Of a DNA stretch of 64,000 nt, positions 1-64,000 are shown piece after piece. This DNA is from Candidatus Bathyarchaeota archaeon. Its GTDB lineage: Archaea > Thermoproteota > Bathyarchaeia > Bathyarchaeales > Bathycorpusculaceae. The DNA lies in assembly GCA_013388905.1 (NCBI GenBank), contig JACAEI010000031.1, positions 120,106-184,105 on the forward strand, written 5' to 3'. Positions within the stretch are counted from its first letter, which is position 1. Each line of letters starts with the position of its first letter. The notes under the pieces were generated by a model, which was not told where the DNA came from, ran no database searches, and saw only the letters and a list, made by a program, of their open reading frames with translations. Position numbers and translations under genes: made by a program.

Positions 1-849
1 TTAGAGGTTCAATGGACAAATGTAACATACGACTTGCCAAATGAGGAGCTTTGCATATTTGGAGGAGCAATGGCGTTAGAAAACCTTCAAGTAGATGTAT
101 GGAATGGTTCAATATGGAGCAACGTGTTTGCTAATTTGTCAAGTGGATGGAACAACGTTTCTGTCTCCGCCTATCTTACATCTTCAACTTTCACAATCAG
201 ATTTAAAGCTACAAATGAAACAAACGACACCACTCAAGACCGTTGGAATATTGACGCTGTCTTGTTACATTTTTGGCATAATGAATACACTGCAGAAGTC
301 GTGTTCTTAGGTTCAAGCAATACTGCAATCTGGGGTCAACTCAACTGGACCGTTGGCAGTGCGTGGACGGTAGGCTCCGTGAACGTTACACTTCAACTAT
401 ACAATTATACGTTAGATGACTATTCGACAAGCGGAAACGGCTACATAGCTTACACTTCCAACAGCACACCAAACATCAACGAAAATAAGAATCAAACAAT
501 AACTGTTAACCCGGCTCATTTTAGAAATGCCACTGGGCAGTGGAGAATGAAAATCAGGGGAGTCAAGGCAACCGATACACAGTTTGATTTAAGAGTTGAC
601 TTGATAGAGTATAAAGTCACAGAAATCGCAACACGTTTCACTTTCAAAAACAAGGGTTCGCTGACCACTCATTTGGTTTCATTGTGGATAATTAATTCCA
701 CAGTTCACAAACATTACAACATTAACGTTTTCGTAAACTCTGGAGAAATTCTTTCATATGACGATGTCAACACGGTTTTGCCCAATGGAGAATATATAGC
801 AAAAGTTGTTACTCAACGGGGAAACATAGCGGTCTTCACAAATGCCTGA
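1..849 (+). CDS. Secreted, heavily N-glycosylated surface protein (C-terminal part)
   Basis: The reading frame is open from the first base, so the N-terminus lies outside the window; 282 residues are visible. The sequence is rich in Asn, Thr, Ser, Trp and Tyr and looks like beta-sandwich domains. I count 13 N-x-S/T sequons (such as NVT, NGS, NLS, NWT, NQT), concentrated in the first two thirds. The last 70 or so residues form a separate beta-rich module like those ending archaeal pilin-like and surface proteins. No transmembrane anchor is present at the C-terminus. It is probably an extracytoplasmic substrate of the AglB pathway encoded further along in this window. Exact family unknown. It converges on the next gene. 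Confidence 0.7.
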   Translation, partial: LEVQWTNVTYDLPNEELCIFGGAMALENLQVDVWNGSIWSNVFANLSSGWNNVSVSAYLTSSTFTIRFKATNETNDTTQDRWNIDAVLLHFWHNEYTAEVVFLGSSNTAIWGQLNWTVGSAWTVGSVNVTLQLYNYTLDDYSTSGNGYIAYTSNSTPNINENKNQTITVNPAHFRNATGQWRMKIRGVKATDTQFDLRVDLIEYKVTEIATRFTFKNKGSLTTHLVSLWIINSTVHKHYNINVFVNSGEILSYDDVNTVLPNGEYIAKVVTQRGNIAVFTNA

Positions 850-865
850 ACACCTAAAAACACAA

Positions 866-1849
866 TTATTTCTTCATCAATGTTGCCAAAGCTTTTATGG
901 CTTCTTTTTGATTTTTAGCTTCTATCAGTTTTATGTTGTATAATTCCGCCATTTTTTTTCCATTTTCGCTCATTTTCGGAATCGCAATCAAATAGGCGCT
1001 TTCAGGCAAAACATCATAGGTTTTAGCAAAAAGTGCGATGACTGGTTGTTCAGACACCGTGTTTTCAGAAGATGTTGCCAAGTCTATCACTGTAGTTTTT
1101 TGTGCATTTTCTCCTTTTTTTCTGTAGGCTACGATGTCGAATGTGTGGTTTGCTCCAGATTTGCCCTTTATAAAGGCGGGGCTTTCCACTTCAAATCCGT
1201 TTTCCACGAGGAAATCCCTTATTGGGGCAATTACTATCCAGCCTACAGAAACTTCTTTCGCCTCTTTTTTCAGTTTATAAGCATAAACGTCTTTGATGAC
1301 TGCGTCTTCGAAAGTGAAGTTTGCATGACAGTTTCTACAGAAATGCGCAGTTACTGGAATGTCGAAGCTTTTGCCACAATCCTTGCATGTACACCACATT
1401 CCAGCTTTTCTATAATCCATATCAAGCTTTCTTAATTCCTCATGACATTTTGGGCAGACAAGCTTGTTGCCTTTCGCAAAGTTTTCTTCAATATCCATGT
1501 AACCGCATTTGACATGCTCAATCAAAGCGCTACGCTTAATATCAAATGATTTGCAGAAAGAACAGCAGTAGCGAATTGAAATGTTTGCGGAACCGCATGT
1601 TGAGCAATGAACAACTTTGTCGTAAAGCCTCCTTTCCAAAATGCCAGTTTCATACAGCCTGTTTAAAAATTCCTCTACATTTGAGACGTCGCCCACAATT
1701 GCTTCGACAGGTGGATAACGATATCCGATTTTAGGGTCGTAGACTGGTTCAAGCTCAGTTAGTTCACCACTCAGAAATTTACTTAAGAAAATCTGCGTAT
1801 CTCGATTCTTGTAAAGCTCTAATCTCTCTGTCTTGTCCGTCTTCAACAT
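866..1849 (-). CDS. TackOD1-like zinc-ribbon protein with C-terminal nuclease-like domain
   Basis: 327 residues. Residues 80-190 hold at least four CxxC pairs (HCSTC, CCSFC, CPKC, CKDC, CRNC) around the phrases EHVKCGY and CPKCHEEL. This pattern matches the TackOD1 output domain described from Thaumarchaeota, where it usually ends signalling proteins. Residues 205-327 look like an alpha/beta restriction-endonuclease-like fold, with FDIVAYRK and VIDLATSS as candidate active-site strands, but I cannot confirm a full PD-(D/E)xK motif. No sensor domain is attached. A role in sensing or nucleic-acid binding is inference only. It diverges from the small zinc-ribbon gene at 2016. Confidence 0.7.
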   Translation of the reverse strand: MLKTDKTERLELYKNRDTQIFLSKFLSGELTELEPVYDPKIGYRYPPVEAIVGDVSNVEEFLNRLYETGILERRLYDKVVHCSTCGSANISIRYCCSFCKSFDIKRSALIEHVKCGYMDIEENFAKGNKLVCPKCHEELRKLDMDYRKAGMWCTCKDCGKSFDIPVTAHFCRNCHANFTFEDAVIKDVYAYKLKKEAKEVSVGWIVIAPIRDFLVENGFEVESPAFIKGKSGANHTFDIVAYRKKGENAQKTTVIDLATSSENTVSEQPVIALFAKTYDVLPESAYLIAIPKMSENGKKMAELYNIKLIEAKNQKEAIKALATLMKK

Positions 1850-1956
1850 TCTTTTCCCAGATTTAATTCATCTTTTCTAAACAAAACTTTATTTTCCAAA
1901 TTGAATATTTAATTGTTTTTAAGGGTGTTGAAATTTCTGCACAAAATATATAGAAA

Positions 1957-1990
1957 TCGTTCAGAAAAGTTTTTAAAATTTCGTTCAGAA
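1957..1990. repeat. 10-bp direct repeat flanking a TATA-like box
   Basis: TCGTTCAGAA occurs at 1957-1966 and again at 1981-1990, exactly 24 bp apart. Between them lies a TATA-like tract (TTTTTAAAATT, about 1970-1980). The spacing suggests two operator half-sites on one DNA face around the promoter of the zinc-ribbon gene that starts at 2016. The regulator is unknown. Confidence 0.45.
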
Positions 1991-2015
1991 GGTGTTTTAA
2001 GGAAATTAAAATAGT

Positions 2016-2174
2016 ATGAATGCGCAATCGAGACATGTTGTGAAATGCCCGAAATGTGGCTTCGCTTTTGACATTACATATGGCAGAGCATTCGCATGTT
2101 CCGGTTGTCCATCCACAGTGCATTGTGGAATGGCGAAATGTCCGAAGTGCGGACACGAATTTCCAATCTCGTAA
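2016..2174 (+). CDS. Small double zinc-ribbon protein (52 aa)
   Basis: ATG at 2016, stop at 2172-2174. The 52-residue protein has CPKC at residues 11-14, a Cys/Gly-rich middle (CSGC, then HCGMAKC) and a second CPKC near residue 42. It carries eight or more potential metal ligands in a very short chain. The layout fits a compact zinc-binding protein or an adaptor rather than an enzyme. A TATA-like tract lies about 40 bp upstream between two 10-bp direct repeats, which supports an independently regulated gene. Function unknown; antisense ORFs over this stretch look spurious. Confidence 0.7.
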   Translation: MNAQSRHVVKCPKCGFAFDITYGRAFACSGCPSTVHCGMAKCPKCGHEFPIS

Positions 2175-2347
2175 CAATAAGAGCCATCTCATATCATGTC
2201 GCCTAAAATTCTTTAATTCTTGAAAATAAAGAGTTTAAGGTTTAACAATTCAGAGTCGAGGTTCATATACGCTCTCCACAGTCACGTTTTTTAATAAGAA
2301 CTTCTATATTCCAAGCACACCTTTAGCATAAAACAACAAGAACTATA

Positions 2348-3172
2348 GTGAATAATTTGACAACCCAAACACCTACTAAACGCCTTATGATTCGCTGGAC
2401 AACACTGAAAGGCTTAGTAGCAATAATACTATTTCTAATAATTGCAGCGGTGACTGAATACGTAATTGTGTTATATGCTATGAACCTTGGAGTCGAAGAT
2501 ACAGCTCCATTGCAATGGATCAACCAACTTCTAACTATAACAATTAGCCCACTATTTCACTTAGTTCCTATAGCTGTCATAATCACGTTGCTATTCTGTT
2601 GGACTTATCTAACGCGGCACATAGCCATAAGACCTCATGAGACAGGAAAACCAAAAGCTGGAACAGTTGCTAAACGCGGCAAAGAAACAGGATCCAGAAG
2701 ATTCTTTGGCAAAGTAAAGTCTGGATTACTAAAAGTAAAAGGCATTGCATACGTCTGGCAAAAGATACACTTCGCAAGAACCACAATAAAAAGCGCGTTG
2801 ACGATTCTCTTAGTCTTTGGAACGTTCATTCTAATATTCTCCGTCATAGTATTTCCAAAATTGATTCCTCAAACAATAGCAGGACTATATCAAAACAACC
2901 CAGTATTTCTTAACTTTCTGAAAGGCGCATCAGAAACTTTGGCGCCAGTTGGCAACATTTTCTCTGGCATAAACAATGCCTTGTTAGGTACTGCACCGGG
3001 CTTCGGAAGTTTTGTTTCGGGTTTAGGAGATATTCTTAAACCTCTGACGGGTTTGAATGGCGCTGGAAAATATCTAGTTTTCCAAAATGCTGCAGCTTGG
3101 ATTGCTGCTCTAGCAGTTCTGTTCTATGGAGAACTTCGTAAAAGCTATAGATATAAGAAAAGCAAACGCTAA
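2348..3172 (+). CDS. Integral membrane protein of unknown function
   Basis: 274 residues from a GTG start. Hydrophobic segments are visible at about 20-48, 65-88, 145-170 and 245-262. A basic cytoplasmic loop (about 95-140, many Lys and Arg) separates the first two from the rest, and the C-terminus is strongly basic (KSYRYKKSKR). Between the last two helices is a Gly/Pro/Ala-rich stretch. No enzymatic motif is seen. It ends 9 bp before the endonuclease IV-like gene, so the two may be co-transcribed. Not recognised as a named family. Confidence 0.65.
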   Translation: MNNLTTQTPTKRLMIRWTTLKGLVAIILFLIIAAVTEYVIVLYAMNLGVEDTAPLQWINQLLTITISPLFHLVPIAVIITLLFCWTYLTRHIAIRPHETGKPKAGTVAKRGKETGSRRFFGKVKSGLLKVKGIAYVWQKIHFARTTIKSALTILLVFGTFILIFSVIVFPKLIPQTIAGLYQNNPVFLNFLKGASETLAPVGNIFSGINNALLGTAPGFGSFVSGLGDILKPLTGLNGAGKYLVFQNAAAWIAALAVLFYGELRKSYRYKKSKR

Positions 3173-3181
3173 GGGAGCCCT

Positions 3182-4045
3182 ATGGCTGACCACCCCAGAT
3201 TTGGTCCAGCAGGCGTTCCTCCACTTTTTAGAATACTTAAAGCAACATTAGCTGATGTTCCCAAACTTTTGCGAGAGGAAGGACTTGATGCCTTTGAATA
3301 TCAAGCAGTTCGCTGGGGCACAAAACCGCAAATGAAGATGGAAGATGCGGAAAAACTTGCCTTAGAGGCAAACAAAAATGATGTTTTACTTAGTCTTCAC
3401 GGCTCATATTTCATAAATTTCTGCGGAGAAAAAGCCATAGTTGAGGCAAGCAAGAAGCGTCTAATCGCGTGTGCCGTTGCGGCTGAGTGGATGAAAGCAT
3501 ATGTTGTGGTTTTTCATCCTGGGTTTTATGGTAAAAAATTGAAGAGAGAAGCCTTAGCCAGTTGTGCGAAAGCGCTGAAAGAAACAGTTGTTGGTATGAA
3601 GGGTCTAGGAATTGAGGATGTTAAAATTGGTCCAGAAGTGATGGGAAAACATGCACAGCTTGGAAGCCTAGATGAGGTTTTGAGCCTATGCGAAAAAGTT
3701 GAGCAGACACAGCCAGTAATTGATTGGGCACATTTACATGCAAGAGACAAGGGACGCCTTAGAACAGCTGACGATTTCCGCAGAATTGTTGATGAGATTG
3801 AGAAGAGGCTCGGAGCAGAAGTTGTTAAAGACCTACATTGTCACTTCACAAAAATCGAGTTTACGAGCAAGGGCGAAAGACGCCATCACATATTGGATGA
3901 AAAGCGTTATGGGCCAGACTTTCGAATGCTTGCGAAAGTCATAGCTGAATATCACCTTAAGCCAGTTATCATAAGCGAAAGCCCTATTCTAGATTTGGAC
4001 GCCATTAAAATGCGAGACATCGTCAAAAAAGAGTTAATGAATTAG
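3182..4045 (+). CDS. Endonuclease IV-like TIM-barrel protein
   Basis: 287 residues with the layout of the Nfo/xylose-isomerase-like TIM barrel. Metal-ligand-type motifs appear in order: LHGSYF (about 63), VVFHPGFYG (about 107), IGPEVMGK (about 139), VIDWAHLHARD (about 178) and DLHCHF (about 216), followed by ISESP near the end. These match the His, Glu and Asp ligands of the tri-zinc site of AP endonuclease IV. Enzymes of this family cleave DNA 5' to abasic sites in base excision repair. The length is close to that of bacterial Nfo (about 280). Substrate is not proven by sequence, so sugar-phosphate isomerase relatives remain possible. Confidence 0.8.
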   Translation: MADHPRFGPAGVPPLFRILKATLADVPKLLREEGLDAFEYQAVRWGTKPQMKMEDAEKLALEANKNDVLLSLHGSYFINFCGEKAIVEASKKRLIACAVAAEWMKAYVVVFHPGFYGKKLKREALASCAKALKETVVGMKGLGIEDVKIGPEVMGKHAQLGSLDEVLSLCEKVEQTQPVIDWAHLHARDKGRLRTADDFRRIVDEIEKRLGAEVVKDLHCHFTKIEFTSKGERRHHILDEKRYGPDFRMLAKVIAEYHLKPVIISESPILDLDAIKMRDIVKKELMN

Positions 4046-4103
4046 GCTTTAATGCGATACATTTTTTATACAGCTCACTATGCCTTTTTATGGGTAAACG
4101 GTT

Positions 4104-5342
4104 TTGGTAAGGCTTAAAGGATTTCAAAAATTAACATCGGTTGATGAAGCCCAACGTGTCTTCTTCAGCAAAATACACATAAAAAAATTGAAGACTACCT
4201 GTGTTCCCTTACATTCTGCTTTGAACCGAATTCTAGCAGAAGATGTCATAGCAAGAGAAGATTTGCCAAAATTTAACAGGTCCGCCGTTGATGGATATGC
4301 CGTTAGAGCCGAAGACACGTTTAAAGCATCACAGTTCAAGCCTAAAATCATTCAAATAATAGATAAAGGTGAGATAGGCGAAAAACAAGCAAAGAAAGTG
4401 TGGACTGGGAATCCCATTCCAAAGGGTGCTAACGCTGTAATCATGCTTGAAAATGCTAAGTCTGTTGGCGATCAAATTGAGGTATGGGTTTCACTAACAC
4501 CAGGAGAGAACGTTTCTCAGAAGGGTGAAGACATTCGAAAGGACGAAGTTGCTGTAGAAGCTGGAACCCGCTTAAAACCACATCATTTAGGATTAATAGC
4601 CGCTTTAGGAATCAGCAAAATCCAAGTGTTTGAAAAACCAAAAATTGCTATTTTAGCCACTGGAAACGAACTCGTAGAACTTGGTAGTAAACCACGAGAA
4701 GACCAAGTGTTTGAGGTTAATAAGCTCGTTATCTCTGCTTTATGCCATGAGCTAATCGCTGAGCCGTTAGATTTAGGAATTGCAGAAGACGACCTTAACG
4801 AAATATGCAGAAAATTGAGAACAGGCTTAGAAATGGCTGATATGGTGATTACTACGGGTGGAACAAGCGTAGGAGTCTCAGATCTAGTTCCAGAAGCTGT
4901 TAACAAAATTGGAAAACCAGGCGTTATAGTTCATGGCGTAGCAATGCGCCCAGCCATGCCCACAGCCCTTGGAGTGGCAAATGAAAAGCCGATAATTATT
5001 CTGTCAGGTAACCCTGTTGCTGCAATGTTTGGGTTTGAAGTCTTTGCCAGACCATTAATATGCAAACTGTTGGGACTTAAACACGAAGAAACACGCCCCA
5101 TAATTAAGGCAAAAATATCCAAGAAAGTCACATCAGCTCTTGGAAGAAAAACCTTCGTTCGCGTTCATGTTTTCCAAAGCAATGGAGAGTTTTTTGCAGA
5201 ACCCGTCAGCGCTCGAGGCTCCGGCATAATTTCTACCATGACGAGGGCTAATGGTTATGTTGTTGTTCCTGAAAATCGTGAAGGCTTAGCAGAAGGCGAA
5301 TCTGTTTCTGTGCGCCTCTTTGATACTGTTGAAACGAGTTGA
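4104..5342 (+). CDS. moeA: Molybdopterin molybdenumtransferase MoeA (first copy)
   Basis: 412 residues from a TTG start. MoeA inserts molybdate or tungstate into adenylylated molybdopterin in the cytoplasm. Visible motifs are RSAVDGYAV at 59-67 (domain I), GNPIPKGANAVIML near 112, the MoCF_BD site TTGGTSVGVSD near 250, and SGNPVAAMFG near 305. The C-terminal domain IV ends the chain. It overlaps the second moeA by 4 bp (TTGA), so the two are translationally coupled. Archaea often carry two MoeA proteins, possibly for different metals; which does what here cannot be told from sequence. Confidence 0.93.
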   Translation: MVRLKGFQKLTSVDEAQRVFFSKIHIKKLKTTCVPLHSALNRILAEDVIAREDLPKFNRSAVDGYAVRAEDTFKASQFKPKIIQIIDKGEIGEKQAKKVWTGNPIPKGANAVIMLENAKSVGDQIEVWVSLTPGENVSQKGEDIRKDEVAVEAGTRLKPHHLGLIAALGISKIQVFEKPKIAILATGNELVELGSKPREDQVFEVNKLVISALCHELIAEPLDLGIAEDDLNEICRKLRTGLEMADMVITTGGTSVGVSDLVPEAVNKIGKPGVIVHGVAMRPAMPTALGVANEKPIIILSGNPVAAMFGFEVFARPLICKLLGLKHEETRPIIKAKISKKVTSALGRKTFVRVHVFQSNGEFFAEPVSARGSGIISTMTRANGYVVVPENREGLAEGESVSVRLFDTVETS

Positions 5343-6583
5343 TAGTAGTGTTTAGGAAACTGCTAACCTTAGATGAGGCACAACAAGCCATAAACAAACA
5401 TTCTACTCCTAAGCCTTTAGGTGTTGAAAAAATTCCACTTTTAAAAGCCCACAATCGTGTTCTTGCAGAGGATATAATCGCGCTTATGGACATTCCACCT
5501 TTCAGCCGTTCAACAGTTGATGGTTACGCGGTAAAGGCAGAAGACACATACGGCGCAGAAGAAAACAAGCCAATAAAACTGACGATTTGCGGGTCTGCTA
5601 ATGTGGGCGAACCACCAAAAATAGTTGTCAAACGAGGCGAAGCAGCGGAAATAGTCACTGGTGCACCAATGCCGGAAGGCGCAGATGCGGTTGTGATGAT
5701 TGAATACACGGAGCGAAAAGACGATGCGCTTTATGTTTATAGGGCTATAGCTAAAGATGGCAATGTTATGAAGGCGGGGTCGGACATAAAGAAGGGTGAA
5801 AAAATTTTAAAAGCTGGACAATTACTAGGGTCAAGTGAAATTGGAGTTTTAGCTGCTTTAGGCTTAGCAAAAGCGGCAGTCTATGTTGTTCCACGTGTGG
5901 CTGTTCTTTCAACAGGTGCTGAAGTAACCGAACCTGGCAAGAAACTGCCTCAAGGAAAAATCTACGATATAAATGCATACAGCCTTAGCGGGGCAGTGCG
6001 CGAAAGCGGTGCAGAACCAATTTATCTAGGCGTAGTTCCAGACGAAGCCTCTGAACTGCGAAAAACGTTAAAGCACGCGTTAGAATCTGCAGATATAGTT
6101 ATAACTTCAGGTGGAGTTTCTGTAGGCCCAAAGGATTTGTTGCCGCAAACGTTGGATGCGCTTGGTAAGCCCGGCGTTATTGTTTGTGGAATTGCGATTA
6201 AACCAGGAAAACCGACAACAGTTGCGGTTATAGATGGAAAGATGGTTTTTTCTCTTCCCGGTCACCCGACATCTGCTTTATTGATTTTTCATTTGCTTGT
6301 GCGTCCGATATTGCAAAGGATGGCTGGTTTGAAGGAGAAGGAAGTGTTCGAGGTTAAGGCATTCGCTGCCTTGAGGATGTTTCCAGCTAAGGGAAGACGC
6401 ACATTCGTCATGGTCAAATTAAAACGAGACAAAACAAATCGATTGTTAGCAGAGCCAGTTCAAGAAGGGCTTTCTGGAGCCATAACAACACTTGCAAAGG
6501 CTGACGGGTTTGTGGAAATACCTGAAAACCAACAATTTATCGACGCAGGAGAAGAGGTTACAGTTCACCTGTTAAAGAAGTAG
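5339..6583 (+). CDS. moeA: Molybdopterin molybdenumtransferase MoeA (second copy)
   Basis: 414 residues from a TTG start inside the TTGA overlap with the upstream moeA. It is a diverged paralogue of its neighbour: RSTVDGYAV at 57-65, [16 protein letters not shown] near 115, [13 protein letters not shown] near 258 and LPGHPTSAL near 308. The domain set (I-IV) is complete. Differences at the molybdopterin-binding loop (GHP here against GNP in the first copy) could bear on metal choice, but that is inference. moaE lies 55 kb away in the same window. Confidence 0.93.
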
Positions 6584-6589
6584 AGGTCT

Positions 6590-6949
6590 TCAACTTTTCA
6601 GCATTGTTCTTTTAGCTGCCGTATAAGCAGTGAAAAACCACGTTAAAACAAGATAGGCAAGCATGCTCAAACCAAAAATAAGGTCTTGTAAACCGAAATA
6701 GTATAGAGTGTAAACTGAAAATGTTGTGGCAATAAAGAAGAGCATAACAATCAGCCAAATCGACCAGCTACGTTTCATAAACAATCCATAAGCTGTTATG
6801 AGGCTTAATATGCCAATTATGCCAATATGAACCAAACGAAAATCAACCACAGCCAAAACTGCAAAACTGATTATTCCAACAACCGTATAGAAAGCAGCAG
6901 CTGCAAAAATCCCAGCGTCTTCCATTTTAAGTTTAGACTTAAGGGGCAT
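6590..6949 (-). CDS. Four-helix membrane protein, unknown function
   Basis: 119 residues with four evident hydrophobic helices at about 12-35, 38-56, 62-82 and 88-108, and short basic ends. The compact arrangement resembles small DoxX-like or DUF-type membrane proteins, but no family motif is recognised. It converges on the moeA pair 6 bp away. A TATA-like tract (RC of about 6988-7000) lies 40-50 bp upstream of its ATG, inside the preceding weak ORF, so it probably has its own promoter. Confidence 0.6.
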   Translation of the reverse strand: MPLKSKLKMEDAGIFAAAAFYTVVGIISFAVLAVVDFRLVHIGIIGILSLITAYGLFMKRSWSIWLIVMLFFIATTFSVYTLYYFGLQDLIFGLSMLAYLVLTWFFTAYTAAKRTMLKS

Positions 6950-6950
6950 C

Positions 6951-7172
6951 CTATAACCGCCTTTTAACCTTTAATGCATTTGCAACAACGTTAATAAATT
7001 TAATGTTTAAATGCCCATAGCAAGCATGTACTGATGATGAAACACTTTGCCTTTTCACTCCATACAATCTTGGCCCAGCCTTGTTTTTACGTCCAACCTT
7101 CACCGTGGCTTTTGACTTGCCTACCCTCGTAGTATCAAGCGTCATACCAGATTTGTAGACGTTTATTTTCAT
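6951..7172 (-). CDS. Doubtful 73-aa basic ORF
   Basis: A 73-residue, Lys/Arg-rich ORF with an ATG start, ending 1 bp before the four-helix membrane gene. No family is recognised. Its last third overlaps the likely promoter of the downstream gene, and no Shine-Dalgarno-like sequence precedes its start. The neighbouring stretch on the other strand looks decayed. It may be a real small gene or part of the same degraded patch. Confidence 0.3.
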   Translation of the reverse strand: MKINVYKSGMTLDTTRVGKSKATVKVGRKNKAGPRLYGVKRQSVSSSVHACYGHLNIKFINVVANALKVKRRL

Positions 7173-7201
7173 GTTTTTTAGATTTATTTCTTTATGAGGA
7201 A

Positions 7202-7375
7202 ATGAACTCTCCCTATCCGTTATTGGGTAATCCGTTAGTCAATTTATTTTTAGCTTATGGAAGCTACACTGTCGTCTAAGGATTTTGTATCACAACCGCT
7301 CTTTTAGGCATCGGCTTATACCTCTTTAGAGCAACGAAAGGGTCTCATTATTTTATATTAGCTCCGCTTTCTTAA
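7202..7375 (+). pseudogene. Remnant of a small membrane protein with in-frame stop
   Basis: From ATG 7202 the frame reads MNSPYPLLGNPLVNLFLAYG and on to a TAA at 7277-7279. It then continues in the same frame with a clear hydrophobic helix (TALLGIGLYLF) to a second TAA at 7373-7375. The two halves together resemble a protein with two membrane segments broken by one nonsense codon. The surrounding 500 bp has no convincing gene, which fits decay. The evidence is composition only; no homologue is recognised. Confidence 0.35.
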
Positions 7376-7435
7376 CAACGAAAAAGTTTAGAACTTCTCT
7401 AGCTAAAATAAGCAGACAAAGAGGATAGATAGGCA

Positions 7436-8329
7436 ATGAGTCATCATGAACTTTTTGTTTCGCAACCAAATGTTTTCGGCGGTTTCCAAAAACCTTTTGC
7501 AAAGGCAGACTACATAGTCTTTGGCGTTCCTTTCGATGTTACAAGTACGTATCGCACAGGAGCAAGATTCGGACCTAACGCTATCAGACAAGCGTCGCTT
7601 AATATTGAAACGTACAGTTTCCGCACAGGCGTAGATGTAGAAGATTTGCAACTACATGATTTAGGCGACCTACACATATCGACAAACACGGAGAAAACAT
7701 TAGAAAGAACAGCACTTGTCACTAAAGACATTTTAGAAGCAGGAAAAAAAACAGTCGTAATTGGTGGAGAACATACCATCACGTTAGGCGTAATGAAAGG
7801 GTTAGCAGAAAACGCCCAAAAAACGGCAGTGATAAGTTTTGATGCACATTTGGACTTACGTAACGAGTTTATGGGCTTAAAGCTTTCGCACACCACTTTT
7901 ATGCGTAGAATGAACGAGCAAATGAAACCAGCAAAAATCATTGAAGTCGGTACCAGAGCGGTATGCAAGGAAGAATTGGCTTACGCAAAAAAGGCTGGAA
8001 TAGAATTCTACACTGCACAGAAAATTAGAAAAGATGGAAGCAAACAAACTGCAAAACAGCTAAACGAAAAATTGGCAAAATACAAGAGCCTCTACTTATC
8101 CGTCGACATGGACGTTCTTGATCCAGCATTTGCTCCAGCCGTGCAGAATCCAGAAGCGGAAGGATTAGAAACGCATACTTTGCTAGACATTTTGTGCAGC
8201 TTATGTGACAAACGTGTGATAGGATTTGACTTAGTTGAGGTCGCGCCCGATTATGATAAAGTCATAACAGCGATTCAAGCCGCAAAAATCATTTTCGAAA
8301 TATTATGCTGTCTAGAAAAGAACCGTTAG
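7436..8329 (+). CDS. speB: Agmatinase / arginase-family ureohydrolase
   Basis: 297 residues, the usual length. It should hydrolyse agmatine to putrescine and urea, with a two-manganese centre. Ligand motifs are present: GGEH (His113), FDAHLD (Asp136, His138, Asp140) and SVDMDVLDP (Asp224, Asp226), plus SHTTFMRR near 151 and DLVEVAP near 265. After SVDMDVLDP the usual APGTG-type loop reads APAVQNPEAEGL, so substrate choice is less certain than the family call. The start is ATG with a GAGG-like site 8 bp upstream. The 3' end overlaps the convergent methyltransferase gene by 4 bp. Confidence 0.88.
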   Translation: MSHHELFVSQPNVFGGFQKPFAKADYIVFGVPFDVTSTYRTGARFGPNAIRQASLNIETYSFRTGVDVEDLQLHDLGDLHISTNTEKTLERTALVTKDILEAGKKTVVIGGEHTITLGVMKGLAENAQKTAVISFDAHLDLRNEFMGLKLSHTTFMRRMNEQMKPAKIIEVGTRAVCKEELAYAKKAGIEFYTAQKIRKDGSKQTAKQLNEKLAKYKSLYLSVDMDVLDPAFAPAVQNPEAEGLETHTLLDILCSLCDKRVIGFDLVEVAPDYDKVITAIQAAKIIFEILCCLEKNR

Positions 8330-9675
8330 CTTTCTTTGATAAGCTTAGCAATGAAAAAACCGTTACATTGATGCATGTGCGGATAAAGCCTTCGACATTT
8401 TTCCAATCCTCTTAAGCCCGGCAAACCCATTTTCGGCTCTATCTCAGCCAAAGAAAATTCTAAATGCCATTTCAAAAACCGCTCAATAAGCATTTCATTC
8501 TCTTCAACCGTTATGCTACATGTGGAATAGATTAGCGTTCCTCCAGGTTTTACGCATTCAGCGCAGCTGTTTAGCATTTGCCATTGAATCTCCGCCATCT
8601 TATCCACAGAACGCCGCGTTAGTCTCCACTTGGATGAGGGCAATTTTCCAAAGGCGCCTGTGCTTGTGCATGGCGGGTCTAAGATGGCCAGGTCTGCTTC
8701 TATCTTTAGAGGCGGTGGATTGCATGCGTCTGCAATTATAGGCACGGCAATCTTGACACCCATATAAGCTACTTCATTTTTCCAAACATTCATTCTGCGC
8801 CTTGAATAGTCAATAGAGTAGATAGCGCCACGGTTTTGCATAAGTTGCGCTAAATACGTGGTTTTAGCACCAGGAGCAGCGCAAATGTCTAGAATTGTCA
8901 TGTCTCTTTTTGGATTTGCTACTTCTGCTGCGAAACAGCTGGCCTTGTCTTGGATGTAGAACAAGCCTTCTTGAAAGCTCGTTGTGCGTATTAAGGGCTG
9001 CGTTGCGCCAGTGATTTTGTATGCATATTTTAATCCCTCAACTTTTTCGATTTTGATGTTGTCTTGGGCGATTTTTTCCAAGATTTCGTTTTCTTTTGTC
9101 TTCAGCGTGTTTATTCTTATGTATGTTGGCGGCGACTGCATGTTTCCTTCTAGAAAGGCAACAGCTTCTCTTCTTCCGAAAAGTTTGAAACAGTATTTTA
9201 CGAACCATGTTGGATGAAAAGTTTGAAGCCCGATTCTTTCTTCGTCGCTTATGCCTTTAAAAACTGATTGTGGATTTTGTGTCAGCAATAATCCCAGCAC
9301 GTGTTCAACTTTTCGAAGAGTCTTCCAGCCTAGAATGGAGCGGGCTATTTTGGCTATGTTTTCGGCTTCTTCAAGATTGATTTGGGACCAGTTTTTAACT
9401 ATTCGTGTTTGATAGACATAAAGTCTCAAAAAAGCTTGAACACCTAGGTTTAATTCGTTTATGGTTTGTGGTTTCAATGTTTTGTTTATGAAGGCGTCTA
9501 TGAAGTTTCGTCGTCTAATCGTTTCTAGCGAAATCATGTGGGCAAGCCGAACAGCATTTGCATCGCTTATGCCTAATTGTTTAACTGTTTTGGCTAGGGC
9601 TAGACGCTCGCTTAGTTTTCGCATTTCTATCCAGCTTAGGGTTTCAATGGCAAGCGTCCAAGCTTCTTTAAGCAA
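8326..9675 (-). CDS. RNA m5C methyltransferase (NOL1/NOP2/Sun) with NusB-like N-terminus
   Basis: 449 residues. The N-terminal 140 or so residues form a helical NusB/RsmB-type RNA-binding region. The C-terminal half is a class I SAM methyltransferase: DICAAPGAKTTYL (about 258) binds SAM, DPPCTSTG (about 330) carries the PC cysteine, and YSTCSITVEENE (about 390) carries the TC catalytic cysteine. This two-cysteine set is diagnostic of RNA m5C enzymes acting on rRNA or tRNA. The target base cannot be assigned. It is convergent with speB and divergent from the threonyl-tRNA synthetase locus. Confidence 0.9.
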   Translation of the reverse strand: MLKEAWTLAIETLSWIEMRKLSERLALAKTVKQLGISDANAVRLAHMISLETIRRRNFIDAFINKTLKPQTINELNLGVQAFLRLYVYQTRIVKNWSQINLEEAENIAKIARSILGWKTLRKVEHVLGLLLTQNPQSVFKGISDEERIGLQTFHPTWFVKYCFKLFGRREAVAFLEGNMQSPPTYIRINTLKTKENEILEKIAQDNIKIEKVEGLKYAYKITGATQPLIRTTSFQEGLFYIQDKASCFAAEVANPKRDMTILDICAAPGAKTTYLAQLMQNRGAIYSIDYSRRRMNVWKNEVAYMGVKIAVPIIADACNPPPLKIEADLAILDPPCTSTGAFGKLPSSKWRLTRRSVDKMAEIQWQMLNSCAECVKPGGTLIYSTCSITVEENEMLIERFLKWHLEFSLAEIEPKMGLPGLRGLEKCRRLYPHMHQCNGFFIAKLIKES

Positions 9676-9736
9676 TGCTTTTCACACATCTAAACGAGAA
9701 AATATGCAGATAATATTAAAGAGATTTCCTCTAACG

Positions 9737-9760
9737 CTTAAACTTAATGCGTTTAAGTTT
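9737..9760. promoter_or_regulatory. Overlapping inverted repeats upstream of thrS
   Basis: Two interlocked inverted repeats share the same bases: CTTAAAC (9737-9743) with GTTTAAG (9751-9757), and AAACTTAA (9740-9747) with TTAAGTTT (9753-9760). They sit between the divergent methyltransferase and thrS, just upstream of an AATAAATA TATA-like box near 9773. They could be an operator or a terminator-like hairpin. No U-tract follows, which favours an operator. Confidence 0.35.
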
Positions 9761-9887
9761 GTCTAGAACAAAGAATAAATAGCTTGATGCATTATTGGAA
9801 TGTTCGAGGTTCTTGAAAATGGGGTATTTAGAAACACAACCCTAAACGACTTCTAAAAACAGTAGTATCTCTAAAAACCCCGAGAAA

Positions 9888-9950
9888 GTGAAAGTTTTAG
9901 AAAACAAGAATAAAGAGAGAGAACTATCAAATGCAGATCACAAGTCTTAG
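9888..9950 (+). other. thrS: Out-of-frame 5' end of threonyl-tRNA synthetase
   Basis: In the frame beginning with GTG 9888 the sequence reads KVLENKNKERELSNADHKS and stops at TAG 9948-9950. ThrRS proteins typically have a D-H-R/K-x-L-G-x-x-L-D-L-F block at the start of the catalytic core. Here DHKS is in this frame and LGEQLDLF is in the -1 frame from 9947 onward. Restoring one T near 9945-9948 joins them into a canonical block. A further in-frame TAA at 9843 blocks any longer N-terminus from ATG 9819. Confidence 0.6.
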
Positions 9951-9964
9951 GCGAACAACTGGAT

Positions 9965-11125
9965 TTGTTTTCCATAAATGAAGAGATTGGCGTTGGCCTA
10001 GTGCTTTGGCACCCGAAAGGCACAATATTTCGGCGAATTGTCAGAGACTTCTGGGAAGAAGAGCATCTGAAGAATGGATATCAGCTTGTTTGCACACCGC
10101 ACATTGCAAGAGGAGAACTTTGGAAAGTTTCTGGACACTTGGACTATTACTTGCAGAACATGTACCTATTCGAAAAAGACAGTGAATCTTACGTAGTTAA
10201 GCCAATGAATTGCCCCTTCCACATTCAGATATACAAGGCTAAGCCGAGAAGCTACAAGGAATTGCCCATAAGACTTGCGGAATGGGGGACCGTCTACAGA
10301 TATGAGCGTTCGGGAACTTTGCATGGACTGTTGCGTGTGAGGGGATTAACCCAAGACGTTGCCCACATATTCTGTACCGCAGAGCAAATCGATGACGAAA
10401 TAATTAGGCTGTTAAATTTCATGGAGCACATCCTAAAGAAGTTTGGCTTCCAAAAATACAATGTTTACCTTTCGACTAGAGACCCAAAACAGCCTGAGAA
10501 ATATATGGGTTCAGAAGAGAATTGGCGAACAGCACAAAAATCCTTAGCTGACGTCCTTAAGAAAAAGAGAATAACCTATCGAGAACTACAAGGAGAAGCG
10601 GTGTTTTATGGACCAAAAATCGATGTCGACATAGTGGACGTTGCTGGGAGAGAATGGCAATGTTCCACCATCCAATTCGACTTTAACCTACCTAAACGCT
10701 TCAATATAGCTTACATAGGCGCTGATGGAAAGGAACATGAAACCTTAATGATTCATAGGGCTATCCTCGGAGCCATAGAACGCTTTTTCGCCATTCTAAT
10801 AGAACATTATGAAGGAAATTTGCCCACATGGCTTGCTCCAACACAAGTAAGAGTGCTACCTATCAGCGAAAAACAATTGCCTTATGCCCAGACAATTCAT
10901 AAAAAGCTACAAGCGCATGGTGTAAGAACAGAGATTGACAGTAGCGCTTCCACCATTAGCTATAAGATTAGGGAAGCAGAAACCCAGAAAGTTCCCTACA
11001 TGGCTGTTTGTGGTGAACAGGAAGCAAAGATAAAGAAGTTGTCTGTAAGGAGACATGGAGTAGGCAACGTAGGCATTTTAACAGTCAAAGAACTTGCAGA
11101 AAGGATTAGAAACGAAGATAGCTGA
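9965..11125 (+). CDS. thrS: Threonyl-tRNA synthetase catalytic core, lacking N-terminal editing domain
   Basis: 386 residues from TTG 9965, the first start codon in this frame, though homology begins upstream in another frame. It charges tRNA-Thr. The zinc site is intact: MNCPFHI (Cys about 83), QDVAHIF (His about 137) and MIHRAILG (His about 263). Class II motif 2 surrounds TVYRYERSG. The anticodon-binding domain occupies the last 95 or so residues (VRVLPISEKQLPYA onward). There is no TGS or editing domain, as in crenarchaeal ThrRS-1, where a separate ThrRS-2 does proofreading; none is seen in this window. The frame break at about 9945 is an assembly error, mutation or recoding. Confidence 0.85.
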   Translation: MFSINEEIGVGLVLWHPKGTIFRRIVRDFWEEEHLKNGYQLVCTPHIARGELWKVSGHLDYYLQNMYLFEKDSESYVVKPMNCPFHIQIYKAKPRSYKELPIRLAEWGTVYRYERSGTLHGLLRVRGLTQDVAHIFCTAEQIDDEIIRLLNFMEHILKKFGFQKYNVYLSTRDPKQPEKYMGSEENWRTAQKSLADVLKKKRITYRELQGEAVFYGPKIDVDIVDVAGREWQCSTIQFDFNLPKRFNIAYIGADGKEHETLMIHRAILGAIERFFAILIEHYEGNLPTWLAPTQVRVLPISEKQLPYAQTIHKKLQAHGVRTEIDSSASTISYKIREAETQKVPYMAVCGEQEAKIKKLSVRRHGVGNVGILTVKELAERIRNEDS

Positions 11126-11196
11126 AGAACAGCCCCCACTGTTTAGTAAGAGATTTAGTATAGCTCGCACATTAGGTATTGGGTTAAGGAAGAGAA

Positions 11197-13878
11197 ATGG
11201 CGCAGAGACGTTTAGAAGACTTCTCCTACATAGAGGCTAAACCTTCAAAAGAAAACGAATCAAAAGCGTTGCCTCTCACAGAAACCATAGCAAAAGAAAG
11301 AGAAACAAGAGCGTTTCCGCCCATAGCCCCAGAAAACCTGCAACCTTCCTATTTCGTTTCAGCAACTTACGACGGAAAAGCGGGAAAAGTGCTCGTCAAA
11401 CTTTACGAGCCAGTTTCTGGCAAAATCTATTTTTGGTATGACAACACGGGGCATATGCCATATTGTCTAACAAACCTTTCGCAGTACGATTTGGAAAAAA
11501 TCGACCGTCTGATAAAGCATCTAGGCTTTGACCATTTTGAACTTGCGGAAAAATTTGACCCACTGTTAAATAATAATGTTAAGGTGACGAAGATTGTGGC
11601 TAGAGACCCTTTGGCTATTGGCGGACGCCCAAAAGGATGCATACGGGACATTATCCCAGAAGAGTTTCCAAAAGTTTCTGATACGCCTATTTCTCCGGAA
11701 CAGATTAAGGTTTGGGAATCAAAAATAAAGTATTACCAATCATACATCTACGATAGAGCACTTGCGCCGGGGATGATTTACGAAATCAAAGGCGGCAAGC
11801 TTATTCTGAAAAGCATGGAAGAAACGGAAAAAAATGTTAAGTGCATAAAAGAGACTTTTAAGGATGCCACTGATGAAGAGTTGCAGTTTATTGAGCAGTG
11901 GGCTAGATTATTGGAGTATCCGGCGCCGAAATTCCGGCGTGTAGCCCTTGACATTGAAGTTTTGACTCCTATTCCTACGAGGATGCCAGACCCCAGGGAA
12001 GCTGCATATCCGATTTTCTGTGTTTCGCTTTATGCTTCGGACAGGCAGCGGCGAGTTTTGCTCTTGAAAAGGGAAGGCGTGCGAGAAGGAAATGAACGAT
12101 TGCCTGCTGACGTATCAGTGGAATATTTTAATTCTGAAAAAAAGCTTATTGAAGCTGTTTTCGATGTCTTGTGGAATTACCCTTTTGTCATAACTTTTAA
12201 CGGTGATGATTTTGACCTGCGTTATCTTGCGTATAGAGCCATGAACCTTGGCGTAAGGAAAAGCGAAGTTCCAATAGAAGTCGGTAGGCGCAATTGCTTG
12301 TTGAAATATGGCGTGCACATTGACCTTTACAAGTTTTTCTTCAACCGTTCAATCCAGATTTATGCGTTTAACAACCGATATAGAGATGTGACTCTCGACG
12401 ATATTGGCAAAGCCCTAATTAAAATGGAAAAGATACGCTTCGAGAAAAGTCTCGGCGAGTTAACATACACAGAGCTCGCCAAATACTGTTTTAGAGATGC
12501 GGAAATTGCTTTTACGCTTACAAATTTTGAAGACGAATTAGTCATGAAACTCGTTCTAGTGCTAGCCAGAATTAGCAGTATGCCAATGGAAGACGTAAGC
12601 AGACAAGGCGTTTCACGCTGGATAAGAAATTTCTTGCATCGTGAACACCGCAAAAGAGGCATTCTCATCCCCAACGCCGAAGACATTCTCGCAGCGAAGG
12701 GCAAGACAGCTACTAAGGCAATAATTAAAGGCAAAAAATACAAAGGCGCAATTGTGGTGGAACCCATTCCAGGCGTCCATTTCAACGTTTCAGTCATGGA
12801 TTTTCCAAGCCTATACCCCTCAATAATAAAGGTTTGGAACTTAGGTTACCAGTCTATCTTGTGTCAGCATCCCGAATGTCACAAGAATCTGGTGCCAGAC
12901 ACACCTCACTGGGTTTGCACTAAAAAGCGCGCTTTAGAAAGCCTTTTGATTGGTTCACTTCGAGATTTGCGGGTGGAATGGTACAAGCCAAAATCTAAGG
13001 AAAAAGGATTGTCAGCTGATTTAAGAAGCTGGTACAACATTATTCAAGGCGCAGTCAAGGTAATTTTGAACGCTAGCTATGGCGTGTTCGGCGCTGACAG
13101 CTTCGATCTTTACTGTCCACCAGTGGCGGAAGCAACAGCAGCCATTGGAAGACATACTATAACCCAAATACTTACCAGGGCAGAGCAGCTTGGTATTCAA
13201 GTGTTGTATGGTGATACAGACAGTCTCTTTCTGAAAAACCCATCAAAAGAACAAATTTCGCAATTATCAAAGTGGACTGAACAAGAGTTGAAACTGAGTT
13301 TGGACGTGGACAAGGTTTACAGATACGCCGTTTTCAGTCAAAGAAAAAAGAATTACCTTGGAGTCTTAGAGGATGGAAGCGTAGACGTTAAAGGTTTAAC
13401 TGGCAAAAAACGACATATTCCATTGTTTATCAAAAAGGCTTTTGACAAAATGAAGGAACGCTTGGCAAAAGTAAAAACACCGGCAGATTTTGAGCAAGCA
13501 AAGAAAGACATAAGCGAGATTATCCGCGATTGCTATATGCGTTTGAAAAGGCGCGGATGGGAAAACCTAAGCGACTTGGCATTTAACGTGGTCTTGGGCG
13601 AAGAACCAGAACGTTACACGAAAACCACGCCTCAGCATGTCAAGGCTGCGAGAATCATTAAAGAAAGTGGAATTGAACTAAAAGCTGGTGACTTGATAAG
13701 TTTTGTTAAGGTTGTTAAAGAGCCGCACGTAAAGCCTGTAGAACTTGCAACAAACAGCGAAGTTGACATTGATAAGTACATAGGCTATTTGCATTCAACA
13801 TTCGACCAAGTACTGGACGCGTTGGGCTTAGATTTCGATGAAATAATTGGATTGACGAAACTGGAACGTTTCATGTAA
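11197..13878 (+). CDS. polB: Family B DNA polymerase
   Basis: 893 residues. Replicative polymerase with 3'-5' exonuclease. Exo I is ALDIEV (Asp251, Glu253), Exo II is FNGDDFD (about 335), and Exo III is FRDAEIAF (about 432). Polymerase motif A is MDFPSLYPSII (about 534), motif B is KVILNASYG (about 622), and motif C is YGDTDS (about 671). All catalytic acids are present, so both activities should be intact. The N-terminus QRRLEDFSY resembles a PCNA-interacting peptide, as in Sulfolobus PolB1. The last 94 bp overlap the antisense queT gene. Confidence 0.95.
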   Translation: MAQRRLEDFSYIEAKPSKENESKALPLTETIAKERETRAFPPIAPENLQPSYFVSATYDGKAGKVLVKLYEPVSGKIYFWYDNTGHMPYCLTNLSQYDLEKIDRLIKHLGFDHFELAEKFDPLLNNNVKVTKIVARDPLAIGGRPKGCIRDIIPEEFPKVSDTPISPEQIKVWESKIKYYQSYIYDRALAPGMIYEIKGGKLILKSMEETEKNVKCIKETFKDATDEELQFIEQWARLLEYPAPKFRRVALDIEVLTPIPTRMPDPREAAYPIFCVSLYASDRQRRVLLLKREGVREGNERLPADVSVEYFNSEKKLIEAVFDVLWNYPFVITFNGDDFDLRYLAYRAMNLGVRKSEVPIEVGRRNCLLKYGVHIDLYKFFFNRSIQIYAFNNRYRDVTLDDIGKALIKMEKIRFEKSLGELTYTELAKYCFRDAEIAFTLTNFEDELVMKLVLVLARISSMPMEDVSRQGVSRWIRNFLHREHRKRGILIPNAEDILAAKGKTATKAIIKGKKYKGAIVVEPIPGVHFNVSVMDFPSLYPSIIKVWNLGYQSILCQHPECHKNLVPDTPHWVCTKKRALESLLIGSLRDLRVEWYKPKSKEKGLSADLRSWYNIIQGAVKVILNASYGVFGADSFDLYCPPVAEATAAIGRHTITQILTRAEQLGIQVLYGDTDSLFLKNPSKEQISQLSKWTEQELKLSLDVDKVYRYAVFSQRKKNYLGVLEDGSVDVKGLTGKKRHIPLFIKKAFDKMKERLAKVKTPADFEQAKKDISEIIRDCYMRLKRRGWENLSDLAFNVVLGEEPERYTKTTPQHVKAARIIKESGIELKAGDLISFVKVVKEPHVKPVELATNSEVDIDKYIGYLHSTFDQVLDALGLDFDEIIGLTKLERFM

Positions 13879-14396
13879 AACCGTGTCTTATGGTGAAAGC
13901 CTTCTAGCATATTTTTTGCTACACCGCTTCTGTGCAGACCCTCTAAAAGCGCAAAGCCCAAGATGTTTATTGCCACTATGGAACCAACAAAGATGCCAAA
14001 CAATCCAACCTCAACCGGCACTTTAAAAATAAGTGCTAGGTAGCCTCCAACAATCGCTGTTATAACTGCTGTCTCAACAAAACTTCCCAAAAACCTCCGA
14101 GCGATCCCACCTTTGCCAACATACCATGCCAAAGTACACGCTACAAAGTTTGCAATTGTTCCGCCTACGATATCGACTACACCTAAGCCGCCATAAACAT
14201 TTGCAACTAAACAACCCAAACCTGACCCAATAGCAACAGGCATTCCAAAAATCATTGATAACGGCAACAAAGCATCAGCAACCCTAACCTGATAGACTTC
14301 AAAGCTCACAGGCGCCAAAAGAATGACTCCTGCAGCATATAGCGCAGCGAAAACCGCAGCCAAAGCTAAATCTCTAGTGTCAAATTTCACTCTCAT
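13785..14396 (-). CDS. queT: QueT-family queuosine-precursor transporter (ECF-type S component)
   Basis: 203 residues with five or six hydrophobic helices. The opening RDLALAAVFAALYAAGVILL and the block VRVADALLPLSMIFGMPVAIGSG match the QueT family of ECF substrate-binding membrane proteins, which import preQ0/preQ1-type deazapurines. In archaea such bases feed archaeosine in tRNA. The family-like part ends near residue 165. The remaining tail is polar and is read antisense to the end of polB, which suggests loss of an earlier stop codon. The start is ATG with a strong AGGAGGTGA site directly upstream, part of a structured leader. Confidence 0.85.
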   Translation of the reverse strand: MRVKFDTRDLALAAVFAALYAAGVILLAPVSFEVYQVRVADALLPLSMIFGMPVAIGSGLGCLVANVYGGLGVVDIVGGTIANFVACTLAWYVGKGGIARRFLGSFVETAVITAIVGGYLALIFKVPVEVGLFGIFVGSIVAINILGFALLEGLHRSGVAKNMLEGFHHKTRFYMKRSSFVNPIISSKSKPNASSTWSNVECK

Positions 14397-14453
14397 TCAC
14401 CTCCTACACCGGGGTTTATAGTGGCGGAACGGGTGGAGGTCCACTCACCCGCC
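14397..14453 (-). promoter_or_regulatory. Candidate riboswitch-like pseudoknot leader of queT
   Basis: On the transcript strand a 6-bp hairpin forms from CGGGTG and CACCCG (window 14446-14451 and 14430-14435) with a 10-base loop, AGTGGACCTC. The loop plus one stem base contains ACCTCC, the exact complement of GGAGGT in the queT ribosome-binding site (14399-14404). Loop-to-SD pairing would make a pseudoknot that hides the start, the architecture used by preQ1 riboswitches that control queT genes in bacteria. The bases do not match a preQ1 consensus I remember. TATA-like boxes lie at about 14466-14473 and 14480-14488; only the farther one leaves the hairpin whole. Confidence 0.4.
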
Positions 14454-14560
14454 AACACATCCATGCCTATAAATTGAGCTATTAAAATTTTACTGTGAGA
14501 AGCAAAGGTTCAATCTATTTATAAGGATGGAAGTATGCGCTTTAGAGAGCCAAGACACAG

Positions 14561-15067
14561 TTATTGGTTGGAGACGCTGACTTCGCTTTTTTCTTCGCTT
14601 TGAGGCGGTGCTGCTTGTACGCTTACCGTTTCTTTTGGCGTTGCTTCTACGTCTACGCTTATATCTTCAACTGGAATGCCTTCCTTATGTGGGAAAAGCA
14701 GATTTTGGGGCGGTGGAGGGGCATTCAGCACTGTCGACAATAGGTACATGGCTGTAAACGCATACTGATAAATCCTTTGAAAAACGTATGGAACTTTTGT
14801 TTCAGGGTCAATCTCCAACATTTTGCTTATTTCTGCATCTTTACCAGTTAAAGTCGCCGCGCCTTCCACTTCAAACTTCACAATACTCGGTTTTGTAGCC
14901 ACAAGCAGATTAAAGCCTACAATTACCGTTTGGCTTCTGCGTTCTTTCTCTTCAAGTTTGGCTTTCACGTCAAAATTTACGGTTTCAGCTCCACCGCCTT
15001 TGAGACCTAGGCGAACGCCTATCAAACTGGTTATGTCTACCTTAACTGAAACATTTGGAATGTACAA
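14561..15067 (-). CDS. Conserved beta-rich protein, possibly SecB-fold
   Basis: 168 residues. Residues 1-75 form alternating beta strands, and residues 95-125 hold VPYVFQRIYQYAFTAMYLL followed by a Pro-rich NAPPPPQNLL. The order of strands, then a helix near an (L/P)FPYAR-like position, then a Pro-containing segment recalls the SecB-type chaperone fold. The tail from 135 is acidic, disordered and Ser/Val-rich. A role in holding unfolded proteins is inference from this resemblance only. It stands alone between queT and the glycosylation genes. Confidence 0.5.
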   Translation of the reverse strand: MYIPNVSVKVDITSLIGVRLGLKGGGAETVNFDVKAKLEEKERRSQTVIVGFNLLVATKPSIVKFEVEGAATLTGKDAEISKMLEIDPETKVPYVFQRIYQYAFTAMYLLSTVLNAPPPPQNLLFPHKEGIPVEDISVDVEATPKETVSVQAAPPQSEEKSEVSVSNQ

Positions 15068-15208
15068 TGTTGGGCAAATAGTTGATTCCTCTCATAGACA
15101 GTCTAATAGCTAGGTGTCTAACTTCGCCAATAAGCCTCGACTGAAACTGATTTTTGACTTTTGTGTGTAATACGCTAAGACATACACAGAGAATACTTCG
15201 CAAACCGG

Positions 15209-16060
15209 TTATGTCAGAAACAAATTCTCCAATACAGCAAGCGAAGTGAAAATTGCCACAATGAGCGAGATTATGGCAACCACTTGGCGCTCAGTTAAAC
15301 GCCGATTGTGAGTAACAACAGTAATCAAACTCCGTCTGTGACTTGAAGACAATTTTTCACCATCAAAGGTCACTGCTGCTTTAGTTCTGAAAAGAAAATA
15401 GGTTAACAAAATCAAAGAAGAGTTAAAAATGTAGGGCAAAAGCGAAATTAGCAAACTTGTTTTGAAATCCGAAATTATTGCGAAAGATGCCAAAGTTATT
15501 CCAATAGCAAAAGACCCTGTGTTGCCAACAAAAATCTTGCCTTGAAAATTGAAAAACGCAAGCACAACCCACACCGTAAACGGAAACAGTAACAAAGTTG
15601 CGTCAGAACCTGATAAAAATATTAATCCAGCCAAAATTATTCCTGGACAGATTGTTTCCAAACCATTCAATCCTCCAAGTTGATTCACAGTATTAGTAGT
15701 TATGATTACAATCAATGGAATGATAATAAAATAGTAAAAATCACCAAAATATATGGTTCCAAGAAAGGGAATTGTAATATATGTTCGCAATTCTAGTCTC
15801 GTGGCTAAAGTAATCAGGGGAATCGTAGCTATTAATGGAAAGAAAGCCTTGTACCTCCATCTCAAATCCATCCAATCGTCAAGAAGACCCATAAAGCCTC
15901 CGAAAAGTATGCAAACAGCCAAAACTAAGGCAGGAGAATCAGGTTGAAAATAATGTAGCAAGAAGAGATAAGTTGCACTGGCTAAGACGTATATTATGCC
16001 TAGTCCGTTTGGAACTAAAGGCTTGTTAGGCTTGTGAAGGTCTGGGGCTTTCGGGAACAA
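15209..16060 (-). CDS. GPT/WecA-type glycosyl-1-phosphate transferase (N-glycan lipid initiation)
   Basis: 283 residues, about nine membrane helices. It should transfer a sugar-1-phosphate from a UDP-sugar to dolichyl phosphate, the first step of N-glycan assembly. Motifs are HKPNKPLVPNGLG at 9-21, LLDDWMD at 59-65, TNTVNQLGGLNGLE near 122 (closer to the eukaryotic/archaeal NxxNxLAGxNGLE form than to bacterial MraY), VGNTGS near 183 and SSHRRS near 247. The TTG start has AAGGAG 8 bp upstream, 11 bp after aglB ends, so both are in one operon. The protein begins at the HKP loop and lacks the first helix of typical relatives. Confidence 0.82.
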   Translation of the reverse strand: MFPKAPDLHKPNKPLVPNGLGIIYVLASATYLFLLHYFQPDSPALVLAVCILFGGFMGLLDDWMDLRWRYKAFFPLIATIPLITLATRLELRTYITIPFLGTIYFGDFYYFIIIPLIVIITTNTVNQLGGLNGLETICPGIILAGLIFLSGSDATLLLFPFTVWVVLAFFNFQGKIFVGNTGSFAIGITLASFAIISDFKTSLLISLLPYIFNSSLILLTYFLFRTKAAVTFDGEKLSSSHRRSLITVVTHNRRLTERQVVAIISLIVAIFTSLAVLENLFLT

Positions 16061-16071
16061 GTTTTTTCTCC

Positions 16072-18330
16072 TTAAGAAGTGGGATATTGGATTTTATATA
16101 GCGCTACTAACGGAATAATGTTACCGTATTTTCCGGCTTCTTCAGGTTTTAGACTTAATCCAGCAATGAAGGCTTCTTTAAAGTATTCAGGCTCTTGGGG
16201 CGGTGAACCACCTTTATGCGTTTCTATCCAACGATTTCTTGCATAAACCATTAGCTTATATATTGTCGTGTTCTGTCCTCTAGGATTAGCAATTAATTCA
16301 TCTTGGCTGATAGTACCATCTTTATTCAAATCTTTGCCATCGGAACCGAGAGTTTGATTACCGAATTTCGCTGCGTCTTCTAACGTATCACCCCACGGAT
16401 TGCTAGGATCCATAAAACCACTATTCATGAGGCGGGCTTGTCCTTTGCCAGAAATTCGCACCATCCACGGCCACTTCCCTTCGTCTCCTGAACCAGCCCA
16501 GTTTCCGTTGGTATCGATGGTCGTAAATACTAAAATGTATTCGGCACGATATTCTCTTAGCATTTTTATTGATTGCGTTTCATTGGCTATGAAAATGAAA
16601 CCTACGTTTTCTATCTGCGTACCATTTTTTGTTGCGTTGTCACATAGGGTCGTTACGTTACCCAGTACTGTAAGCCAATATCCATAGTCCCACCAGCTGA
16701 CTACGACGGTAGACGCTCCAAGTTTTCTAGTATAGTCGAGCATATCTATCCATTCCCTAACTGGTTCGCTAGGTACTATTGGAAGGCTGCCTGTAGTGAT
16801 AGTAATTGGTGTATAGGCTTGTCTATACACTTTTGGCATGCCACCAGTTTGAGGGGCGAAAGCAAAGTTTGTCATTAGAATGAGGAATATTAACAAAATT
16901 GTCATGCCACTGAATTCTCTGCCGACATAATCTAAACTGTATTTTTTCTTGGTAGTAATTTTTGGCGGTTCTTTAAATAATGTGATGAACGGTTTCAATA
17001 TACCAACAATTCCAATGGCTCCTAGAAGACTAAAAATTGGAGCTAAAAGCACAAACAATCGCACCATGGAACTTGCAAAGTAAAGCGATGTCAAGCCAAG
17101 AATTAGGAGAAACAAGTTTCTATTGTTAAGATTTCTCAAAACAAAGAAAAAGCCTGTTATAAAGAATATTATTCCTATGCCAAACTCATAATAAATGGAA
17201 CCCCAAGCTGAAATCCTATGTTCAGCAACAGATTCTGTAAGTGGAGAAACTGTACGCGCAAACGGATTAACAACAGACCAAAACTTGCCAGCTATTTCTT
17301 GCATATACCCTAACTGCCAAAACACGGCAAAACCGCCGATTAGTAAAGCCAAAAATGCAGCAATGAATAAGAATTTCAATTTCATGGTTGTTAAGACTCT
17401 AGAAATCTCATAGACACAAAGTAGCACAAAAACTCCCGCAACTGCTAAAATTGGGGCAGTTGCAAGATAAGTAGGTGAAAGCTTTGGAACATTCATGGCA
17501 ATGAACATTCCTATACCGAATGTTAAGCCGTATGACAATAGCAGTCGTTGCGAGTATCTTTTCAGCAAAATTAACACAAGCACAAATAATGCTGTAGCGT
17601 CAATGGGATAATATGCGGCACCCCATCCAGCTGAGAAATAGCCCAAAGCCAATCCGGAGCCAATCGCATACATCATAGACGAAGACTGAGGTTTGTCCTC
17701 ATCAATTGCTCTTAAAAAGAGTATTAAAAAAATTATTAAGGCTAATATTCCAATTGTTTCATCATCGAAAAATCCTAAGGCTGTTCGCTGAAGGAATGAG
17801 GGACTTAATGCCAGAAAAAGAGCGGCAAAAAGTCCAACAGTTTTTCCGCCAATATCTTTGCCCAAGAAATATATTGCTAAACTGGCTAACATACCCATTA
17901 TTGGCGGAATAACTGCACAAAAAGTCATCAAATCAATGTTCACACCTAACGCCGCGACTATCTTGTAAAGAAATGCAGTCGTGAAAGGCAAACCGGGATA
18001 TCCTTGTTTTGCAACAAGCATTCCCCATGGATACCAGCGCTGAGTGTCATTCCATCCGGGTGAAGGCCAATTCCATGAAATAAACCCGTTATTTACTATG
18101 TATTGTGTGAAACGAAATTGGAAGTATGGGTCAAATTCTGACAGATGTATTGAACCTGATTGTATCTCCCATTTCACAGGCATCATTCTGATAACAAAAG
18201 CAGTGAGAAGGATTAGAATTAGTGCAGAAAAAGTCATTATTGAGCCGTGGCTCACTTTAGCTCGCAGTTTGCTTAGGTTTTTTAAACCGTTAACAAAGCG
18301 TTCCTTTGATAGGACTTCTCCAATCCCCAT
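16072..18330 (-). CDS. aglB: Oligosaccharyltransferase AglB (STT3 family)
   Basis: 752 residues. It transfers the lipid-linked glycan to Asn in N-x-S/T sequons outside the membrane. The N-terminal 450 or so residues contain about a dozen helices, and the first external loop carries SEFDPYFQFRF (about 85), the metal-binding DPY motif. GFFDDETIG near 193 is the second acidic motif. The extracellular domain has the diagnostic WWDYGYW near 546. A C-terminal stretch DLNKDGTISQDE looks like an EF-hand-type calcium loop. It is followed by the GPT-like gene in the same direction. Confidence 0.95.
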   Translation of the reverse strand: MGIGEVLSKERFVNGLKNLSKLRAKVSHGSIMTFSALILILLTAFVIRMMPVKWEIQSGSIHLSEFDPYFQFRFTQYIVNNGFISWNWPSPGWNDTQRWYPWGMLVAKQGYPGLPFTTAFLYKIVAALGVNIDLMTFCAVIPPIMGMLASLAIYFLGKDIGGKTVGLFAALFLALSPSFLQRTALGFFDDETIGILALIIFLILFLRAIDEDKPQSSSMMYAIGSGLALGYFSAGWGAAYYPIDATALFVLVLILLKRYSQRLLLSYGLTFGIGMFIAMNVPKLSPTYLATAPILAVAGVFVLLCVYEISRVLTTMKLKFLFIAAFLALLIGGFAVFWQLGYMQEIAGKFWSVVNPFARTVSPLTESVAEHRISAWGSIYYEFGIGIIFFITGFFFVLRNLNNRNLFLLILGLTSLYFASSMVRLFVLLAPIFSLLGAIGIVGILKPFITLFKEPPKITTKKKYSLDYVGREFSGMTILLIFLILMTNFAFAPQTGGMPKVYRQAYTPITITTGSLPIVPSEPVREWIDMLDYTRKLGASTVVVSWWDYGYWLTVLGNVTTLCDNATKNGTQIENVGFIFIANETQSIKMLREYRAEYILVFTTIDTNGNWAGSGDEGKWPWMVRISGKGQARLMNSGFMDPSNPWGDTLEDAAKFGNQTLGSDGKDLNKDGTISQDELIANPRGQNTTIYKLMVYARNRWIETHKGGSPPQEPEYFKEAFIAGLSLKPEEAGKYGNIIPLVALYKIQYPTS

Positions 18331-18398
18331 TACTGATTCATCTCTTTCTACACAGATTATTGAGGTCTTTTATTATCCTTACGGTTACCCAATGCTTT

Positions 18399-19541
18399 TC
18401 ACAGTGGTTTTCGTTTGTAACCAAATCTTTCAGAGTCGTATAATGGAAATGATACTATTTTTCCTTTCACCAGTTTATTACGTATCTTCACATTTACAAT
18501 ATTTCCTTCCAAGGCTGACGCTGCTTGAATGTAAGCCATTCCTATGCCATATTTGAGCAGCGGCGAGAATGTTCCACTCGTCACATATCCTATCTTTTCG
18601 CCTTTCTCATTGTAAATTTCATGACTTCTGCGGCATATTCCTTGTTCGATAATTTGTATTCCGACGCGTTTGTGTTTAATTCCCTCATTTTTCTGTTTCT
18701 GCAACGCCTCTTTACCTATGAAAGTGTCTTTTTGAAGCTTAACTACAAAGCCTAAGGCAGCTTCTAAAGGGGTTATGTTTTCGTCAATGTCGTTTCCATA
18801 TAAGCACATTCCCGCTTCAAGCCTTAATGTGTCTCGTGCTTCTAATCCACACTGTTCTATTCCGAACGGCTTGCCAGCGTCTAGAATAGTATTCCAAAGT
18901 TTTACAGCATTATCAGGCTTTGTTAAAGAAGCGTTCCACACGAAAATTTCAAAACCATCTTCACCAGTATAACCCGTTCGAGAGAGAAAAACATCGGTGT
19001 TTGCTAAACGTGAAGGAGCGCATTTGAATCGCTCAATTTTACCTAAATCTTCAGTTGACATCCTCTGCAGTGTCTTTTCAGCATTTGGACCTTGGACTGC
19101 AAACATTGCAACTTCATCAGAAATTTCCTTGATCTTCACGTTAAAGCCCTTGGAGTTTTTAACAATCCAGTTGTAGTCCTTTTCTCTGTTAGCTGCGTTA
19201 GGAATAAGCATGAATTTCTCCTTTTCCAATCGATATAACACAAAGTCGTCTATTATGCCGCCGTTTTCATTGCACATGACAGTGTACTGTGCACTGTTTG
19301 GCAACAGCTTAGAAACATCGTTTGTTATCATATAGTTTATGAAACGTTCAGAATCGGCGCCTTCAATCATAACACGTCCCATATGAGAAACGTCAAAAAC
19401 GCCAACACTATTTCGCACTGCTAAATGTTCGACGATTACACCTTTATAGAATAAAGGCATCTCAAAACCCGCAAAAACAGTCATTTTCGCTGTTTGCTTA
19501 TGCAAATCATGAAGCTGAATTCTACGAATTTTCTCCGACAA
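18399..19541 (-). CDS. gcvT: Aminomethyltransferase (glycine cleavage T protein)
   Basis: 380 residues, full family length. It moves the methylene group of aminomethyl-lipoyl H protein to a tetrahydrofolate-type carrier and releases ammonia. Visible features are the N-terminal LHDLHKQTAKMTVFAGFEMP, VFDVSHMGRV near 48, GGIIDDFVLYR near 95 and RTGYTGEDGFEIF near 188, all folate-binding or structural GcvT motifs. The C-terminal domain closes with GYVTSGTFSPLL near 313. P and H proteins are not in the window. With ftcD it points to a folate-like C1 pool. Confidence 0.93.
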   Translation of the reverse strand: MSEKIRRIQLHDLHKQTAKMTVFAGFEMPLFYKGVIVEHLAVRNSVGVFDVSHMGRVMIEGADSERFINYMITNDVSKLLPNSAQYTVMCNENGGIIDDFVLYRLEKEKFMLIPNAANREKDYNWIVKNSKGFNVKIKEISDEVAMFAVQGPNAEKTLQRMSTEDLGKIERFKCAPSRLANTDVFLSRTGYTGEDGFEIFVWNASLTKPDNAVKLWNTILDAGKPFGIEQCGLEARDTLRLEAGMCLYGNDIDENITPLEAALGFVVKLQKDTFIGKEALQKQKNEGIKHKRVGIQIIEQGICRRSHEIYNEKGEKIGYVTSGTFSPLLKYGIGMAYIQAASALEGNIVNVKIRNKLVKGKIVSFPLYDSERFGYKRKPL

Positions 19542-19563
19542 ATTTTTCCTCTCTTGTTATTGT

Positions 19564-19734
19564 CTATTTTACAGGATTAACATCCACATTTATTGGTATA
19601 AGCGAAAGTTTCTTGCCGCATTTGGGACACTTACCATTGTGCATATGTAAAATTTCGTCAGGCGGTTTAAGCTCGGGGCCTTCATGTAATATGCATCCAC
19701 ACTGCTGACATATAACACGCTGAGGCAAGGTCAT
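19564..19734 (-). CDS. Small zinc-ribbon protein (56 aa)
   Basis: ATG at 19734, TAG at 19564-19566. The 56-residue protein has CQQCGCI at 9-15 and CPKCGKKL at about 36-43, a classical two-knuckle zinc ribbon separated by a loop (EGPELKPPDEILHMHNGK). An AGAGT-like site precedes the start. It follows in the same direction upstream of gcvT, 22 bp away, and may be co-transcribed. No specific function is recognised. Confidence 0.6.
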   Translation of the reverse strand: MTLPQRVICQQCGCILHEGPELKPPDEILHMHNGKCPKCGKKLSLIPINVDVNPVK

Positions 19735-19889
19735 ACTCTCCAGATAACATTAAAAGATAGACATCTACGGAATATTTATTGATTGCTAATTAGAAGTCGA
19801 CTCTCACCGTTTTTGCATAAGACTTTTAATCCTTTAACAAAGTTTAATCTTGAAATTCATCGTTAATGCGCTTACATGGTTTGAAAACA

Positions 19890-21989
19890 ATGGAAAATTA
19901 CACATTAATTATAACTGAAAAACCCGACGCAGCCCAAAGAATAGCTTCAGCCCTCGACTCTCAAGGAAAAGCCAAGAAAATAGAGGATAAGGGAATCCCA
20001 TATTATATTGCAAAACGGGACAAGAACATAATTGTTGTTCCAGCCATAGGACATCTATACACTGTTGCGGGAGAAAAAAACGAAAGAAACCATTATCCAG
20101 TTTTCAATTTTAAATGGGTACCAAGATATACAGCTGAAAAAAACGCAAAACAAACACGCACATGGATTGAAGTCATCTCGGAACTCTCGAACAATGCTGA
20201 CATGTTCATTGATGCTTGTGACTACGATATTGAAGGAAGCATCATCGGATACTGCATCCTCAAATATGCATGCGGTAACAAAGATAGCATTTCAAAACGT
20301 ATGAAATATTCAACTCTAACAAAAGAGGAATTAGAGAAGTCCTACGCAGAAATGCTACCACATCTGGATTTCGCTCTCATAGAAGCGGGAAAAACAAGGC
20401 ATGAGATTGACTGGCTTTATGGTATAAACCTTTCTCGAGCATTAACAATAGCAGCAAAAAATTGGAGCAAACGATACGCAACATTAAGCACTGGAAGAGT
20501 GCAGGGTCCAACACTTAGATTCATTGTAACCAGAGAAAAAGCAATCAAAAGCTTTGTGCCCACTCCTTATTGGTGCATAAGAGCAGAAGCAGAAATAGAT
20601 TGTTCCATTTTTGAAGCAGAATACGAGAAAAAACGTATAGAAACAAAAAGAGAAGCAAATTCTGTAATTGAGGCTTGCAAAGGAAAAAGCGGACAAATAG
20701 ATAAAATAGATGTTAAAAAGTTTCAGCAAATGCCTCCGACGCCGTTTGATTTGGGAACGTTGCAAAGTGAAGCCTATAGCTTTTTCAGCTATACTCCAAT
20801 GCGCACATTAAACATTGCTCAACGCTTATACTTAGATGCCTTAATCTCTTATCCAAGAACCAGCAGTCAAAAGCTTCCACCTGCAATAAATTATGAAGCA
20901 ATACTGAAAAACCTAAACAAATTTTCCGAGTATAAGAAGCTCGCAACAGAGCTTTTAGCAAAACCAGAGTTAAAACCAAATGAAGGAAAGAAGGAAGACC
21001 CAGCACATCCAGCTATATATCCAACTGGAAATTTACCCGAAAAAGCTTTGGATAATGCAGAAAGAAACATTTGGGACCTTATTATTCGTAGATTCATGGC
21101 AACCTTTGGTGACCCAGCCCTGAGGCAAAGCATGAAAGTGTCCATCAACATCAATGGGCAGCGCTTTTATTTGAGAGGAATACAAACTTTGGAGGAAGGC
21201 TGGTTACGCTTCTATAAACCCTACTTAAGAACAGAAGAGGTTATTCTGCCTCAGATGGAAGAAGGGCAAACAATTAAAATTAGAAAAATACTTTTAGAAG
21301 ATAAATTTACTAAACCACTTCCACGATATAATCCAAGCAGCCTCCTTAAAAAAATGGAAGAAGCAGAAATAGGAACTAAAGCTACAAGAGCAACCATCAT
21401 ACAGACAGTGTACGAGAGAAATTATATTAGAGACGAAAGAATGGTTGCAACAGACTTGGGCTTTGAAGTTTTCGAGATTTTGGACAAATACTGCCCAACA
21501 GTAGTCTCAATAAAACTAACAAGAGAGCTTGAAGAGAAAATGAATAAGATTCAAACGAACAATGAAAAAAGAGAAAACGTTCTGATGGAAGCAGTTAGGA
21601 TACTCAAGCCTGCTGTAGAAAAATTAAAAGACAACGAAAAGATAATCGGTGAACAATTAAGCAACGCCCTAAAAAAGGCGAAGCTTGAAGAAAGAACAGT
21701 TGGCATCTGCCCAATCTGTAACAAAGGAAACCTAGTGGTGCTATATTCAAGAAAAACTGGCAAGCGTTTCGCAGGATGCACAAATTACTTTAAAGGAACA
21801 TGCAAGACGTCATTTCCGCTTCCGCAAAAAGGCATCATAAAGTCTCTTCGCAGAAACTGTCGTGGATGTGGATGGCCCACTGTACAAGTTCGAATGAAGA
21901 AAAGAAGACCTTGGACGTTATGTTTCAATCCGAAATGCCCATTAAAAGAAGAGTGGAGAAAAACAAAAATTGCATTGCAAAATATGTAG
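19890..21989 (+). CDS. topA: Archaeal type IA DNA topoisomerase
   Basis: 699 residues from ATG 19890 (MENYTLIITEKPDAAQRIA, the usual TOPRIM start); an in-frame ATG at 19866 would add 8 residues. It relaxes negative supercoils through a 5'-phosphotyrosine. The TOPRIM acids are in DACDYDIEG near 108, and the catalytic Tyr is in LISYPRTSS near 319. Two zinc-binding regions end the protein: CPIC to CKTSF near 607-640, and CRGCG to CFNPKC near 655-685. It belongs to the archaeal topoisomerase III-like subgroup. It is followed with 20-bp overlap by a small Cys/His gene. Confidence 0.93.
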   Translation: MENYTLIITEKPDAAQRIASALDSQGKAKKIEDKGIPYYIAKRDKNIIVVPAIGHLYTVAGEKNERNHYPVFNFKWVPRYTAEKNAKQTRTWIEVISELSNNADMFIDACDYDIEGSIIGYCILKYACGNKDSISKRMKYSTLTKEELEKSYAEMLPHLDFALIEAGKTRHEIDWLYGINLSRALTIAAKNWSKRYATLSTGRVQGPTLRFIVTREKAIKSFVPTPYWCIRAEAEIDCSIFEAEYEKKRIETKREANSVIEACKGKSGQIDKIDVKKFQQMPPTPFDLGTLQSEAYSFFSYTPMRTLNIAQRLYLDALISYPRTSSQKLPPAINYEAILKNLNKFSEYKKLATELLAKPELKPNEGKKEDPAHPAIYPTGNLPEKALDNAERNIWDLIIRRFMATFGDPALRQSMKVSININGQRFYLRGIQTLEEGWLRFYKPYLRTEEVILPQMEEGQTIKIRKILLEDKFTKPLPRYNPSSLLKKMEEAEIGTKATRATIIQTVYERNYIRDERMVATDLGFEVFEILDKYCPTVVSIKLTRELEEKMNKIQTNNEKRENVLMEAVRILKPAVEKLKDNEKIIGEQLSNALKKAKLEERTVGICPICNKGNLVVLYSRKTGKRFAGCTNYFKGTCKTSFPLPQKGIIKSLRRNCRGCGWPTVQVRMKKRRPWTLCFNPKCPLKEEWRKTKIALQNM

Positions 21990-22203
21990 CAGAGAAGCCG
22001 GAGAGAAAGGTTATTGTAAGCTGCACATGACAGCCTATGAAAGAATTCTTGAAAAATATGTTGCGTGGAAGAAAGCTTTGGAAATTTCTTGGAAAGAGTA
22101 TTTAAGCGAGATTGTCAAGAATCCTTTAACTGGGGAATGGGCTAAAGAAGTGGCTGAACACCTAATTAGAGATGGAGAAAAACGAGATGTCGCAGACAGC
22201 TAA
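21970..22203 (+). CDS. Small Cys/His zinc-binding protein coupled to topA
   Basis: 77 residues from TTG 21970, overlapping the 3' end of topA by 20 bp in another frame. The N-terminus reads HCKICSREAGEKGYCKLH, a C-x2-C-x10-C-x2-H metal site, followed by two amphipathic helices (AYERILEKYVAWKKALEISW). The TTG start is preferred over ATG 22027 because it keeps the metal site whole. The overlap implies translational coupling to topA. Function unknown; a partner of topoisomerase or RNA is only a guess. Confidence 0.6.
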   Translation: MHCKICSREAGEKGYCKLHMTAYERILEKYVAWKKALEISWKEYLSEIVKNPLTGEWAKEVAEHLIRDGEKRDVADS

Positions 22204-22606
22204 AAGAAGAATTTCATCCATGTCTTATTCCTTAAACAAGTTATACCGAAGACTTTCAACAACAAAACCGTCAACCTTTATCCTTTCAGCAATCACCATC
22301 GCTTTTGTGGTTTTCCTATTTGGAGGCGGCGTATACAACTTGATAGTGAGACCTTATCCAGCCATTTATTACGGAGGACGTTTCATACTTGTTGACCCGC
22401 GCCTTTCAGAACAGTTTATCGCCGACAGTATTGTCGCTATGATTCTTTACGCTTTTGGCACAATTGGATTAATAATGATATATCAGAGCACAAAATACGC
22501 GTACAAGCCTAGACAAGCCTACATGATGTTTATTGTGGGTGTTGTTCTCATACTGTTGGCTTTTATATCCCTCGAATATGTGATGCACGCGTGGAAAGGC
22601 GTATAA
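22187..22606 (+). CDS. Three-to-four-helix membrane protein, possibly Ost3/Ost6-like
   Basis: 139 residues from ATG 22187 (22172 is an alternative), overlapping the previous gene. A basic N-terminus leads to helices at about 27-50, 77-97 and 108-130, with a short external loop holding RPYPAIYYGGRFILVD. The spacing recalls the membrane half of the Ost3/Ost6 subunits of oligosaccharyltransferase, without the thioredoxin domain. aglB lies 4 kb away, which makes the idea plausible. The resemblance is weak and needs profile comparison. Confidence 0.5.
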   Translation: MSQTAKRRISSMSYSLNKLYRRLSTTKPSTFILSAITIAFVVFLFGGGVYNLIVRPYPAIYYGGRFILVDPRLSEQFIADSIVAMILYAFGTIGLIMIYQSTKYAYKPRQAYMMFIVGVVLILLAFISLEYVMHAWKGV

Positions 22607-22636
22607 CACAATCTTAATGCCTTAGAAAAACAAGAC

Positions 22637-23128
22637 TCACCAAGGATTAGTTTTCAAACCTAACTTATGTGCTACAAAATTTGTCAGCAAATGTATTGGA
22701 GGAGTTATAATCAACACCACTAGGATAAGCTCTAAAGACAAATTTAAAATGAAAAACGAAAACAGAATCGCGCCCACTATAAAATCAATTTGGTCGATTA
22801 CTGGCAACATGTCTCCCGGTGCAAGTCCAAGTCGCCGTTTTACAAATGCGCCAGTTAAATCTCCAAGCAGAGCGCCTAAGGATAGCATTAGACCAAAAAG
22901 ATGTGGGTAGCCAAAAACTATACTTTCTACCAAACCAACAGCGGCTCCAACAGCAAGCCCGTAGAAAAAGCCTTGAAAAGTCTTGTTCTTTCCGAAAATT
23001 GGTCGACCATCCAAAAAATTTTTTCCAAAGTCTATAGGGTAACCGCCACCTGTAACTACTGGTATGGCATTTGCACAGTATGCTGGGAATATAAATTTTA
23101 AAGCGTCGATGAGTAGTTGTAGCATCAT
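22637..23128 (-). CDS. carS: CDP-archaeol synthase
   Basis: 163 residues with four or five membrane helices. It makes CDP-archaeol from CTP and digeranylgeranylglyceryl phosphate, an obligate step in archaeal phospholipid synthesis. Family markers are CANAIPVVTGGGYPIDFG near 19, DGRPIFGKNKTFQGF near 41 (the CTP-binding loop), GDLTGAFVKRRLGLAPGD near 92 and DQIDFI near 113. The length matches the family. It overlaps no neighbour and lies 9 bp downstream of radB in the same direction. Confidence 0.92.
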   Translation of the reverse strand: MMLQLLIDALKFIFPAYCANAIPVVTGGGYPIDFGKNFLDGRPIFGKNKTFQGFFYGLAVGAAVGLVESIVFGYPHLFGLMLSLGALLGDLTGAFVKRRLGLAPGDMLPVIDQIDFIVGAILFSFFILNLSLELILVVLIITPPIHLLTNFVAHKLGLKTNPW

Positions 23129-23137
23129 TTTAACAAC

Positions 23138-23848
23138 CTAATAGTCGTATATCCCAGTGCTGTCTATTTTTAAATGCCATGAAGGAGCTTCTGTTGCACT
23201 CGCCCTTATTGGACTTTTTTCCAGAATCACTTGGATTACATGAGAGTTTTCGGTGGGTTTCATGGCAATTATTGTGTCGGCCCAAAATTTTAAAACTCTT
23301 GTGGCAACAGGCTCTACACTTACGTATGTGTAGTTTAAAAAACTACGCACCTGGCTCGTCATTAAAACAGCAATCTTCTCAGTTTTGGCAATTTGCGCCA
23401 ACAGCGCTATCTGCCTGTTCAACTCACGGTTAAGCGTAAACGTTTTTTCTGGATACTCTGCAACCTCAACTCTATATAATGTGGTAATCGTATCGAAAAC
23501 TATGAGACCGAAATTTTTAGTTATGTAATTTGTCAACTGATCTATGACGACTGTTTGTTCGCGGAAATTGTTTGGTTTCATTAAAATTATCAGTTCTGCA
23601 AGTTCTTTGAATTGTTCAGGAACCATTTGAGAAAGCCTTCTAGTAGAGAATGTGCCATCACAATCTATGAACAAGGTTTTGTAACCTTGTCTTACACAGT
23701 TTATAGCGCACTGCATGGCTAGGGTTGTCTTGCCAGTCTCTGCTTCTCCATAGATTAGACTAACGCTGTCAAATGATAAGCCTCCACCGAGAAACTTGTC
23801 AATTCCTCTGCAACCAGTTGGAATCTTCTGAAGCAAGGTAATGCACAT
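23138..23848 (-). CDS. radB: RadB recombinase paralogue
   Basis: 236 residues from ATG 23848 (MCITLLQKIPTGCRGIDKF); a longer frame to 24001 adds 51 residues unlike the family. RadB is a RecA/RadA-like ATPase without the N-terminal helix-hairpin-helix domain that assists recombinational repair. Walker A is GEAETGKTT at 34-42 and Walker B is LIVFDT near 121. IAVLMTSQV is the L1-region strand, with Thr-Ser-Gln. It is divergent from the RNase H-fold gene, with 68 bp of shared upstream DNA. Confidence 0.88.
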   Translation of the reverse strand: MCITLLQKIPTGCRGIDKFLGGGLSFDSVSLIYGEAETGKTTLAMQCAINCVRQGYKTLFIDCDGTFSTRRLSQMVPEQFKELAELIILMKPNNFREQTVVIDQLTNYITKNFGLIVFDTITTLYRVEVAEYPEKTFTLNRELNRQIALLAQIAKTEKIAVLMTSQVRSFLNYTYVSVEPVATRVLKFWADTIIAMKPTENSHVIQVILEKSPIRASATEAPSWHLKIDSTGIYDY

Positions 23849-23916
23849 CAACGAATATAAACAACTAAAATAATAATTTGTCTTGTGTTCCAACACGTAT
23901 GCAATAGGAAAGTCGT

Positions 23917-24570
23917 ATGAAAGAGAAGATTGCGGTTGCAACAGTTTCAGGAAAAGCCTATTACCTAATTGTGAATGAGCTAAAAAGAAGAAATACGCCA
24001 TTTCTCAGCCTTATTCCAACCGAACCAATTCCGGTGGGAGTTAAGGTGGTCATAACCACAAAAGAAGAAAAGCATAAGGTGAATCATGGAAATATTTTGG
24101 TTTATCAAGAAGGCGTAGAACCAGAAGCGCTTGTAAACGAGGCGCTGCGGATTATCCAAGGAAAAGAATATTACGAAAAAATCGCTATAGGTGTAGATCC
24201 TGGTGAAGTTTTTGGGTTAGCAGTTCTAGCTGATGGAAAAGTTATTGAAACAGAAAACTGCTTTAGCGTTGAAGAAACTCTAAGCAAAATAGAAAGCATC
24301 TTGAGAAATCTGAGGACGGACCCCTTAACTATAATTTCAGTGAAAATTGGTGATGGCGTTCCACTGTTCAAAGAAAAACTTTTACGTGTGTTAGATGGTG
24401 CTTTACCGTCAAATGTAATGTTAGAAAGTGTAAGTGAGGCTGGAACAGACCGATACTTAAATGAAGCTGAACATAGAAGAGGGCTAAGGGACATCATTTC
24501 AGCCATAAGAATCGCAGGAAGAAATGGCCACAAATTCCTACGGAGCAAGACAAATGAATCGAACCATTGA
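23917..24570 (+). CDS. RNase H-fold (RuvC/YqgF-like) protein of unknown function
   Basis: 217 residues. The middle holds IAIGVDPGEVFGLAVLADGKVIE (about 88-110), the first strand-turn-strand of the RNase H/RuvC fold with its DPG acidic motif. A second acidic strand may be ISVKIGDGVP near 140, and RYLNEAEHRRGLRDIISAIRIA near 178 is a helix in the position of the last acidic motif. The N-terminal 85 residues are alpha/beta and unassigned. It overlaps the Clp1-like kinase by 17 bp (ATG 24554), implying coupling to RNA 5'-end processing. A nuclease role is inference. Confidence 0.65.
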   Translation: MKEKIAVATVSGKAYYLIVNELKRRNTPFLSLIPTEPIPVGVKVVITTKEEKHKVNHGNILVYQEGVEPEALVNEALRIIQGKEYYEKIAIGVDPGEVFGLAVLADGKVIETENCFSVEETLSKIESILRNLRTDPLTIISVKIGDGVPLFKEKLLRVLDGALPSNVMLESVSEAGTDRYLNEAEHRRGLRDIISAIRIAGRNGHKFLRSKTNESNH

Positions 24571-25864
24571 AAACGACAAGACTCTATTAGTAGACGGTCC
24601 AGCTTCCGTCGTCGTTACTTCTGGCAAGGTGGAAGTGTTTGGTTTTAATGTAAGTAGCACAAACAAAATTGTGATACGAGAAGGAAAGAGATTACCCTTC
24701 GTAGTTGAAGAAAAAGCATCTTTCACTATATCATTGGGCGAAAACGCGGCCGTGGAAGAGACTGATGGAAGCACAATTCCATCTTCATGGGTTGAAGCTT
24801 TTGAACAATTGCAGAAAATTCAATCGAAGCCTGCTGTAGCAATGGTGCTGGGAACTGTTGACTCGGGAAAAACAAGCTTCTGCACATACCTAATAAACAA
24901 ACTAGTAAGTGAAAAAAAGAAAGTTGCAATTCTAGATGGGGATTTAGGTCAATCAGATATAGGGCCGCCATGCACAGTTGCATATACATTTGTAACAAAG
25001 CCGACAACGGACTTGTTCAATTTGGAAGCAAAAAACGCCTTTTTTGTAGGTGTCACCTCGCCTAGCACAGCAATGGAGAAGGTGATTGAAGGCTTAACTT
25101 CTTTAAAAAAGGAAATCTTGGATGATAACTCAGATTATATTATCGTAGACACTGACGGTTGGAGTGAAGGAGAAGAGGCCATAAATTACAAAATCCAACT
25201 GGTTAAGAAGATTGATCCAAATATAGTTTTCTGCATTCAGCAGAAGGACGAGTTAACAGCTATTTTAAATGCCATTAAAAATTTCACAACAGTTGTAGTT
25301 GATTCGTCTTCTACTATCAAGCAGAGGAGCAGAGAAAAGCGCAGAAGCTTACGTGAACTTGGATACGTTAAGTACTTGAGAAACGCCAAAGTGCAATCTA
25401 TCCCAATGAGTTGGATAAGAATTGAAGAAAACGAGTTTGGCTTAGGCAAAGCGAATGCCAATATTAGGCAAGCGAGAAAAATCTGCGAGTTTCTAGGAAT
25501 GAAACCTTTGCATTTGGTGGAATTCAAAGACAAAATTTGTATATTTATAGGCAAAACACGTTGGATTAGTGAAGACTGTAGAAAGAAAATTGAGGAATTT
25601 GCTGGAAAGAAGGTTGTAGTAATTCATAAGGGCGAAGAGGAAGGCTTGCTTATGGCCTTATATAATGCTGAAAGAAAATTTCTCGGCATAGGCATGTTGC
25701 AAGAAGTCGACTACAGAAGGCAAATATTGAAAATTCTTACTCCAGTTTCAAAAGATATTTCAATAGTTGCACTAGGAAAAGTAAAACTTGACAAAAACTT
25801 TAAAGAAAGCCTAGTTTTCGAAGAAAATCTAACAAACATCTCAACATTTAGAAGACTCTTTTGA
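24554..25864 (+). CDS. Clp1/Grc3-family polynucleotide 5'-hydroxyl kinase
   Basis: 436 residues from ATG 24554 (MNRTIENDK); the frame opens at 24524. The layout matches archaeal Clp1: a beta-rich N-terminal domain (1-80), a P-loop GTVDSGKTS at 99-107, the Clp1-typical DGDLGQSDIGPP near 125, and a C-terminal beta domain. Such enzymes phosphorylate the 5'-OH of RNA or DNA and act in RNA processing or repair. It is translationally coupled to an RNase H-fold protein upstream. Confidence 0.85.
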   Translation: MNRTIENDKTLLVDGPASVVVTSGKVEVFGFNVSSTNKIVIREGKRLPFVVEEKASFTISLGENAAVEETDGSTIPSSWVEAFEQLQKIQSKPAVAMVLGTVDSGKTSFCTYLINKLVSEKKKVAILDGDLGQSDIGPPCTVAYTFVTKPTTDLFNLEAKNAFFVGVTSPSTAMEKVIEGLTSLKKEILDDNSDYIIVDTDGWSEGEEAINYKIQLVKKIDPNIVFCIQQKDELTAILNAIKNFTTVVVDSSSTIKQRSREKRRSLRELGYVKYLRNAKVQSIPMSWIRIEENEFGLGKANANIRQARKICEFLGMKPLHLVEFKDKICIFIGKTRWISEDCRKKIEEFAGKKVVVIHKGEEEGLLMALYNAERKFLGIGMLQEVDYRRQILKILTPVSKDISIVALGKVKLDKNFKESLVFEENLTNISTFRRLF

Positions 25865-25945
25865 CGCAAACAAAAGATTAATTGAAATGCTTTCTGTGAC
25901 TTTTGAAAACAATAAATAGTGAATGTATAAAGCTATAGATAAAAA

Positions 25946-26332
25946 ATGGAGAATGTAGTAATGGAACGGGCAAAAATTATTAAGGAAGAACTTATTGAGC
26001 AAAATCTGCATTTTCTTGCGGTTTATATGGAAACAAAAAACGCATGTCTAGCTCTGCTTAGCGAAAATGAAGATAAACTTGGAACATTAGCAATTGCTGT
26101 ACCTAAGCCTAAAGATTTGCTCGGACCTGCCTCTTCATCTATTCTTTTAGGCGATAGAAATGTAATTTTAGCTCGCATGTTCGCTGAACACTTGGCTTCT
26201 AGAAAAGCAAAGATAGCCTTAGTCTCTATTTATTTGGAAACGGTTGATGAGATGCGTGCTCAATCAATTCTCATGAGATTACTTGAAAAGGTTGCGCAGG
26301 CAGAAATGGGAAAAGAGGGGACAACAACTTGA
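25946..26332 (+). CDS. Possible proteasome assembly chaperone 4-like protein
   Basis: 128 residues. The order NLHFLAVYMETKNACLALLS (strand pair), LGTLAIAVP, SSSILLGD (65-70) and a helix ending in MRLLEKV mirrors human PSMG4, whose sequence has RNLAVAM, STSLLGD and a terminal helix. The PSMG3/4 family helps order alpha-ring assembly of the 20S proteasome. A beta subunit is encoded at 47.3 kb. A TATA-like AATAAATA about 30 bp upstream suggests a leaderless transcript. The match is by eye and moderate. It overlaps the UbiD-family gene by 4 bp. Confidence 0.55.
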   Translation: MENVVMERAKIIKEELIEQNLHFLAVYMETKNACLALLSENEDKLGTLAIAVPKPKDLLGPASSSILLGDRNVILARMFAEHLASRKAKIALVSIYLETVDEMRAQSILMRLLEKVAQAEMGKEGTTT

Positions 26333-27663
26333 GCCTTAGAGAATTTCTAAAACAAACAGAAAAGGAAGTCTTACATGTCAAAGATGAAGTATCAACTAAA
26401 TTTGAAATTTCATTTATTATGAAGAAATTTGATGTCAACGGTCCAATTCTCCTATTCGAAAAAGTCAAAGGTTACCAGACGAAGGTTGTTGCTAATGTCT
26501 GTGGAACACGCGAAAGAATCTGCTCAGCCCTTAATGTTAATAGTAAAGCGCTTTATAAGCGGTTGACTGAGGCATGGCAGAAACCCAAAAAGCCAAAAAT
26601 TGTCAGAGACAGCGTTGCTAAGGAAACTGTTGAAAATTTGTCTAAAATTCCTGTGCTAACTCATTTTGAAAAGGATGCTGGTCCATACATTACTTCGGCA
26701 GTTGTCTACGCGCGAAGCACTGATGGAAAAGTGGAAAACGTTTCAGTGCACCGTCTTCAAGTTTTGGATAAGAAACATTTGGCTATTCGTCTGGTTCCGC
26801 GCCATCTTTTCAAGCTGTGGCAGATGGCAAAGGAATCTGGCAAAGATTTGGACGTGTCAATCTCTGTTGGTGTTCATCCAGCGGTTATGTTAGCTGCTTC
26901 TTCACCTGTTTCATTTGGCGTTAACGAGTTTGAAGTGGCAAACGCTTTGATGAATAATAGGCTCAGTCTAGTTGAGTGTGAGCACGTAAATGCATATGCG
27001 CCAGCTGATGCCGAATTAATTCTTGAAGGACGAATCTCTACTACAAAAGAGTTTGCTGAAGGACCTTTCGTGGATATAACTGGAACATACGATGTTGTGA
27101 GAAAACAGCCTATTATAGAAATCGTGAGCGTTATGCACAAAAAAGATTACGTTTATGAAGCACTTTTGCCATCAGGAGCTGAACATAGGCTTTTGATGGG
27201 CTTGCCACATGAAGTCTTAATCTGGGATGCAGTTTCAAAAGTCGTGCCAAAAGTTTGCGCTGTAAATCTTACGGCTGGGGGAAGCGGATGGCTCCACGCA
27301 ACAATAGCTATTGAAAAACAGTTGGATGGTGACGGAAAAAATGCTTTGCTGGCTGCTTTTGCGGCACATCCAAGCTTGAAACATGCAGTTGTTGTTGATT
27401 CTGACATTGACGTGTTTAACATTGCTGATGTGGAGTGGGCTATTGCGACCCGTTTTCAAGCAAGCGAGGACTTGGTCGTTATAAATAATGTGCGTGGCTC
27501 AACATTGGATTCTTCGGCTAATCAGGAGACAGGTTTAACAACTAAAATGGGTGTTGACGCAACTAGACCTTTTGCTAAGCCTAAAGAGAAGTTTGAACGG
27601 GCGAAAATTCCCTCTAGCAAACGTGCCGAGATGCTTATCTATAAATTAGCTGGTAAATGGTGA
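26329..27663 (+). CDS. UbiD-family decarboxylase (possible anhydromevalonate phosphate decarboxylase)
   Basis: 444 residues from TTG 26329, overlapping the previous gene by 4 bp. UbiD enzymes are prenylated-FMN decarboxylases. Landmarks are SVHRLQVLDKKHLAIRLVPRHL (about 143-164), ISVGVHPAV near 184, FAEGPFVDITGTYD near 240 and DVEWAIATRF near 367; Arg and Glu of the catalytic network lie in these blocks. In most archaea a UbiD homologue acts in the modified mevalonate pathway for isoprenoid lipids, which is the likely role. The prenyltransferase UbiX is not in the window. Confidence 0.85.
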   Translation: MSLREFLKQTEKEVLHVKDEVSTKFEISFIMKKFDVNGPILLFEKVKGYQTKVVANVCGTRERICSALNVNSKALYKRLTEAWQKPKKPKIVRDSVAKETVENLSKIPVLTHFEKDAGPYITSAVVYARSTDGKVENVSVHRLQVLDKKHLAIRLVPRHLFKLWQMAKESGKDLDVSISVGVHPAVMLAASSPVSFGVNEFEVANALMNNRLSLVECEHVNAYAPADAELILEGRISTTKEFAEGPFVDITGTYDVVRKQPIIEIVSVMHKKDYVYEALLPSGAEHRLLMGLPHEVLIWDAVSKVVPKVCAVNLTAGGSGWLHATIAIEKQLDGDGKNALLAAFAAHPSLKHAVVVDSDIDVFNIADVEWAIATRFQASEDLVVINNVRGSTLDSSANQETGLTTKMGVDATRPFAKPKEKFERAKIPSSKRAEMLIYKLAGKW

Positions 27664-27684
27664 GACAAAATTTCTGCACACCAG

Positions 27685-27694
27685 TTTATATAAG
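27685..27694 (+). promoter_or_regulatory. TATA box of the CBS-domain gene
   Basis: TTTATATAAG lies about 28 bp before TTG 27717, the normal distance from TATA to transcription start in archaea. This places the start of the mRNA at or next to the first codon and supports a leaderless transcript from 27717 or 27720 rather than from the internal ATG 27759. Confidence 0.5.
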
Positions 27695-27716
27695 AGAACT
27701 TTAAGAAATAGAGAAG

Positions 27717-28217
27717 TTGGTGGCTTTGTTGTCACAAGAGAAAAAAGAGGAAAGTGGCATGTCGCTGAAAGTTGAGGATGTTATGATAAGAGAAGTGATA
27801 ACCATAGACGAAAATTCGACGGTTAAAGAAGCCGCTGAAGTTATGAACAAGTTTGAAATAGGTTGCTTAATCGCTGTAAGAAAAGGTAAAGCCATGGGCA
27901 TAGTAACGGAAAGAGACCTTTTGAAGAGAGTGGTTGCAGACGTGAAGGACTCAACAAAAACCAAAGTTAAAGATATTATGTCCAGTCCTCTAGTAGTTGT
28001 TGAGCCTGATATGGAGTTGGAAGAGGCCGTAAAGCTGATGTTTCAGATGAAAATTAAAAAGTTGCCTGTAGTTGATGGAAAGCGCCTCGTAGGTTTAGTG
28101 TCCCTAACAGACATAGCACGTTTTCAGCCCCAAATGATTAAAATATTGAAGCAACTTGCAATGAAGCAGGTTGCACCAAAGAGTATGAAAAAAGTCATAG
28201 ACTACTATGTTGTCTAA
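27717..28217 (+). CDS. Two-CBS-domain regulatory protein
   Basis: 166 residues. Two CBS domains form a Bateman module: the first from VEDVMIREVITIDENSTVKEA to GIVTERDLLKRV (about 19-72), the second from VKDIMSSPLVVVEPD to GLVSLTDIAR (about 84-138). Such modules bind AMP, ATP or SAM-type ligands and regulate partners. No enzyme or DNA-binding domain is attached, so the target is unknown. The short C-terminal tail is basic. A TATA box fits a leaderless start at 27717; ATG 27759 is possible. Confidence 0.85.
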   Translation: MVALLSQEKKEESGMSLKVEDVMIREVITIDENSTVKEAAEVMNKFEIGCLIAVRKGKAMGIVTERDLLKRVVADVKDSTKTKVKDIMSSPLVVVEPDMELEEAVKLMFQMKIKKLPVVDGKRLVGLVSLTDIARFQPQMIKILKQLAMKQVAPKSMKKVIDYYVV

Positions 28218-28301
28218 CAAGCAATAGTCTCTTCTTATATGCTTATTCTCTAAGTCAAGGTTAAATGCTTAGTTTCGAATTTATCTTGTAAAAAGGGACT
28301 A

Positions 28302-29369
28302 GTGCTAGTGAAGAAGACTCTACTGTTAAAGGTTGATTCGCAGAATCCGGAAAAAGAAAAAATTCAAAAGGCAGCGGATTTTATCAAAAAAGGCGGTTTA
28401 GTAGCTTTTCCAACAGAGACTGTTTATGGTTTAGGAGCAGATGCATTAAATTCTAAGGCAATTTTTGCTCTTTTTGAGGCGAAAAGGCGTCCACTTGACA
28501 ATCCGCCAATTGTGCATGTGGGAGACGCAAGCGATGTTCACAGATTAGTTAAAGAAACCACGCCTAAAGCAGAGAAGCTCATGAAGATTTTTTGGCCTGG
28601 ACCATTAACTTTGATTTTTAAGCACTCAACGATTGTGCCAGACGTGACAGTTGCTGGTTTAGACACAATAGCCATTAGAATGCCTAATCACAATGTTGCT
28701 TTGGCTTTGCTGAAAGAGAGTCGCTGTCCTATAGCTGCGCCAAGCGCCAATCTTGCTGGGAAACCAAGCCCAACAACGGCGAAACACGTTTTAGATGACT
28801 TAGATGGTAGGATAGATGCAGTTTTGGACGCTGGACCTACCCATATAGGTGTGGAGTCCACCGTTTTAGATTTGACCGCTATGCCTCCGCAAATCCTTCG
28901 TCCCGGCGGCACCCCCTATGAGAAGCTGAAGGAAATTCTTGGGGACGTGAGGCTCCATCCCGTTGCGGTAGCCGAAAAAGAGATGCCGATAGAAGGGGCA
29001 CGTTCGCCTGGAGTTAAGCATAAGCATTATGCTCCAAATGCAGAAGTAGTTCTTGTTGAAGGCGAAATCTCAGTGGTTAAAGAAAAAGTGAAGGAATTAG
29101 CGGAATCACATAGACGGGAAAGCAGGAAGGTAGGTGTTTTGGCTACAGATGAAACAGCTGATTATTACAGGGCTGATGTTGTGAAATCCCTCGGAAGCAG
29201 AAATGATTTGGCTACTGTTGCGAAGAATTTGTTTAGGCTTTTGAGAGAATTTGACTCTGAAAGTGTTGATGTGATTATAGCGGAAGGCATACCTACTGAA
29301 GGGCTTGGTTTGGCTGTTATGAATAGGCTTCGCAAGGCTGCTGGATATAAAATCGTTAAGGCAGAGTAG
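28302..29369 (+). CDS. sua5: Threonylcarbamoyl-AMP synthase (Sua5)
   Basis: 355 residues. It makes threonylcarbamoyl-AMP from Thr, bicarbonate and ATP, the substrate that KEOPS puts on A37 of tRNAs. The YrdC domain (about 18-205) has GLVAFPTETVYGLGADA near 35, the KRRPLDNPPIVHV loop near 61 and SANLAGKPSPTTA near 148. The Sua5 C-terminal domain (about 240-355) is present, starting after the SPGVKHKHYAP linker. All the usual catalytic parts are in place. The four KEOPS genes lie 7-13 kb downstream. Confidence 0.93.
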   Translation: MLVKKTLLLKVDSQNPEKEKIQKAADFIKKGGLVAFPTETVYGLGADALNSKAIFALFEAKRRPLDNPPIVHVGDASDVHRLVKETTPKAEKLMKIFWPGPLTLIFKHSTIVPDVTVAGLDTIAIRMPNHNVALALLKESRCPIAAPSANLAGKPSPTTAKHVLDDLDGRIDAVLDAGPTHIGVESTVLDLTAMPPQILRPGGTPYEKLKEILGDVRLHPVAVAEKEMPIEGARSPGVKHKHYAPNAEVVLVEGEISVVKEKVKELAESHRRESRKVGVLATDETADYYRADVVKSLGSRNDLATVAKNLFRLLREFDSESVDVIIAEGIPTEGLGLAVMNRLRKAAGYKIVKAE

Positions 29370-29472
29370 CTTCTCTGAAAGACCTAGCCCCATTATATAT
29401 AGCTTGAATTGGAACTTGAAGTAGTGGCAGATGTAAGCTGTATTGCAGACCAAAATGTCCAAAAAAGTGAAT

Positions 29473-30690
29473 TCACAAGATTCTTAAGCCAAGCTTTTGG
29501 CCTATTTCTTCTGCCTCTTTGGTATAGTCGCCGTAAACCATTGCAAATTCTCTTCCCACAAATTTTCGAATAGCATTTTCGTCAGCAATTTTCACCCAAA
29601 CAGTCATTCTACAGTTGTCGCATTCCAAGTCTTTGCAGTCAACAACGTTTCCCTTCACTACTACAAGTTTGTCGCCAATTCCACAGTTAACCAGCGTCAC
29701 TTCACCATTTGGCAGTTGACAGTATCCCGTAACAGTACCCTCCATTGTTCGCCATCTTCGCAGAACATATGCGCAAGAAGCAATCGTGCTTGGTGCAAAA
29801 CAATGTCGAATAGTTATCGTGTTTCCTTGCTGTGTGAATGCTTCGGCGACAAAGACAGGTTTATGGGATATACCGTGCAGTATTAGTAAAGGCAGCAGGT
29901 TTTCGCCCCTCCAGCATCCAACTGGAATGCCATCGTCAGCTAATTTCGCCAGGGCAAAACACATTTTTGTTTCAAGCTCTTTCGTAAATTGCCCACACCA
30001 TAAAACGTAAGCTGCATTAGCCTTCATATCTTCTATGGTTTTTTTCATGGCAATGTAAACGCGTGCAGATTTTACAACATCTTCAAAAGAAGGCTCCAAA
30101 ACTTTCTGGGCTTCACTAATCCACTTCTTGGCAAGGCTTTCCGCAAATGTTCTATCTGCGTTTCTGTAGGCTTCTAGAAATTTTTCCTTGTCGATGTTTT
30201 GAATGTTTAGCTTACCAGAAAATATAGGGCTTTTGAGCCATGCAGCACCAGCTAATTTCCATTCGCCACCATCGAAAAGACAAATTTTCATTTCCACTAG
30301 CCATTTAGTGATATTTAAAACTTCTATCTGTTTTTCAAGTTCTTCTAGTGTAAAGGCTATTCGCACATTTTCATGGTTAGACAAATACTCGTAGGTATCA
30401 AGCGCGTAGCAGAATGTTTCTTCCTCGCTGAAGATAATTATAGGAAGTTTTGTTTCAACAAGATAAATTAGTGAAGAAAAACGGTTCGAACAATAGGGAA
30501 AAATTACAAATCCGTCTACGCCGTGGATGTTAATTGCAAGAATTTCTTCCTCTTTCCGTACAAGCAATTTTGTTTCTTTGTTTAAGCCCAACTTTTCAAG
30601 TATCACATCGCTTTTAGCGGTTTGGTCATCTTTATCTTCACCCATAAAGTTTTGTTCACTGCCAAGCAAAAATATAGGCATTATTCTCAA
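29473..30690 (-). CDS. FucI/AraA-like sugar isomerase family protein
   Basis: 405 residues. The pattern of a Rossmann-like N-terminal half followed by GIPVGCWRGENLLPLLILHGIS (about 247-268), with His and Glu residues, and RHCFAPST near 291 resembles the L-fucose/L-arabinose isomerase-like family (COG2407). Many archaeal members have no known substrate. A Cys-rich motif DCKDLECDNC near 355 is unusual and could bind metal. The start is TTG 30690 with GGAAGTGA just upstream, overlapping the stop of the small gene before it; ATG 30681 is the alternative. Confidence 0.7.
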   Translation of the reverse strand: MRIMPIFLLGSEQNFMGEDKDDQTAKSDVILEKLGLNKETKLLVRKEEEILAINIHGVDGFVIFPYCSNRFSSLIYLVETKLPIIIFSEEETFCYALDTYEYLSNHENVRIAFTLEELEKQIEVLNITKWLVEMKICLFDGGEWKLAGAAWLKSPIFSGKLNIQNIDKEKFLEAYRNADRTFAESLAKKWISEAQKVLEPSFEDVVKSARVYIAMKKTIEDMKANAAYVLWCGQFTKELETKMCFALAKLADDGIPVGCWRGENLLPLLILHGISHKPVFVAEAFTQQGNTITIRHCFAPSTIASCAYVLRRWRTMEGTVTGYCQLPNGEVTLVNCGIGDKLVVVKGNVVDCKDLECDNCRMTVWVKIADENAIRKFVGREFAMVYGDYTKEAEEIGQKLGLRIL

Positions 30691-30905
30691 GGAATCACTT
30701 CCAAATTGCTCTCGCTACTTCTTGATGGCATTTTCTCTTTCTTGCGCTTCCTATTAATGTGCACCTCTAAGTAATCTTTTCCGTAAGGGAAAAAACCATT
30801 CAAAATATTTCTCACAAGGAAATTCTTCGCAATCTCATACAGTACGCAATACTGCGATTTACAGCACAATCCAGAATTAAAGAAAGCGTTCCTTTGCCAC
30901 CCCAA
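30687..30905 (-). CDS. Small Cys-containing protein coupled to the isomerase-like gene
   Basis: 72 residues from TTG 30905. The N-terminal part holds FNSGLCCKSQYCVLYEIAKNFL, a C-C-x4-C motif followed by a helix, and the C-terminal part is basic. Its TGA shares bases with the next gene's TTG start, and the GGAAGTGA site of the next gene lies in its last codons, so coupled translation is likely. That coupling is the main reason to believe it. Function unknown. Confidence 0.5.
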   Translation of the reverse strand: MGWQRNAFFNSGLCCKSQYCVLYEIAKNFLVRNILNGFFPYGKDYLEVHINRKRKKEKMPSRSSESNLEVIP

Positions 30906-31030
30906 CGCGTTTTGATCTTTCCTTTTGCTATTTTCTCGACTTCAGAACTACAAACCTATCCAAACTTTTTATTTAATTCACAAATATCGCACCAAATGCC
31001 GCAAGCTACCACATGTTTCAAGGAAGGCAC

Positions 31031-32725
31031 CTATTTTAGCATAGGCATTTTAACGCCTTTCTGCTTCGCTATTTTCTGTGCTTTTTCATATCCAGCGTCT
31101 GCATGGCGGACTATGGCTGTGCCCGAATCTGTTGTTAACACTGTTATTATGCGTTTCTCTGCTTCTTTTGTGCCGTCTGCGACTAAGCACATACCTGCGT
31201 GAATGCTGTAGCCTATGCCAACGCCTCCGCCATGATGCACACTCACCCAAGTAGCTCCGCCAACCGCGTTAATCAAAGCGTTGAGAATAGGCCAATCAGC
31301 CACTGCGTCGCTTCCGTCCTTCATGGCTTCCGTTTCGCGATTAGGTGATGCGACGCTTCCGCCGTCTAAGTGGTCTCGTCCAATCCACACTGGACCTTTA
31401 AGTTTCTTGTCGGCAACCATGTCATTTATGATTTTTCCAAATCGAGCTCTTTCACCAAAGCCGAGCCAACAAACCCTTGCAGGCAAACCTTGAAACTTTA
31501 CTTGTTCTTTGGCTTTTCTTATCCAGCGACACAATTCTTTGTCGTAGGCGAATTTTTTCAAAATCACATCATCAAGCGTGTAAATGTCTTCTTCACTGCC
31601 AATAAGCGAAGTCCACCTGAAAGGCCCTCTGCCCTCACAGAACATAGACCTAATGTAACGCTGAACAAATCCAGGATAGGCAAAAGCATTCTTGAAACCA
31701 GCATTATAGGCTTGCTGGCGCAAGTTATTGCCATAATCAAAAGTCACAGCGCCTTTACGCATCATCTTTACCATTGTTTCAACCTGCACGCGCATACTTT
31801 CACAAGCAGCGTGCATATACTTTTGTGGGTCGTTCTTTCTCAACTCGTCTGCCTCTTCTTTAGAAAAACCAGCTGGATAATATCCATTTAACGGGTCATG
31901 TGCAGAAGTCTGGTCGGTCAGAACATCTGGGATAACGCCTTTTCGCAAAAGTTCTGGATGAACCTCGGCGGCGTTGCCTAACAAGCCAATACTACGAGGC
32001 TTACCGTCTCTTTTAGCTTCTGAAGCTAGTTTTACTGCTTCATCTAAATCGTCGGTCCACATCTCCAGATATCCATGCTTAAGTCTCCGCTCGATAGCCC
32101 ACTTGTCAATCTCCACGACTAATGCGACGCCCTCATTCATCGTAATAGCCAAAGGCTGAGCACCACCCATCTCTCCCAAGCCAGCAGTTAAAACAAGTTT
32201 TCCACGCAAACAACCTTTAAAGTGCTCCTTAGCCACAGCAGCAAGCGTTTCATAAGTGCCTTGCAGAATTCCTTGCGTGCCGATGTAAGCCCATGAACCA
32301 GCAGTCATCTGACCAAACATGATTAAGCCCTTCTGCTCCAACTCGTAGAAATAGTCCCAAGTAGCCCACTTAGGCACAAGTATGGCGTTAACAATTAAGG
32401 CTCGTGGCGCCCATTCATTTGTCTTAAAAACAGCAATAGGCTTACCGCTTTGAATCAGTATAGTTTCGTCAGGGTCAAGTTTAGTTAGAGTTTCAACAAT
32501 ACGCTCAAAACATTCCCAGTTCCGCGCGGCTTTACCTGTTCCACCATAAACGATGAGTTTTTCTGGGTCTTTAGCCACTTCTGGGTCAACAACGTTAAAA
32601 AGCATGCGCAGAATGCCTTCAATCTGCCAATTCTTACAATGCAATTCAGGACCAGTTAAGCATCGAATAGGCTTTTTAATTTTCAGCAAGCTAGTGTTCA
32701 CCATAAATCCAGAATATAGAAACAT
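31031..32725 (-). CDS. hutU: Urocanate hydratase
   Basis: 564 residues, full length. It hydrates urocanate to imidazolonepropionate, the second step of histidine degradation, using tightly bound NAD. The NAD-binding loop is [12 protein letters not shown] near 188, and the active-site Cys lies in [12 protein letters not shown] near 379, the usual FCxGxGPFRW motif. [19 protein letters not shown] near 495 is also family-typical. A TATA-like CTAATAAATC about 30 bp upstream supports ATG 32725. hutI and ftcD lie next in line, separated by a small convergent membrane gene. hutH is not in the window. Confidence 0.95.
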
Positions 32726-32803
32726 GTTATAATCCTTTACCGTCTACATCAGATTTATTAGGAAGCAACTCTCATATGGCTAGGTAAAAAAAGGAATAAA
32801 CAC

Positions 32804-33061
32804 ATGAAAGGAGAAGGAGCAATAGTATTCGTCATAGCCTTCATAGTCTTTCTAGCAGTAACCTTTGCTTATCCAGAATTACCTTTAGGCAGCACAATTA
32901 GCGGCGCCATGGGCATAAACTCTGACGTTCAATGGAGCGGGTTCGCAGTGAAAACATTGTTGACAGCAATTTTTAACGGAGTAATCTACGGCGTAATAAT
33001 ATGGCTAATCTTCACTTTTGCAAGAAGATCCATGAAACCAAAAACGCAGAGTAGTTCTTAG
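32804..33061 (+). CDS. Small two-helix membrane protein
   Basis: 85 residues, ATG with an AAAGGA site 8 bp upstream. One helix sits at 6-25 and another at 47-70, with a short external segment (ELPLGSTISGAMGINSDVQW) between them and a basic C-terminus. Its end overlaps the convergent hutI stop by 4 bp. It interrupts the histidine-degradation genes on the other strand; whether it relates to them, for example as an uptake helper, is unknown. Confidence 0.6.
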   Translation: MKGEGAIVFVIAFIVFLAVTFAYPELPLGSTISGAMGINSDVQWSGFAVKTLLTAIFNGVIYGVIIWLIFTFARRSMKPKTQSSS

Positions 33062-34383
33062 TCTGGTTCGCGTATGAACACAGTTTCGCCTTGCTTTTCT
33101 CTATCAACCACCAATCTCCCATTTTTGATGACCTTATCTACTAGGTTCACGCCAAAACGGTATCCCAGAAACTTGTGGTTGGGCACATCTAATACGACAA
33201 CATCTGCTTTTTTACCCGCTTCTAAACTACCAATTTCTTTTGCTTTGTCTACAGCGTGAGCAGCGTTTATAGTAGTTGCAGTTATAGCCTCCGCAGGCGT
33301 CAACCGCATAAAGTGACAGGCGAAAGCAATGACTAGTTGCTGATTCTCAATCCAACAGCTAGGATTAAAGTCTGTGCCCAATGCTATTGGAACGCCAAAA
33401 TCAATCATTTTTCTAGCGTCGGCATAGCGACCTCCCATTAGACTGAAAGAGGCAGCAGGGAGCAGAATAGCAATTACGCCCTTAGTAGCCATGGCTTTAA
33501 TACCTTCGTCAGAAGAAAAAAGCAGATGCTCAGCAGAGGTGGCACCTATTTCTGCCGCAAGTTCTGCACCGCCCAACTGACTTATTTCATCCGCGTGAAT
33601 TTTGGGTTTTAAACCGTAATTTTTGCCAGCAACCAGAATGCGTCTAGTTTGTTCCAGACTGAAGACGCCTTTCTCGCAGAAAACATCACAATACTCAGCA
33701 AGACCTTTCTCAGTCGCCTTAGGAATCATATCTTCAACAACTAGATTAACATAATCTGTCGGGTTGCTTTGAAACTCCAGTGGAATAGCATGGGCACCCA
33801 AGAAAGTGGGAACAACATCTACAGCGTGTAACTGGTCTAAACGCTTCATGACCTCTAGAATCTTTAGTTCATCTCTAGTTGTTAAGCCATAGCCACTTTT
33901 GGCTTCAGCAGTAGTTGTTCCATGCTCCAACATAACATCTAGTCTTTTGAGACTCAAGTCCACAAGTTTTTCGAAACTTGCCTTTCTGGTTTCTTTAACA
34001 GTTTTCAATATGCCGCCGCCAGAGCTGAGAATCACCATGTAATAAGCGCCTTCAACACGCATCTGAAATTCGTCTTCTCGTGAACCAGCAAAAATAAGAT
34101 GCGTATGAGGATCAACAAACCCTGGCAAAACAATTTTGCCGTTGGTGCTTATCACGTTCTCAGCTCTATACGCTTTTGCAATATCAGTAGATTTCCCGAC
34201 TGCAACAATTCTGCCCTCTTTAATGGCTAGGCCACCGTTACGTATTGTTCCAAGTTCCCGCATTTGCTTGCCCACACGCGGTTTCTGATTGTCACCTGCC
34301 AAAGAAACAAGCTCGTCAGCGTTCAAGATGAGTATATCCACTTTTTCTCTTGCTCTTGACTTGCCAGTTTTACTCAAAGACAT
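33058..34383 (-). CDS. hutI: Imidazolonepropionase
   Basis: 441 residues. It opens the imidazolone ring to give N-formimino-glutamate. As a metal-dependent amidohydrolase it carries the HxH motif in FVDPHTHLIFAGSR near 90, the substrate loop AKSGYGLTT near 160, His in LGAHAIP near 193, HADEISQLGG near 262 and ALGTDFNPS near 336 with the catalytic Asp. All ligands appear intact. It overlaps ftcD by 14 bp, so the two are coupled. Confidence 0.94.
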   Translation of the reverse strand: MSLSKTGKSRAREKVDILILNADELVSLAGDNQKPRVGKQMRELGTIRNGGLAIKEGRIVAVGKSTDIAKAYRAENVISTNGKIVLPGFVDPHTHLIFAGSREDEFQMRVEGAYYMVILSSGGGILKTVKETRKASFEKLVDLSLKRLDVMLEHGTTTAEAKSGYGLTTRDELKILEVMKRLDQLHAVDVVPTFLGAHAIPLEFQSNPTDYVNLVVEDMIPKATEKGLAEYCDVFCEKGVFSLEQTRRILVAGKNYGLKPKIHADEISQLGGAELAAEIGATSAEHLLFSSDEGIKAMATKGVIAILLPAASFSLMGGRYADARKMIDFGVPIALGTDFNPSCWIENQQLVIAFACHFMRLTPAEAITATTINAAHAVDKAKEIGSLEAGKKADVVVLDVPNHKFLGYRFGVNLVDKVIKNGRLVVDREKQGETVFIREPD

Positions 34384-35296
34384 CGCCTTTTTCTATTGCG
34401 TTTTGTATAGCTATTTCTAAAACTCTATGCTCGGTTAGATTGTCTATTTTTAGATAATACGCGGCTATGTCGATAAGAGTTTTCAGTGGAGCCATGCCGC
34501 AGAATTCTGAACTTACAATTGGTACATTATAGCGAGCACACTCCACTTTCACCATTTCAAAAACACGGTATAAAGGTGTCTTTTCAAAGTCGCTTATGCT
34601 CATGCCTATCTGCGTTATGTTTTTCTCTGGAATGAGTGCAGCCATAGCCTTAACATTCGAAAATCCCCCTTTCTTAGAATGCAACGCTTTCGCAATTTTT
34701 TTTGCAATTGTTAAATCTGAAGTGCCTAAATTCACGTTAAAGCCGGCCATAACCTTCCGTGCACCAGTTATTGTTGCGCCAGCCATCTTGTGTGGTTTTG
34801 CCGGTCCGAAATCTGGTTTGCGTTCAGGCTTTGCCATCATTTCAGTCAGCTTCTCGTATTCGCCCTCGCGTATCCAATCTAAATCTTTACGCTCGGATCT
34901 GGTTGCTGCTTCGCCGTAGAGATAAACCGGTACACCACACTTTTCTGCTAGGATTTGTCCAAATTTCTTTGCAAGCTTCACGCAGTCTTCCATTTTAACA
35001 TTTTTAATTGGAATGAATGGAACAACGTCAACGGCACCTAACCTTGGATGTTGTCCTTTATGGTTTCGCATATCAATTAGCTCGATGGCTCTGAAAGCAG
35101 AATTTAAAGCGCCTTCCAATACAGATTTTTTGTCGCCAAAAAAGGAAACAACAAGTCGGTTATAATAGTCATCGTAAGTGTAGTCTAAGAGAAATACGTT
35201 CTCGGTTTCCTTAATTTTCTTTAGAATTGAATCAACAACATCTTTGTTTGAGGTGCTAAAATTGGGTACGCATTCAATTATCTCTTTCATCTTCAT
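34370..35296 (-). CDS. ftcD: Glutamate formimidoyltransferase (formiminotransferase domain only)
   Basis: 308 residues: the formiminotransferase domain without the C-terminal cyclodeaminase found in animal FTCD. It moves the formimino group from formiminoglutamate to a tetrahydrofolate-type carrier, yielding glutamate. Family markers are ECVPNFS at the start, RNHKGQHPRLGAVDVVPFIP near 77, VPVYLYGEAA near 117 and FNVNLGTSDLTIAKKIAKAL near 185. The cyclodeaminase must be elsewhere or replaced. It is first in the ftcD-hutI pair, with a TATA-like ATATAAAT (RC) about 35 bp upstream. Confidence 0.93.
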   Translation of the reverse strand: MKMKEIIECVPNFSTSNKDVVDSILKKIKETENVFLLDYTYDDYYNRLVVSFFGDKKSVLEGALNSAFRAIELIDMRNHKGQHPRLGAVDVVPFIPIKNVKMEDCVKLAKKFGQILAEKCGVPVYLYGEAATRSERKDLDWIREGEYEKLTEMMAKPERKPDFGPAKPHKMAGATITGARKVMAGFNVNLGTSDLTIAKKIAKALHSKKGGFSNVKAMAALIPEKNITQIGMSISDFEKTPLYRVFEMVKVECARYNVPIVSSEFCGMAPLKTLIDIAAYYLKIDNLTEHRVLEIAIQNAIEKGDVFE

Positions 35297-35470
35297 CTCC
35301 CTTCTAGCTATAGCGATAGGTTTGTGGATTTATATTTATTTAACCAGAACTTTTTAGAAGCAGAAGATTTTAGATGTTACACAAATGCCGCTGTGTCCAC
35401 AAGCTAAGGCAACACCTTCCGTTTAAATTTATAAAGTTTTAATAGTCTTCTAATATGAAGAGGAAAAATT

Positions 35471-36073
35471 GTGAATAGAGAGCTTGAGTTTGAAGTTCCA
35501 ACATGGAACCAAATATATAATATGCTCTTGAATTTAGCTGACAAAATTAGGTATAACGGCTTTAAACCCGACTTGATCGTCGGCGTTTCTAGAGGTGGTT
35601 GGCCTCCAGCCAGAGTAATATCCGACTTAATGGGTAACGCTAATCTTGCCAACGTGAGAGTGGAATTCTATACTGGGGTTGCAGAAACAAGGGAGGAGCC
35701 GGTTTTAACGCAGCCAGTTTCAGCAGAAGTGGCTGGCAAAAAAGTGCTTATCGTGGACGAGATTGCAGACACTGGCAAAAGTTTGAAGCTTGTGAAAGAG
35801 CACATAATTGAAAAAGGTGCAAGCGACGTCAAAATCGCCACGGTTTACTACAAGCCTTGGAGCATTGTTAAGCCGGACTATTATGAGAAGAAAACAAGCC
35901 GTTGGGTAGTTTTTCCTTGGGAAATAAAAGAAACTGTCAGAAAAATCGTCAAAAAACACAAGAAGGAAAAGAGCTCCATAGAAAAAGAAATTGCAAAACT
36001 CGTTAAGGCTGGAATCTCCGCCGAACTCTCAGAAAAATTCTTGAGAGAGATTTTTGAGGAAGAAATTTGCTAA
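35471..36073 (+). CDS. Xanthine/guanine-type phosphoribosyltransferase
   Basis: 200 residues from GTG. The PRPP-binding motif VLIVDEIADTGKSL (about 92-105) and the LIVGVSRGGWPPARV loop near 36 identify a type I phosphoribosyltransferase close to archaeal Gpt/hypoxanthine-type enzymes, which salvage purine bases. The family-like core ends near residue 160; the remainder is a Lys/Glu-rich helix (KKHKKEKSSIEKEIAKLV). It overlaps cgi121 by 7 bp. A TTTATAAAG TATA-like box lies about 45 bp upstream. Confidence 0.85.
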   Translation: MNRELEFEVPTWNQIYNMLLNLADKIRYNGFKPDLIVGVSRGGWPPARVISDLMGNANLANVRVEFYTGVAETREEPVLTQPVSAEVAGKKVLIVDEIADTGKSLKLVKEHIIEKGASDVKIATVYYKPWSIVKPDYYEKKTSRWVVFPWEIKETVRKIVKKHKKEKSSIEKEIAKLVKAGISAELSEKFLREIFEEEIC

Positions 36074-36633
36074 AACATATCCGAGAATTTGACAGGCATA
36101 TTTTGATAACTGGTTTTAAAAACGTGAAAATTAGGAACCCCACAGAGTTCCTAAAAAAAATACAAAAAGAAAAATTATCAAGCGTGGAGATTCAGTTTTT
36201 CGATGCACAATATGTGGCTTCATGGCAACACCTGTATTTTGCAGCTCTAAACGCATTAACGGCATTCAAAAATAGGGGAAATATTTCTAAGAGCCTAACA
36301 GTTGAAACAATGCTTTATGCTTCAGCGCAGCGACAGATTCGAAAGGCTATGGAACTTCTCGGAATTACACCGAAAACATCGAGAATAGCTGTGCTAATAA
36401 TTGCTGAAAAACCCAAAAATGTAGAATCAACTTTACAGATAATTTCAATGTTTACTAATAAGCAACATGATGACGCAGTTCTTGAATTGACAGAAGAAAA
36501 AAAGGTAATAATCCAAAAAGCTTTTGGAATTTCAGACGTCGAACTCAAAACGGTCATGAAAAAAGGCAGCTTAGAAAGCACTCTGACTAATCTCGTTATC
36601 GAACGAATGGCATTGCTGACAACTCAACGTTAG
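36067..36633 (+). CDS. cgi121: KEOPS subunit Cgi121
   Basis: 188 residues from TTG, overlapping the upstream gene. Cgi121 (TPRKB in animals) binds Bud32 and presents the tRNA 3' CCA end to KEOPS. The core motif FDAQYVASWQHLYFAALNALTAF (about 39-61), then ISKSLTVETMLYASAQRQIRKAMELLG (about 68-96), is the family signature. The C-terminal 55 or so residues extend beyond the usual core with a helical tail. Together with pcc1, bud32, kae1 and sua5 this window holds a whole t6A pathway. Confidence 0.88.
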   Translation: MLKHIREFDRHILITGFKNVKIRNPTEFLKKIQKEKLSSVEIQFFDAQYVASWQHLYFAALNALTAFKNRGNISKSLTVETMLYASAQRQIRKAMELLGITPKTSRIAVLIIAEKPKNVESTLQIISMFTNKQHDDAVLELTEEKKVIIQKAFGISDVELKTVMKKGSLESTLTNLVIERMALLTTQR

Positions 36634-36642
36634 TCATTTTTT

Positions 36643-37254
36643 CTATTCTTTGATTGAGCAATGTTTTTCAATGTACGCATCAAGTTTGCTCCCTAATACT
36701 TTCTTCAGCAACTCTACACGTATCTTCAAGTATTCCTCTCTAAGAATATCAAAATAAACACGGTTCCACTTGCGTCCGTTCACAAAGGCACTTTGCCTCA
36801 TTATTCCAGTCTTTCTGAACCCGCACGCTTCTAGAACTTTGTGGGCACGCGTGTTATATTCTACGCTTGACGCTTCACAACGATCCATATTCAATTGGTT
36901 AAAGACTATTTCCAACAAGGCTACTGTGATTTGTCGTCCGTAGCCTTTTCCCCACAATTCTTTCTTGCCAATATAGGTGCCGACGTCGGCGCTTCGCACG
37001 TTTGCCCAATCTTTATGCTCTAAACGAGCAATTCCGATTGCTTCCTTTGAATCAACAAGTTCAATTATGAAGCGCTGTTCTCTCTCGTCTTTTACCCACT
37101 CTTCGTATCGTTTTTCCAATTGTGGCATGTTTACAAAGTTTATTGGCATATTTCTCGAATACATTATCACTTCAAAATCATTTTCCCATTCATGCAGTAC
37201 CTTCAAGTCTTCTCTTTCAATTGGTCTGAGCCTTATGTCTCCAAACTCGAACAT
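36643..37254 (-). CDS. GNAT acetyltransferase (RimJ/RimL type)
   Basis: 203 residues. The start IRLRPIEREDLKVLHEWEND and the acetyl-CoA loop GKKELWGKGYGRQITVALLE (about 100-119) define the RimJ/RimL-like GNAT class, and NTRAHKVLEACGFRKTG near 147 is its usual closing motif. These enzymes acetylate protein N-termini, polyamines or small amines. A TATA-like CATATAAATTG (RC of about 37337-37347) precedes it. Substrate unknown. Confidence 0.85.
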   Translation of the reverse strand: MFEFGDIRLRPIEREDLKVLHEWENDFEVIMYSRNMPINFVNMPQLEKRYEEWVKDEREQRFIIELVDSKEAIGIARLEHKDWANVRSADVGTYIGKKELWGKGYGRQITVALLEIVFNQLNMDRCEASSVEYNTRAHKVLEACGFRKTGIMRQSAFVNGRKWNRVYFDILREEYLKIRVELLKKVLGSKLDAYIEKHCSIKE

Positions 37255-37394
37255 ACAGATTCCCCCATGTAAAACATCAATGCATTATACAACGTAACTA
37301 TTAACCTTAACCAACATTGAATGGTGAAACGAAAAATTCAATTTATATGTGAATGTGGAGTCTGTGCTCCAGGAGAGCTTGATTAAACCATGCT

Positions 37395-37652
37395 TCATTT
37401 CAGCTTTCTCGTGGCTTGCAAAGCCTTTTCCGCGGTTAACGTGCAAAAAAGCACATCATCAATTGTAGCGATAAAGGTTGCCAAACCATTTTTGCATCTT
37501 ATTGTTGTTAAAACTTTCCCGTCTTTTTGCATTGTTTTAACAGTTAAGCCTTTTGGTGTTTTGAAATTGTCTGGAGAAACTGCGTTGGCTATAGCTTCCG
37601 CAATCTTGGCATTTTCATAATTAAGGATTATTGCCGCTTCCAATATTTTCAC
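37395..37652 (-). CDS. pcc1: KEOPS subunit Pcc1
   Basis: 85 residues. Pcc1 is the dimerising subunit that binds Kae1 in the t6A-forming KEOPS complex. The sequence shows the alpha/beta pattern and the family phrases AIANAVSPDNFKTPKGLTV (about 20-38) and RCKNGLATFIATIDDVL (about 52-68). It starts inside the 3' end of the DHH nuclease gene (32-bp overlap), so translation is coupled. It is the last gene of a kae1-bud32-rdgB-rps15-recJ-pcc1 run. Confidence 0.88.
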   Translation of the reverse strand: MKILEAAIILNYENAKIAEAIANAVSPDNFKTPKGLTVKTMQKDGKVLTTIRCKNGLATFIATIDDVLFCTLTAEKALQATRKLK

Positions 37653-39093
37653 CTTTCAACTGCCTTCCAACCAACTCATTAACAAACTCGATAAAGCTGC
37701 CAATTTTCTCTATTGGAACCTGTGCTCCAGCGGCTATGTTGTGTCCTCCACCCTTTCCTCCACAGTTTTCAGCTGCAACTTGCATGATTTTGCTTAAGTC
37801 GATTCCCTTGTTTATCATTGTGTCAATAGTTCTTGCAGAAATTTTGGCTAATCCTTCCCCTTCGACGTTGGCATACGCAATTAAGGGTTTTTCTGGGTTG
37901 GGAAGGCTTGCTGAAAGTATAGACGAAATTGCGCCTACGATTTTGTCATTGATGAAGTTCTCACCATAAACAACATATATGTTCTCGAACTCCTTCATTC
38001 GTTCGGGTTTTTCCATTATCCAGCCAAGATACTTATTGATTGTTCGCCTATACTCTTCCAAAACTTTGTTTGCCTCTTCAAGAGCTGAACTCCTATCTCC
38101 CATGCAAATCGCAACGCCCAAACTCGCCCTGTCCATTCGTCCAGTCGCGTTCAATAAAACTGCAAATTCTCTAGCGTCTCTAAGTGGAGTCCACGGTTCC
38201 TCATGACTTAGAACGTAAACATGGCCAATTAGATTGGTTACCTCGTAATGTAAGCCCTTTGACAGTAAATAGTCTGCAAGGGCCGAACATAACCGTTTCT
38301 TTTCTTCTTCTGAAAGGTCTCTTAGCGCGCGCCATTTGTCGCCATGTCTTGGCTTAATGTCTAAGCTTGCTAAAAAAGCCAAGCTTTTATCTTCTTCGCC
38401 ACTTATGCCAGGAATAAATGGGCTAGTTGTCGAAGCCAAGGTCTTGTGGATTGGTCTTGTTTCTCTGCCAAAAAATATCAAGTCTTTTTCAACGGTTAGA
38501 AGCTTAGCGTTTGTCGCGTCTTCAACAATTCTTTCATTCAATCCACCTAACATTCGCTGATCATACTTATCTTGCAAATCGCCGAGAGCGCCGACAACAG
38601 CAACAGGCGCCAAATCCACATTTATTTTGTCAACAGCTTTCGCCACAAAATACGCAATGCCAGCACCACTAACGTCTTTTGCACCGTCTATTCCATACAA
38701 ATGCGGATTCACGTGCACAACATGCTCAGATTCTCCGCCGACAATCTGATGATGGTCCAAAACTATTATCTTGAAACTCGTCAGCTTATCATTAAGCAGT
38801 TGCATATAGCCGCTTCCAAAATCATTAAAAATTATCAACTGCGGCTTATCTGAGAGAATTTCTCCTACAATCTTTTCATCAACCCATTGTGTTATCCTAA
38901 TACGTAAACGTGCATCAAGCCTAAACAAGGTCTTTCCAATAATTCCTGCAGCTGCAACACCATCAGCATCTAAATGTGAAAAGACGTGTATGAAACCGTC
39001 TCTTTTCGCTATTTCTAGAATTGCTTCGGCTGCCTTTTTAGTTGCTTCCAAAAAGCTTGCTGTATCAGTTTTCTCTGAAGCCATAGCAATCAC
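37621..39093 (-). CDS. DHH-family single-strand nuclease (archaeal RecJ-like)
   Basis: 490 residues. Phosphoesterase motif I is FSHLDADGVAAAGI near 39, motif II is FNDFGSG near 90, and motif III is the DHH of VLDHHQ near 112. The DHHA1 domain is marked by GGKGGGHNIAAGAQVP near 450. These are the manganese-binding elements of RecJ-like exonucleases; archaeal members include the GINS-associated nuclease. All key Asp and His residues are present. It may act in replication or repair. Confidence 0.88.
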   Translation of the reverse strand: MIAMASEKTDTASFLEATKKAAEAILEIAKRDGFIHVFSHLDADGVAAAGIIGKTLFRLDARLRIRITQWVDEKIVGEILSDKPQLIIFNDFGSGYMQLLNDKLTSFKIIVLDHHQIVGGESEHVVHVNPHLYGIDGAKDVSGAGIAYFVAKAVDKINVDLAPVAVVGALGDLQDKYDQRMLGGLNERIVEDATNAKLLTVEKDLIFFGRETRPIHKTLASTTSPFIPGISGEEDKSLAFLASLDIKPRHGDKWRALRDLSEEEKKRLCSALADYLLSKGLHYEVTNLIGHVYVLSHEEPWTPLRDAREFAVLLNATGRMDRASLGVAICMGDRSSALEEANKVLEEYRRTINKYLGWIMEKPERMKEFENIYVVYGENFINDKIVGAISSILSASLPNPEKPLIAYANVEGEGLAKISARTIDTMINKGIDLSKIMQVAAENCGGKGGGHNIAAGAQVPIEKIGSFIEFVNELVGRQLKGENIGSGNNP

Positions 39094-39137
39094 ACTAGGC
39101 TAAGAAATTAAGTTATTTAAGGATTTAAAATGGGATG

Positions 39138-39578
39138 TTATGCTATAGATGCTATTTTTGGCTCATATTTCCAGTTCGGTGGTAAAAGCCCTCTTCGCTT
39201 ATAATATCTCGAAAGTTTATGGATTTCTGCCTCTATTATTTGAAGTGCCCTCTTATTGTGCAAATCTTTCTTATTTTTCTCATAATGCACCGTAAGACTT
39301 TCTGCTTTCTTCAACAAAGCACCCAAATCTTCTGGTATTGCCAGAGCCAAATCAGCGCCTTTAAGGATTTTGGTTATAGACTTTCCTGTTATCGGTTTTG
39401 CCAAAGGTATTGCATAGTTGTCTCTTAGGATTGTTCCTATGCGGCTTGGCGAGTTTCCCTCCTTTGCTAGCTTGATGACGAGGGCTTCCACTTCTTCAGG
39501 CTGATATTTGCACCAGCTTGGTAGTCTTTTGCTAACTGGTCTTGTTTGATGGGATTTTCCTTTTTCCTGTTTTGGCAT
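39138..39578 (-). CDS. rps15: 30S ribosomal protein uS15
   Basis: 146 residues, the archaeal/eukaryotic S13/S15 form with its N-terminal extension (QTRPVSKRLPSWCKYQPEEV). The core binding helix appears as HNKRALQIIEAEIHKLSRYYKRRGLLPPNW (about 105-134). It binds 16S rRNA in the platform of the small subunit. It is embedded in the kae1-bud32-rdgB-rps15-recJ-pcc1 operon, a linkage common in archaea. Confidence 0.95.
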   Translation of the reverse strand: MPKQEKGKSHQTRPVSKRLPSWCKYQPEEVEALVIKLAKEGNSPSRIGTILRDNYAIPLAKPITGKSITKILKGADLALAIPEDLGALLKKAESLTVHYEKNKKDLHNKRALQIIEAEIHKLSRYYKRRGLLPPNWKYEPKIASIA

Positions 39579-39644
39579 TTTTCCGTTCCCTTAAACTCTG
39601 TATGAGCGAGGGAAGACAGATATTTAAAACTATTGATTTCTACA

Positions 39645-40238
39645 TCAGAGCCTTTTGTACCATTCAACGAAATTTCGCAGAGCTTTTGCACGGTGCGAAT
39701 ACCTATTTTTTTCCATTATTTCCATTTCTGCAAAGGTTTTGCTACTGTTTGTGGGCTTAAAAATTGGGTCAAAACCAAACCCGGAATTATTGTCTTCAGT
39801 TCTTTCTTTTTTTGTTATTTCTCCTGTGGCTTCGCCTTTAAAACAAATGGGCATTTTTAATTCTGATGAATGGTAGGCTATGACTGATTGAAATTTCGCT
39901 TTCCTATTTTTAATGTTTTCCATCAGTTTTAATAAGCCACTGTTACCTATTGTTTTGTAGACATAAGCAGCGTAAGGTCCTGGAAACCCATTTAATCCAG
40001 CAATAAAAAGTCCAGCATCTTCCACTATAATAGGCAAATGACAATGCTTGAAAGCCTCCTTGGCGCTTGTTTTCGCGATTTCCTCTAGACTTTCGCTTTG
40101 AATCTCCAATGTCTTAACCCGAAGCATGCCAACAGTTATTCCATATTCGGCAAGAACCATGCGCGCTTCGTTGAATTTGTTTACATTGTTCGTTGCAAAA
40201 AATACGACCTTGCTTTTTAAATTAAACCCCATATGCAT
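39645..40238 (-). CDS. rdgB: XTP/dITP pyrophosphatase
   Basis: 197 residues. It hydrolyses non-canonical purine triphosphates (dITP, XTP) and protects DNA and RNA. Motifs are FFATNNVNKFNEAR at 12-25, VEDAGLFIAGLNGFPGPYAA near 70, and GFGFDPIFKP near 152. The length matches the HAM1/RdgB family. An alternative ATG three residues downstream (GFNLKSK follows) is equally plausible. It lies between bud32 and rps15 in the same operon. Confidence 0.93.
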   Translation of the reverse strand: MHMGFNLKSKVVFFATNNVNKFNEARMVLAEYGITVGMLRVKTLEIQSESLEEIAKTSAKEAFKHCHLPIIVEDAGLFIAGLNGFPGPYAAYVYKTIGNSGLLKLMENIKNRKAKFQSVIAYHSSELKMPICFKGEATGEITKKERTEDNNSGFGFDPIFKPTNSSKTFAEMEIMEKNRYSHRAKALRNFVEWYKRL

Positions 40239-40258
40239 CGCTTTCTAAATCAATTTTT

Positions 40259-40924
40259 TTATTTCCGTTCACCTTTCCTTTCAGCAACGTATCTGCCTCG
40301 TCTTTCTATCTCTTTTATCTTGTTTAGAATGTTTTTCACGTTTTCAACATCTACCACTTTAGAGTATCCATCAATTACAGCCTCAAAACATTCTTCTGTG
40401 AAACGGAAATGTGTGCTCTGCAAAGCTCGCTTCATAAGGTGCAAATCAACTCCTCTGTACTCTAACTCTCTTGTTTTCTCTCCAAGACCAAAGTCTATAA
40501 AGAAAATCTTGCCTTCAGAATCCAGAATCATATTTGAAGTGGTTAGGTCGCCATGAATTATCCCGTTTTCATGTAGTTTGCCTATTAACTCGCCGATTTT
40601 GACGCATAGACTTCGTCTTTTGTTTTCTGTAACTTCGCTTAACAACTGTTTTACTTGTTTTCCCTCTACAAACTCCATTATTATCGTTGTATTTGCCAAA
40701 TCCACAAGAAAAATTGTGGGCGTCGGCACTCCAGCTTTTTTGGCTTCATGCATTAATTGGGGCTCATGTATCGTTCTATAAGTTCGAATTTGTTCGTCCA
40801 TTTTTGATGGGCGGTATTTCTTGGGTAAGCGTCTCTTCATTATTACTTTTCTGTTGTGCCAATCTGCAAGGTAAAGGTTAGCTTCTGCGCCTTTCTTAAT
40901 CAAAAGCTGATTTAGCGTATCCAT
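40259..40924 (-). CDS. bud32: KEOPS kinase Bud32
   Basis: 221 residues, a minimal RIO/piD261-type kinase that supports Kae1. The ATP-binding Lys is in VIMKRRLPKKYR (Lys30), Glu in MEFVEGKQV near 90, the catalytic loop is HGDLTTSNMI near 121, and the metal site is FIDFGLGEKTRELEYRGVDL near 138. It starts 13 bp inside the 3' end of kae1 in a different frame, so the two are separate but tightly coupled, unlike the fused Kae1-Bud32 of many Euryarchaeota. Confidence 0.93.
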   Translation of the reverse strand: MDTLNQLLIKKGAEANLYLADWHNRKVIMKRRLPKKYRPSKMDEQIRTYRTIHEPQLMHEAKKAGVPTPTIFLVDLANTTIIMEFVEGKQVKQLLSEVTENKRRSLCVKIGELIGKLHENGIIHGDLTTSNMILDSEGKIFFIDFGLGEKTRELEYRGVDLHLMKRALQSTHFRFTEECFEAVIDGYSKVVDVENVKNILNKIKEIERRGRYVAERKGERK

Positions 40925-41934
40925 GGAATTTCAACCTCTTCGAGACGCCAGCGCAACTTAACAAAGCTTTTGTCAATTGGAGTAACCATGCCTTGTTCAT
41001 ACGCGAGTATGCCTGTCCACGCAATCATTGCCCCATTGTCGATGGCGAACTGGCTTGGCACTGTGCAGAATCTTGCGCCATGTTCTTCTGCAATACCCTT
41101 AATCATTGATTGCAATCGTTTGTTGGCAGCGACGCCACCGGTTAGCAAAACTTCTTTTTTCTCTGTATGCGCCAACGCTCTTTCAGTAACTTCTGTAACC
41201 ATTGAAAACGCTGTTTCTTGAAGGCTGAAGCACAAGTCTTCGAGTTTAAATTTTCCTTTTTTAAGCAGGTTGACCGTAGCCGTTAATAAACCGCTAAAAG
41301 ATGTGTCCATTCCCTTAACAGTGTAAGGCAAAGCAATAAGCATCTTACCTTTCAAAGCAAGCTTTTCCACCATAGCTCCAAATGGCATGTCCGCTTTCTG
41401 ACGCAGCCCTGCTTCACGTGCGAAGACATCTAAACAATTGCCAAGCGCGATATCTAATGTCTCGCCAAAAACTCTGTAGCGTCCAGAATCAAAAGCCGCA
41501 ACGATCGTGTTTCCACCAGAAACATAAAGCGTAATAGGATCTTTAGCGCCGGTTTGGAGTTTTCCAACCTCAATATGGGCTACACAATGGTTTACGCCCA
41601 CAAGCGGAATCTTGAGGTATGAAGCAAGTGCACGGGCTATGGTTGCGCCTGTGCGAAGGCATGGACCCAGACCTGGTCCCTGAGCGAACGAAATGGCAGC
41701 TAGTTCATTTGGTTTTATTCCTGCCTTAATGAAGCTTTCTTCAAGGACTTTGCTTGCTACTTCGGCATGATGCCTCGCTGCTTCTCTTGGGTGGATGCCG
41801 CCTTCTTCTGGTGTGTAAGCATTTATTATGTTGGCTAATATTTCGCCTTTGAACGTTGATATTCCAACGCTGAAGTCGTCTGCTGTGGACTCTATTCCAA
41901 GACAGTAGCGGTCGCTTGCTTTTTTTTCCATCAT
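40912..41934 (-). CDS. kae1: tRNA N6-threonylcarbamoyltransferase Kae1
   Basis: 340 residues. The catalytic KEOPS subunit puts threonylcarbamoyl on A37 of ANN-decoding tRNAs. Metal ligands are His116 and His120 in NHCVAHIEVG and an Asp in FAIDNGAMIAW near 299. GPGLGPCLRTGATIARAL near 86 and YVSGGNTIV near 140 are nucleotide-binding loops of the ASKHA fold. It is first in the operon. A TATA-like TTTAAATAAAA (RC of about 41981-41991) supplies its promoter in the region shared with rpc34. Confidence 0.95.
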   Translation of the reverse strand: MMEKKASDRYCLGIESTADDFSVGISTFKGEILANIINAYTPEEGGIHPREAARHHAEVASKVLEESFIKAGIKPNELAAISFAQGPGLGPCLRTGATIARALASYLKIPLVGVNHCVAHIEVGKLQTGAKDPITLYVSGGNTIVAAFDSGRYRVFGETLDIALGNCLDVFAREAGLRQKADMPFGAMVEKLALKGKMLIALPYTVKGMDTSFSGLLTATVNLLKKGKFKLEDLCFSLQETAFSMVTEVTERALAHTEKKEVLLTGGVAANKRLQSMIKGIAEEHGARFCTVPSQFAIDNGAMIAWTGILAYEQGMVTPIDKSFVKLRWRLEEVEIPWIR

Positions 41935-41998
41935 ATTTATTGGCCTACACTGTTGAATTCGTCAAGAGTTAAACATACACCTTTTTATTTAAAACTGT

Positions 41999-42008
41999 GC
42001 ATATATAA
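41999..42008 (+). promoter_or_regulatory. TATA box of the RPC34-like gene
   Basis: GCATATATAA is centred about 24 bp before ATG 42028, placing transcription start at or next to that codon. This supports a leaderless mRNA and rules against the in-frame ATG at 41953, which lies upstream of the TATA box. Confidence 0.6.
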
Positions 42009-42027
42009 TGTGGGAAATTTCGGATCG

Positions 42028-42411
42028 ATGGAAATGTCAAAACGCAATGATTTGGAACATAAAGCACTGCAACATATAATGAATACCGGGTTTGATGGTA
42101 TCCTCCAATCTGACTTATGGCGAAAACTCGGAGCAAGCAGCAGGGAAGGCTCTCGGATAGCTTTGAAACTGGAAGAAAAAAAGCTTATTCGAAGGGAAAA
42201 GGAACTTCGCAATGGAAGATGGACTTACCGGCTTTATCCGAAGAGGTTGCCAGCAAAAATAGATTCGATAGCGGATGTTCCCTGTCTAATGTGTCCAGAT
42301 AACCCACGATGTGACCCGTCAAGCGCGATTTCGCCTCAAAGCTGTGATAAATTAACTGATTGGCTTCTCTCTGTGTCGAAAAACGAAGCTGGTTTTTTAG
42401 GTGACAGCTAG
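42028..42411 (+). CDS. RPC34-like winged-helix protein with Fe-S cluster motif
   Basis: 127 residues from ATG 42028. A winged-helix region (about 5-70: GILQSDLWRKLGASSREGSRIALKL in its middle) is followed by a Cys signature VPCLMCPDNPRCDPSSAISPQSC. Cysteines fall at 86, 89, 95 and 106. Human RPC39 ends with a very similar CPVF-DDC-HEGGEISPSNC, which holds a cubane Fe-S cluster. RPC34 homologues are reported from Crenarchaeota and Thaumarchaeota and may act in RNA polymerase initiation. It ends 2 bp before rlmE. Confidence 0.8.
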   Translation: MEMSKRNDLEHKALQHIMNTGFDGILQSDLWRKLGASSREGSRIALKLEEKKLIRREKELRNGRWTYRLYPKRLPAKIDSIADVPCLMCPDNPRCDPSSAISPQSCDKLTDWLLSVSKNEAGFLGDS

Positions 42412-42413
42412 TT

Positions 42414-43031
42414 TTGCCTAAAGCATGGATTCAACAGAGAAAGAAGGATTATTATTATAAGAAAGCGAAAGAGGAGAAATATCGTTCTCGAGCAGCTTAC
42501 AAACTTTTTCAGGCTATTGAAAAGTATCATTTTATGAAAAGCGGCGATGTTGTTGTTGATTTGGGCGCGGCGCCCGGTGGTTGGATTCAAGCTGCAAGAA
42601 AAGTTGTTGGAAGTAAGGGCTTTGTTTTAGGAGTAGACCTAAAGTCGATTGAGCCTTTTTCGCAAAGTAATGTTCGAACATTTATAGGAGATCTAACCAA
42701 ACTTGAAACACTTGAACAGATTTTGAGCGCACTTCCTGGAAAGGCTGATGTTGTGATTTCGGACGCTTCACCGAACATTTCTGGGATATGGGAAGTTGAT
42801 CATGCCCGCCAAATAGACTTGGCGGAACAATCGTTAAAGATAGCGTTGGAAACACTTAGGTTTTCTGGGAGCTTTTTTGTAAAAGTGTTTGAAGGAGATT
42901 TACTCAACAACTTCATTGCAAAAATGAAAGAGCATTTTGAAATTGTAAGAATAATAAAACCTAAGGCGAGCCGCGTCAAAAGCTCTGAACTGTTTATTCT
43001 TGGAATGCGCTTAAGAAAAGGCGTGAACTAA
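42414..43031 (+). CDS. rlmE: RlmE/FtsJ-type rRNA 2'-O-methyltransferase
   Basis: 205 residues from TTG, 2 bp after the RPC34-like gene. The SAM-binding loop is VVDLGAAPGGWIQAA (about 45-59). The catalytic K-D-K-E tetrad is recognisable: Lys in RSRAAYKLFQ near 28, Asp in VISDASPNISG near 115, Lys in SFFVKVFEG near 154, and Glu in SSELFILG near 193. The enzyme methylates a ribose of 23S rRNA in bacteria; archaeal members have the same core. Target not provable here. Confidence 0.92.
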   Translation: MPKAWIQQRKKDYYYKKAKEEKYRSRAAYKLFQAIEKYHFMKSGDVVVDLGAAPGGWIQAARKVVGSKGFVLGVDLKSIEPFSQSNVRTFIGDLTKLETLEQILSALPGKADVVISDASPNISGIWEVDHARQIDLAEQSLKIALETLRFSGSFFVKVFEGDLLNNFIAKMKEHFEIVRIIKPKASRVKSSELFILGMRLRKGVN

Positions 43032-43087
43032 GCGGCAAACATAAATTCTAATGAAATCTATTGAAAGACGAGGTAAGGTGAAAAAAT

Positions 43088-43780
43088 TTGAAAATAATCG
43101 CTGCAGATTCTTCTGCCGCCATACTAACTGAAAGTTTTGAGCCCTTATCAATTGTTGCTGTGGCATCCGTGCTAGTTTTCCCACCATATAGAGAACCAAA
43201 ACTTTGTCTAGCCGAAGCGATTTTTGCAGATGCAAAATGTGGGCATCAGCTTATAATACATGAAGCTGAGCTTTGCAAGGAACTGCTTGGAAAAGTGAAA
43301 GCTGACATTGTGCATCTGGACATGTCTTTAGGCGCAATTCCTTTGGAACAACTTTCTCCAATTGAATTCTCTTCCATGAAAATTTCAAGTAGAGCTAAAC
43401 AGCATCTCCTGAAAATCTTGCCTAAATTAAGGAAAATTTCTAATGAAATCTCACAAAAGTATGGAATTGAAGTTTTAGCTATTGGTAAAGAAAGCATTCC
43501 TGTAAGAATTGCGGAATTAACAGCTGGAGCAAACGCAATCTTGTATACTTGCGAAAAAGCCGTTAAAGAGAACGCGACACTAATGCTTGGTTTGCCTTCT
43601 AAATGTCAGCCTAGATTCGCTGAAAAGTGGGTATATCTTTACTCTCTTATGGCTTCTGAACATGACATTAGAGGTTATGCAGACGACACCAAAGACATTC
43701 TGAAAAAAGTCAATATTAGCGAAATGTTGAATCCAGTTGCAAGGGGTTTCAGAATTCTGAGCATCGCCCCAAAAGTTTAG
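43088..43780 (+). CDS. Archaeal conserved protein, DUF4152-like
   Basis: 230 residues from TTG, with AAGGTGA 7 bp upstream. The opening IIAADSSAAILTES and the stretch FPPYREPKLCLAEAIFADAKCGHQLIIHEAELCKELL (about 37-73), with HLDMSLGAIPLEQLSP near 81, recall an archaeal family (DUF4152) whose structure is RNase H-like. The assignment is from memory of the N-terminal pattern. No catalytic claim is made. It is followed by a CPBP protease gene. Confidence 0.6.
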   Translation: MKIIAADSSAAILTESFEPLSIVAVASVLVFPPYREPKLCLAEAIFADAKCGHQLIIHEAELCKELLGKVKADIVHLDMSLGAIPLEQLSPIEFSSMKISSRAKQHLLKILPKLRKISNEISQKYGIEVLAIGKESIPVRIAELTAGANAILYTCEKAVKENATLMLGLPSKCQPRFAEKWVYLYSLMASEHDIRGYADDTKDILKKVNISEMLNPVARGFRILSIAPKV

Positions 43781-43833
43781 AAGACAAAACCTTTTTACTT
43801 TGAGATAAGAATGCGTTAGAATAGTGAACTAGA

Positions 43834-44505
43834 ATGAAAGAAGAGAGAAACAGCATTATCTCTCCAAGAGCAGCTATCCTCGCTGTTGTAGCAACTTTCG
43901 TACTTGCACAGTTTAGTGTCATTGTGCTTTTTCTCTTGTTTGGGTTTGAAGTAACTTTGGCTTTTTCCGAATTATTGCTGATAATTGTTCCGTTGGGTTA
44001 CATGCTCTATAAAAAAGTCAACATTAGGAGTTATATAGGACTGGATGCAAAACCTCTCAAAATTCTGTTAGGCTTAGCCTTAGGCGGACTTGTTTTCTTG
44101 CTTAACATACTTATTTCTGTTTTGCTGTATACATTATTTGGTCCAAGTGCGGCTATTGAAGAGTCGAATGCAAAAATCATAGAAACTAGCACTTCTCCAA
44201 GCGGACTTATTGCAGTGATAACAGCTTTGTCTTTGGCTGGAATATGCGAGGAATTCACTTTTAGAGGCTTTCTCCAAAATGCCATCAATAGTAGATACTC
44301 TTTCGCTGTTGCTCTGTTTGTTTCCTCTTTAGCCTTCGGGCTCTTTCACTTCGACCCTCAAGGCATTTATACTTTATCCGCTTTTCTTATTGGTCTTGTA
44401 TTAGGTTTAATCTACCATCGTTGGCAGTCGTATGTAGTTTCTGCAGTTGTGCATTCCACGGTAAATCTGATAGCTTTTGCACTAATATTCCTCATACAAG
44501 TGTAA
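43834..44505 (+). CDS. CPBP-family intramembrane metalloprotease
   Basis: 223 residues with six or seven helices. The Rce1/CPBP active-site motifs are EEFTFRGFLQ near 134 (EExxxR), a conserved block SSLAFGLFHFDP near 168 (FxxxH), and VLGLIYHRWQSYVVSAVVHSTVN near 187 (HxxxN). Members cleave prenylated proteins or bacteriocins. In this organism the substrate is unknown. It converges on nadC. Confidence 0.88.
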   Translation: MKEERNSIISPRAAILAVVATFVLAQFSVIVLFLLFGFEVTLAFSELLLIIVPLGYMLYKKVNIRSYIGLDAKPLKILLGLALGGLVFLLNILISVLLYTLFGPSAAIEESNAKIIETSTSPSGLIAVITALSLAGICEEFTFRGFLQNAINSRYSFAVALFVSSLAFGLFHFDPQGIYTLSAFLIGLVLGLIYHRWQSYVVSAVVHSTVNLIAFALIFLIQV

Positions 44506-44518
44506 CGAAAACTCAATT

Positions 44519-45388
44519 TCATCTCTCCTTTTTTGTTTTTACGATTTCCAAGTTTATGTCTAATGGTTTTGGGTTGACTGTTATTTCGCCTAAACTTACA
44601 ATGTCCACACCTTTAGAAGCAAATGCCATTACATTTTCTTGTGTAATTCCGCCACTAGCTTCTAGCAAAATTTTTCCAAGAAAGCCAGTTTTTTTTAATA
44701 GTTTAACAGTTTTTTCTATTTGTTTTGGAGAAAAATTATCAAGCATGATTATATCTGCTCCAGCCTTTGCAGCGGTTATAACATCGTTAACACGAGTCGT
44801 TTCAACTTCGATTTTCTTACTGAACGAAGCTTTTTCTTTAGCCTTTTTAATTGCCTTCTCAATGTTGCCCACGACTGCAATATGGTTGTCTTTTATTAAG
44901 ACCATATCGTCCAAATGAAGTCTGTGCGTATCGCCGCCACCTATCGAAACAGCCTTTTTGTCAAAATAGAGCAGCCCTGGCGCCGTTTTTCGTGTGCATG
45001 CGACCCCTGTCTTGAATCCTGCCGTCATTAGTTTTTCTTTTAGTTTTCTTGTAGTTGTCGCTATGCCACTCATGCGAGAGATGATGTTTAGAAGAGTGCG
45101 TTCCATTGAAAGAATTGTTCTTGCATCTCCGAAAATTCTCATCAGTATCTGCTTTGGTTTTATCTTGTCTCCATCGACAACTAGAGCTTCAACTTTGAGC
45201 TGTAGGCTTTCGAGAAGAATTTTTGCTTCTTCTATACCCGCCACTACGCCAGCGTCTTTTGTTATCACTTCCGCTTCTGCAACTGTTTTTTCTGGAACGA
45301 GCAACGCAGTTGTAATGTCTCCTTGACCTACGTCTTCAGCAAGCATATTTCGAAGTTTTTCTTCCAAAATTTTCTGCGGCAAGAACAT
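44519..45388 (-). CDS. nadC: Quinolinate phosphoribosyltransferase
   Basis: 289 residues. It makes nicotinate mononucleotide from quinolinate and PRPP for NAD synthesis. Family motifs are EDVGQGDITTALL at 16-28, MERTLLNIISRMSGIATTTRKL near 98, CTRKTAPGLLYFDKKAVSIGGGDTHRLHLDDMVLIKDNHI (about 131-170), EVETTRV near 196 and LDNFSP near 217. Quinolinate and PRPP ligands (Arg, His, Lys) are in place. nadM lies 3 kb away, so two NAD-pathway genes share the window. Confidence 0.95.
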   Translation of the reverse strand: MFLPQKILEEKLRNMLAEDVGQGDITTALLVPEKTVAEAEVITKDAGVVAGIEEAKILLESLQLKVEALVVDGDKIKPKQILMRIFGDARTILSMERTLLNIISRMSGIATTTRKLKEKLMTAGFKTGVACTRKTAPGLLYFDKKAVSIGGGDTHRLHLDDMVLIKDNHIAVVGNIEKAIKKAKEKASFSKKIEVETTRVNDVITAAKAGADIIMLDNFSPKQIEKTVKLLKKTGFLGKILLEASGGITQENVMAFASKGVDIVSLGEITVNPKPLDINLEIVKTKKER

Positions 45389-45412
45389 AACTTATCAATT
45401 AAGGTGTTTGGC

Positions 45413-46600
45413 TTAAAATACTTGTTTCTCCTCTGCCATTTGGAATATGGCTTGGACAGCATTTTCCAAACCATCATGTTTCAATGCTTCTTGCTGAATT
45501 TTCTCGGCTATTTCATGCATGTTGCTTTCGAATGTTTGTTGAACAATTTCTAGAAGTTTTTCTTTGCTTAGCTCCTCTTGGGGCATGACTTTTGCTACGC
45601 CTAGATTCTTGGCTTGCCTTGCATTAATAATCTGCTCTGTATGGCTTGGTGTAGGTATAAGTATCATTGGTTTGCCATAACACATGCACTGCGTTAAGGT
45701 TCCATGACCCGCTCTTCCTATGACTAAGTCGCTGGTTTTTAGATATTCGAAACGGTTTGGTATCCATTTATAAATTGTAATGTTATTATAGTGTATGGGT
45801 TTTTCGTCTGTGTTTGGATAGCCCAGGGAAACGACGATCTTGTAGTCTTCAGGAAACTTTAGCAAAATTTTTCGCAGAATCCCCGTTAAGAATGCTCTTT
45901 CTTTGATTGGACCGCTTATAGGTGCGAAAATGACTGGCTTATTATCTGGCAGTTTTAATTTCGCTCGCAAATCTTTTTTGGTCGGGAGTTCTTTTGGATG
46001 CACGGGCAATATTGGACCTATCAGTTTTACATTTTTTTTGTAGAATTTTGGAATGTTTAGATTGCCAGCAGAAATCGTGTATGGAGGAGGAAAATCAGGT
46101 ATCAGAACCGTATTTCCGCTTGTCCAGATTTTTCCAATAAGTGTGAGTGTAATGAAATCTGCGAACTTTGCCAATCGCAGAAAACGTTTTCTGCGTGGAA
46201 TTATTGCTTGAAATTGGTTCAAGATGCAAATTCGCGGTATTCTTAGTGTTCTTGCAGCCAAAAGAGGTGAAACGCGGGAATCTGAAACAACAACATCTGG
46301 TTTAAAGCTTTCAATAAATTGAATTTCAGCATTAATTTGTTTCAAAAGAGTGAAGGAAGCCAAGAATGGACCGGGGTTTATTGCGGTCTGCTTGAAATCT
46401 ACCGTCCCATCGGCTTTAACCTGAAAACCTATTGGCGGCGCCTTAATGAGCGGGAAGTTTTCGTGTTCAACGTAACTTATGCCTTCCCGATAAGTGGAGA
46501 AAATTATTTCAGCATTTTTTTCAAGGATTTTCTTAGCTATCGGAACGCATCTTCCAACATGTCCTAGACCAATGCCGCAAGGGGCAAAATAAATCCTCAT
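45413..46600 (-). CDS. MurG-like GT28 glycosyltransferase
   Basis: 395 residues, GT-B fold. The N-terminus CGIGLGHVGRCVPIA (about 7-21) is the acceptor-side glycine loop, and GRAGHGTLTQCMCYGKPMILIPTPSHTEQ (about 293-321) is the sugar-nucleotide site of MurG/UGT-like enzymes. No membrane helix is evident. It could act on a lipid-linked or surface glycan, but no acceptor can be named. It ends 24 bp before nadC and starts 4 bp after the AMMECR1 gene. Confidence 0.8.
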   Translation of the reverse strand: MRIYFAPCGIGLGHVGRCVPIAKKILEKNAEIIFSTYREGISYVEHENFPLIKAPPIGFQVKADGTVDFKQTAINPGPFLASFTLLKQINAEIQFIESFKPDVVVSDSRVSPLLAARTLRIPRICILNQFQAIIPRRKRFLRLAKFADFITLTLIGKIWTSGNTVLIPDFPPPYTISAGNLNIPKFYKKNVKLIGPILPVHPKELPTKKDLRAKLKLPDNKPVIFAPISGPIKERAFLTGILRKILLKFPEDYKIVVSLGYPNTDEKPIHYNNITIYKWIPNRFEYLKTSDLVIGRAGHGTLTQCMCYGKPMILIPTPSHTEQIINARQAKNLGVAKVMPQEELSKEKLLEIVQQTFESNMHEIAEKIQQEALKHDGLENAVQAIFQMAEEKQVF

Positions 46601-46604
46601 GAAG

Positions 46605-47231
46605 CTATTTCCCGCCGAGGGCTTTCCGCCTAATTTCGCCTCCCGGTTTTTCTTCCTCGAATATTATTGCTTGAAACTTGTAAATTCTTGTGCCCTCTAT
46701 CAGCCAGTTGTCAGGCGGCAAATAAGCCTTAATACAGCATTGGCACAAAAATTCTTCTTCATTCCATCCACATTCAACAGGCACTTGCGGTAAAAGCAAG
46801 CCTTTGAATATGCCTTTTTCGACGATTAATCCGTCTTTTCCAACCTTAATTTTAGACGGATACTCGTCTGGCTTTTTTACTTCTATCAACTTTGGAGGCG
46901 TAAGTACGCTTACTTCGAAAACTACATTGTCAAGTTCGTTCAGTGAAAGTGGATAAAAGCGGGGGTCTTGTGTTGCTGAGCTTATAGCAGATTCGACAAC
47001 CGCCTTGATTAATGGAGTAGTTGGGTATGGGTAGCCAATGCATCCTCTCAGTTCTTTTTCTCCGTTTTTTGTGGTATTTATCGTGACGAATACTCCACAA
47101 GGCTGCAAAAGCTTTTCAGAAACATCTTTAGGAGTGCTGATTTTTCTCCTCGTCTTTAAGTATTCTTTTACGGCTTTGCGCGCTAATGTTACCAAGAATT
47201 TTCCTTCTTCCAAATTTAGCTCAAATGTCAC
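46605..47231 (-). CDS. AMMECR1-domain protein
   Basis: 208 residues. The core GVFVTINTTKNGEKELRGCIGYPYPTTPLIKAVVESAISSATQDPRF (about 46-92) is the AMMECR1 signature, with LRGCIG nearly invariant across archaea and eukaryotes. VECGWNEEEFLCQCCIKA near 156 closes the domain. The molecular function of the family is not established. It lies between psmB and a glycosyltransferase in a same-strand run. Confidence 0.92.
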   Translation of the reverse strand: MTFELNLEEGKFLVTLARKAVKEYLKTRRKISTPKDVSEKLLQPCGVFVTINTTKNGEKELRGCIGYPYPTTPLIKAVVESAISSATQDPRFYPLSLNELDNVVFEVSVLTPPKLIEVKKPDEYPSKIKVGKDGLIVEKGIFKGLLLPQVPVECGWNEEEFLCQCCIKAYLPPDNWLIEGTRIYKFQAIIFEEEKPGGEIRRKALGGK

Positions 47232-47308
47232 TTTATGCTCTCCACCATTCGCAAAGCAACAGCTTTTGCTAAGTAGAATAAATGTTTAATCTTTGTAAAA
47301 GTTTTGGA

Positions 47309-47929
47309 TTAGAGCTTCATCGAATCTTCGTTTATTCCGTCTTTCGTAATTAATAGAAAGTCTATGCCATTGCCGCTCATAATATCTCTGCTTATGGCAG
47401 ATTTTATTGCTCTGACGACTAGGTCTTTGGCGTCTTTCATGGTTAAATTTTCTTTGTATCCTTCTTCCAGCACGCCCATGGCAATCTCTGCTCCTGAGCC
47501 CACAACCGCATATTTGTCTGGTATTACAGAGCCCAGAATGTCAAGCACATAAAGCGTCGGTCCTTCGTCGTCCATGCCGCCGACAATCGTTTGCGTAATT
47601 AAAGGCGCTAATCGACGAGCAAAAAGCAAGCTTGACATAAGTTTGGCTGCTGATCTCACCGAGATGGATCTGTTAACATCTAAACTAAACAAGTTTGAGT
47701 AAGCTTCAACTTCCCTTACAAGTATTTGCATGTCAGAAACCAGTCCAGCGCATGCTGCACCTATCTTATCAGTTATTTTAAAGACTTTTTTGCCGCCTTT
47801 GCTGACAACAAGATAACCATAAGAAACACGTTTTTCAGAGGCTAGAATGACTCCGTCTTGACATACTAAACCGACAGTCGTTGCGCCGGGAACCCAAAGA
47901 TACTGAGGCTGTTGTGCTTGATTCTCCAT
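47309..47929 (-). CDS. psmB: Proteasome beta subunit with Ala at the catalytic Thr position
   Basis: 206 residues from ATG 47929, chosen because AGGTGA stands 5 bp upstream; GTG 47938 is the alternative. The body matches 20S beta subunits: KVFKITDKIGAACAGLVSD near 47, YVLDILGS near 126, YAVVGSGAEIAMGVLE near 138. Thermoplasma PsmB has G-T-T-T-V-G at the cleavage site. Here it is G-A-T-T-V-G, so the nucleophile position is Ala16 (codon GCA, 47882-47884). Lys33-equivalent is kept. It is either an inactive structural beta subunit, as one crenarchaeal beta is, or cut one residue later. A second, active beta gene should exist elsewhere. Confidence 0.92.
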   Translation of the reverse strand: MENQAQQPQYLWVPGATTVGLVCQDGVILASEKRVSYGYLVVSKGGKKVFKITDKIGAACAGLVSDMQILVREVEAYSNLFSLDVNRSISVRSAAKLMSSLLFARRLAPLITQTIVGGMDDEGPTLYVLDILGSVIPDKYAVVGSGAEIAMGVLEEGYKENLTMKDAKDLVVRAIKSAISRDIMSGNGIDFLLITKDGINEDSMKL

Positions 47930-48013
47930 TAAATTCACCTTTTCTTCGTGATATACGCAAGCAACCTATTAAACTTAATCATGGACATTATAGAATTGCT
48001 TTTTGCCTTTAAT

Positions 48014-48023
48014 TGTATATAAC
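48014..48023 (+). promoter_or_regulatory. TATA box upstream of nadM
   Basis: TGTATATAAC lies about 75 bp before ATG 48096, giving a leader of about 50 bases. It sits just inside the longer open frame from 48003, so that upstream start would precede transcription start; this favours ATG 48096. Confidence 0.5.
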
Positions 48024-48066
48024 AGCTGGTTCGCGGCATTCAAAAGCACAAATAATAAAAGCGAGG

Positions 48067-48085
48067 CGCCCCCACCTCAAGGGCG
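48067..48085 (+). promoter_or_regulatory. GC-rich hairpin 10 bp before the nadM start
   Basis: CGCCC (48067-48071) pairs with GGGCG (48081-48085) across a 9-base loop containing CCACCTC, which resembles the 16S anti-Shine-Dalgarno sequence. The hairpin lies in the ribosome-binding region of nadM and could affect initiation. No riboswitch class is recognised. Confidence 0.35.
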
Positions 48086-48095
48086 GGAACTGCTT

Positions 48096-48620
48096 ATGGC
48101 TAAACGAGGACTTTTTGTTGGTAGGTTTCAACCCTTCCATCTGGGTCACATCAACGCTATAAAGGATGTTTTAAGAGAGGTTGATGAGCTTGTTATTGTT
48201 ATTGGTAGTGCTCAATATAGTCATAACTTAAATGATCCGTTTACTGCAGGCGAAAGACTGGTTATGGTTCGGAAGGCTTTAGAAGAAGCACGGGTGGATT
48301 GCTCGCGTTTTTGGGTTGTGCCTGTGCCAGACGTACACTTGCATATGATGTGGGTTTCCGCTGTTGAAGGGTACACTCCACATTTTGATGTTGTCTATTC
48401 CAATGAACCTCTGACGCGTCGACTTTTCATAGAAGCTGGATATAAGGTTAAAGCTATACGTTTTCACGAGAGAAAGCTTTACTCTTCCACAGAAATCCGG
48501 AAAAGAATGATGAAGGGGGAGAATTGGAAGAAGCTTGTTCCAAAAAGTGTGGCGATCTTTATAGAGGAGATAGATGGAGTTAACAGGCTTAGAGACTTGA
48601 ATAAAACTGACAAAGTTTAG
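48096..48620 (+). CDS. nadM: Nicotinamide-nucleotide adenylyltransferase (archaeal NadM)
   Basis: 174 residues from ATG 48096, the normal NadM length. It joins NMN and ATP to make NAD. The nucleotidyltransferase motifs are GRFQPFHLGH at 8-17 and SSTEIRKRM near 136. SAQYSHNLNDPFTAGERLVMVRKAL near 39 is the archaeal form of the substrate loop. A longer frame from 48003 would put residues before the TATA box and adds sequence not typical of the family. nadC is nearby. Confidence 0.93.
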   Translation: MAKRGLFVGRFQPFHLGHINAIKDVLREVDELVIVIGSAQYSHNLNDPFTAGERLVMVRKALEEARVDCSRFWVVPVPDVHLHMMWVSAVEGYTPHFDVVYSNEPLTRRLFIEAGYKVKAIRFHERKLYSSTEIRKRMMKGENWKKLVPKSVAIFIEEIDGVNRLRDLNKTDKV

Positions 48621-48773
48621 TTCTTTGTTTCATAAGAACCAACTCTCTTAAAGCCTAGCGCTCTTCCCTACATATAAATTGAAGTGGTTTTTGAACATCG
48701 GTCATTGTAAGGTTAAATATTTGATTGAGGAAGGTTAAACGAAAGTTATGCAGATAGTTATGTGTGAGAGAAA

Positions 48774-50063
48774 ATGTTGGACATTAGACTGATACGCGAA
48801 AATCCTGAGTTGATAAAAAACAATCTGAAGAAGAGAGGAGATCCTGAAAATCTAAAGATGCTTGATGCGCTAATTAGTTACGATAAGGAATGGCGGCAGC
48901 TCCTGACACGACTAAATGAGCTTAGACATGAAAGACATTTAATAACAGTGGATATTGCGAAACTCAAAAAACAGGGAAAAGAAGCAAGTAAAGAAGTTTC
49001 GAAAGCAAAGAAAGTCGACATGGAAATAACTGAAAAAGAAAAGGAAGTAAGCAAAATCGAAGAAAAAGTTCATGACTACCTTATGCGACTTCCAAATCTC
49101 TTACACGAATCAGTTCCAAAGGGCAAAGATGAAAATGACAATGTCCAAATAAGGACATGGGGCAAGATACCGACATTCACCTTTGCCGTTAAAGATCACA
49201 TAGACCTAGGCTTAAGCCTAGACATTATGGATATTGAAAGAGCTGGAAAAATTGCTGGTGCACGATTCTACTATCTTAAAAAAGAAGGCGTTTTGCTTGA
49301 CATGGCTTTAATGAGTTTTGCTTTAGAAGAAATGATTAACAAAGGATACATGCCTGTTGAACCGCCTTTTCTTATGCGCCGAAAGCCCTACGAAGGCGTA
49401 ACAGCCCTAAGCGATTTTGAAGATGTTCTCTATAAAGTGGAAAAAGAAGATCTGTATTTGATCGCAACTTCAGAACATCCTATGGCAGCAATGTTTATGG
49501 ATGAAACGCTTAAGGCTGAAGATTTACCGCTTAAACTTGTTGGAATAAGCGCAAACTTTAGAAAAGAAGCGGGTGCACATGGCAAAGATACTCGTGGGAT
49601 CTTTCGAACGCATCAATTTAACAAGATTGAGCAGTTTGTTTTCTGTAAACCTGAAGATTCATGGAAAATACATGAAGAACTAATACAAAATGCAGAAGAA
49701 CTGGTTCAAAAACTTGGCTTACCCTACCGGGTTATGAACGTTTGCACAGGTGACATTGGAACTGTTGCGGCAAAAAAATATGATATTGAAGCGTGGATGC
49801 CGGCACAAAATGCCTACAAGGAAATAGTTTCTTGCAGCAACTGCACTGATTATCAAGCCAGAAGGCTAAATCTAAAGTATAGGGAGAAAGAAGGCAAACC
49901 GCCAAGAGGATTTGTTCACACTTTAAACTCGACGGCAATAGCTACTGGCAGAACCATAGTTGCAATACTAGAAAACTATCAACAAGAAGATGGCTCAGTA
50001 AATGTTCCAGAAGTTCTAAGAAAATATATGGACGGTATCAAGAAAATAGAACCGAAACGGTAA
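48774..50063 (+). CDS. serS: Seryl-tRNA synthetase
   Basis: 429 residues, the standard (bacterial/eukaryotic-type) class II enzyme rather than the rare methanogen form. An N-terminal antiparallel coiled coil (about 30-100) recognises the long arm of tRNA-Ser. The catalytic domain shows TSEHPMAAMF near 229, FRKEAGAHGKDTRGIFRTHQFNKIE (about 262-286, motif 2) and NSTAIATGRTIVAILENYQ near 388 (motif 3). Complete. Followed by eS1. Confidence 0.96.
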   Translation: MLDIRLIRENPELIKNNLKKRGDPENLKMLDALISYDKEWRQLLTRLNELRHERHLITVDIAKLKKQGKEASKEVSKAKKVDMEITEKEKEVSKIEEKVHDYLMRLPNLLHESVPKGKDENDNVQIRTWGKIPTFTFAVKDHIDLGLSLDIMDIERAGKIAGARFYYLKKEGVLLDMALMSFALEEMINKGYMPVEPPFLMRRKPYEGVTALSDFEDVLYKVEKEDLYLIATSEHPMAAMFMDETLKAEDLPLKLVGISANFRKEAGAHGKDTRGIFRTHQFNKIEQFVFCKPEDSWKIHEELIQNAEELVQKLGLPYRVMNVCTGDIGTVAAKKYDIEAWMPAQNAYKEIVSCSNCTDYQARRLNLKYREKEGKPPRGFVHTLNSTAIATGRTIVAILENYQQEDGSVNVPEVLRKYMDGIKKIEPKR

Positions 50064-50113
50064 AACTTTTAATACTCTGATGTGAATTTTCAAGCTACAT
50101 TCGGAGGTTAAAT

Positions 50114-50719
50114 TTGTCCTCAAAAACAAAACGTATGCGCGATAAATGGCGAAGCAAATCATGGTACATGGTAGTGGCTCCATCATATTTTGGAAATGTG
50201 GAGTTAGGCGCAGTGCCAGCTGACGAACAGGAAAAACTGATAGGAAGAACAATCGACGCAACCCTTTATGATGTAACCAATGACTTTTCACATCAACACT
50301 TGAAAATATATTTTCAGATAATCGAAGTTGATGGCAAAACTGCCAAAACAACTTTCAAGGGACATGAATACTCCCGAGATTATTTAAGAAGTCTAGTTCG
50401 GAGAAGAACAACAAAGATCGATGGACTGTTCGATATAACCACAAAGGATGGATGCACACTGCGTGTAGCTGTCTCAGCCTTCTCGCTTTCAAGAATAAGA
50501 ACATCACAGGAGAAGGAAATACGCACAATCATGGATAAAATTATTAAACAAAAAGCCTCGGCGCTAACATTAGACCAATTTGTCCAAGAAATGATCCTTG
50601 GAAAAATAGCCTCAGATATATATAATGAAGCAAAAAAAATAGCGCCACTGCGTCATGTGGGCATAAGAAAGTCAAAACTTATAACACAGTTGGCACAGCT
50701 GCCCAAACAGAAGGCTTGA
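50114..50719 (+). CDS. rps3ae: 30S ribosomal protein eS1 (S3Ae)
   Basis: 201 residues from TTG, with a clear CGGAGGT 8 bp upstream that fixes the start. KDSW-like KSKSWYMVVAPSYFG near 14 and GRTIDATLYDVTNDFSHQHLKIYFQI near 44 match archaeal S3Ae, as does EYSRDYLRSLVRRRTTKIDG near 86. It sits on the small-subunit platform near the mRNA exit. It converges on the oxidoreductase operon, 4 bp away. Confidence 0.95.
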   Translation: MSSKTKRMRDKWRSKSWYMVVAPSYFGNVELGAVPADEQEKLIGRTIDATLYDVTNDFSHQHLKIYFQIIEVDGKTAKTTFKGHEYSRDYLRSLVRRRTTKIDGLFDITTKDGCTLRVAVSAFSLSRIRTSQEKEIRTIMDKIIKQKASALTLDQFVQEMILGKIASDIYNEAKKIAPLRHVGIRKSKLITQLAQLPKQKA

Positions 50720-50723
50720 TAGG

Positions 50724-51281
50724 CTAGCTTTTTAATAGATTCTTGGCGTATTCGTAACCTTTTTCAAAAGCATTTAGATTCAATTCTTCAGTGCCTCTAG
50801 GTATATTCGCTTTAATCGCCTCTGTCAAAGCATTTTTGTCCAGCAAGCCCGTAACAGCTACAAAGGCACCTAGCATAACAATGTTAGCAACTATTTTTCT
50901 CTGCATCCCTTCAGCAATCTGCGTAGCAGGCACACGAAAAACATTAACATTCTTTAAATCCTTCTCGTGTGGAATCATATCAGGGTCCATGATTATTGTT
51001 CCACCTTGTTTTACATTTTCTGCATATTCATTGTAGGCGTGTTGCGACATAACAATCAATATGTCGGGTTCCACTACTTTTGGGAAATCTATTTCCTCTT
51101 CTGATATTACAACCTCTGATTTGCATGCTCCGCCCCTCGATTCTGGACCATATGATTGTGTTTGAACAGCATTTTTCTGAGCATAGAGGCATGCTGCTGC
51201 AGCAGTGATTATTCCAGACTTGATTATTCCTTGTCCGCCAAAACCTGCAAATCTAATCTCGATTCGCATAATGCCTACCAT
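50724..51281 (-). CDS. korC: 2-oxoacid:ferredoxin oxidoreductase, gamma subunit
   Basis: 185 residues. EIRFAGFGGQGIIKSGIITAAAA (about 6-28) is the family opening, and YGPESRGGACKSEVVIS near 44 and QHAYNEY near 76 are conserved in the gamma (CoA-site) subunits. It overlaps korB by 7 bp and is the last of six co-oriented genes. The order delta-alpha-beta-gamma is that of methanogen korDABC (2-oxoglutarate), but the substrate is not provable from sequence. Confidence 0.88.
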   Translation of the reverse strand: MVGIMRIEIRFAGFGGQGIIKSGIITAAAACLYAQKNAVQTQSYGPESRGGACKSEVVISEEEIDFPKVVEPDILIVMSQHAYNEYAENVKQGGTIIMDPDMIPHEKDLKNVNVFRVPATQIAEGMQRKIVANIVMLGAFVAVTGLLDKNALTEAIKANIPRGTEELNLNAFEKGYEYAKNLLKS

Positions 51282-52114
51282 CCAACTTTTCTCTCGTTTA
51301 TCTGCGATATCTTTTCATGAAGAAATTTCTCGTAACTAACCTTTTCGATGTTTACGAACTCGCCTACAACAAGTTTTTCTGGCGTGATTTCCGCCTTAGA
51401 TGGGTCAGAAAAGTTTTCTACAACCGAGGCACGTTTAAACCAATCCATCATTTCAAGCCCTGTTCGCATTTTGTTGCGCCGGCCAAAAATTTCTGGACAT
51501 GGTGAAACCACTTCGATGAAGCAGAATCCTTCTTTTTGCAGCATCCTCTTAATAGATTGCGTCAATCTTCTCACGTGCAGAGTTGTCCACCTAGCAACAT
51601 ATGTTGCGCCAGAAGCAGCAGCCAAGTGAACCAAGTTGAATGGATGTTCAATATTTCCGTAAGGAGTCGTGGTTGTTGAAGCTTCAAGAGGGGTTGTTGG
51701 GCCTTGCTGTCCACCAGTCATTCCATAGTTGAAGTTATTTGCACAGATTACCTTTATGCCCATGTTTCTTCGAGCAGCATGGATGAAGTGGTTTCCTCCT
51801 ATAGCGAATAGGTCACCATCTCCGCTGATTACTACGACATTTAATTCAGGGTTAGCAAGTTTGACTCCTGTTGCAAAGGCTAATGCGCGTCCATGTGTCG
51901 TGTGGAATGAGTCTGCGTTTGTGTATCCGGCTGAACGCCCAATACAACCGATGCCAGACACGACCACCAGTTTGTCTAAATCCATTTCTAATTCATCTAC
52001 CGCATGAACAAAGCAGTTGAGAATAATGCCATTGCCGCAACCAGTACACCATATATGCGGTATCATTGCTTCTCGCAGATACTTTGAAAGCGGATGCATG
52101 ATTTCTTGAACCAT
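51275..52114 (-). CDS. korB: 2-oxoacid:ferredoxin oxidoreductase, beta (TPP-binding) subunit
   Basis: 279 residues. The thiamine-diphosphate motif runs GDGDLFAIGGNHFIHAARRNMGIKVICANNFNYGMTGGQQGPTTP (about 98-142), with the GDG and NN metal-binding pair. CTGCGNGI near 19 supplies two Cys of the beta-subunit Fe-S region. FIEVVSPCPE near 198 is also typical. It shares a base with korA upstream and overlaps korC downstream, so all are translationally linked. The enzyme oxidatively decarboxylates a 2-oxoacid to its CoA ester and reduces ferredoxin. Confidence 0.9.
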   Translation of the reverse strand: MVQEIMHPLSKYLREAMIPHIWCTGCGNGIILNCFVHAVDELEMDLDKLVVVSGIGCIGRSAGYTNADSFHTTHGRALAFATGVKLANPELNVVVISGDGDLFAIGGNHFIHAARRNMGIKVICANNFNYGMTGGQQGPTTPLEASTTTTPYGNIEHPFNLVHLAAASGATYVARWTTLHVRRLTQSIKRMLQKEGFCFIEVVSPCPEIFGRRNKMRTGLEMMDWFKRASVVENFSDPSKAEITPEKLVVGEFVNIEKVSYEKFLHEKISQINERKVGW

Positions 52115-53265
52115 TAACAGTTCCTCCTTATAGCTTCAAAAATCTCCATTGGCGTATGCGGTTCTTCACCTAACTTTGAAAGGAAAACCACAAGTGTGCT
52201 TTTCGCCGCGCGTTCTACCTCTCGCACCATTTGGCCACAATTCATTTCTGGAACAATTATCTTTTTTGCATGTTCTTCAATTTTCGCTATTTGATTTTGT
52301 GGAAAAGGCCAAAGCGTTATCGTGCGAAGAAGACCTGCCTTTATTCCTTTTTCTCTTGCTTTTTTCACAGCACTTAGGGCAGCTCTTGCAACAATTCCAT
52401 AGGCAATGACCACAATGTCAGCGTCATCTAGCATGATTTCTTCAACCCTGATTATTTTGTCCGTATTTCTCCGTATTTTGTCGCAAAGCCGTTTCACTAA
52501 ACGCTCCTGAACTTCTGAGCTTGATGTTTTGGGATATCCATACTCATCATGCGTCAAACCAGTAGCGTGAAAACGGTATCCCTCGCCAAAACAAGCCATA
52601 GGCGGAACCAAATCATAGTCAGGCATAAAGGGCATATATTTCTCTGGTGAAACATTCGGTTTTTTACGATTAACTATCCTAATTTTTTCAGCGGAAGGAA
52701 TTACCACTTTCTCCCACATGTGCGCAACAATTTCGTCTGCCAACAATAATGTGGGCACACGATAGGTTTCAGCTAAGTTAAAGGCTTCAACGGTTAAATC
52801 AAACATTTCTTGAACAGACGAAGGTGCTAACGCTATAATCTCGTAGTCACCATGTGAACCCCACCTAGCTTGCATAACATCTTGTTGTCCAGGCATTGTT
52901 GGTTGTCCAGTGCTGGGTCCACCACGCATAATGTCCACAATCACGCACGGCGTCTCAGTCATAACTGCTAATCCAATGTTTTCTTGCATTAGGCTGAAGC
53001 CAGGTCCAGAAGTAGCTGTCATAGCCTTTAAACCAGCGTAAGAAGCTCCTATCACAGCCGCTATAGAGGCAATTTCGTCTTCCATTTGGATGTAGATTCT
53101 GCCAATCTCAGGCATCCTTTCTGACAAGTGCTCAGCAATTTCAGTTGCCGGTGTAATCGGGTATCCAGCAAAGAAGCTGCAGCCAGCGGCTATAGCTCCT
53201 TCTGCACATGCAATGTCGCCATTCATGAAGTGAGTACCTGTAAGCAACGCTTCTTTTTTAGCCAT
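52114..53265 (-). CDS. korA: 2-oxoacid:ferredoxin oxidoreductase, alpha subunit
   Basis: 383 residues from ATG 53265 (MAKKEALLTGTHFMNGDIACAEGA); the open frame reaches 53340 but the extra residues are unlike the family. FAGYPITPATEIAEHLSERMP near 34 and EDEIASIAAVIGASYAGLKAMTATSGPGFSLMQENIGLA (about 63-101) are the pyrimidine-binding signature of the alpha chain. The C-terminal third includes DDADIVVIAYGIVARAALSAVKKAREKGIKAGLLR. It overlaps korD by 8 bp and korB by 1 bp. Confidence 0.9.
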   Translation of the reverse strand: MAKKEALLTGTHFMNGDIACAEGAIAAGCSFFAGYPITPATEIAEHLSERMPEIGRIYIQMEDEIASIAAVIGASYAGLKAMTATSGPGFSLMQENIGLAVMTETPCVIVDIMRGGPSTGQPTMPGQQDVMQARWGSHGDYEIIALAPSSVQEMFDLTVEAFNLAETYRVPTLLLADEIVAHMWEKVVIPSAEKIRIVNRKKPNVSPEKYMPFMPDYDLVPPMACFGEGYRFHATGLTHDEYGYPKTSSSEVQERLVKRLCDKIRRNTDKIIRVEEIMLDDADIVVIAYGIVARAALSAVKKAREKGIKAGLLRTITLWPFPQNQIAKIEEHAKKIIVPEMNCGQMVREVERAAKSTLVVFLSKLGEEPHTPMEIFEAIRRNC

Positions 53266-53545
53266 TCTTAACATCCTCCTTAGATGGTTTTTCAATAATG
53301 AAAATCGCGAAATCTGGACAAACAGCAGTGCAAAAACCACACGCTAAACATTTGCTTTCATCTACAATTTTCGGAGGATGAACCCCTCTTGCATTTATTT
53401 CCTGCGATTCCTCCAGAACCTTTTGCGGACAGAATCGTATACAAAAGCCGCAGCCTTTGCACTGGTCTTTGATAAGTTGGATTTTTGCCTTTGGGAATGT
53501 CGCTTTTCCCATGTCAAGCGGGGCATGTCTAATTCTTTCCGGCAT
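53258..53545 (-). CDS. korD: 2-oxoacid:ferredoxin oxidoreductase, delta (2x[4Fe-4S]) subunit
   Basis: 95 residues with two ferredoxin motifs: CKGCGFCIRFCP at about 29-40 and CLACGFCTAVCP at about 65-76. It carries electrons from the TPP site to external acceptors. It starts 4 bp after hdrA, which physically links the 2-oxoacid enzyme to the Hdr-type proteins. The 3' end overlaps korA by 8 bp. Confidence 0.9.
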   Translation of the reverse strand: MPERIRHAPLDMGKATFPKAKIQLIKDQCKGCGFCIRFCPQKVLEESQEINARGVHPPKIVDESKCLACGFCTAVCPDFAIFIIEKPSKEDVKNG

Positions 53546-53549
53546 GTTT

Positions 53550-55997
53550 TTAATCTCCTCCTAAAGCCTTTTCAAAAACTTTCTTTGCATTGTTTATTTC
53601 TTCTGGTGACACTTTTTCTACTAACCTGTTCATTTCACGGATTTTCGAAGCAAATCTTTCGCCTTCTGCTGCTGAAGCCCATAAGAGCTGCAATCTTTCC
53701 TTATCCAGTCCCTGCTGCTCCATTTTCTTCCATAAGCGCTCGACACGTTTCTGTGTTTGATAATTGGCGTTTATGTAATGGCAGTCTCCAGGATGACAAC
53801 CTGCTACCAGAACTGCTGCTGCCCCTCTTGCAAATGCTCGTTCTACGAATTTAGGCGCCACGCGTCCAGAACACATAGTCCTGATTATACGCACGCTTGG
53901 CGGGTACTGCATTCGGCTAACTCCAGCAAAGTCTGCGCCCGCATAAGCACACCAGTTACAACAGAAAGCAACAATCTTCTTATCCGCATCACTCTCTGTT
54001 ACAGCGTCAATCTGCGAGATGATTTGCTCATCAGTAAAGTGGTCTTGGGTTAAAGCATCAAAAGGACATTCTGCAGCGCATGTTCCACATCCGCCGCAAG
54101 CCGCCTTTACAAGCTCAACTCGCTTCAACTCCTTGTTTAAAACTATGGCATTGTAAGGACAAACCTTCGCGCATAGTCCACAGACTTTGCATCTTTCTGG
54201 ATAAAAAATAGGCGTAATAGCTTCTACAGTTACTTTGCCTTTAGCCATCAAAATACCCGCACGGGCTGCTGCAGCGCTCGCTTGTGTTACGCTGTCTTTT
54301 ATGTCTTTAGGCGATTCGGCGCAGCCAGCAAAGAATATTCCGCCTGTCGCAGCGTCTACTGGTCTAAGTTTTGGATGTGCTTCCATGAAGAAACCGTCTT
54401 GTGTTCGCGAAAGCGTTAAGAGGCGCTGGATTGGCTCACTGTCTTTTCTTGGCTCTAGTCCAACAGAGAGGATTGCCATGTCAACATTTACCTTATAGAG
54501 CTCCTTTTGCAGTGTGTTTTCTCCAACGAGCCACAGATTATGCGTTTTTCTATCTTCTACAATTTCTGCTGGAAGCCCACGTATGAACAGAACCCCTTCT
54601 TTTCTTGCCCTTTTATAAAGGTCTTCAAAGCCTTTTCCATATGCACGAATATCCACATAGAAGACATGGATTTCAGTTTCAGGCCAATGCTCCTTAATTA
54701 GTAGGCTATCCTTAATTGTATTCATACAGCAAACATTGCTGCAGTATAGTCTTCCACTTTTGTCAGAGCGAGAACCAACGCACTGAATAAATGCTACACG
54801 CCGGGGAATCTCCAAATCACTAGGCCTTATAAGGTGTCCTCCAGAGGGTCCTCCTGCATTAATTAGCCTTTCAAACTCGAGTGAGGTGATTACGTTTAGG
54901 TATTTGCCATATCCATAATTTTGCAGGCTTGAGGGGTCGAATACGTCTGCGCCTATTGCCACAATTATTGTACCTACATCAATTTCTACTGTTTCTGGCT
55001 TCATTTCGAAATCTATAGCTTGGCGCTCGCAAGCTTTCATGCATTTGTCACAGACTGTTACGCCGTCTTTGTTTAGGCACAAGTTCATGTCAATGATGTA
55101 TGTAGATGGAACAGCTTGAGCGAAAGGCGTGTAAATGGCATGTCTTATAGCTAAGCCTGCATCAAACTTGTTTGGAGCTATGACTGGGCAGACTTTGGAG
55201 CATTCTCCACAAGCTGAACAGTCGTTCTTAACGAAACGTGGTCTTTTCAAAATTTTAACATGGAAATTTCCAATATACCCTTTCACATCAGTAACTTCGC
55301 TGTTAGCCAATAACTCAATATTTGGATGATGCCCAACATCAGACATTTTAGGAGCAAGAATACAGATGGAACAATCCATCGTTGGAAATGTCTTATCTAT
55401 TCGTGCCATCATCCCGCCTATACTTGGCTCTTTCTCCACCAGATACACTTTATAGCCAGTGTCAGCCAAGTCCAAGGCTGCTTGGATTCCAGCGACGCCA
55501 CCACCTATGACCAATGCTTTTCTGATTATGGGCACTTCAATTTCTTTGGCAGATTGAAGTCTAGCGGCTTTTGCTACAGCCATTTTCACAAGGTCTTTAG
55601 CCTTTTCGGTGGCTGACTGCCTATCATATAGGTGAACCCAACTGCAATGTTCGCGGATGTTTGCCATTTCAAAAAGATATTTGTTTAATCCAGCGTCTTC
55701 ACAGGTTTTTCTGAATGTGGGTTCATGGAGACGCGGTGAGCACGAAGCCACTACCACGCGGTTAAGCTTATGCTCTTTAATGTCTTTTTTTATCTGCTCT
55801 TGCCCTTGGTCTGAGCACGTGTAGCGGTTATCTTGAGCCCAAACAACATGCGGAAGAGTTGCCGCAAATTTTGCCACTTCTCCACAGTCTACTGAACCGG
55901 CAATGTTTAAACCACAGTGGCAAACATAAACCCCTATACGAATTTCTCCGTCGTCTTCTCTTGGATTTGTTTTTTCTTTTTCTTCAGCGCCCATCAA
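53550..55997 (-). CDS. hdrA: Heterodisulfide reductase subunit A fused to an MvhD-like domain
   Basis: 815 residues. The N-terminal HdrA part (GVYVCHCGLNIAG near 23) leads to an FAD site VIGGGVAGIQAA near 168. Fe-S motifs are CSACGECSKVCP near 258, CDKCMKACER near 312, CKVCGLCAKVCP near 605 and CGGCGTCAAECP near 640. The last 135 residues (AFCCNWCAYAGADFAG near 686 and AGCHPGDCHY near 750) are MvhD-like, the [2Fe-2S] adaptor that receives electrons from hydrogenase or formate dehydrogenase. HdrA is the flavin-bifurcating subunit in methanogens. No HdrB is present in the operon. Confidence 0.92.
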   Translation of the reverse strand: MMGAEEKEKTNPREDDGEIRIGVYVCHCGLNIAGSVDCGEVAKFAATLPHVVWAQDNRYTCSDQGQEQIKKDIKEHKLNRVVVASCSPRLHEPTFRKTCEDAGLNKYLFEMANIREHCSWVHLYDRQSATEKAKDLVKMAVAKAARLQSAKEIEVPIIRKALVIGGGVAGIQAALDLADTGYKVYLVEKEPSIGGMMARIDKTFPTMDCSICILAPKMSDVGHHPNIELLANSEVTDVKGYIGNFHVKILKRPRFVKNDCSACGECSKVCPVIAPNKFDAGLAIRHAIYTPFAQAVPSTYIIDMNLCLNKDGVTVCDKCMKACERQAIDFEMKPETVEIDVGTIIVAIGADVFDPSSLQNYGYGKYLNVITSLEFERLINAGGPSGGHLIRPSDLEIPRRVAFIQCVGSRSDKSGRLYCSNVCCMNTIKDSLLIKEHWPETEIHVFYVDIRAYGKGFEDLYKRARKEGVLFIRGLPAEIVEDRKTHNLWLVGENTLQKELYKVNVDMAILSVGLEPRKDSEPIQRLLTLSRTQDGFFMEAHPKLRPVDAATGGIFFAGCAESPKDIKDSVTQASAAAARAGILMAKGKVTVEAITPIFYPERCKVCGLCAKVCPYNAIVLNKELKRVELVKAACGGCGTCAAECPFDALTQDHFTDEQIISQIDAVTESDADKKIVAFCCNWCAYAGADFAGVSRMQYPPSVRIIRTMCSGRVAPKFVERAFARGAAAVLVAGCHPGDCHYINANYQTQKRVERLWKKMEQQGLDKERLQLLWASAAEGERFASKIREMNRLVEKVSPEEINNAKKVFEKALGGD

Positions 55998-55998
55998 A

Positions 55999-57435
55999 TT
56001 ACCTCGCTAAAGATTTCACGTAATTCTCAATTGATTCTGCTGCTCGTTTTCCAGCCCGAATGGCTTCAATGATGGTTGCTGGTCCAGTCACAGCGTCACC
56101 ACCAGCAAAAATGCCTTCAACACTTGTCTCCATGGTTATAGGATTAACCCAAACTGTGTTGTCTTCGTTTAGCTCAATTTCCTTTGGCAAAAAACCTAGG
56201 TCGGGGATTTCCCCTATAGCCAGAATTACCATGTCTGTTTCACGCGTGAATTCGGACCCTTCTATTGGAGTTGGTTTTCTTCTTCCCGATTCGTCTGGTT
56301 CGCCTAATTGAATACGGACACATTCAACAGCCGAAACCTTGCCATTCTTTCCTAAAATCTTCTTTGGGGCTACTAAGAATTCGATTTTCACGCCTTCATT
56401 TTCGGCTTCTTTAACTTCCCATGGAATGGCTGGCATCTCCTCCTTAGACCTGCGATATAAGATCGTTACTTTGTCAGCATTCAATCTCAAAGCGGTTTTT
56501 GCCGTGTCCATGGCAACGTTGCCGCCGCCAATCACAACTACATCTTTTCCAACTTTGACTTTTTCTTTATAGTTTGCATTCCAAAGAAATTCAATAGCGT
56601 GAATTACACCTTCTAAATCTCCACCTTCAATCTTGAATGCTTGACTTTTATTAGCGCCTGTTCCAATAAAGATGGCTCTATAGTTTCCTTTCCTCAAATC
56701 GTCAAAATTCACATCTTCCCCAACTTTTACCCCAGTTTTAATTTCCACACCCAAATCTTCTATGAACTGAATTTCTTTCGCTAAAACCCACTTTGGTAAG
56801 CGGTATTCCGGTATGCACTTGCGTAGCATTCCACCAGGTTCAGAAAACGCTTCAAATATTGTAATTTTATGCCCTTTTCTAGCAAGTTCAGAAGCAACGG
56901 TAAGTCCGGCAGGTCCAGAACCTATAACAGCAATTTTTTCTCCAGAACTTTTTACCGTTTTTTTCTTTTTCAATTTTTTTAAGTGTTCGATCCGAATGTG
57001 TTCAATCATATCCAAGATTTTCTTTATCTCTAATCCAGCGCGTTCTGGATGAAAACAAACCAGTGTCGTTACAATTGATAAGGGAATATTATCCACAATC
57101 TTTTCAAAGGCTATTTCCAGTGGCTGCGTAAACGCGTTTTTTACGGCTGCTGTGCGCATATAAAGAAAAATTTCTGGCAATTTTAAACCTTGAGGACAGC
57201 GTTTATAACAACGATAACACCAAGCGCAAAGCCAAGGCTCGTAAGAAGCCAAAACCGCGTCCGGATTCAGAAAAATTTTCTCCAAAAGATTCCTTGGATT
57301 GTAATCTTTTCCCAGCAAATCTGCTATCGAACAGCTAGCCGTGCAAATCCCACATTCGAAGCAGTGCTCGAGTTTTTCACCATCTAACAGCTTTCTAATG
57401 TCTTCTTTAGGGACTAGTGCCTTTGAGGCTTCCAC
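55999..57435 (-). CDS. HdrC-like iron-sulfur domain fused to GltD/NfnB-like NAD(P)H flavoprotein
   Basis: 478 residues from GTG 57435, chosen because a TATA box lies 35-45 bp upstream; the open frame runs to 57540. Residues 20-90 hold two Cys clusters (CFECGICTASC and CAWCYRCYKRCP), the HdrC pattern for two [4Fe-4S]. Residues 165-478 form a GltD/NfnB-like oxidoreductase: GSGPAGLTVASEL near 173, a second GGGNVAMDTAKTALRL near 310, and GGDAVTGPATIIEAIRAGKRAA near 443. This can couple NAD(P)H to Fe-S carriers. It is the first gene of the hdr-kor operon. Confidence 0.88.
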   Translation of the reverse strand: MEASKALVPKEDIRKLLDGEKLEHCFECGICTASCSIADLLGKDYNPRNLLEKIFLNPDAVLASYEPWLCAWCYRCYKRCPQGLKLPEIFLYMRTAAVKNAFTQPLEIAFEKIVDNIPLSIVTTLVCFHPERAGLEIKKILDMIEHIRIEHLKKLKKKKTVKSSGEKIAVIGSGPAGLTVASELARKGHKITIFEAFSEPGGMLRKCIPEYRLPKWVLAKEIQFIEDLGVEIKTGVKVGEDVNFDDLRKGNYRAIFIGTGANKSQAFKIEGGDLEGVIHAIEFLWNANYKEKVKVGKDVVVIGGGNVAMDTAKTALRLNADKVTILYRRSKEEMPAIPWEVKEAENEGVKIEFLVAPKKILGKNGKVSAVECVRIQLGEPDESGRRKPTPIEGSEFTRETDMVILAIGEIPDLGFLPKEIELNEDNTVWVNPITMETSVEGIFAGGDAVTGPATIIEAIRAGKRAAESIENYVKSLAR

Positions 57436-57469
57436 GTTTTGGCGCCCTCTGTAGTTTTGGTGGTTTGCA

Positions 57470-57480
57470 AAGATATAAAG
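57470..57480 (-). promoter_or_regulatory. TATA box of the hdr-kor operon
   Basis: On the minus strand CTTTATATCTT (57480 to 57470) gives a transcription start near 57450, about 15 bases before GTG 57435. All six following genes lie within 4 bp of or overlapping each other, so this single promoter probably serves the whole run to 50724. Confidence 0.55.
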
Positions 57481-57584
57481 GTTTACAAACGTAAAGGTTT
57501 TAAACAAATGCATAAGATACATGATGTTTCGCAAATACATTTTAAAGCATTTGAGATAATAAGAAATGTGTCAGAAGGAGAAGC

Positions 57585-58622
57585 GTGCAAATGAGGAAAA
57601 TAAGAGTCATTTTATATGGAGTTGGTGCTGTTGGCAGTTTGATTGCAAAATTCCTGCAGGAAAAAGAGGGCGTAGAAATAGTGGGAGCCGTGGACATAGC
57701 TAAGAATAAAGTCACCAAAGATTTAGGCGAAGTTTTAGGCATTGAGAAAAAACTTGGCTTTAGAATTTCACCTGACGCGGATAAGCTACTTTCGAAAGTT
57801 AAAGCGGACATTGCTATTCACACAACCTCCTCTTATTTGGAAGAAACTTATCCACAAATAACTTCGCTCATAAAACATGGTGTCAAAGTAGTATCCACAT
57901 GCGAGGAACTATCTTATCCATACTACACAAAACCGCAACTGGCAAGGAAACTGGATTTGCTTGCAAAAAAACACAAGGTAACAGTGCTGGGCACAGGCAT
58001 AAATCCAGGTTTTCTAATGGATACACTTGTGATTGCGCTTACGGCTCCATGCCAAAAAATCGAGAAAATTGAGGCAATTAGAATTATGAATGCTGCTTCT
58101 AGACGGTTGCCTTTCCAAAAAAAGATAGGAGCGGGCTTAACAGTTGAAGATTTTCGGCGAAGAATTGAAAGTAAACAAATCACAGGGCATGTTGGACTTG
58201 AACAATCTACAGCGATGATTGCCGATGCCCTAGCATGGAAGCTTGACAGAATAGTAGCTGAGCCAGTTGAGCCCGTAATAGCCAAAAAAGCTGTTGAAAG
58301 CAACGACATAAAGGTTAAGGCGGGACAAGTGGCTGGTTTAAGACAAAAAGCAAAAGGTCTAATCAAGAATGAAGCAGTCATAACACTCGATTTTCAAGCG
58401 TACATTGGCGCTGAAGAAGAATATGACGCCATAACAATTAAGGGTGTTCCAAACATCAACCAGAAAATTCAGCCATGCATCCACGGCGACCTAGGCACAA
58501 TAGCAATGGTAGTAAACGCAATCCCAAAAGTGATGCAAGCGCCGCATGGCTTAGTTACAATGAAGGATTTGCCTGTTCCATCCGCAACATTAGAAGACAT
58601 GAGGAGATATGTGTTGTTTTAA
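57585..58622 (+). CDS. DapB-like / 2,4-diaminopentanoate dehydrogenase-like oxidoreductase
   Basis: 345 residues from GTG 57585 (ATG 57591 equally possible), with AAGGAG at 57575-57580. RVILYGVGAVGSLIAKFL (about 7-24) is an NAD(P)-binding Rossmann loop, and HTTSSYLEETYP near 80 is the DapB-like substrate-strand. The long C-terminal domain resembles 2,4-diaminopentanoate dehydrogenase of clostridial ornithine fermentation. It is 18 bp upstream of pxpA, so it may process an amino acid feeding the same route. Substrate unproven. Confidence 0.78.
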   Translation: MQMRKIRVILYGVGAVGSLIAKFLQEKEGVEIVGAVDIAKNKVTKDLGEVLGIEKKLGFRISPDADKLLSKVKADIAIHTTSSYLEETYPQITSLIKHGVKVVSTCEELSYPYYTKPQLARKLDLLAKKHKVTVLGTGINPGFLMDTLVIALTAPCQKIEKIEAIRIMNAASRRLPFQKKIGAGLTVEDFRRRIESKQITGHVGLEQSTAMIADALAWKLDRIVAEPVEPVIAKKAVESNDIKVKAGQVAGLRQKAKGLIKNEAVITLDFQAYIGAEEEYDAITIKGVPNINQKIQPCIHGDLGTIAMVVNAIPKVMQAPHGLVTMKDLPVPSATLEDMRRYVLF

Positions 58623-58640
58623 TGTGCACAGGGATATGCA

Positions 58641-59414
58641 ATGAAATTTCAAGTTGACATAAACTGCGACTTAGGCGAAAACTACGGCGCCTTCAAAGTT
58701 GGAAACGACGAAAAAATAATGCCACACATAACTTCGGCAAATATTGCATGTGGATTCCATGCTGGTGATCCAGTGACAATCATGCAAACTGTGAATATGG
58801 CAAAAAAGCATGGTGTTGCTGTTGGTGCGCATCCAGGCTATCCAGACCTTCTAGGTTTTGGGAGAAGAGAAATGCAATTAACAATGGAGGAAATTAAAAG
58901 TTACATGATTTATCAGATTAGCGCCCTCCAAGGATTCGCAAAAACAGTCAACGTGAAACTTCAGCATGTGAAACCACATGGAGCATTGTACAATACAGCA
59001 GCGAAAGATACCAACGTCTCTGAGTCTATTGCGGAAGCAGTCAAAATGCTAGACCCAAAACTGATAGTTTTTGCGCCACCTAAGTCGGCACTAGCAAAAG
59101 CTGTTGTCAAAGCCGGATTACGCGTTGCGCATGAGGTCTTCGCTGACAGAACATACAATTCCGATGGAAGCCTCGTTTCAAGAAAGCAACCAGACGCCAT
59201 TATCCAAGAGCCAAAGCGAGTAGTTGAAAGAGCTGTCAGAATGGTTAGGGAAGGAATTGTCGTAGCTGTGAATAGTGAAATTGTAAAATTGGGCGAGGTG
59301 CATACAATCTGCGTGCATGGAGATACGCCCACGGCAGTCGAACTGGTAAAGCGTTTAAAGAAAGGGTTAATTAAGGCAGCAATTAGAGTGAAGCCAGTCA
59401 GCAGTTTTGTTTAG
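58641..59414 (+). CDS. pxpA: 5-oxoprolinase subunit A (LamB/YcsF family)
   Basis: 257 residues, full length. DINCDLGENYGAFKVGNDEKIMPHITSANIACGFHAGDP (about 5-43) is the LamB/YcsF signature, with GAHPGYPDLLGFGRREM near 67 and VKPHGALYN near 115. With PxpB and PxpC it opens 5-oxoproline to glutamate using ATP. It is followed within 20 bp by pxpB and then pxpC on the same strand, the full bacterial order in an archaeon. Confidence 0.95.
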   Translation: MKFQVDINCDLGENYGAFKVGNDEKIMPHITSANIACGFHAGDPVTIMQTVNMAKKHGVAVGAHPGYPDLLGFGRREMQLTMEEIKSYMIYQISALQGFAKTVNVKLQHVKPHGALYNTAAKDTNVSESIAEAVKMLDPKLIVFAPPKSALAKAVVKAGLRVAHEVFADRTYNSDGSLVSRKQPDAIIQEPKRVVERAVRMVREGIVVAVNSEIVKLGEVHTICVHGDTPTAVELVKRLKKGLIKAAIRVKPVSSFV

Positions 59415-59433
59415 CAGTTTCTAGGCTTTGAAT

Positions 59434-60171
59434 ATGAAAAGCGAATCACACATGTCTGCACGACACTTGCCTTTCGGCGACACTGCCTTAGTCGTCGAGT
59501 TTGGCAATACAATTAGCTTGGAGATAAATACAAGAGTAATTGCTTTAAGCGAGGCTGTTCAAAAGGCGAAAATCGAAGGAGTTGAAGAGCTTGTTCCAAC
59601 TTATCGGTCATTACTTATACGATACAATCCGTTAAAAACAAGCTATGAACAACTTGTCTTCCGCATCAAAGATATTGAAAAAACGCTGAAAGAAACAGCA
59701 ACAAAAGTGGAAAGTAAAAGAATCACAATCCCAGTAATTTATGGCGACATATACGGTCCAGACCTAGTCCATGTTGCCCGATTTCACGGATTAAGCGAAA
59801 AACAAGTCGTTAAGCTTCATTCTGAAAAAGAGTATAGGGTTTACATGATTGGCTTCGTTGCCGGTTTTCCCTATTTAGGAGAAGTCCCAGACGAAATAGC
59901 GACGCCACGGCTTGAAACACCAAGGTTGAAGGTTCCGGCGGGTTCTGTTGGCATAGCCGAAAAACAGACAGGCATATACCCATGTGAAGCACCAGGTGGA
60001 TGGCAAATCATAGGCAGAACACCCATTAAACTGTTTGACCCTCGGCAGCAACCACCAGCACTTCTCAAACCAGGAGACACAGTTAAATTTAAACCAGTTT
60101 CAGAAAAAGAATTCAAAACAATAGAAGAAGCCACGTTAAAAAGCGTTTATTCATCTTTCTCCGAGGTTTAG
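59434..60171 (+). CDS. pxpB: 5-oxoprolinase subunit B (KipI family)
   Basis: 245 residues from ATG 59434; TTG 59428 is an alternative. HLPFGDTALVVEFG near 11 and EELVPTYRSLLIRYNP near 50 begin the KipI domain, and GFVAGFPYLGEVPDEIATPRLETPR (about 143-167) with GSVGIAEKQTGIYPCEAPGGWQIIGRTP (about 172-199) are its diagnostic cyclophilin-like blocks. It pairs with PxpC to phosphorylate or activate 5-oxoproline. It ends 6 bp before pxpC. Confidence 0.94.
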   Translation: MKSESHMSARHLPFGDTALVVEFGNTISLEINTRVIALSEAVQKAKIEGVEELVPTYRSLLIRYNPLKTSYEQLVFRIKDIEKTLKETATKVESKRITIPVIYGDIYGPDLVHVARFHGLSEKQVVKLHSEKEYRVYMIGFVAGFPYLGEVPDEIATPRLETPRLKVPAGSVGIAEKQTGIYPCEAPGGWQIIGRTPIKLFDPRQQPPALLKPGDTVKFKPVSEKEFKTIEEATLKSVYSSFSEV

Positions 60172-60177
60172 GAATAA

Positions 60178-61131
60178 ATGAAAGTTTTTCGCGTGCTAAA
60201 ACCCGGGTTATTCACAACAGTTCAAGATTTGGGAAGATATGGACACTTAAAATATGGCATCCCAATCTCTGGCGCAATGGACACATTCTCCTTTATCTCA
60301 GCAAATCTTTTAGTTGCGAACAACCCAAACGATGCTTGTTTAGAGATAACTCTAATCGGTTCCGAGTTACAAGCATTGAAACGAACACAAATTGCCATTA
60401 CTGGAGGCAACATTCCTCTAAAAATTAACGGTCAAAATGCTCCTATGTGGCAGACGTTAGATGTGCAAGAAGGCGAAATTGTCTCTTTTGAAAAGATGGA
60501 AAGTGGATGCCGCGCATATATTTCGATTCGAGGAGGAATAAATGCGCCTGTGGTGCTTGGTAGCAAATCAACATACGTGCGAGGTGGATTTGGAGGATTA
60601 AACGGAAGGCAATTAAAAACAGGCGACATAATTGAAGGGTTTGATGCGTCTTCTCTTAGATTTAGGTATTCAATGCCTGAAGAATTAGTGCCACAATTTA
60701 CTGGCAAGTTTACTGTAAATGTCGTGTTTGGACCACAAGCTGACATGTTCCCAGAAAAGTCAATAGACACTTTTCTTTCAAATCCCTACATGGTTACGTT
60801 AGAAGCAGACAGGATGGGATATAGGCTTGAAGGCTCAACAATAGAGCACAAGGATAAGGTGGATATTGTTTCTGACGCTCTTTTGCCAGGCGCAGTTCAA
60901 ATTCCAAAAAATGGAAAACCAATAATAATAATGCGAGATGCACAGACAACTGGCGGATACCCAAAAATCGCCGTAGCCATTACTCCAGACATTTCTCTAC
61001 TTGGACAAGCTAAACCAAACGATGGCATAGAATTTTCGAAAATTACTGTTATTGAGGCGCGTAAGAGATTTTCCGAGTATCAGAAATTGCTTAATGGTTT
61101 GGGTAGGATGCTTCTGAAAAGTCAAGATTAA
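60178..61131 (+). CDS. pxpC: 5-oxoprolinase subunit C (KipA family)
   Basis: 317 residues. VLKPGLFTTVQDLGRYGHLKYGIPISGAMD (about 5-34) is the KipA/biotin-carboxylase-related signature, GGINAPVVLGSKSTYVRGGFGGLNGR near 118 and ITGGNIPLKING near 79 are conserved. The subunit completes PxpABC. All three subunits have normal lengths and key blocks, so the enzyme should work and release glutamate. Confidence 0.95.
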   Translation: MKVFRVLKPGLFTTVQDLGRYGHLKYGIPISGAMDTFSFISANLLVANNPNDACLEITLIGSELQALKRTQIAITGGNIPLKINGQNAPMWQTLDVQEGEIVSFEKMESGCRAYISIRGGINAPVVLGSKSTYVRGGFGGLNGRQLKTGDIIEGFDASSLRFRYSMPEELVPQFTGKFTVNVVFGPQADMFPEKSIDTFLSNPYMVTLEADRMGYRLEGSTIEHKDKVDIVSDALLPGAVQIPKNGKPIIIMRDAQTTGGYPKIAVAITPDISLLGQAKPNDGIEFSKITVIEARKRFSEYQKLLNGLGRMLLKSQD

Positions 61132-61193
61132 AATGGTAGTGCAAATGCGAATGTTTATAGAAAGAAAAAGACAATTGATATGATGGGTTTATC

Positions 61194-61652
61194 ATGAATA
61201 TTCAAACTGGGGTACACAAAAAGGGAACATTTTCCCTTTTAGACTTGATGGAAAACGTGAAGAAAAGACATGATTCTCAGAAAATAGGAGGCATTGGCTT
61301 ATTTGTTGGAGTTGTTCGAGGAGAGACCATGAAAGAAGAGAAGGTTCAGAAATTGGAGTTAGAAGCCTATGAAGAAAAGGCAAACGAAGTTCTAGCTAAA
61401 ATCTGCGATGATTTGAAGAAGAAGGAAGGCATAGTTGACGTTCAGATTCACCACTTACTAGGTGAATTTAGTGCGGGCGAGGAACTTGTTTATGTTATGG
61501 TTGCTGGTTCTCACCGCAAAAATGTTTTTCCAGTTTTAGAAGAGGCAGTAGAACGATATAAGAAAGAAGCACCAATCTTCAAAAAAGAATATGTCATAAC
61601 TGCAAAAGGCAAGGCAAGTGCCCATTGGGTAGCAGAAAAAGAAAACTACTGA
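61194..61652 (+). CDS. moaE: Molybdopterin synthase catalytic subunit MoaE
   Basis: 152 residues. It converts precursor Z to molybdopterin together with MoaD. Motifs are GGIGLFVGVVRGET near 32, LELEAYEEKANEV near 53, HHLLGEFSAGEELVYVMVAGSHRKNVF near 82 and APIFKKEY near 125, which includes the catalytic Lys. The C-terminus has no MobB-type fusion. Together with the two moeA genes it shows molybdopterin use, for a Mo or W enzyme outside the window. Confidence 0.92.
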   Translation: MNIQTGVHKKGTFSLLDLMENVKKRHDSQKIGGIGLFVGVVRGETMKEEKVQKLELEAYEEKANEVLAKICDDLKKKEGIVDVQIHHLLGEFSAGEELVYVMVAGSHRKNVFPVLEEAVERYKKEAPIFKKEYVITAKGKASAHWVAEKENY

Positions 61653-61717
61653 ACGCGTCCAAATTTAAGAAGTATTATAAGTATGTAACCAAAATAGTTG
61701 AAACAGGGATGTAAACT

Positions 61718-62386
61718 TTGGAAAAAAGAAGCTATGCATGGTTCGAGAGACGTCGAAGAACAAAAGCCCTAGACTTAGCGCAAGAACAAATAACAAAAGC
61801 CCTTGACACTGTGACTTTGCTTCATCAAGCAATAAAAAACATGTCGGAAGCCAAAGAGAAGGAGGCGTTACAAAGCATTGAAAACCTGTTTAAAGTAGAG
61901 AAAGAAGTAGACAGGCTACGAACAGAGGTTTTTAAAGAATTATCTAAAGGCGCAGCCCTATTCGCTGAGTATCGTGAAGATTTGATGCATCTCGTTAAAC
62001 GTCTCGACACTCTTGCAGACCATGTTAAAGATGCATCAAGATGTGTAAAGATGCTCGCAGACACCCAAATACCCAATGAATTATGGGATAGCGCTGTCTA
62101 TTTGACGTTAAAACTAACACAATGTGCCAACACTTTGCGAGGCAGCCTTGAAAAACTCTCTATCAATCCAACAGAAGCTATGCAAGGCGCCAAGAAAGTC
62201 GAAGAAATAGAACATGAACTCGATGAAGAATACCTTAAAACCAAAACGCTGTTTGTTAAATATTCAGAGAAGATGAACTGTGGCTCCATGGTAATATTTG
62301 ACGATTTAATCGAGTTCATTGAGCATGCTGCAGACATGTGTGCGGATACAGCAGATTACATTGTTATACTTGGAAGTAGAGAATAA
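61718..62386 (+). CDS. DUF47 / PhoU-like helical protein
   Basis: 222 residues from TTG, nearly all helical. The repeating pattern EKEVDRLRTEVFKEL near 67 and REDLMHLVKRLDTLADHVKDA near 89 is that of the DUF47 (COG1392) relatives of PhoU, which usually pair with a PiT phosphate permease. Here it is followed by a metallophosphoesterase, 16 bp away, not a permease. Acidic clusters such as EEIEHELDEEY near 167 may bind metals. Confidence 0.85.
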   Translation: MEKRSYAWFERRRRTKALDLAQEQITKALDTVTLLHQAIKNMSEAKEKEALQSIENLFKVEKEVDRLRTEVFKELSKGAALFAEYREDLMHLVKRLDTLADHVKDASRCVKMLADTQIPNELWDSAVYLTLKLTQCANTLRGSLEKLSINPTEAMQGAKKVEEIEHELDEEYLKTKTLFVKYSEKMNCGSMVIFDDLIEFIEHAADMCADTADYIVILGSRE

Positions 62387-62402
62387 ACTGCGTCTGATTA
62401 AA

Positions 62403-63179
62403 ATGTTATTGGTTCAAATTTCAGATGTGCACTGCGGTCCGATGCTTCGCCAAGAAATGCTAAGAAGCGCTATTAAAGAAATTAATGATTTGTCACCAGA
62501 CGTTGCTGTTGTTACTGGTGACTTGACAGAAAACGGCTTAATATCAGAATTTAAAACAGCCGCAAAAGAACTAAAAAGGCTAAAGGCAGAGAAGCTAATA
62601 TATTTAAGTGGAAATCACGATTACCGCTCAACAGGTTATCTGCTTTTTAGAGAATTTTTTCCATTTTCGCAAGTAACCGAAACAGATAATGCTGTCATAA
62701 TAGTTCTCAGCTCGGCTAGACCAGACAGAGATGACGGAGAAGTTGGCCATAGACAAAATATATGGCTCGAGCGCACACTTGAAAAATTCAAAAATAAAGT
62801 AAAGATTGTGACGATACACCATCACATAGTTCCAGTTCCCGACACAGGCGCCGACCAGATAACAATAGTGGACGCGGGCGATGTTTTACGGAGCCTCGTG
62901 AAGTCACATGTGAACTTGGTTCTGTGTGGGCATCGACATCGACCATGGCAGTGGAAGATGGAAGACATGCTTGTAGTTCATGCTGGCAGTGTGTCATGCG
63001 AAAAGCTTCGGGGATTTTTTTGCAACTCTTATAATGTAGTTGAAGTTAAGAACAAAAAAGTTGACGCTAAACTTAAGATAATCGGCGGGGGTTACGTGAA
63101 CTTTAAAGAGATTGTGAAGAGAAGAGAAATTCTACAAGCATCTGACATCTCGCAATACAGTGATTCTCTAGCCCGTTAA
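62403..63179 (+). CDS. Calcineurin-like metallophosphoesterase
   Basis: 258 residues from ATG 62403 (MLLVQISDVHCGP); the frame opens at 62319 inside DUF47. The two-metal site is read from QISDVHCG (Asp-x-His), VTGDLTE near 39, SGNHDYR near 71, HHHIVPVP near 139 and CGHRHRPWQW near 178. All canonical ligands are present. Substrate may be a nucleotide, phospholipid or polyphosphate; no specificity loop can be assigned. Confidence 0.9.
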   Translation: MLLVQISDVHCGPMLRQEMLRSAIKEINDLSPDVAVVTGDLTENGLISEFKTAAKELKRLKAEKLIYLSGNHDYRSTGYLLFREFFPFSQVTETDNAVIIVLSSARPDRDDGEVGHRQNIWLERTLEKFKNKVKIVTIHHHIVPVPDTGADQITIVDAGDVLRSLVKSHVNLVLCGHRHRPWQWKMEDMLVVHAGSVSCEKLRGFFCNSYNVVEVKNKKVDAKLKIIGGGYVNFKEIVKRREILQASDISQYSDSLAR

Positions 63180-63207
63180 ATAACACACTTCAAGAAAGAG
63201 ATTCGCT

Positions 63208-63441
63208 TCAGTTTAGTTTTTCTAACATGTAAAAACCGATCAAGCTAATTCTGCTTCCACAAGTATTGCATTGCAAGATGATCTTTTCTAGCTGGTCTCC
63301 TTTCACTACGGGCTCTAAAATTATATAGACTTCGTCTGATTGATCGTCTGGAGAAATCGTGGTACCGCATTTTGGGCATTTAAATTCTCCGCTGCCTTTT
63401 AGTTTTGATAAGTCAACGGTAAAGGATCTGTTTTTTTCCAT
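63208..63441 (-). CDS. Archaeal zinc-ribbon protein (77 aa)
   Basis: 77 residues. FKCPKCGTTISPDDQSDEVY at about 20-39 and LQCNTCGSRISLIGF near 55 form one zinc ribbon (C-x2-C, then C-x2-C). The phrase CPKCGTTISPDD is common in small archaeal proteins of unknown role. It is convergent with the phosphoesterase gene. Confidence 0.7.
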   Translation of the reverse strand: MEKNRSFTVDLSKLKGSGEFKCPKCGTTISPDDQSDEVYIILEPVVKGDQLEKIILQCNTCGSRISLIGFYMLEKLN

Positions 63442-63531
63442 TTTTTAGTCCTTTTTATATGTCCAATATAAAAAATGACGTATGTCATATTTAACCCTTG
63501 GCATAAAAACACATACACAATGAGGGCGGAG

Positions 63532-63553
63532 TATGGGGGTGGGATTCGAACCC
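63532..63553 (-). other. tRNA 3'-end-like fragment (candidate attachment site)
   Basis: On the minus strand the 22 bases from 63553 to 63532 read as the tail of a tRNA gene: GGG, the T-loop TTCGAAT, CCCAC, then CCCCA-TA of an acceptor strand. The T-stem partner would need GTGGG before the loop, but the bases there are ATAGGG, so only three pairs form. The match therefore stops inside the T-arm, as expected of a duplicated 3' fragment left by site-specific integration into a tRNA gene. No 5' half of a tRNA was found up to the window edge. Confidence 0.4.
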
Positions 63554-63558
63554 TATGA

Positions 63559-63583
63559 GAGCTGGCGACGTCTCCCGCAACTC
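63559..63583 (-). other. Perfect 6-bp hairpin next to the tRNA-like fragment
   Basis: On the minus strand GAGTTG (63583 to 63578) pairs with CAGCTC (63564 to 63559), including one G-U wobble in RNA, around a 13-base loop. It stands 5 bp from the tRNA-like fragment. A TATA-like TTTATAAG (RC of about 63622-63631) lies upstream. It may belong to a structured small RNA or to an integration-site arm. Confidence 0.3.
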
Positions 63584-63658
63584 CCCTTTTTTCTGAGTTA
63601 GATTGTTAATTGTGGCTATTTTCTTATAAATTGTTAACATGAATCTAAGTTAATAGTC

Positions 63659-63979
63659 CTACTGCTTCCTTTTGTCATATCTTCCCATGTCATGCATAAA
63701 TTCTTTGAATATCATAGCTACTTTATCAGCAAATTCGTCATGTGCACGATACATTGCTTTCAAGAAGTGTTTAGGATTGTAGTTTGAGTCTTCTTGAAGG
63801 TAGAGTTTATTCGCTTGGTTTATTGATTCTTCAAGAGTTTCTTTGGCTTGCTTTACTAAGGTATTGTCCTCTGTGTAGATCTCCCATGCTCGTTCTATTC
63901 CCCGCCAGTAGGTGCGACGTGCTTCTTCAATTTTCTTCTCTCGTGGGCTGCTCTCTATCGATTTTCTTTTTCGAGCCAA
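63659..63979 (-). CDS. Helical protein of unknown function, possibly partial
   Basis: 106 residues from TTG 63979, with the frame open to the window edge (VNHGWGYL precedes), so the true start may be outside. The whole chain is charged and predicted helical (EEARRTYWRGIERAWEIYTEDNTLVKQAKETLEESI), with no known domain. It lies on the far side of the tRNA-like fragment and could belong to an integrated element. Function unknown. Confidence 0.5.
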   Translation of the reverse strand: MARKRKSIESSPREKKIEEARRTYWRGIERAWEIYTEDNTLVKQAKETLEESINQANKLYLQEDSNYNPKHFLKAMYRAHDEFADKVAMIFKEFMHDMGRYDKRKQ

Positions 63980-64000
63980 GTATCCCCAGCCATGATTAAC

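Follow-up and report, generated by a model that had tools for sequence, protein, structure and literature searches.

A six-gene operon in a Bathyarchaeota genome begins with the gene of an HdrC-like/GltD protein, continues with that of an HdrA-MvhD fusion of the HdrA2 type and ends with those of the four subunits KorD-KorA-KorB-KorC of a 2-oxoacid:acceptor oxidoreductase, with no HdrB among them. The genes lie on the minus strand of the window (the whole 64,000-nucleotide stretch of DNA that was analysed) with intergenic gaps of 4, 4, -8, -1 and 5 nt. Upstream of them is a TATA-like element, TTTATATC (57472..57479), identified by sequence match only; this and all features below are on the minus strand. 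Gene order and domain content confirm the combination described in an earlier note on this DNA. The six products are proposed to form one cytoplasmic complex in which an HdrA-MvhD hub would link KorABCD to NADP(H) at the HdrC-like/NfnB-type subunit, a proposal to which we give even chances; sharing an operon does not by itself prove contact.

The first gene encodes an NfnB-type flavoprotein with an HdrC-like domain

The hdrC-gltD gene (55999..57435) has a GTG start and encodes a 478-aa NfnB/GltD-type flavoprotein that carries an HdrC-like iron-sulfur domain. This domain (57106..57378, about residues 20-110) contains the pattern CX2CX2CX3C twice (C25, C28, C31 and C35; C70, C73, C76 and C80), matches TIGR03290 and finds HdrC chains of the PDB at E 5e-14; as judged from its sequence, it is kin to HdrC. 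The fold of the chain is of the NfnB type, NfnB/GltD chains matching it over nearly the full length, and HdrC structures gave no whole-chain fold match among the matches listed, an absence that carries no weight because the longer NfnB-type match takes up the list. Its description as a fusion of HdrC with GltD/NfnB thus held in part: the iron-sulfur domain has an HdrC-type sequence, but the NfnB/GltD match covers nearly the whole chain.

The GltD/NfnB-like FAD and NAD(P)H domain (56002..56958, residues 160-478) contains the motifs GSGPAG, GGGNVA and YRR. The combination of GGGNxA with YRR, the latter presumably a sign of NADP, supports an NADP(H)-type site and bears out the earlier proposal of an NAD(P)H flavoprotein. 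In an alignment of 47 hdrC-gltD proteins, restricted to rows spanning from residue 30 or before to residue 465 or beyond (which left out G235, G154, G198 and G063), the eight HdrC-type cysteines are kept in all 47, GGGxxA in 46 and YRR in 45. The two proteins that have lost YRR, G060a and G065, are both kor-linked; C-I-E and C-L-E are the natural sequences in G060 and G065.

The hub genes recur with kor genes and with other partners

The six-gene order that had been suggested as a search target in archaeal genomes was found repeatedly: of the 256 Bathyarchaeia genomes, 35 have kor genes behind the hdrC-gltD/hdrA-mvhD pair, and in 28 of these the six genes stand unbroken on a single contig. Outside Bathyarchaeia, no operon-type HdrA-MvhD above 55% identity was present among the matches listed (398 genomes drawn from the phylum, with two candidates per genome scored). 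Operon genes are found on one contig with the label Njordarchaeum (L045), and its KorB groups with Bathyarchaeia, which points to misbinning or transfer. In the same KorB tree the other beta subunits of the source genome sit on very long branches at forks that are not resolved, and the tree gives no firm sign that operon-linked Kor forms a separate group.

An hdrC-gltD gene without adjoining kor genes occurs in 9 of the 256 genomes and as second copies in G183, G180 and G060. The hub pair also stands beside genes for aldehyde ferredoxin oxidoreductase (AOR; G217 and G219), CODH/ACS (G215) and Fer4_11/polyferredoxin proteins (G047, G049, G074 and G077), partners that ordinarily work with ferredoxin, as Kor does. 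The AOR-linked version of G217 and the CODH/ACS-linked version of G215 bring their own ferredoxin-like genes; calls of this type rest on gene size and place for the 316-aa polyferredoxin of G219, which also has a KorD-like match, and for two ferredoxin genes of L060. On the hdrC-gltD tree the partner labels need 6 changes, the minimum possible, against a mean of 16.7 after shuffling, with contig-end cases counted as their own group, the polyferredoxin label including G049 (known from its upstream Fer4_11 gene) and the AOR label including G061, where the contig ends before any AOR gene. We read HdrA-MvhD and HdrC-GltD as a partner-swapping hub that joins a low-potential enzyme to NADP(H).

The genes might instead be no more than co-regulated, with Kor reducing free ferredoxin and HdrA-MvhD/HdrC-GltD acting as a separate soluble ferredoxin:NADP enzyme on a shared transcript. 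Free ferredoxin is the usual acceptor of Kor enzymes, and the hdrC-gltD genes without kor fit such an arrangement, but the ferredoxin-like genes belonging to the AOR- and CODH/ACS-linked versions, together with the stability of partner type along the tree, argue against it, and we allow it a real but minor chance. An indirect sign that HdrA and HdrC-GltD proteins touch, as they would in the proposed complex, comes from type III HdrA, in which an hdrC-gltD relative is inserted within the HdrA chain. Such inserts from three Bathyarchaeia genomes cluster with AOR-linked hdrC-gltD members (95/90, unrooted tree) and have lost two of the eight cysteines.

HdrA-MvhD retains the bifurcation residues

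The hdrA-mvhD gene (53550..55994) encodes an 814-aa fusion of the HdrA2 type (type Ia), which scores 1268 bits against NF040770 (cut-off 1100) and matches 5odc_A and 5odc_D. Its MvhD (FlpD) domain (53595..53981, residues 672-800) matches PF02662 at 3.6e-49. The bifurcation pair of methanogen HdrA is given as E356/K409 in the accessible text of PMC12054007. These residues of HdrA 5odc_A align with E375 (codon 54870..54872) and K428 (54711..54713), and both are retained in 40 of 40 HdrA-MvhD proteins, a set from which rows ending before residue 790 were omitted; their absence had been named in the earlier note as a finding that would count against it. Thirty-four of 36 cysteines are likewise kept in all 40 proteins, the six of the MvhD domain among them, and the remaining two in 38 and 39. 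The pair is not special to the six-gene operon, as two HdrA paralogues in the same genome also keep it. The predicted role of HdrA-MvhD is that of a hub for flavin-based electron splitting.

This conservation bears on a simpler scheme, a 2-oxoacid:NADP+ oxidoreductase in which Kor would hand electrons down the potential gradient via HdrA to NADP+ without bifurcation, much as in the NADH-linked phenylglyoxylate dehydrogenase. The potential of 2-oxoacid couples lies below that of NADP+, so coupling is not required, and Pad subunits are among the weaker profile matches. Keeping both residues of the pair and all six cysteines of MvhD unchanged throughout would however be costly for a mere wire, and we consider the scheme unlikely.

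Kor subunits and candidate substrate

Profile and structure-sequence matches identify korA (52114..53265), korB (51275..52114, with a TPP domain), korC (50724..51269, with an alternative ATG at 51281) and korD (53258..53545, a 95-aa ferredoxin-like protein) as alpha, beta, gamma and delta subunits of the 2-oxoacid family. 2-oxoglutarate is the likely candidate substrate of KorABC, but KorB and KorD score only 268 and 69 bits against 2-oxoglutarate equivalog models with cut-offs of 364 and 125, and the genome encodes two further Kor-type enzymes. A SucCD-type ligase pair is present as well, and the window carries the two glutamate-yielding routes reported earlier, identified as hutU/hutI and pxpABC.

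The operon could also run in reverse, with NADPH, H2 or both driving reductive carboxylation of acyl-CoA, as proposed for the Flx-Hdr-KorABCD cluster of tubeworm symbionts in the accessible parts of PMC6315080 and PMC11636981. The CODH/ACS-linked version in G215 would suit this direction as well; the hut and pxp genes point instead to amino-acid breakdown and the ligase pair also speaks against reversal, neither fixing the direction, and we rate reverse operation as improbable.

HdrB and other redox genes of the source genome

HdrB is missing, as had been stated: it is not in the operon, and no CCG (HdrB-type) protein is encoded on the operon's contig, C24, so that supply in trans from a nearby gene was rejected. 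The hdr and kor parts stay together in relatives; separate operons with HdrB beside hdrA, the other finding named beforehand as contrary, were not seen. With one HdrB query, nothing matched clearly in the kor-linked stretches of Bathyarchaeia, which covered at least 2 kb upstream in 29 of 34 relatives and downstream in 27 of 34. A disulfide reductase that draws its HdrB from another locus of the genome, a role for which CCG proteins on C16, C18 and C1 could serve, is quite improbable, since the HdrC-like domain shares its chain with an NAD(P) domain and that query matched the kor-linked stretches only weakly, at 24%, in G182.

NfnA is not among the six identified genes of the operon. An NfnAB-like gene pair is located on C1, and the genome may therefore not need the operon for ferredoxin-NADP exchange. 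No CofD was found in the source genome (93% complete), which makes F420 unlikely there. CofD is present in 13 of the 26 operon genomes tested, out of 35 with kor-linked genes; F420 may take part in operons of other genomes, but was rejected as a general carrier.

Docking of another partner by MvhD, as suggested earlier, is plausible because the source genome encodes an MvhAG pair without an adjoining MvhD; this hydrogenase is possibly the third partner. Its MvhA has orthologs in 10 of the 35 operon genomes and in 3 of the 221 remaining ones, a comparison whose Fisher values ignore shared ancestry. Of the 26 operon genomes tested for a VhuA-type hydrogenase, 24 have one, while G182 and G060 (78% complete) give no match at E 1e-20. 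With those two genomes lacking a match and 25 of 35 lacking the MvhA ortholog, hydrogen cannot be the sole partner, and MvhAG of the MvhD-less type was rejected as an obligatory one.

Proposed electron route

In the proposed complex, KorABC would oxidise a 2-oxoacid, likely 2-oxoglutarate, and pass low-potential electrons through KorD to HdrA, where a ferredoxin domain would receive them. At the HdrC dock of HdrA would sit the HdrC-like domain, leading, in place of HdrB, to the FAD/NADP(H) site, with HdrA taking the place of NfnA as partner of the NfnB-type subunit. Through its MvhD domain the complex would have a third port, whose most likely partner is an MvhAG hydrogenase where the genome has one. 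In the fermentative direction, electrons from the 2-oxoacid and NADPH would be confurcated to H2 or, alternatively, 2-oxoacid electrons would go to NADP+; in reverse, the complex would drive reductive carboxylation. More tentatively, and with a doubtful prospect, the hub may be an interchangeable junction evolved by Bathyarchaeia that plugs directly into very-low-potential enzymes (Kor, aldehyde oxidoreductase or CODH/ACS) and docks the MvhD-less [NiFe] hydrogenase, a single machine in which electrons from 2-oxoacids and NADPH would be confurcated to H2. It would correspond to the confurcating HydABC hydrogenase but work without ferredoxin, and the redox balance of Bathyarchaeia would then be explained.

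For peptide-fermenting Bathyarchaeota, the accessible text of PMC9534799 leaves the path of ferredoxin-level electrons to NAD or H2 unexplained, an Rnf complex or bifurcating [FeFe] hydrogenase being needed. It reports that [FeFe] hydrogenase is absent and that Rnf is incomplete (RnfB in 18, RnfC in 4 and RnfD in 3 of 19 MAGs), and calls the role of most hydrogenases unclear. The six-gene operon is a concrete candidate for this missing link, as the complex would let NADP+ take up electrons released when amino acids are broken down, which is unaccounted for there. Partner swapping further suggests that HdrA may serve low-potential enzymes in general as a plug, also outside methanogenesis.

Comparison with known systems

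The archaeal six-gene operon was not found in the literature covered, which leaves most subscription papers outside and includes the accessible parts of PMC9012536, PMC12054007, PMC6085437, PMC11237513, PMC9723716, PMC5296606, PMC7886697, PMC9534799, PMC8407382, PMC6474303, PMC13328260, PMC5736913, PMC6315080 and PMC11636981. It is a variant of the published bacterial Flx-Hdr-KorABCD kind, and may have been described before. In tubeworm symbionts and Thioflavicoccus mobilis, a four-subunit 2-oxoglutarate oxidoreductase likewise lies in an Hdr electron-bifurcation cluster with a proposed complex; as far as the accessible text goes, NADH enters there via FlxABCD, HdrBC is present, and the genes are part of a bacterial rTCA cluster that also holds tfrAB and aclAB (PMC6315080, PMC11636981). 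Both have korABCD and hdrA clustered, whereas the Bathyarchaeia operon has no HdrB or Flx, an HdrA fused to MvhD and a pyridine-nucleotide subunit of the NfnB type.

Type III HdrA, known in Bathyarchaeota from the accessible parts of the literature, likewise combines HdrA with an NfnB/GltD domain. It does so in one polypeptide with inserted GltD, and an HdrB match lies close by in all three loci examined; the kor operon has two separate genes, Kor attached and no HdrB. HdrA2B2C2 of Methanosarcina acetivorans belongs to the same HdrA-MvhD fusion family (NF040770). It works, in the accessible text of PMC5296606, with F420H2, ferredoxin and, through HdrB2C2, CoM-S-S-CoB, and NAD is no substitute for F420; the operon described here has no HdrB and its source genome no CofD. 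With the HdrABC heterodisulfide reductase the operon shares an HdrA with the bifurcation pair and conserved cysteines, but not the HdrB with its two CCG domains next to hdrA. The NfnAB and NfnABC/Stn transhydrogenases share the NfnB chain fold of the hdrC-gltD product, which differs in its HdrC-type Fe-S domain and in the lack of NfnA beside it.

The extra subunits of the benzoyl-CoA reductase BamB-I of Geobacter are assigned to NADH. They are not of the NfnB type, and the catalytic enzyme is a different one. BamB-I resembles the AOR-linked relatives in combining HdrA/B/C-like subunits with a tungsten enzyme and more redox subunits, as described in the accessible part of PMC13328260.

Gene order and conservation of the operon

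The six-gene operon (hdrC-gltD, hdrA-mvhD, korD, korA, korB and korC) runs from 57435 to 50724 on the minus strand of the window, which belongs to a genome bin of 1.5 Mb and 93% completeness. The first protein, P0001 (478 aa), joins an HdrC-like double CX2CX2CX3C domain to a GltD-like FAD/NAD(P) domain, and the second, P0002 (814 aa), is an HdrA fused to MvhD that scores above the NCBIfam HdrA2 cut-off; the genes for KorD, KorA, KorB and KorC follow in that order. The intergenic gaps are 4, 4, -8, -1 and 5 nt, and a sequence match to a TATA-like site lies 36 nt upstream of the GTG start of hdrC-gltD. Gene order and domains bear out the operon described in the earlier note. Its divergent neighbour is often a diaminopentanoate-dehydrogenase-like gene, followed by the 5-oxoprolinase genes pxpABC. 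A tandem pair of moeA-type molybdopterin genes occupies 4104-6583 of the window.

P0001 was used as a query against 256 genomes of the class Bathyarchaeia. Loci were taken from 48 genomes, 44 with a match in a separate gene from residue 25 or earlier to residue 465 or later and four with partial matches (G235, G154, G198 and G063), and the six operon genes were located at these loci by tblastn. The gene order that the earlier note proposed to seek in other archaea was found: kor genes directly follow hdrA-mvhD in 35 of the 256 genomes, the window's own included, with six uncut genes on a single contig in 28 and interruption by contig ends in seven. Nine genomes have hdrC-gltD without kor after it, and the contig stops too early in G145, G146 and G063. 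In G235, where the start of hdrC-gltD is missing, korD comes next and is followed by another kor set, oppositely oriented. Operon-type HdrA-MvhD proteins match that of the window at about 70% identity or higher, whereas none above 55% was among the matches listed outside the class (398 genomes drawn from the phylum). On a contig labelled Njordarchaeum guaymaensis (L045), hdrA-mvhD-korDABC and the terminal part of hdrC-gltD match the window at 76-83% identity; the KorB of this contig groups with Bathyarchaeia, which points to misbinning or transfer.

Other partners of the hub

Where kor is absent, the two hub genes, hdrC-gltD and hdrA-mvhD, adjoin other low-potential enzymes. In G217 they lie in opposite orientations beside genes for a polyferredoxin, an aldehyde ferredoxin oxidoreductase (AOR) and a Fer4_11 ferredoxin, an arrangement repeated in G219 as far as the contig end. 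A second hdrC-gltD copy in G060 lies near AOR, with only a fragment of hdrA beside it. At the hub locus of G061, polyferredoxin and Fer4_11 genes flank one side and on the other hdrA is cut by the contig end; no AOR was seen. Polyferredoxin genes, Fer4_11 genes or both are among the scanned neighbours in G047, G049, G074 and G077. In G215 the hub sits within a CODH/ACS cluster: upstream of it are Prismane/CODH pieces and the gene for a CO_dh subunit, downstream come genes for a KorD-like ferredoxin and CdhC, and AOR lies farther along. The second copies of G183 and G180 and the copy of G044 lie among several HdrA and MvhD genes, that of G183 adjoining an FrhB-type gene. Arrays of HdrA, MvhD and double-HdrA genes follow hdrC-gltD in L057 (355-9309, with an FrhB-type neighbour) and L094 (483-9159).

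An unrooted tree built from 47 hdrC-gltD proteins plus three type III HdrA inserts sorts by partner: the labels change six times in total, the minimum possible, where shuffled labels need 16.7 changes on average. Three of the changes fall to kor and one to each other listed group.

HdrA residues and absence of HdrB

E356 and K409 are described as key bifurcation residues of HdrA in the accessible text of PMC12054007. By reading of the alignment, E375 and K428 of the window's HdrA match E356 and K409 of 5odc_A. The pair, whose absence was to count against the earlier note, is conserved in all 40 module proteins, including that of the window. Across these proteins 34 of the 36 cysteines of P0002 are invariant, with C37 in 38 and C558 in 39. 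Two HdrA paralogues encoded elsewhere in the window's genome have the pair as well, which is therefore a feature of HdrA and not specific to this operon.

No CCG/HdrB domain was found on the window's contig, CCG proteins being encoded on contigs C16, C18 and C1. One HdrB query gave no clear match in stretches around the operons of 34 kor-linked relatives, which covered at least 2 kb upstream in 29 and downstream in 27; one weak match (24% identity) was located close to the G182 operon. The operon thus lacks HdrB, as had been claimed, and the opposite arrangement, separate hdr and kor operons with HdrB beside hdrA, was not found in these relatives.

Electron carrier and proposed docking of the hdrC-gltD protein

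The NAD(P) site of hdrC-gltD carries GGGxxA in 46 of 47 proteins and YRR in 45, the pattern of NADPH-binding GltD/NfnB chains. C-I-E or C-L-E replaces YRR in G060a (L061) and G065 (L072), and these proteins may use NAD instead of NADP, a possible natural switch; the motif is scrambled in G215, perhaps through sequencing error. CofD was not found in the window's genome (a 93% complete bin), so HdrA2-type F420 chemistry is unlikely there; it was found in 13 of 26 operon genomes tested. Contig C1 of this genome (L088, 4499-6740 and 11734-14157) has an NfnAB-like pair, near which lie thioredoxin reductase, TfrB-like and HdrA-family genes, in a second redox cluster near a second kor set.

Three type III HdrA proteins (1129, 1165 and 1252 aa) contain a relative of hdrC-gltD near HdrA residues 300-315, and these inserts cluster with AOR-linked hdrC-gltD proteins (support 95/90, unrooted tree). 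This natural fusion is indirect evidence that hdrC-gltD would dock on HdrA near the inserted ferredoxin domain of the latter. The NAD(P) site of the inserts (L090, L091 and L092, from three Bathyarchaeia genomes) shows the motifs GGGNVA and YRR. For type III HdrA, GXGXXG and a preference for NAD are reported in the accessible part of PMC12054007, where an FAD motif may have been read as an NAD(P) motif.

Substrate of Kor

KorA and KorC score above generic 2-oxoacid cut-offs; the nearest models of KorB and KorD are those for 2-oxoglutarate, yet both fall below the cut-off. Two glutamate-yielding routes had been noted in the window and are borne out by HutU and HutI (histidine utilisation, 31031-34383, scores above model cut-offs) and PxpABC, which would produce glutamate. 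Because of these genes, the nearest models and a SucCD-type ligase pair encoded in the genome, 2-oxoglutarate is the best guess from sequence and not a result. Further 2-oxoacid oxidoreductases are encoded in the genome, among them the second KorABC set, on C1, and, on C44, an enzyme of two subunits.

A hydrogenase as candidate third partner

Of the 26 operon genomes tested, 24 encode a hydrogenase large subunit of VhuA type, and the window's genome encodes two. One gene, on C18, is grouped with MvhD, HdrC and HdrB-type genes and adjoins a degraded hdrA; this hdrA (L089, 883-1980), with internal stops and missing parts beside the mvhD-hdrC-hdrB-mvhG-mvhA set, reflects decay or assembly error. 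The other belongs to a VhuG-VhuA-type (MvhG-MvhA) pair on C33 (L158, 5905-8183) with both NiFe motifs, RICGVC and DPCIKC. No MvhD or HdrA match was found in the 13 kb examined around this pair, nor in six of six relatives examined. An ortholog of its MvhA (at least 61% identity) was found in 10 of 35 genomes with the operon versus 3 of 221 others, a comparison that ignores kinship, and by genus in 7 of 25 with the operon versus 2 of 83 others. The missing adjacent MvhD and this enrichment support the idea that the C33 hydrogenase docks on MvhD encoded at another locus, perhaps the MvhD domain of the operon's HdrA-MvhD. Against the operon's MvhD as the dock counts the lack of the ortholog in most operon genomes, and an HdrA-MvhD paralogue on C19 could serve equally well.

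Proposed mechanism

Beyond gene order and motifs, we infer each step of the mechanism. HdrA would link Kor at low potential, NADP(H) and a third partner on MvhD in a single complex, the NADP(H) arm occupying the route that leads to HdrB in methanogens. The potentials are near -500 mV for the 2-oxoacid, -414 mV for H2 and -320 mV for NADP. With H2 as third partner the energetics would be akin to those of the confurcating HydABC hydrogenase; without it the complex would work as a 2-oxoacid:NADP+ oxidoreductase.

Comparison with known systems

A bacterial cluster with korABCD between hdrA and hdrBC, together with flxABCD, is described in the accessible text of PMC6315080 and PMC11636981, where a direct complex of the flx-hdr-korABCD products is proposed. 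Fusions of HdrA to MvhD and insertions of GltD/NfnB within HdrA have likewise been published, as far as the accessible parts of PMC5296606, PMC12054007 and PMC9012536 go. No description was found in the open-access literature, as far as its text was accessible, of the archaeal hdrC-gltD/hdrA-mvhD/kor combination without HdrB or of the exchange of Kor for AOR or CODH/ACS beside the hub. Judged against those sources, the archaeal operon shares hdrA and korABCD with bacterial Flx-Hdr-KorABCD but differs in lacking HdrB; the Hdr-Kor type of cluster is itself known, and what appears new is the archaeal combination, the lack of an HdrB and the replacement of Kor by AOR or CODH/ACS.
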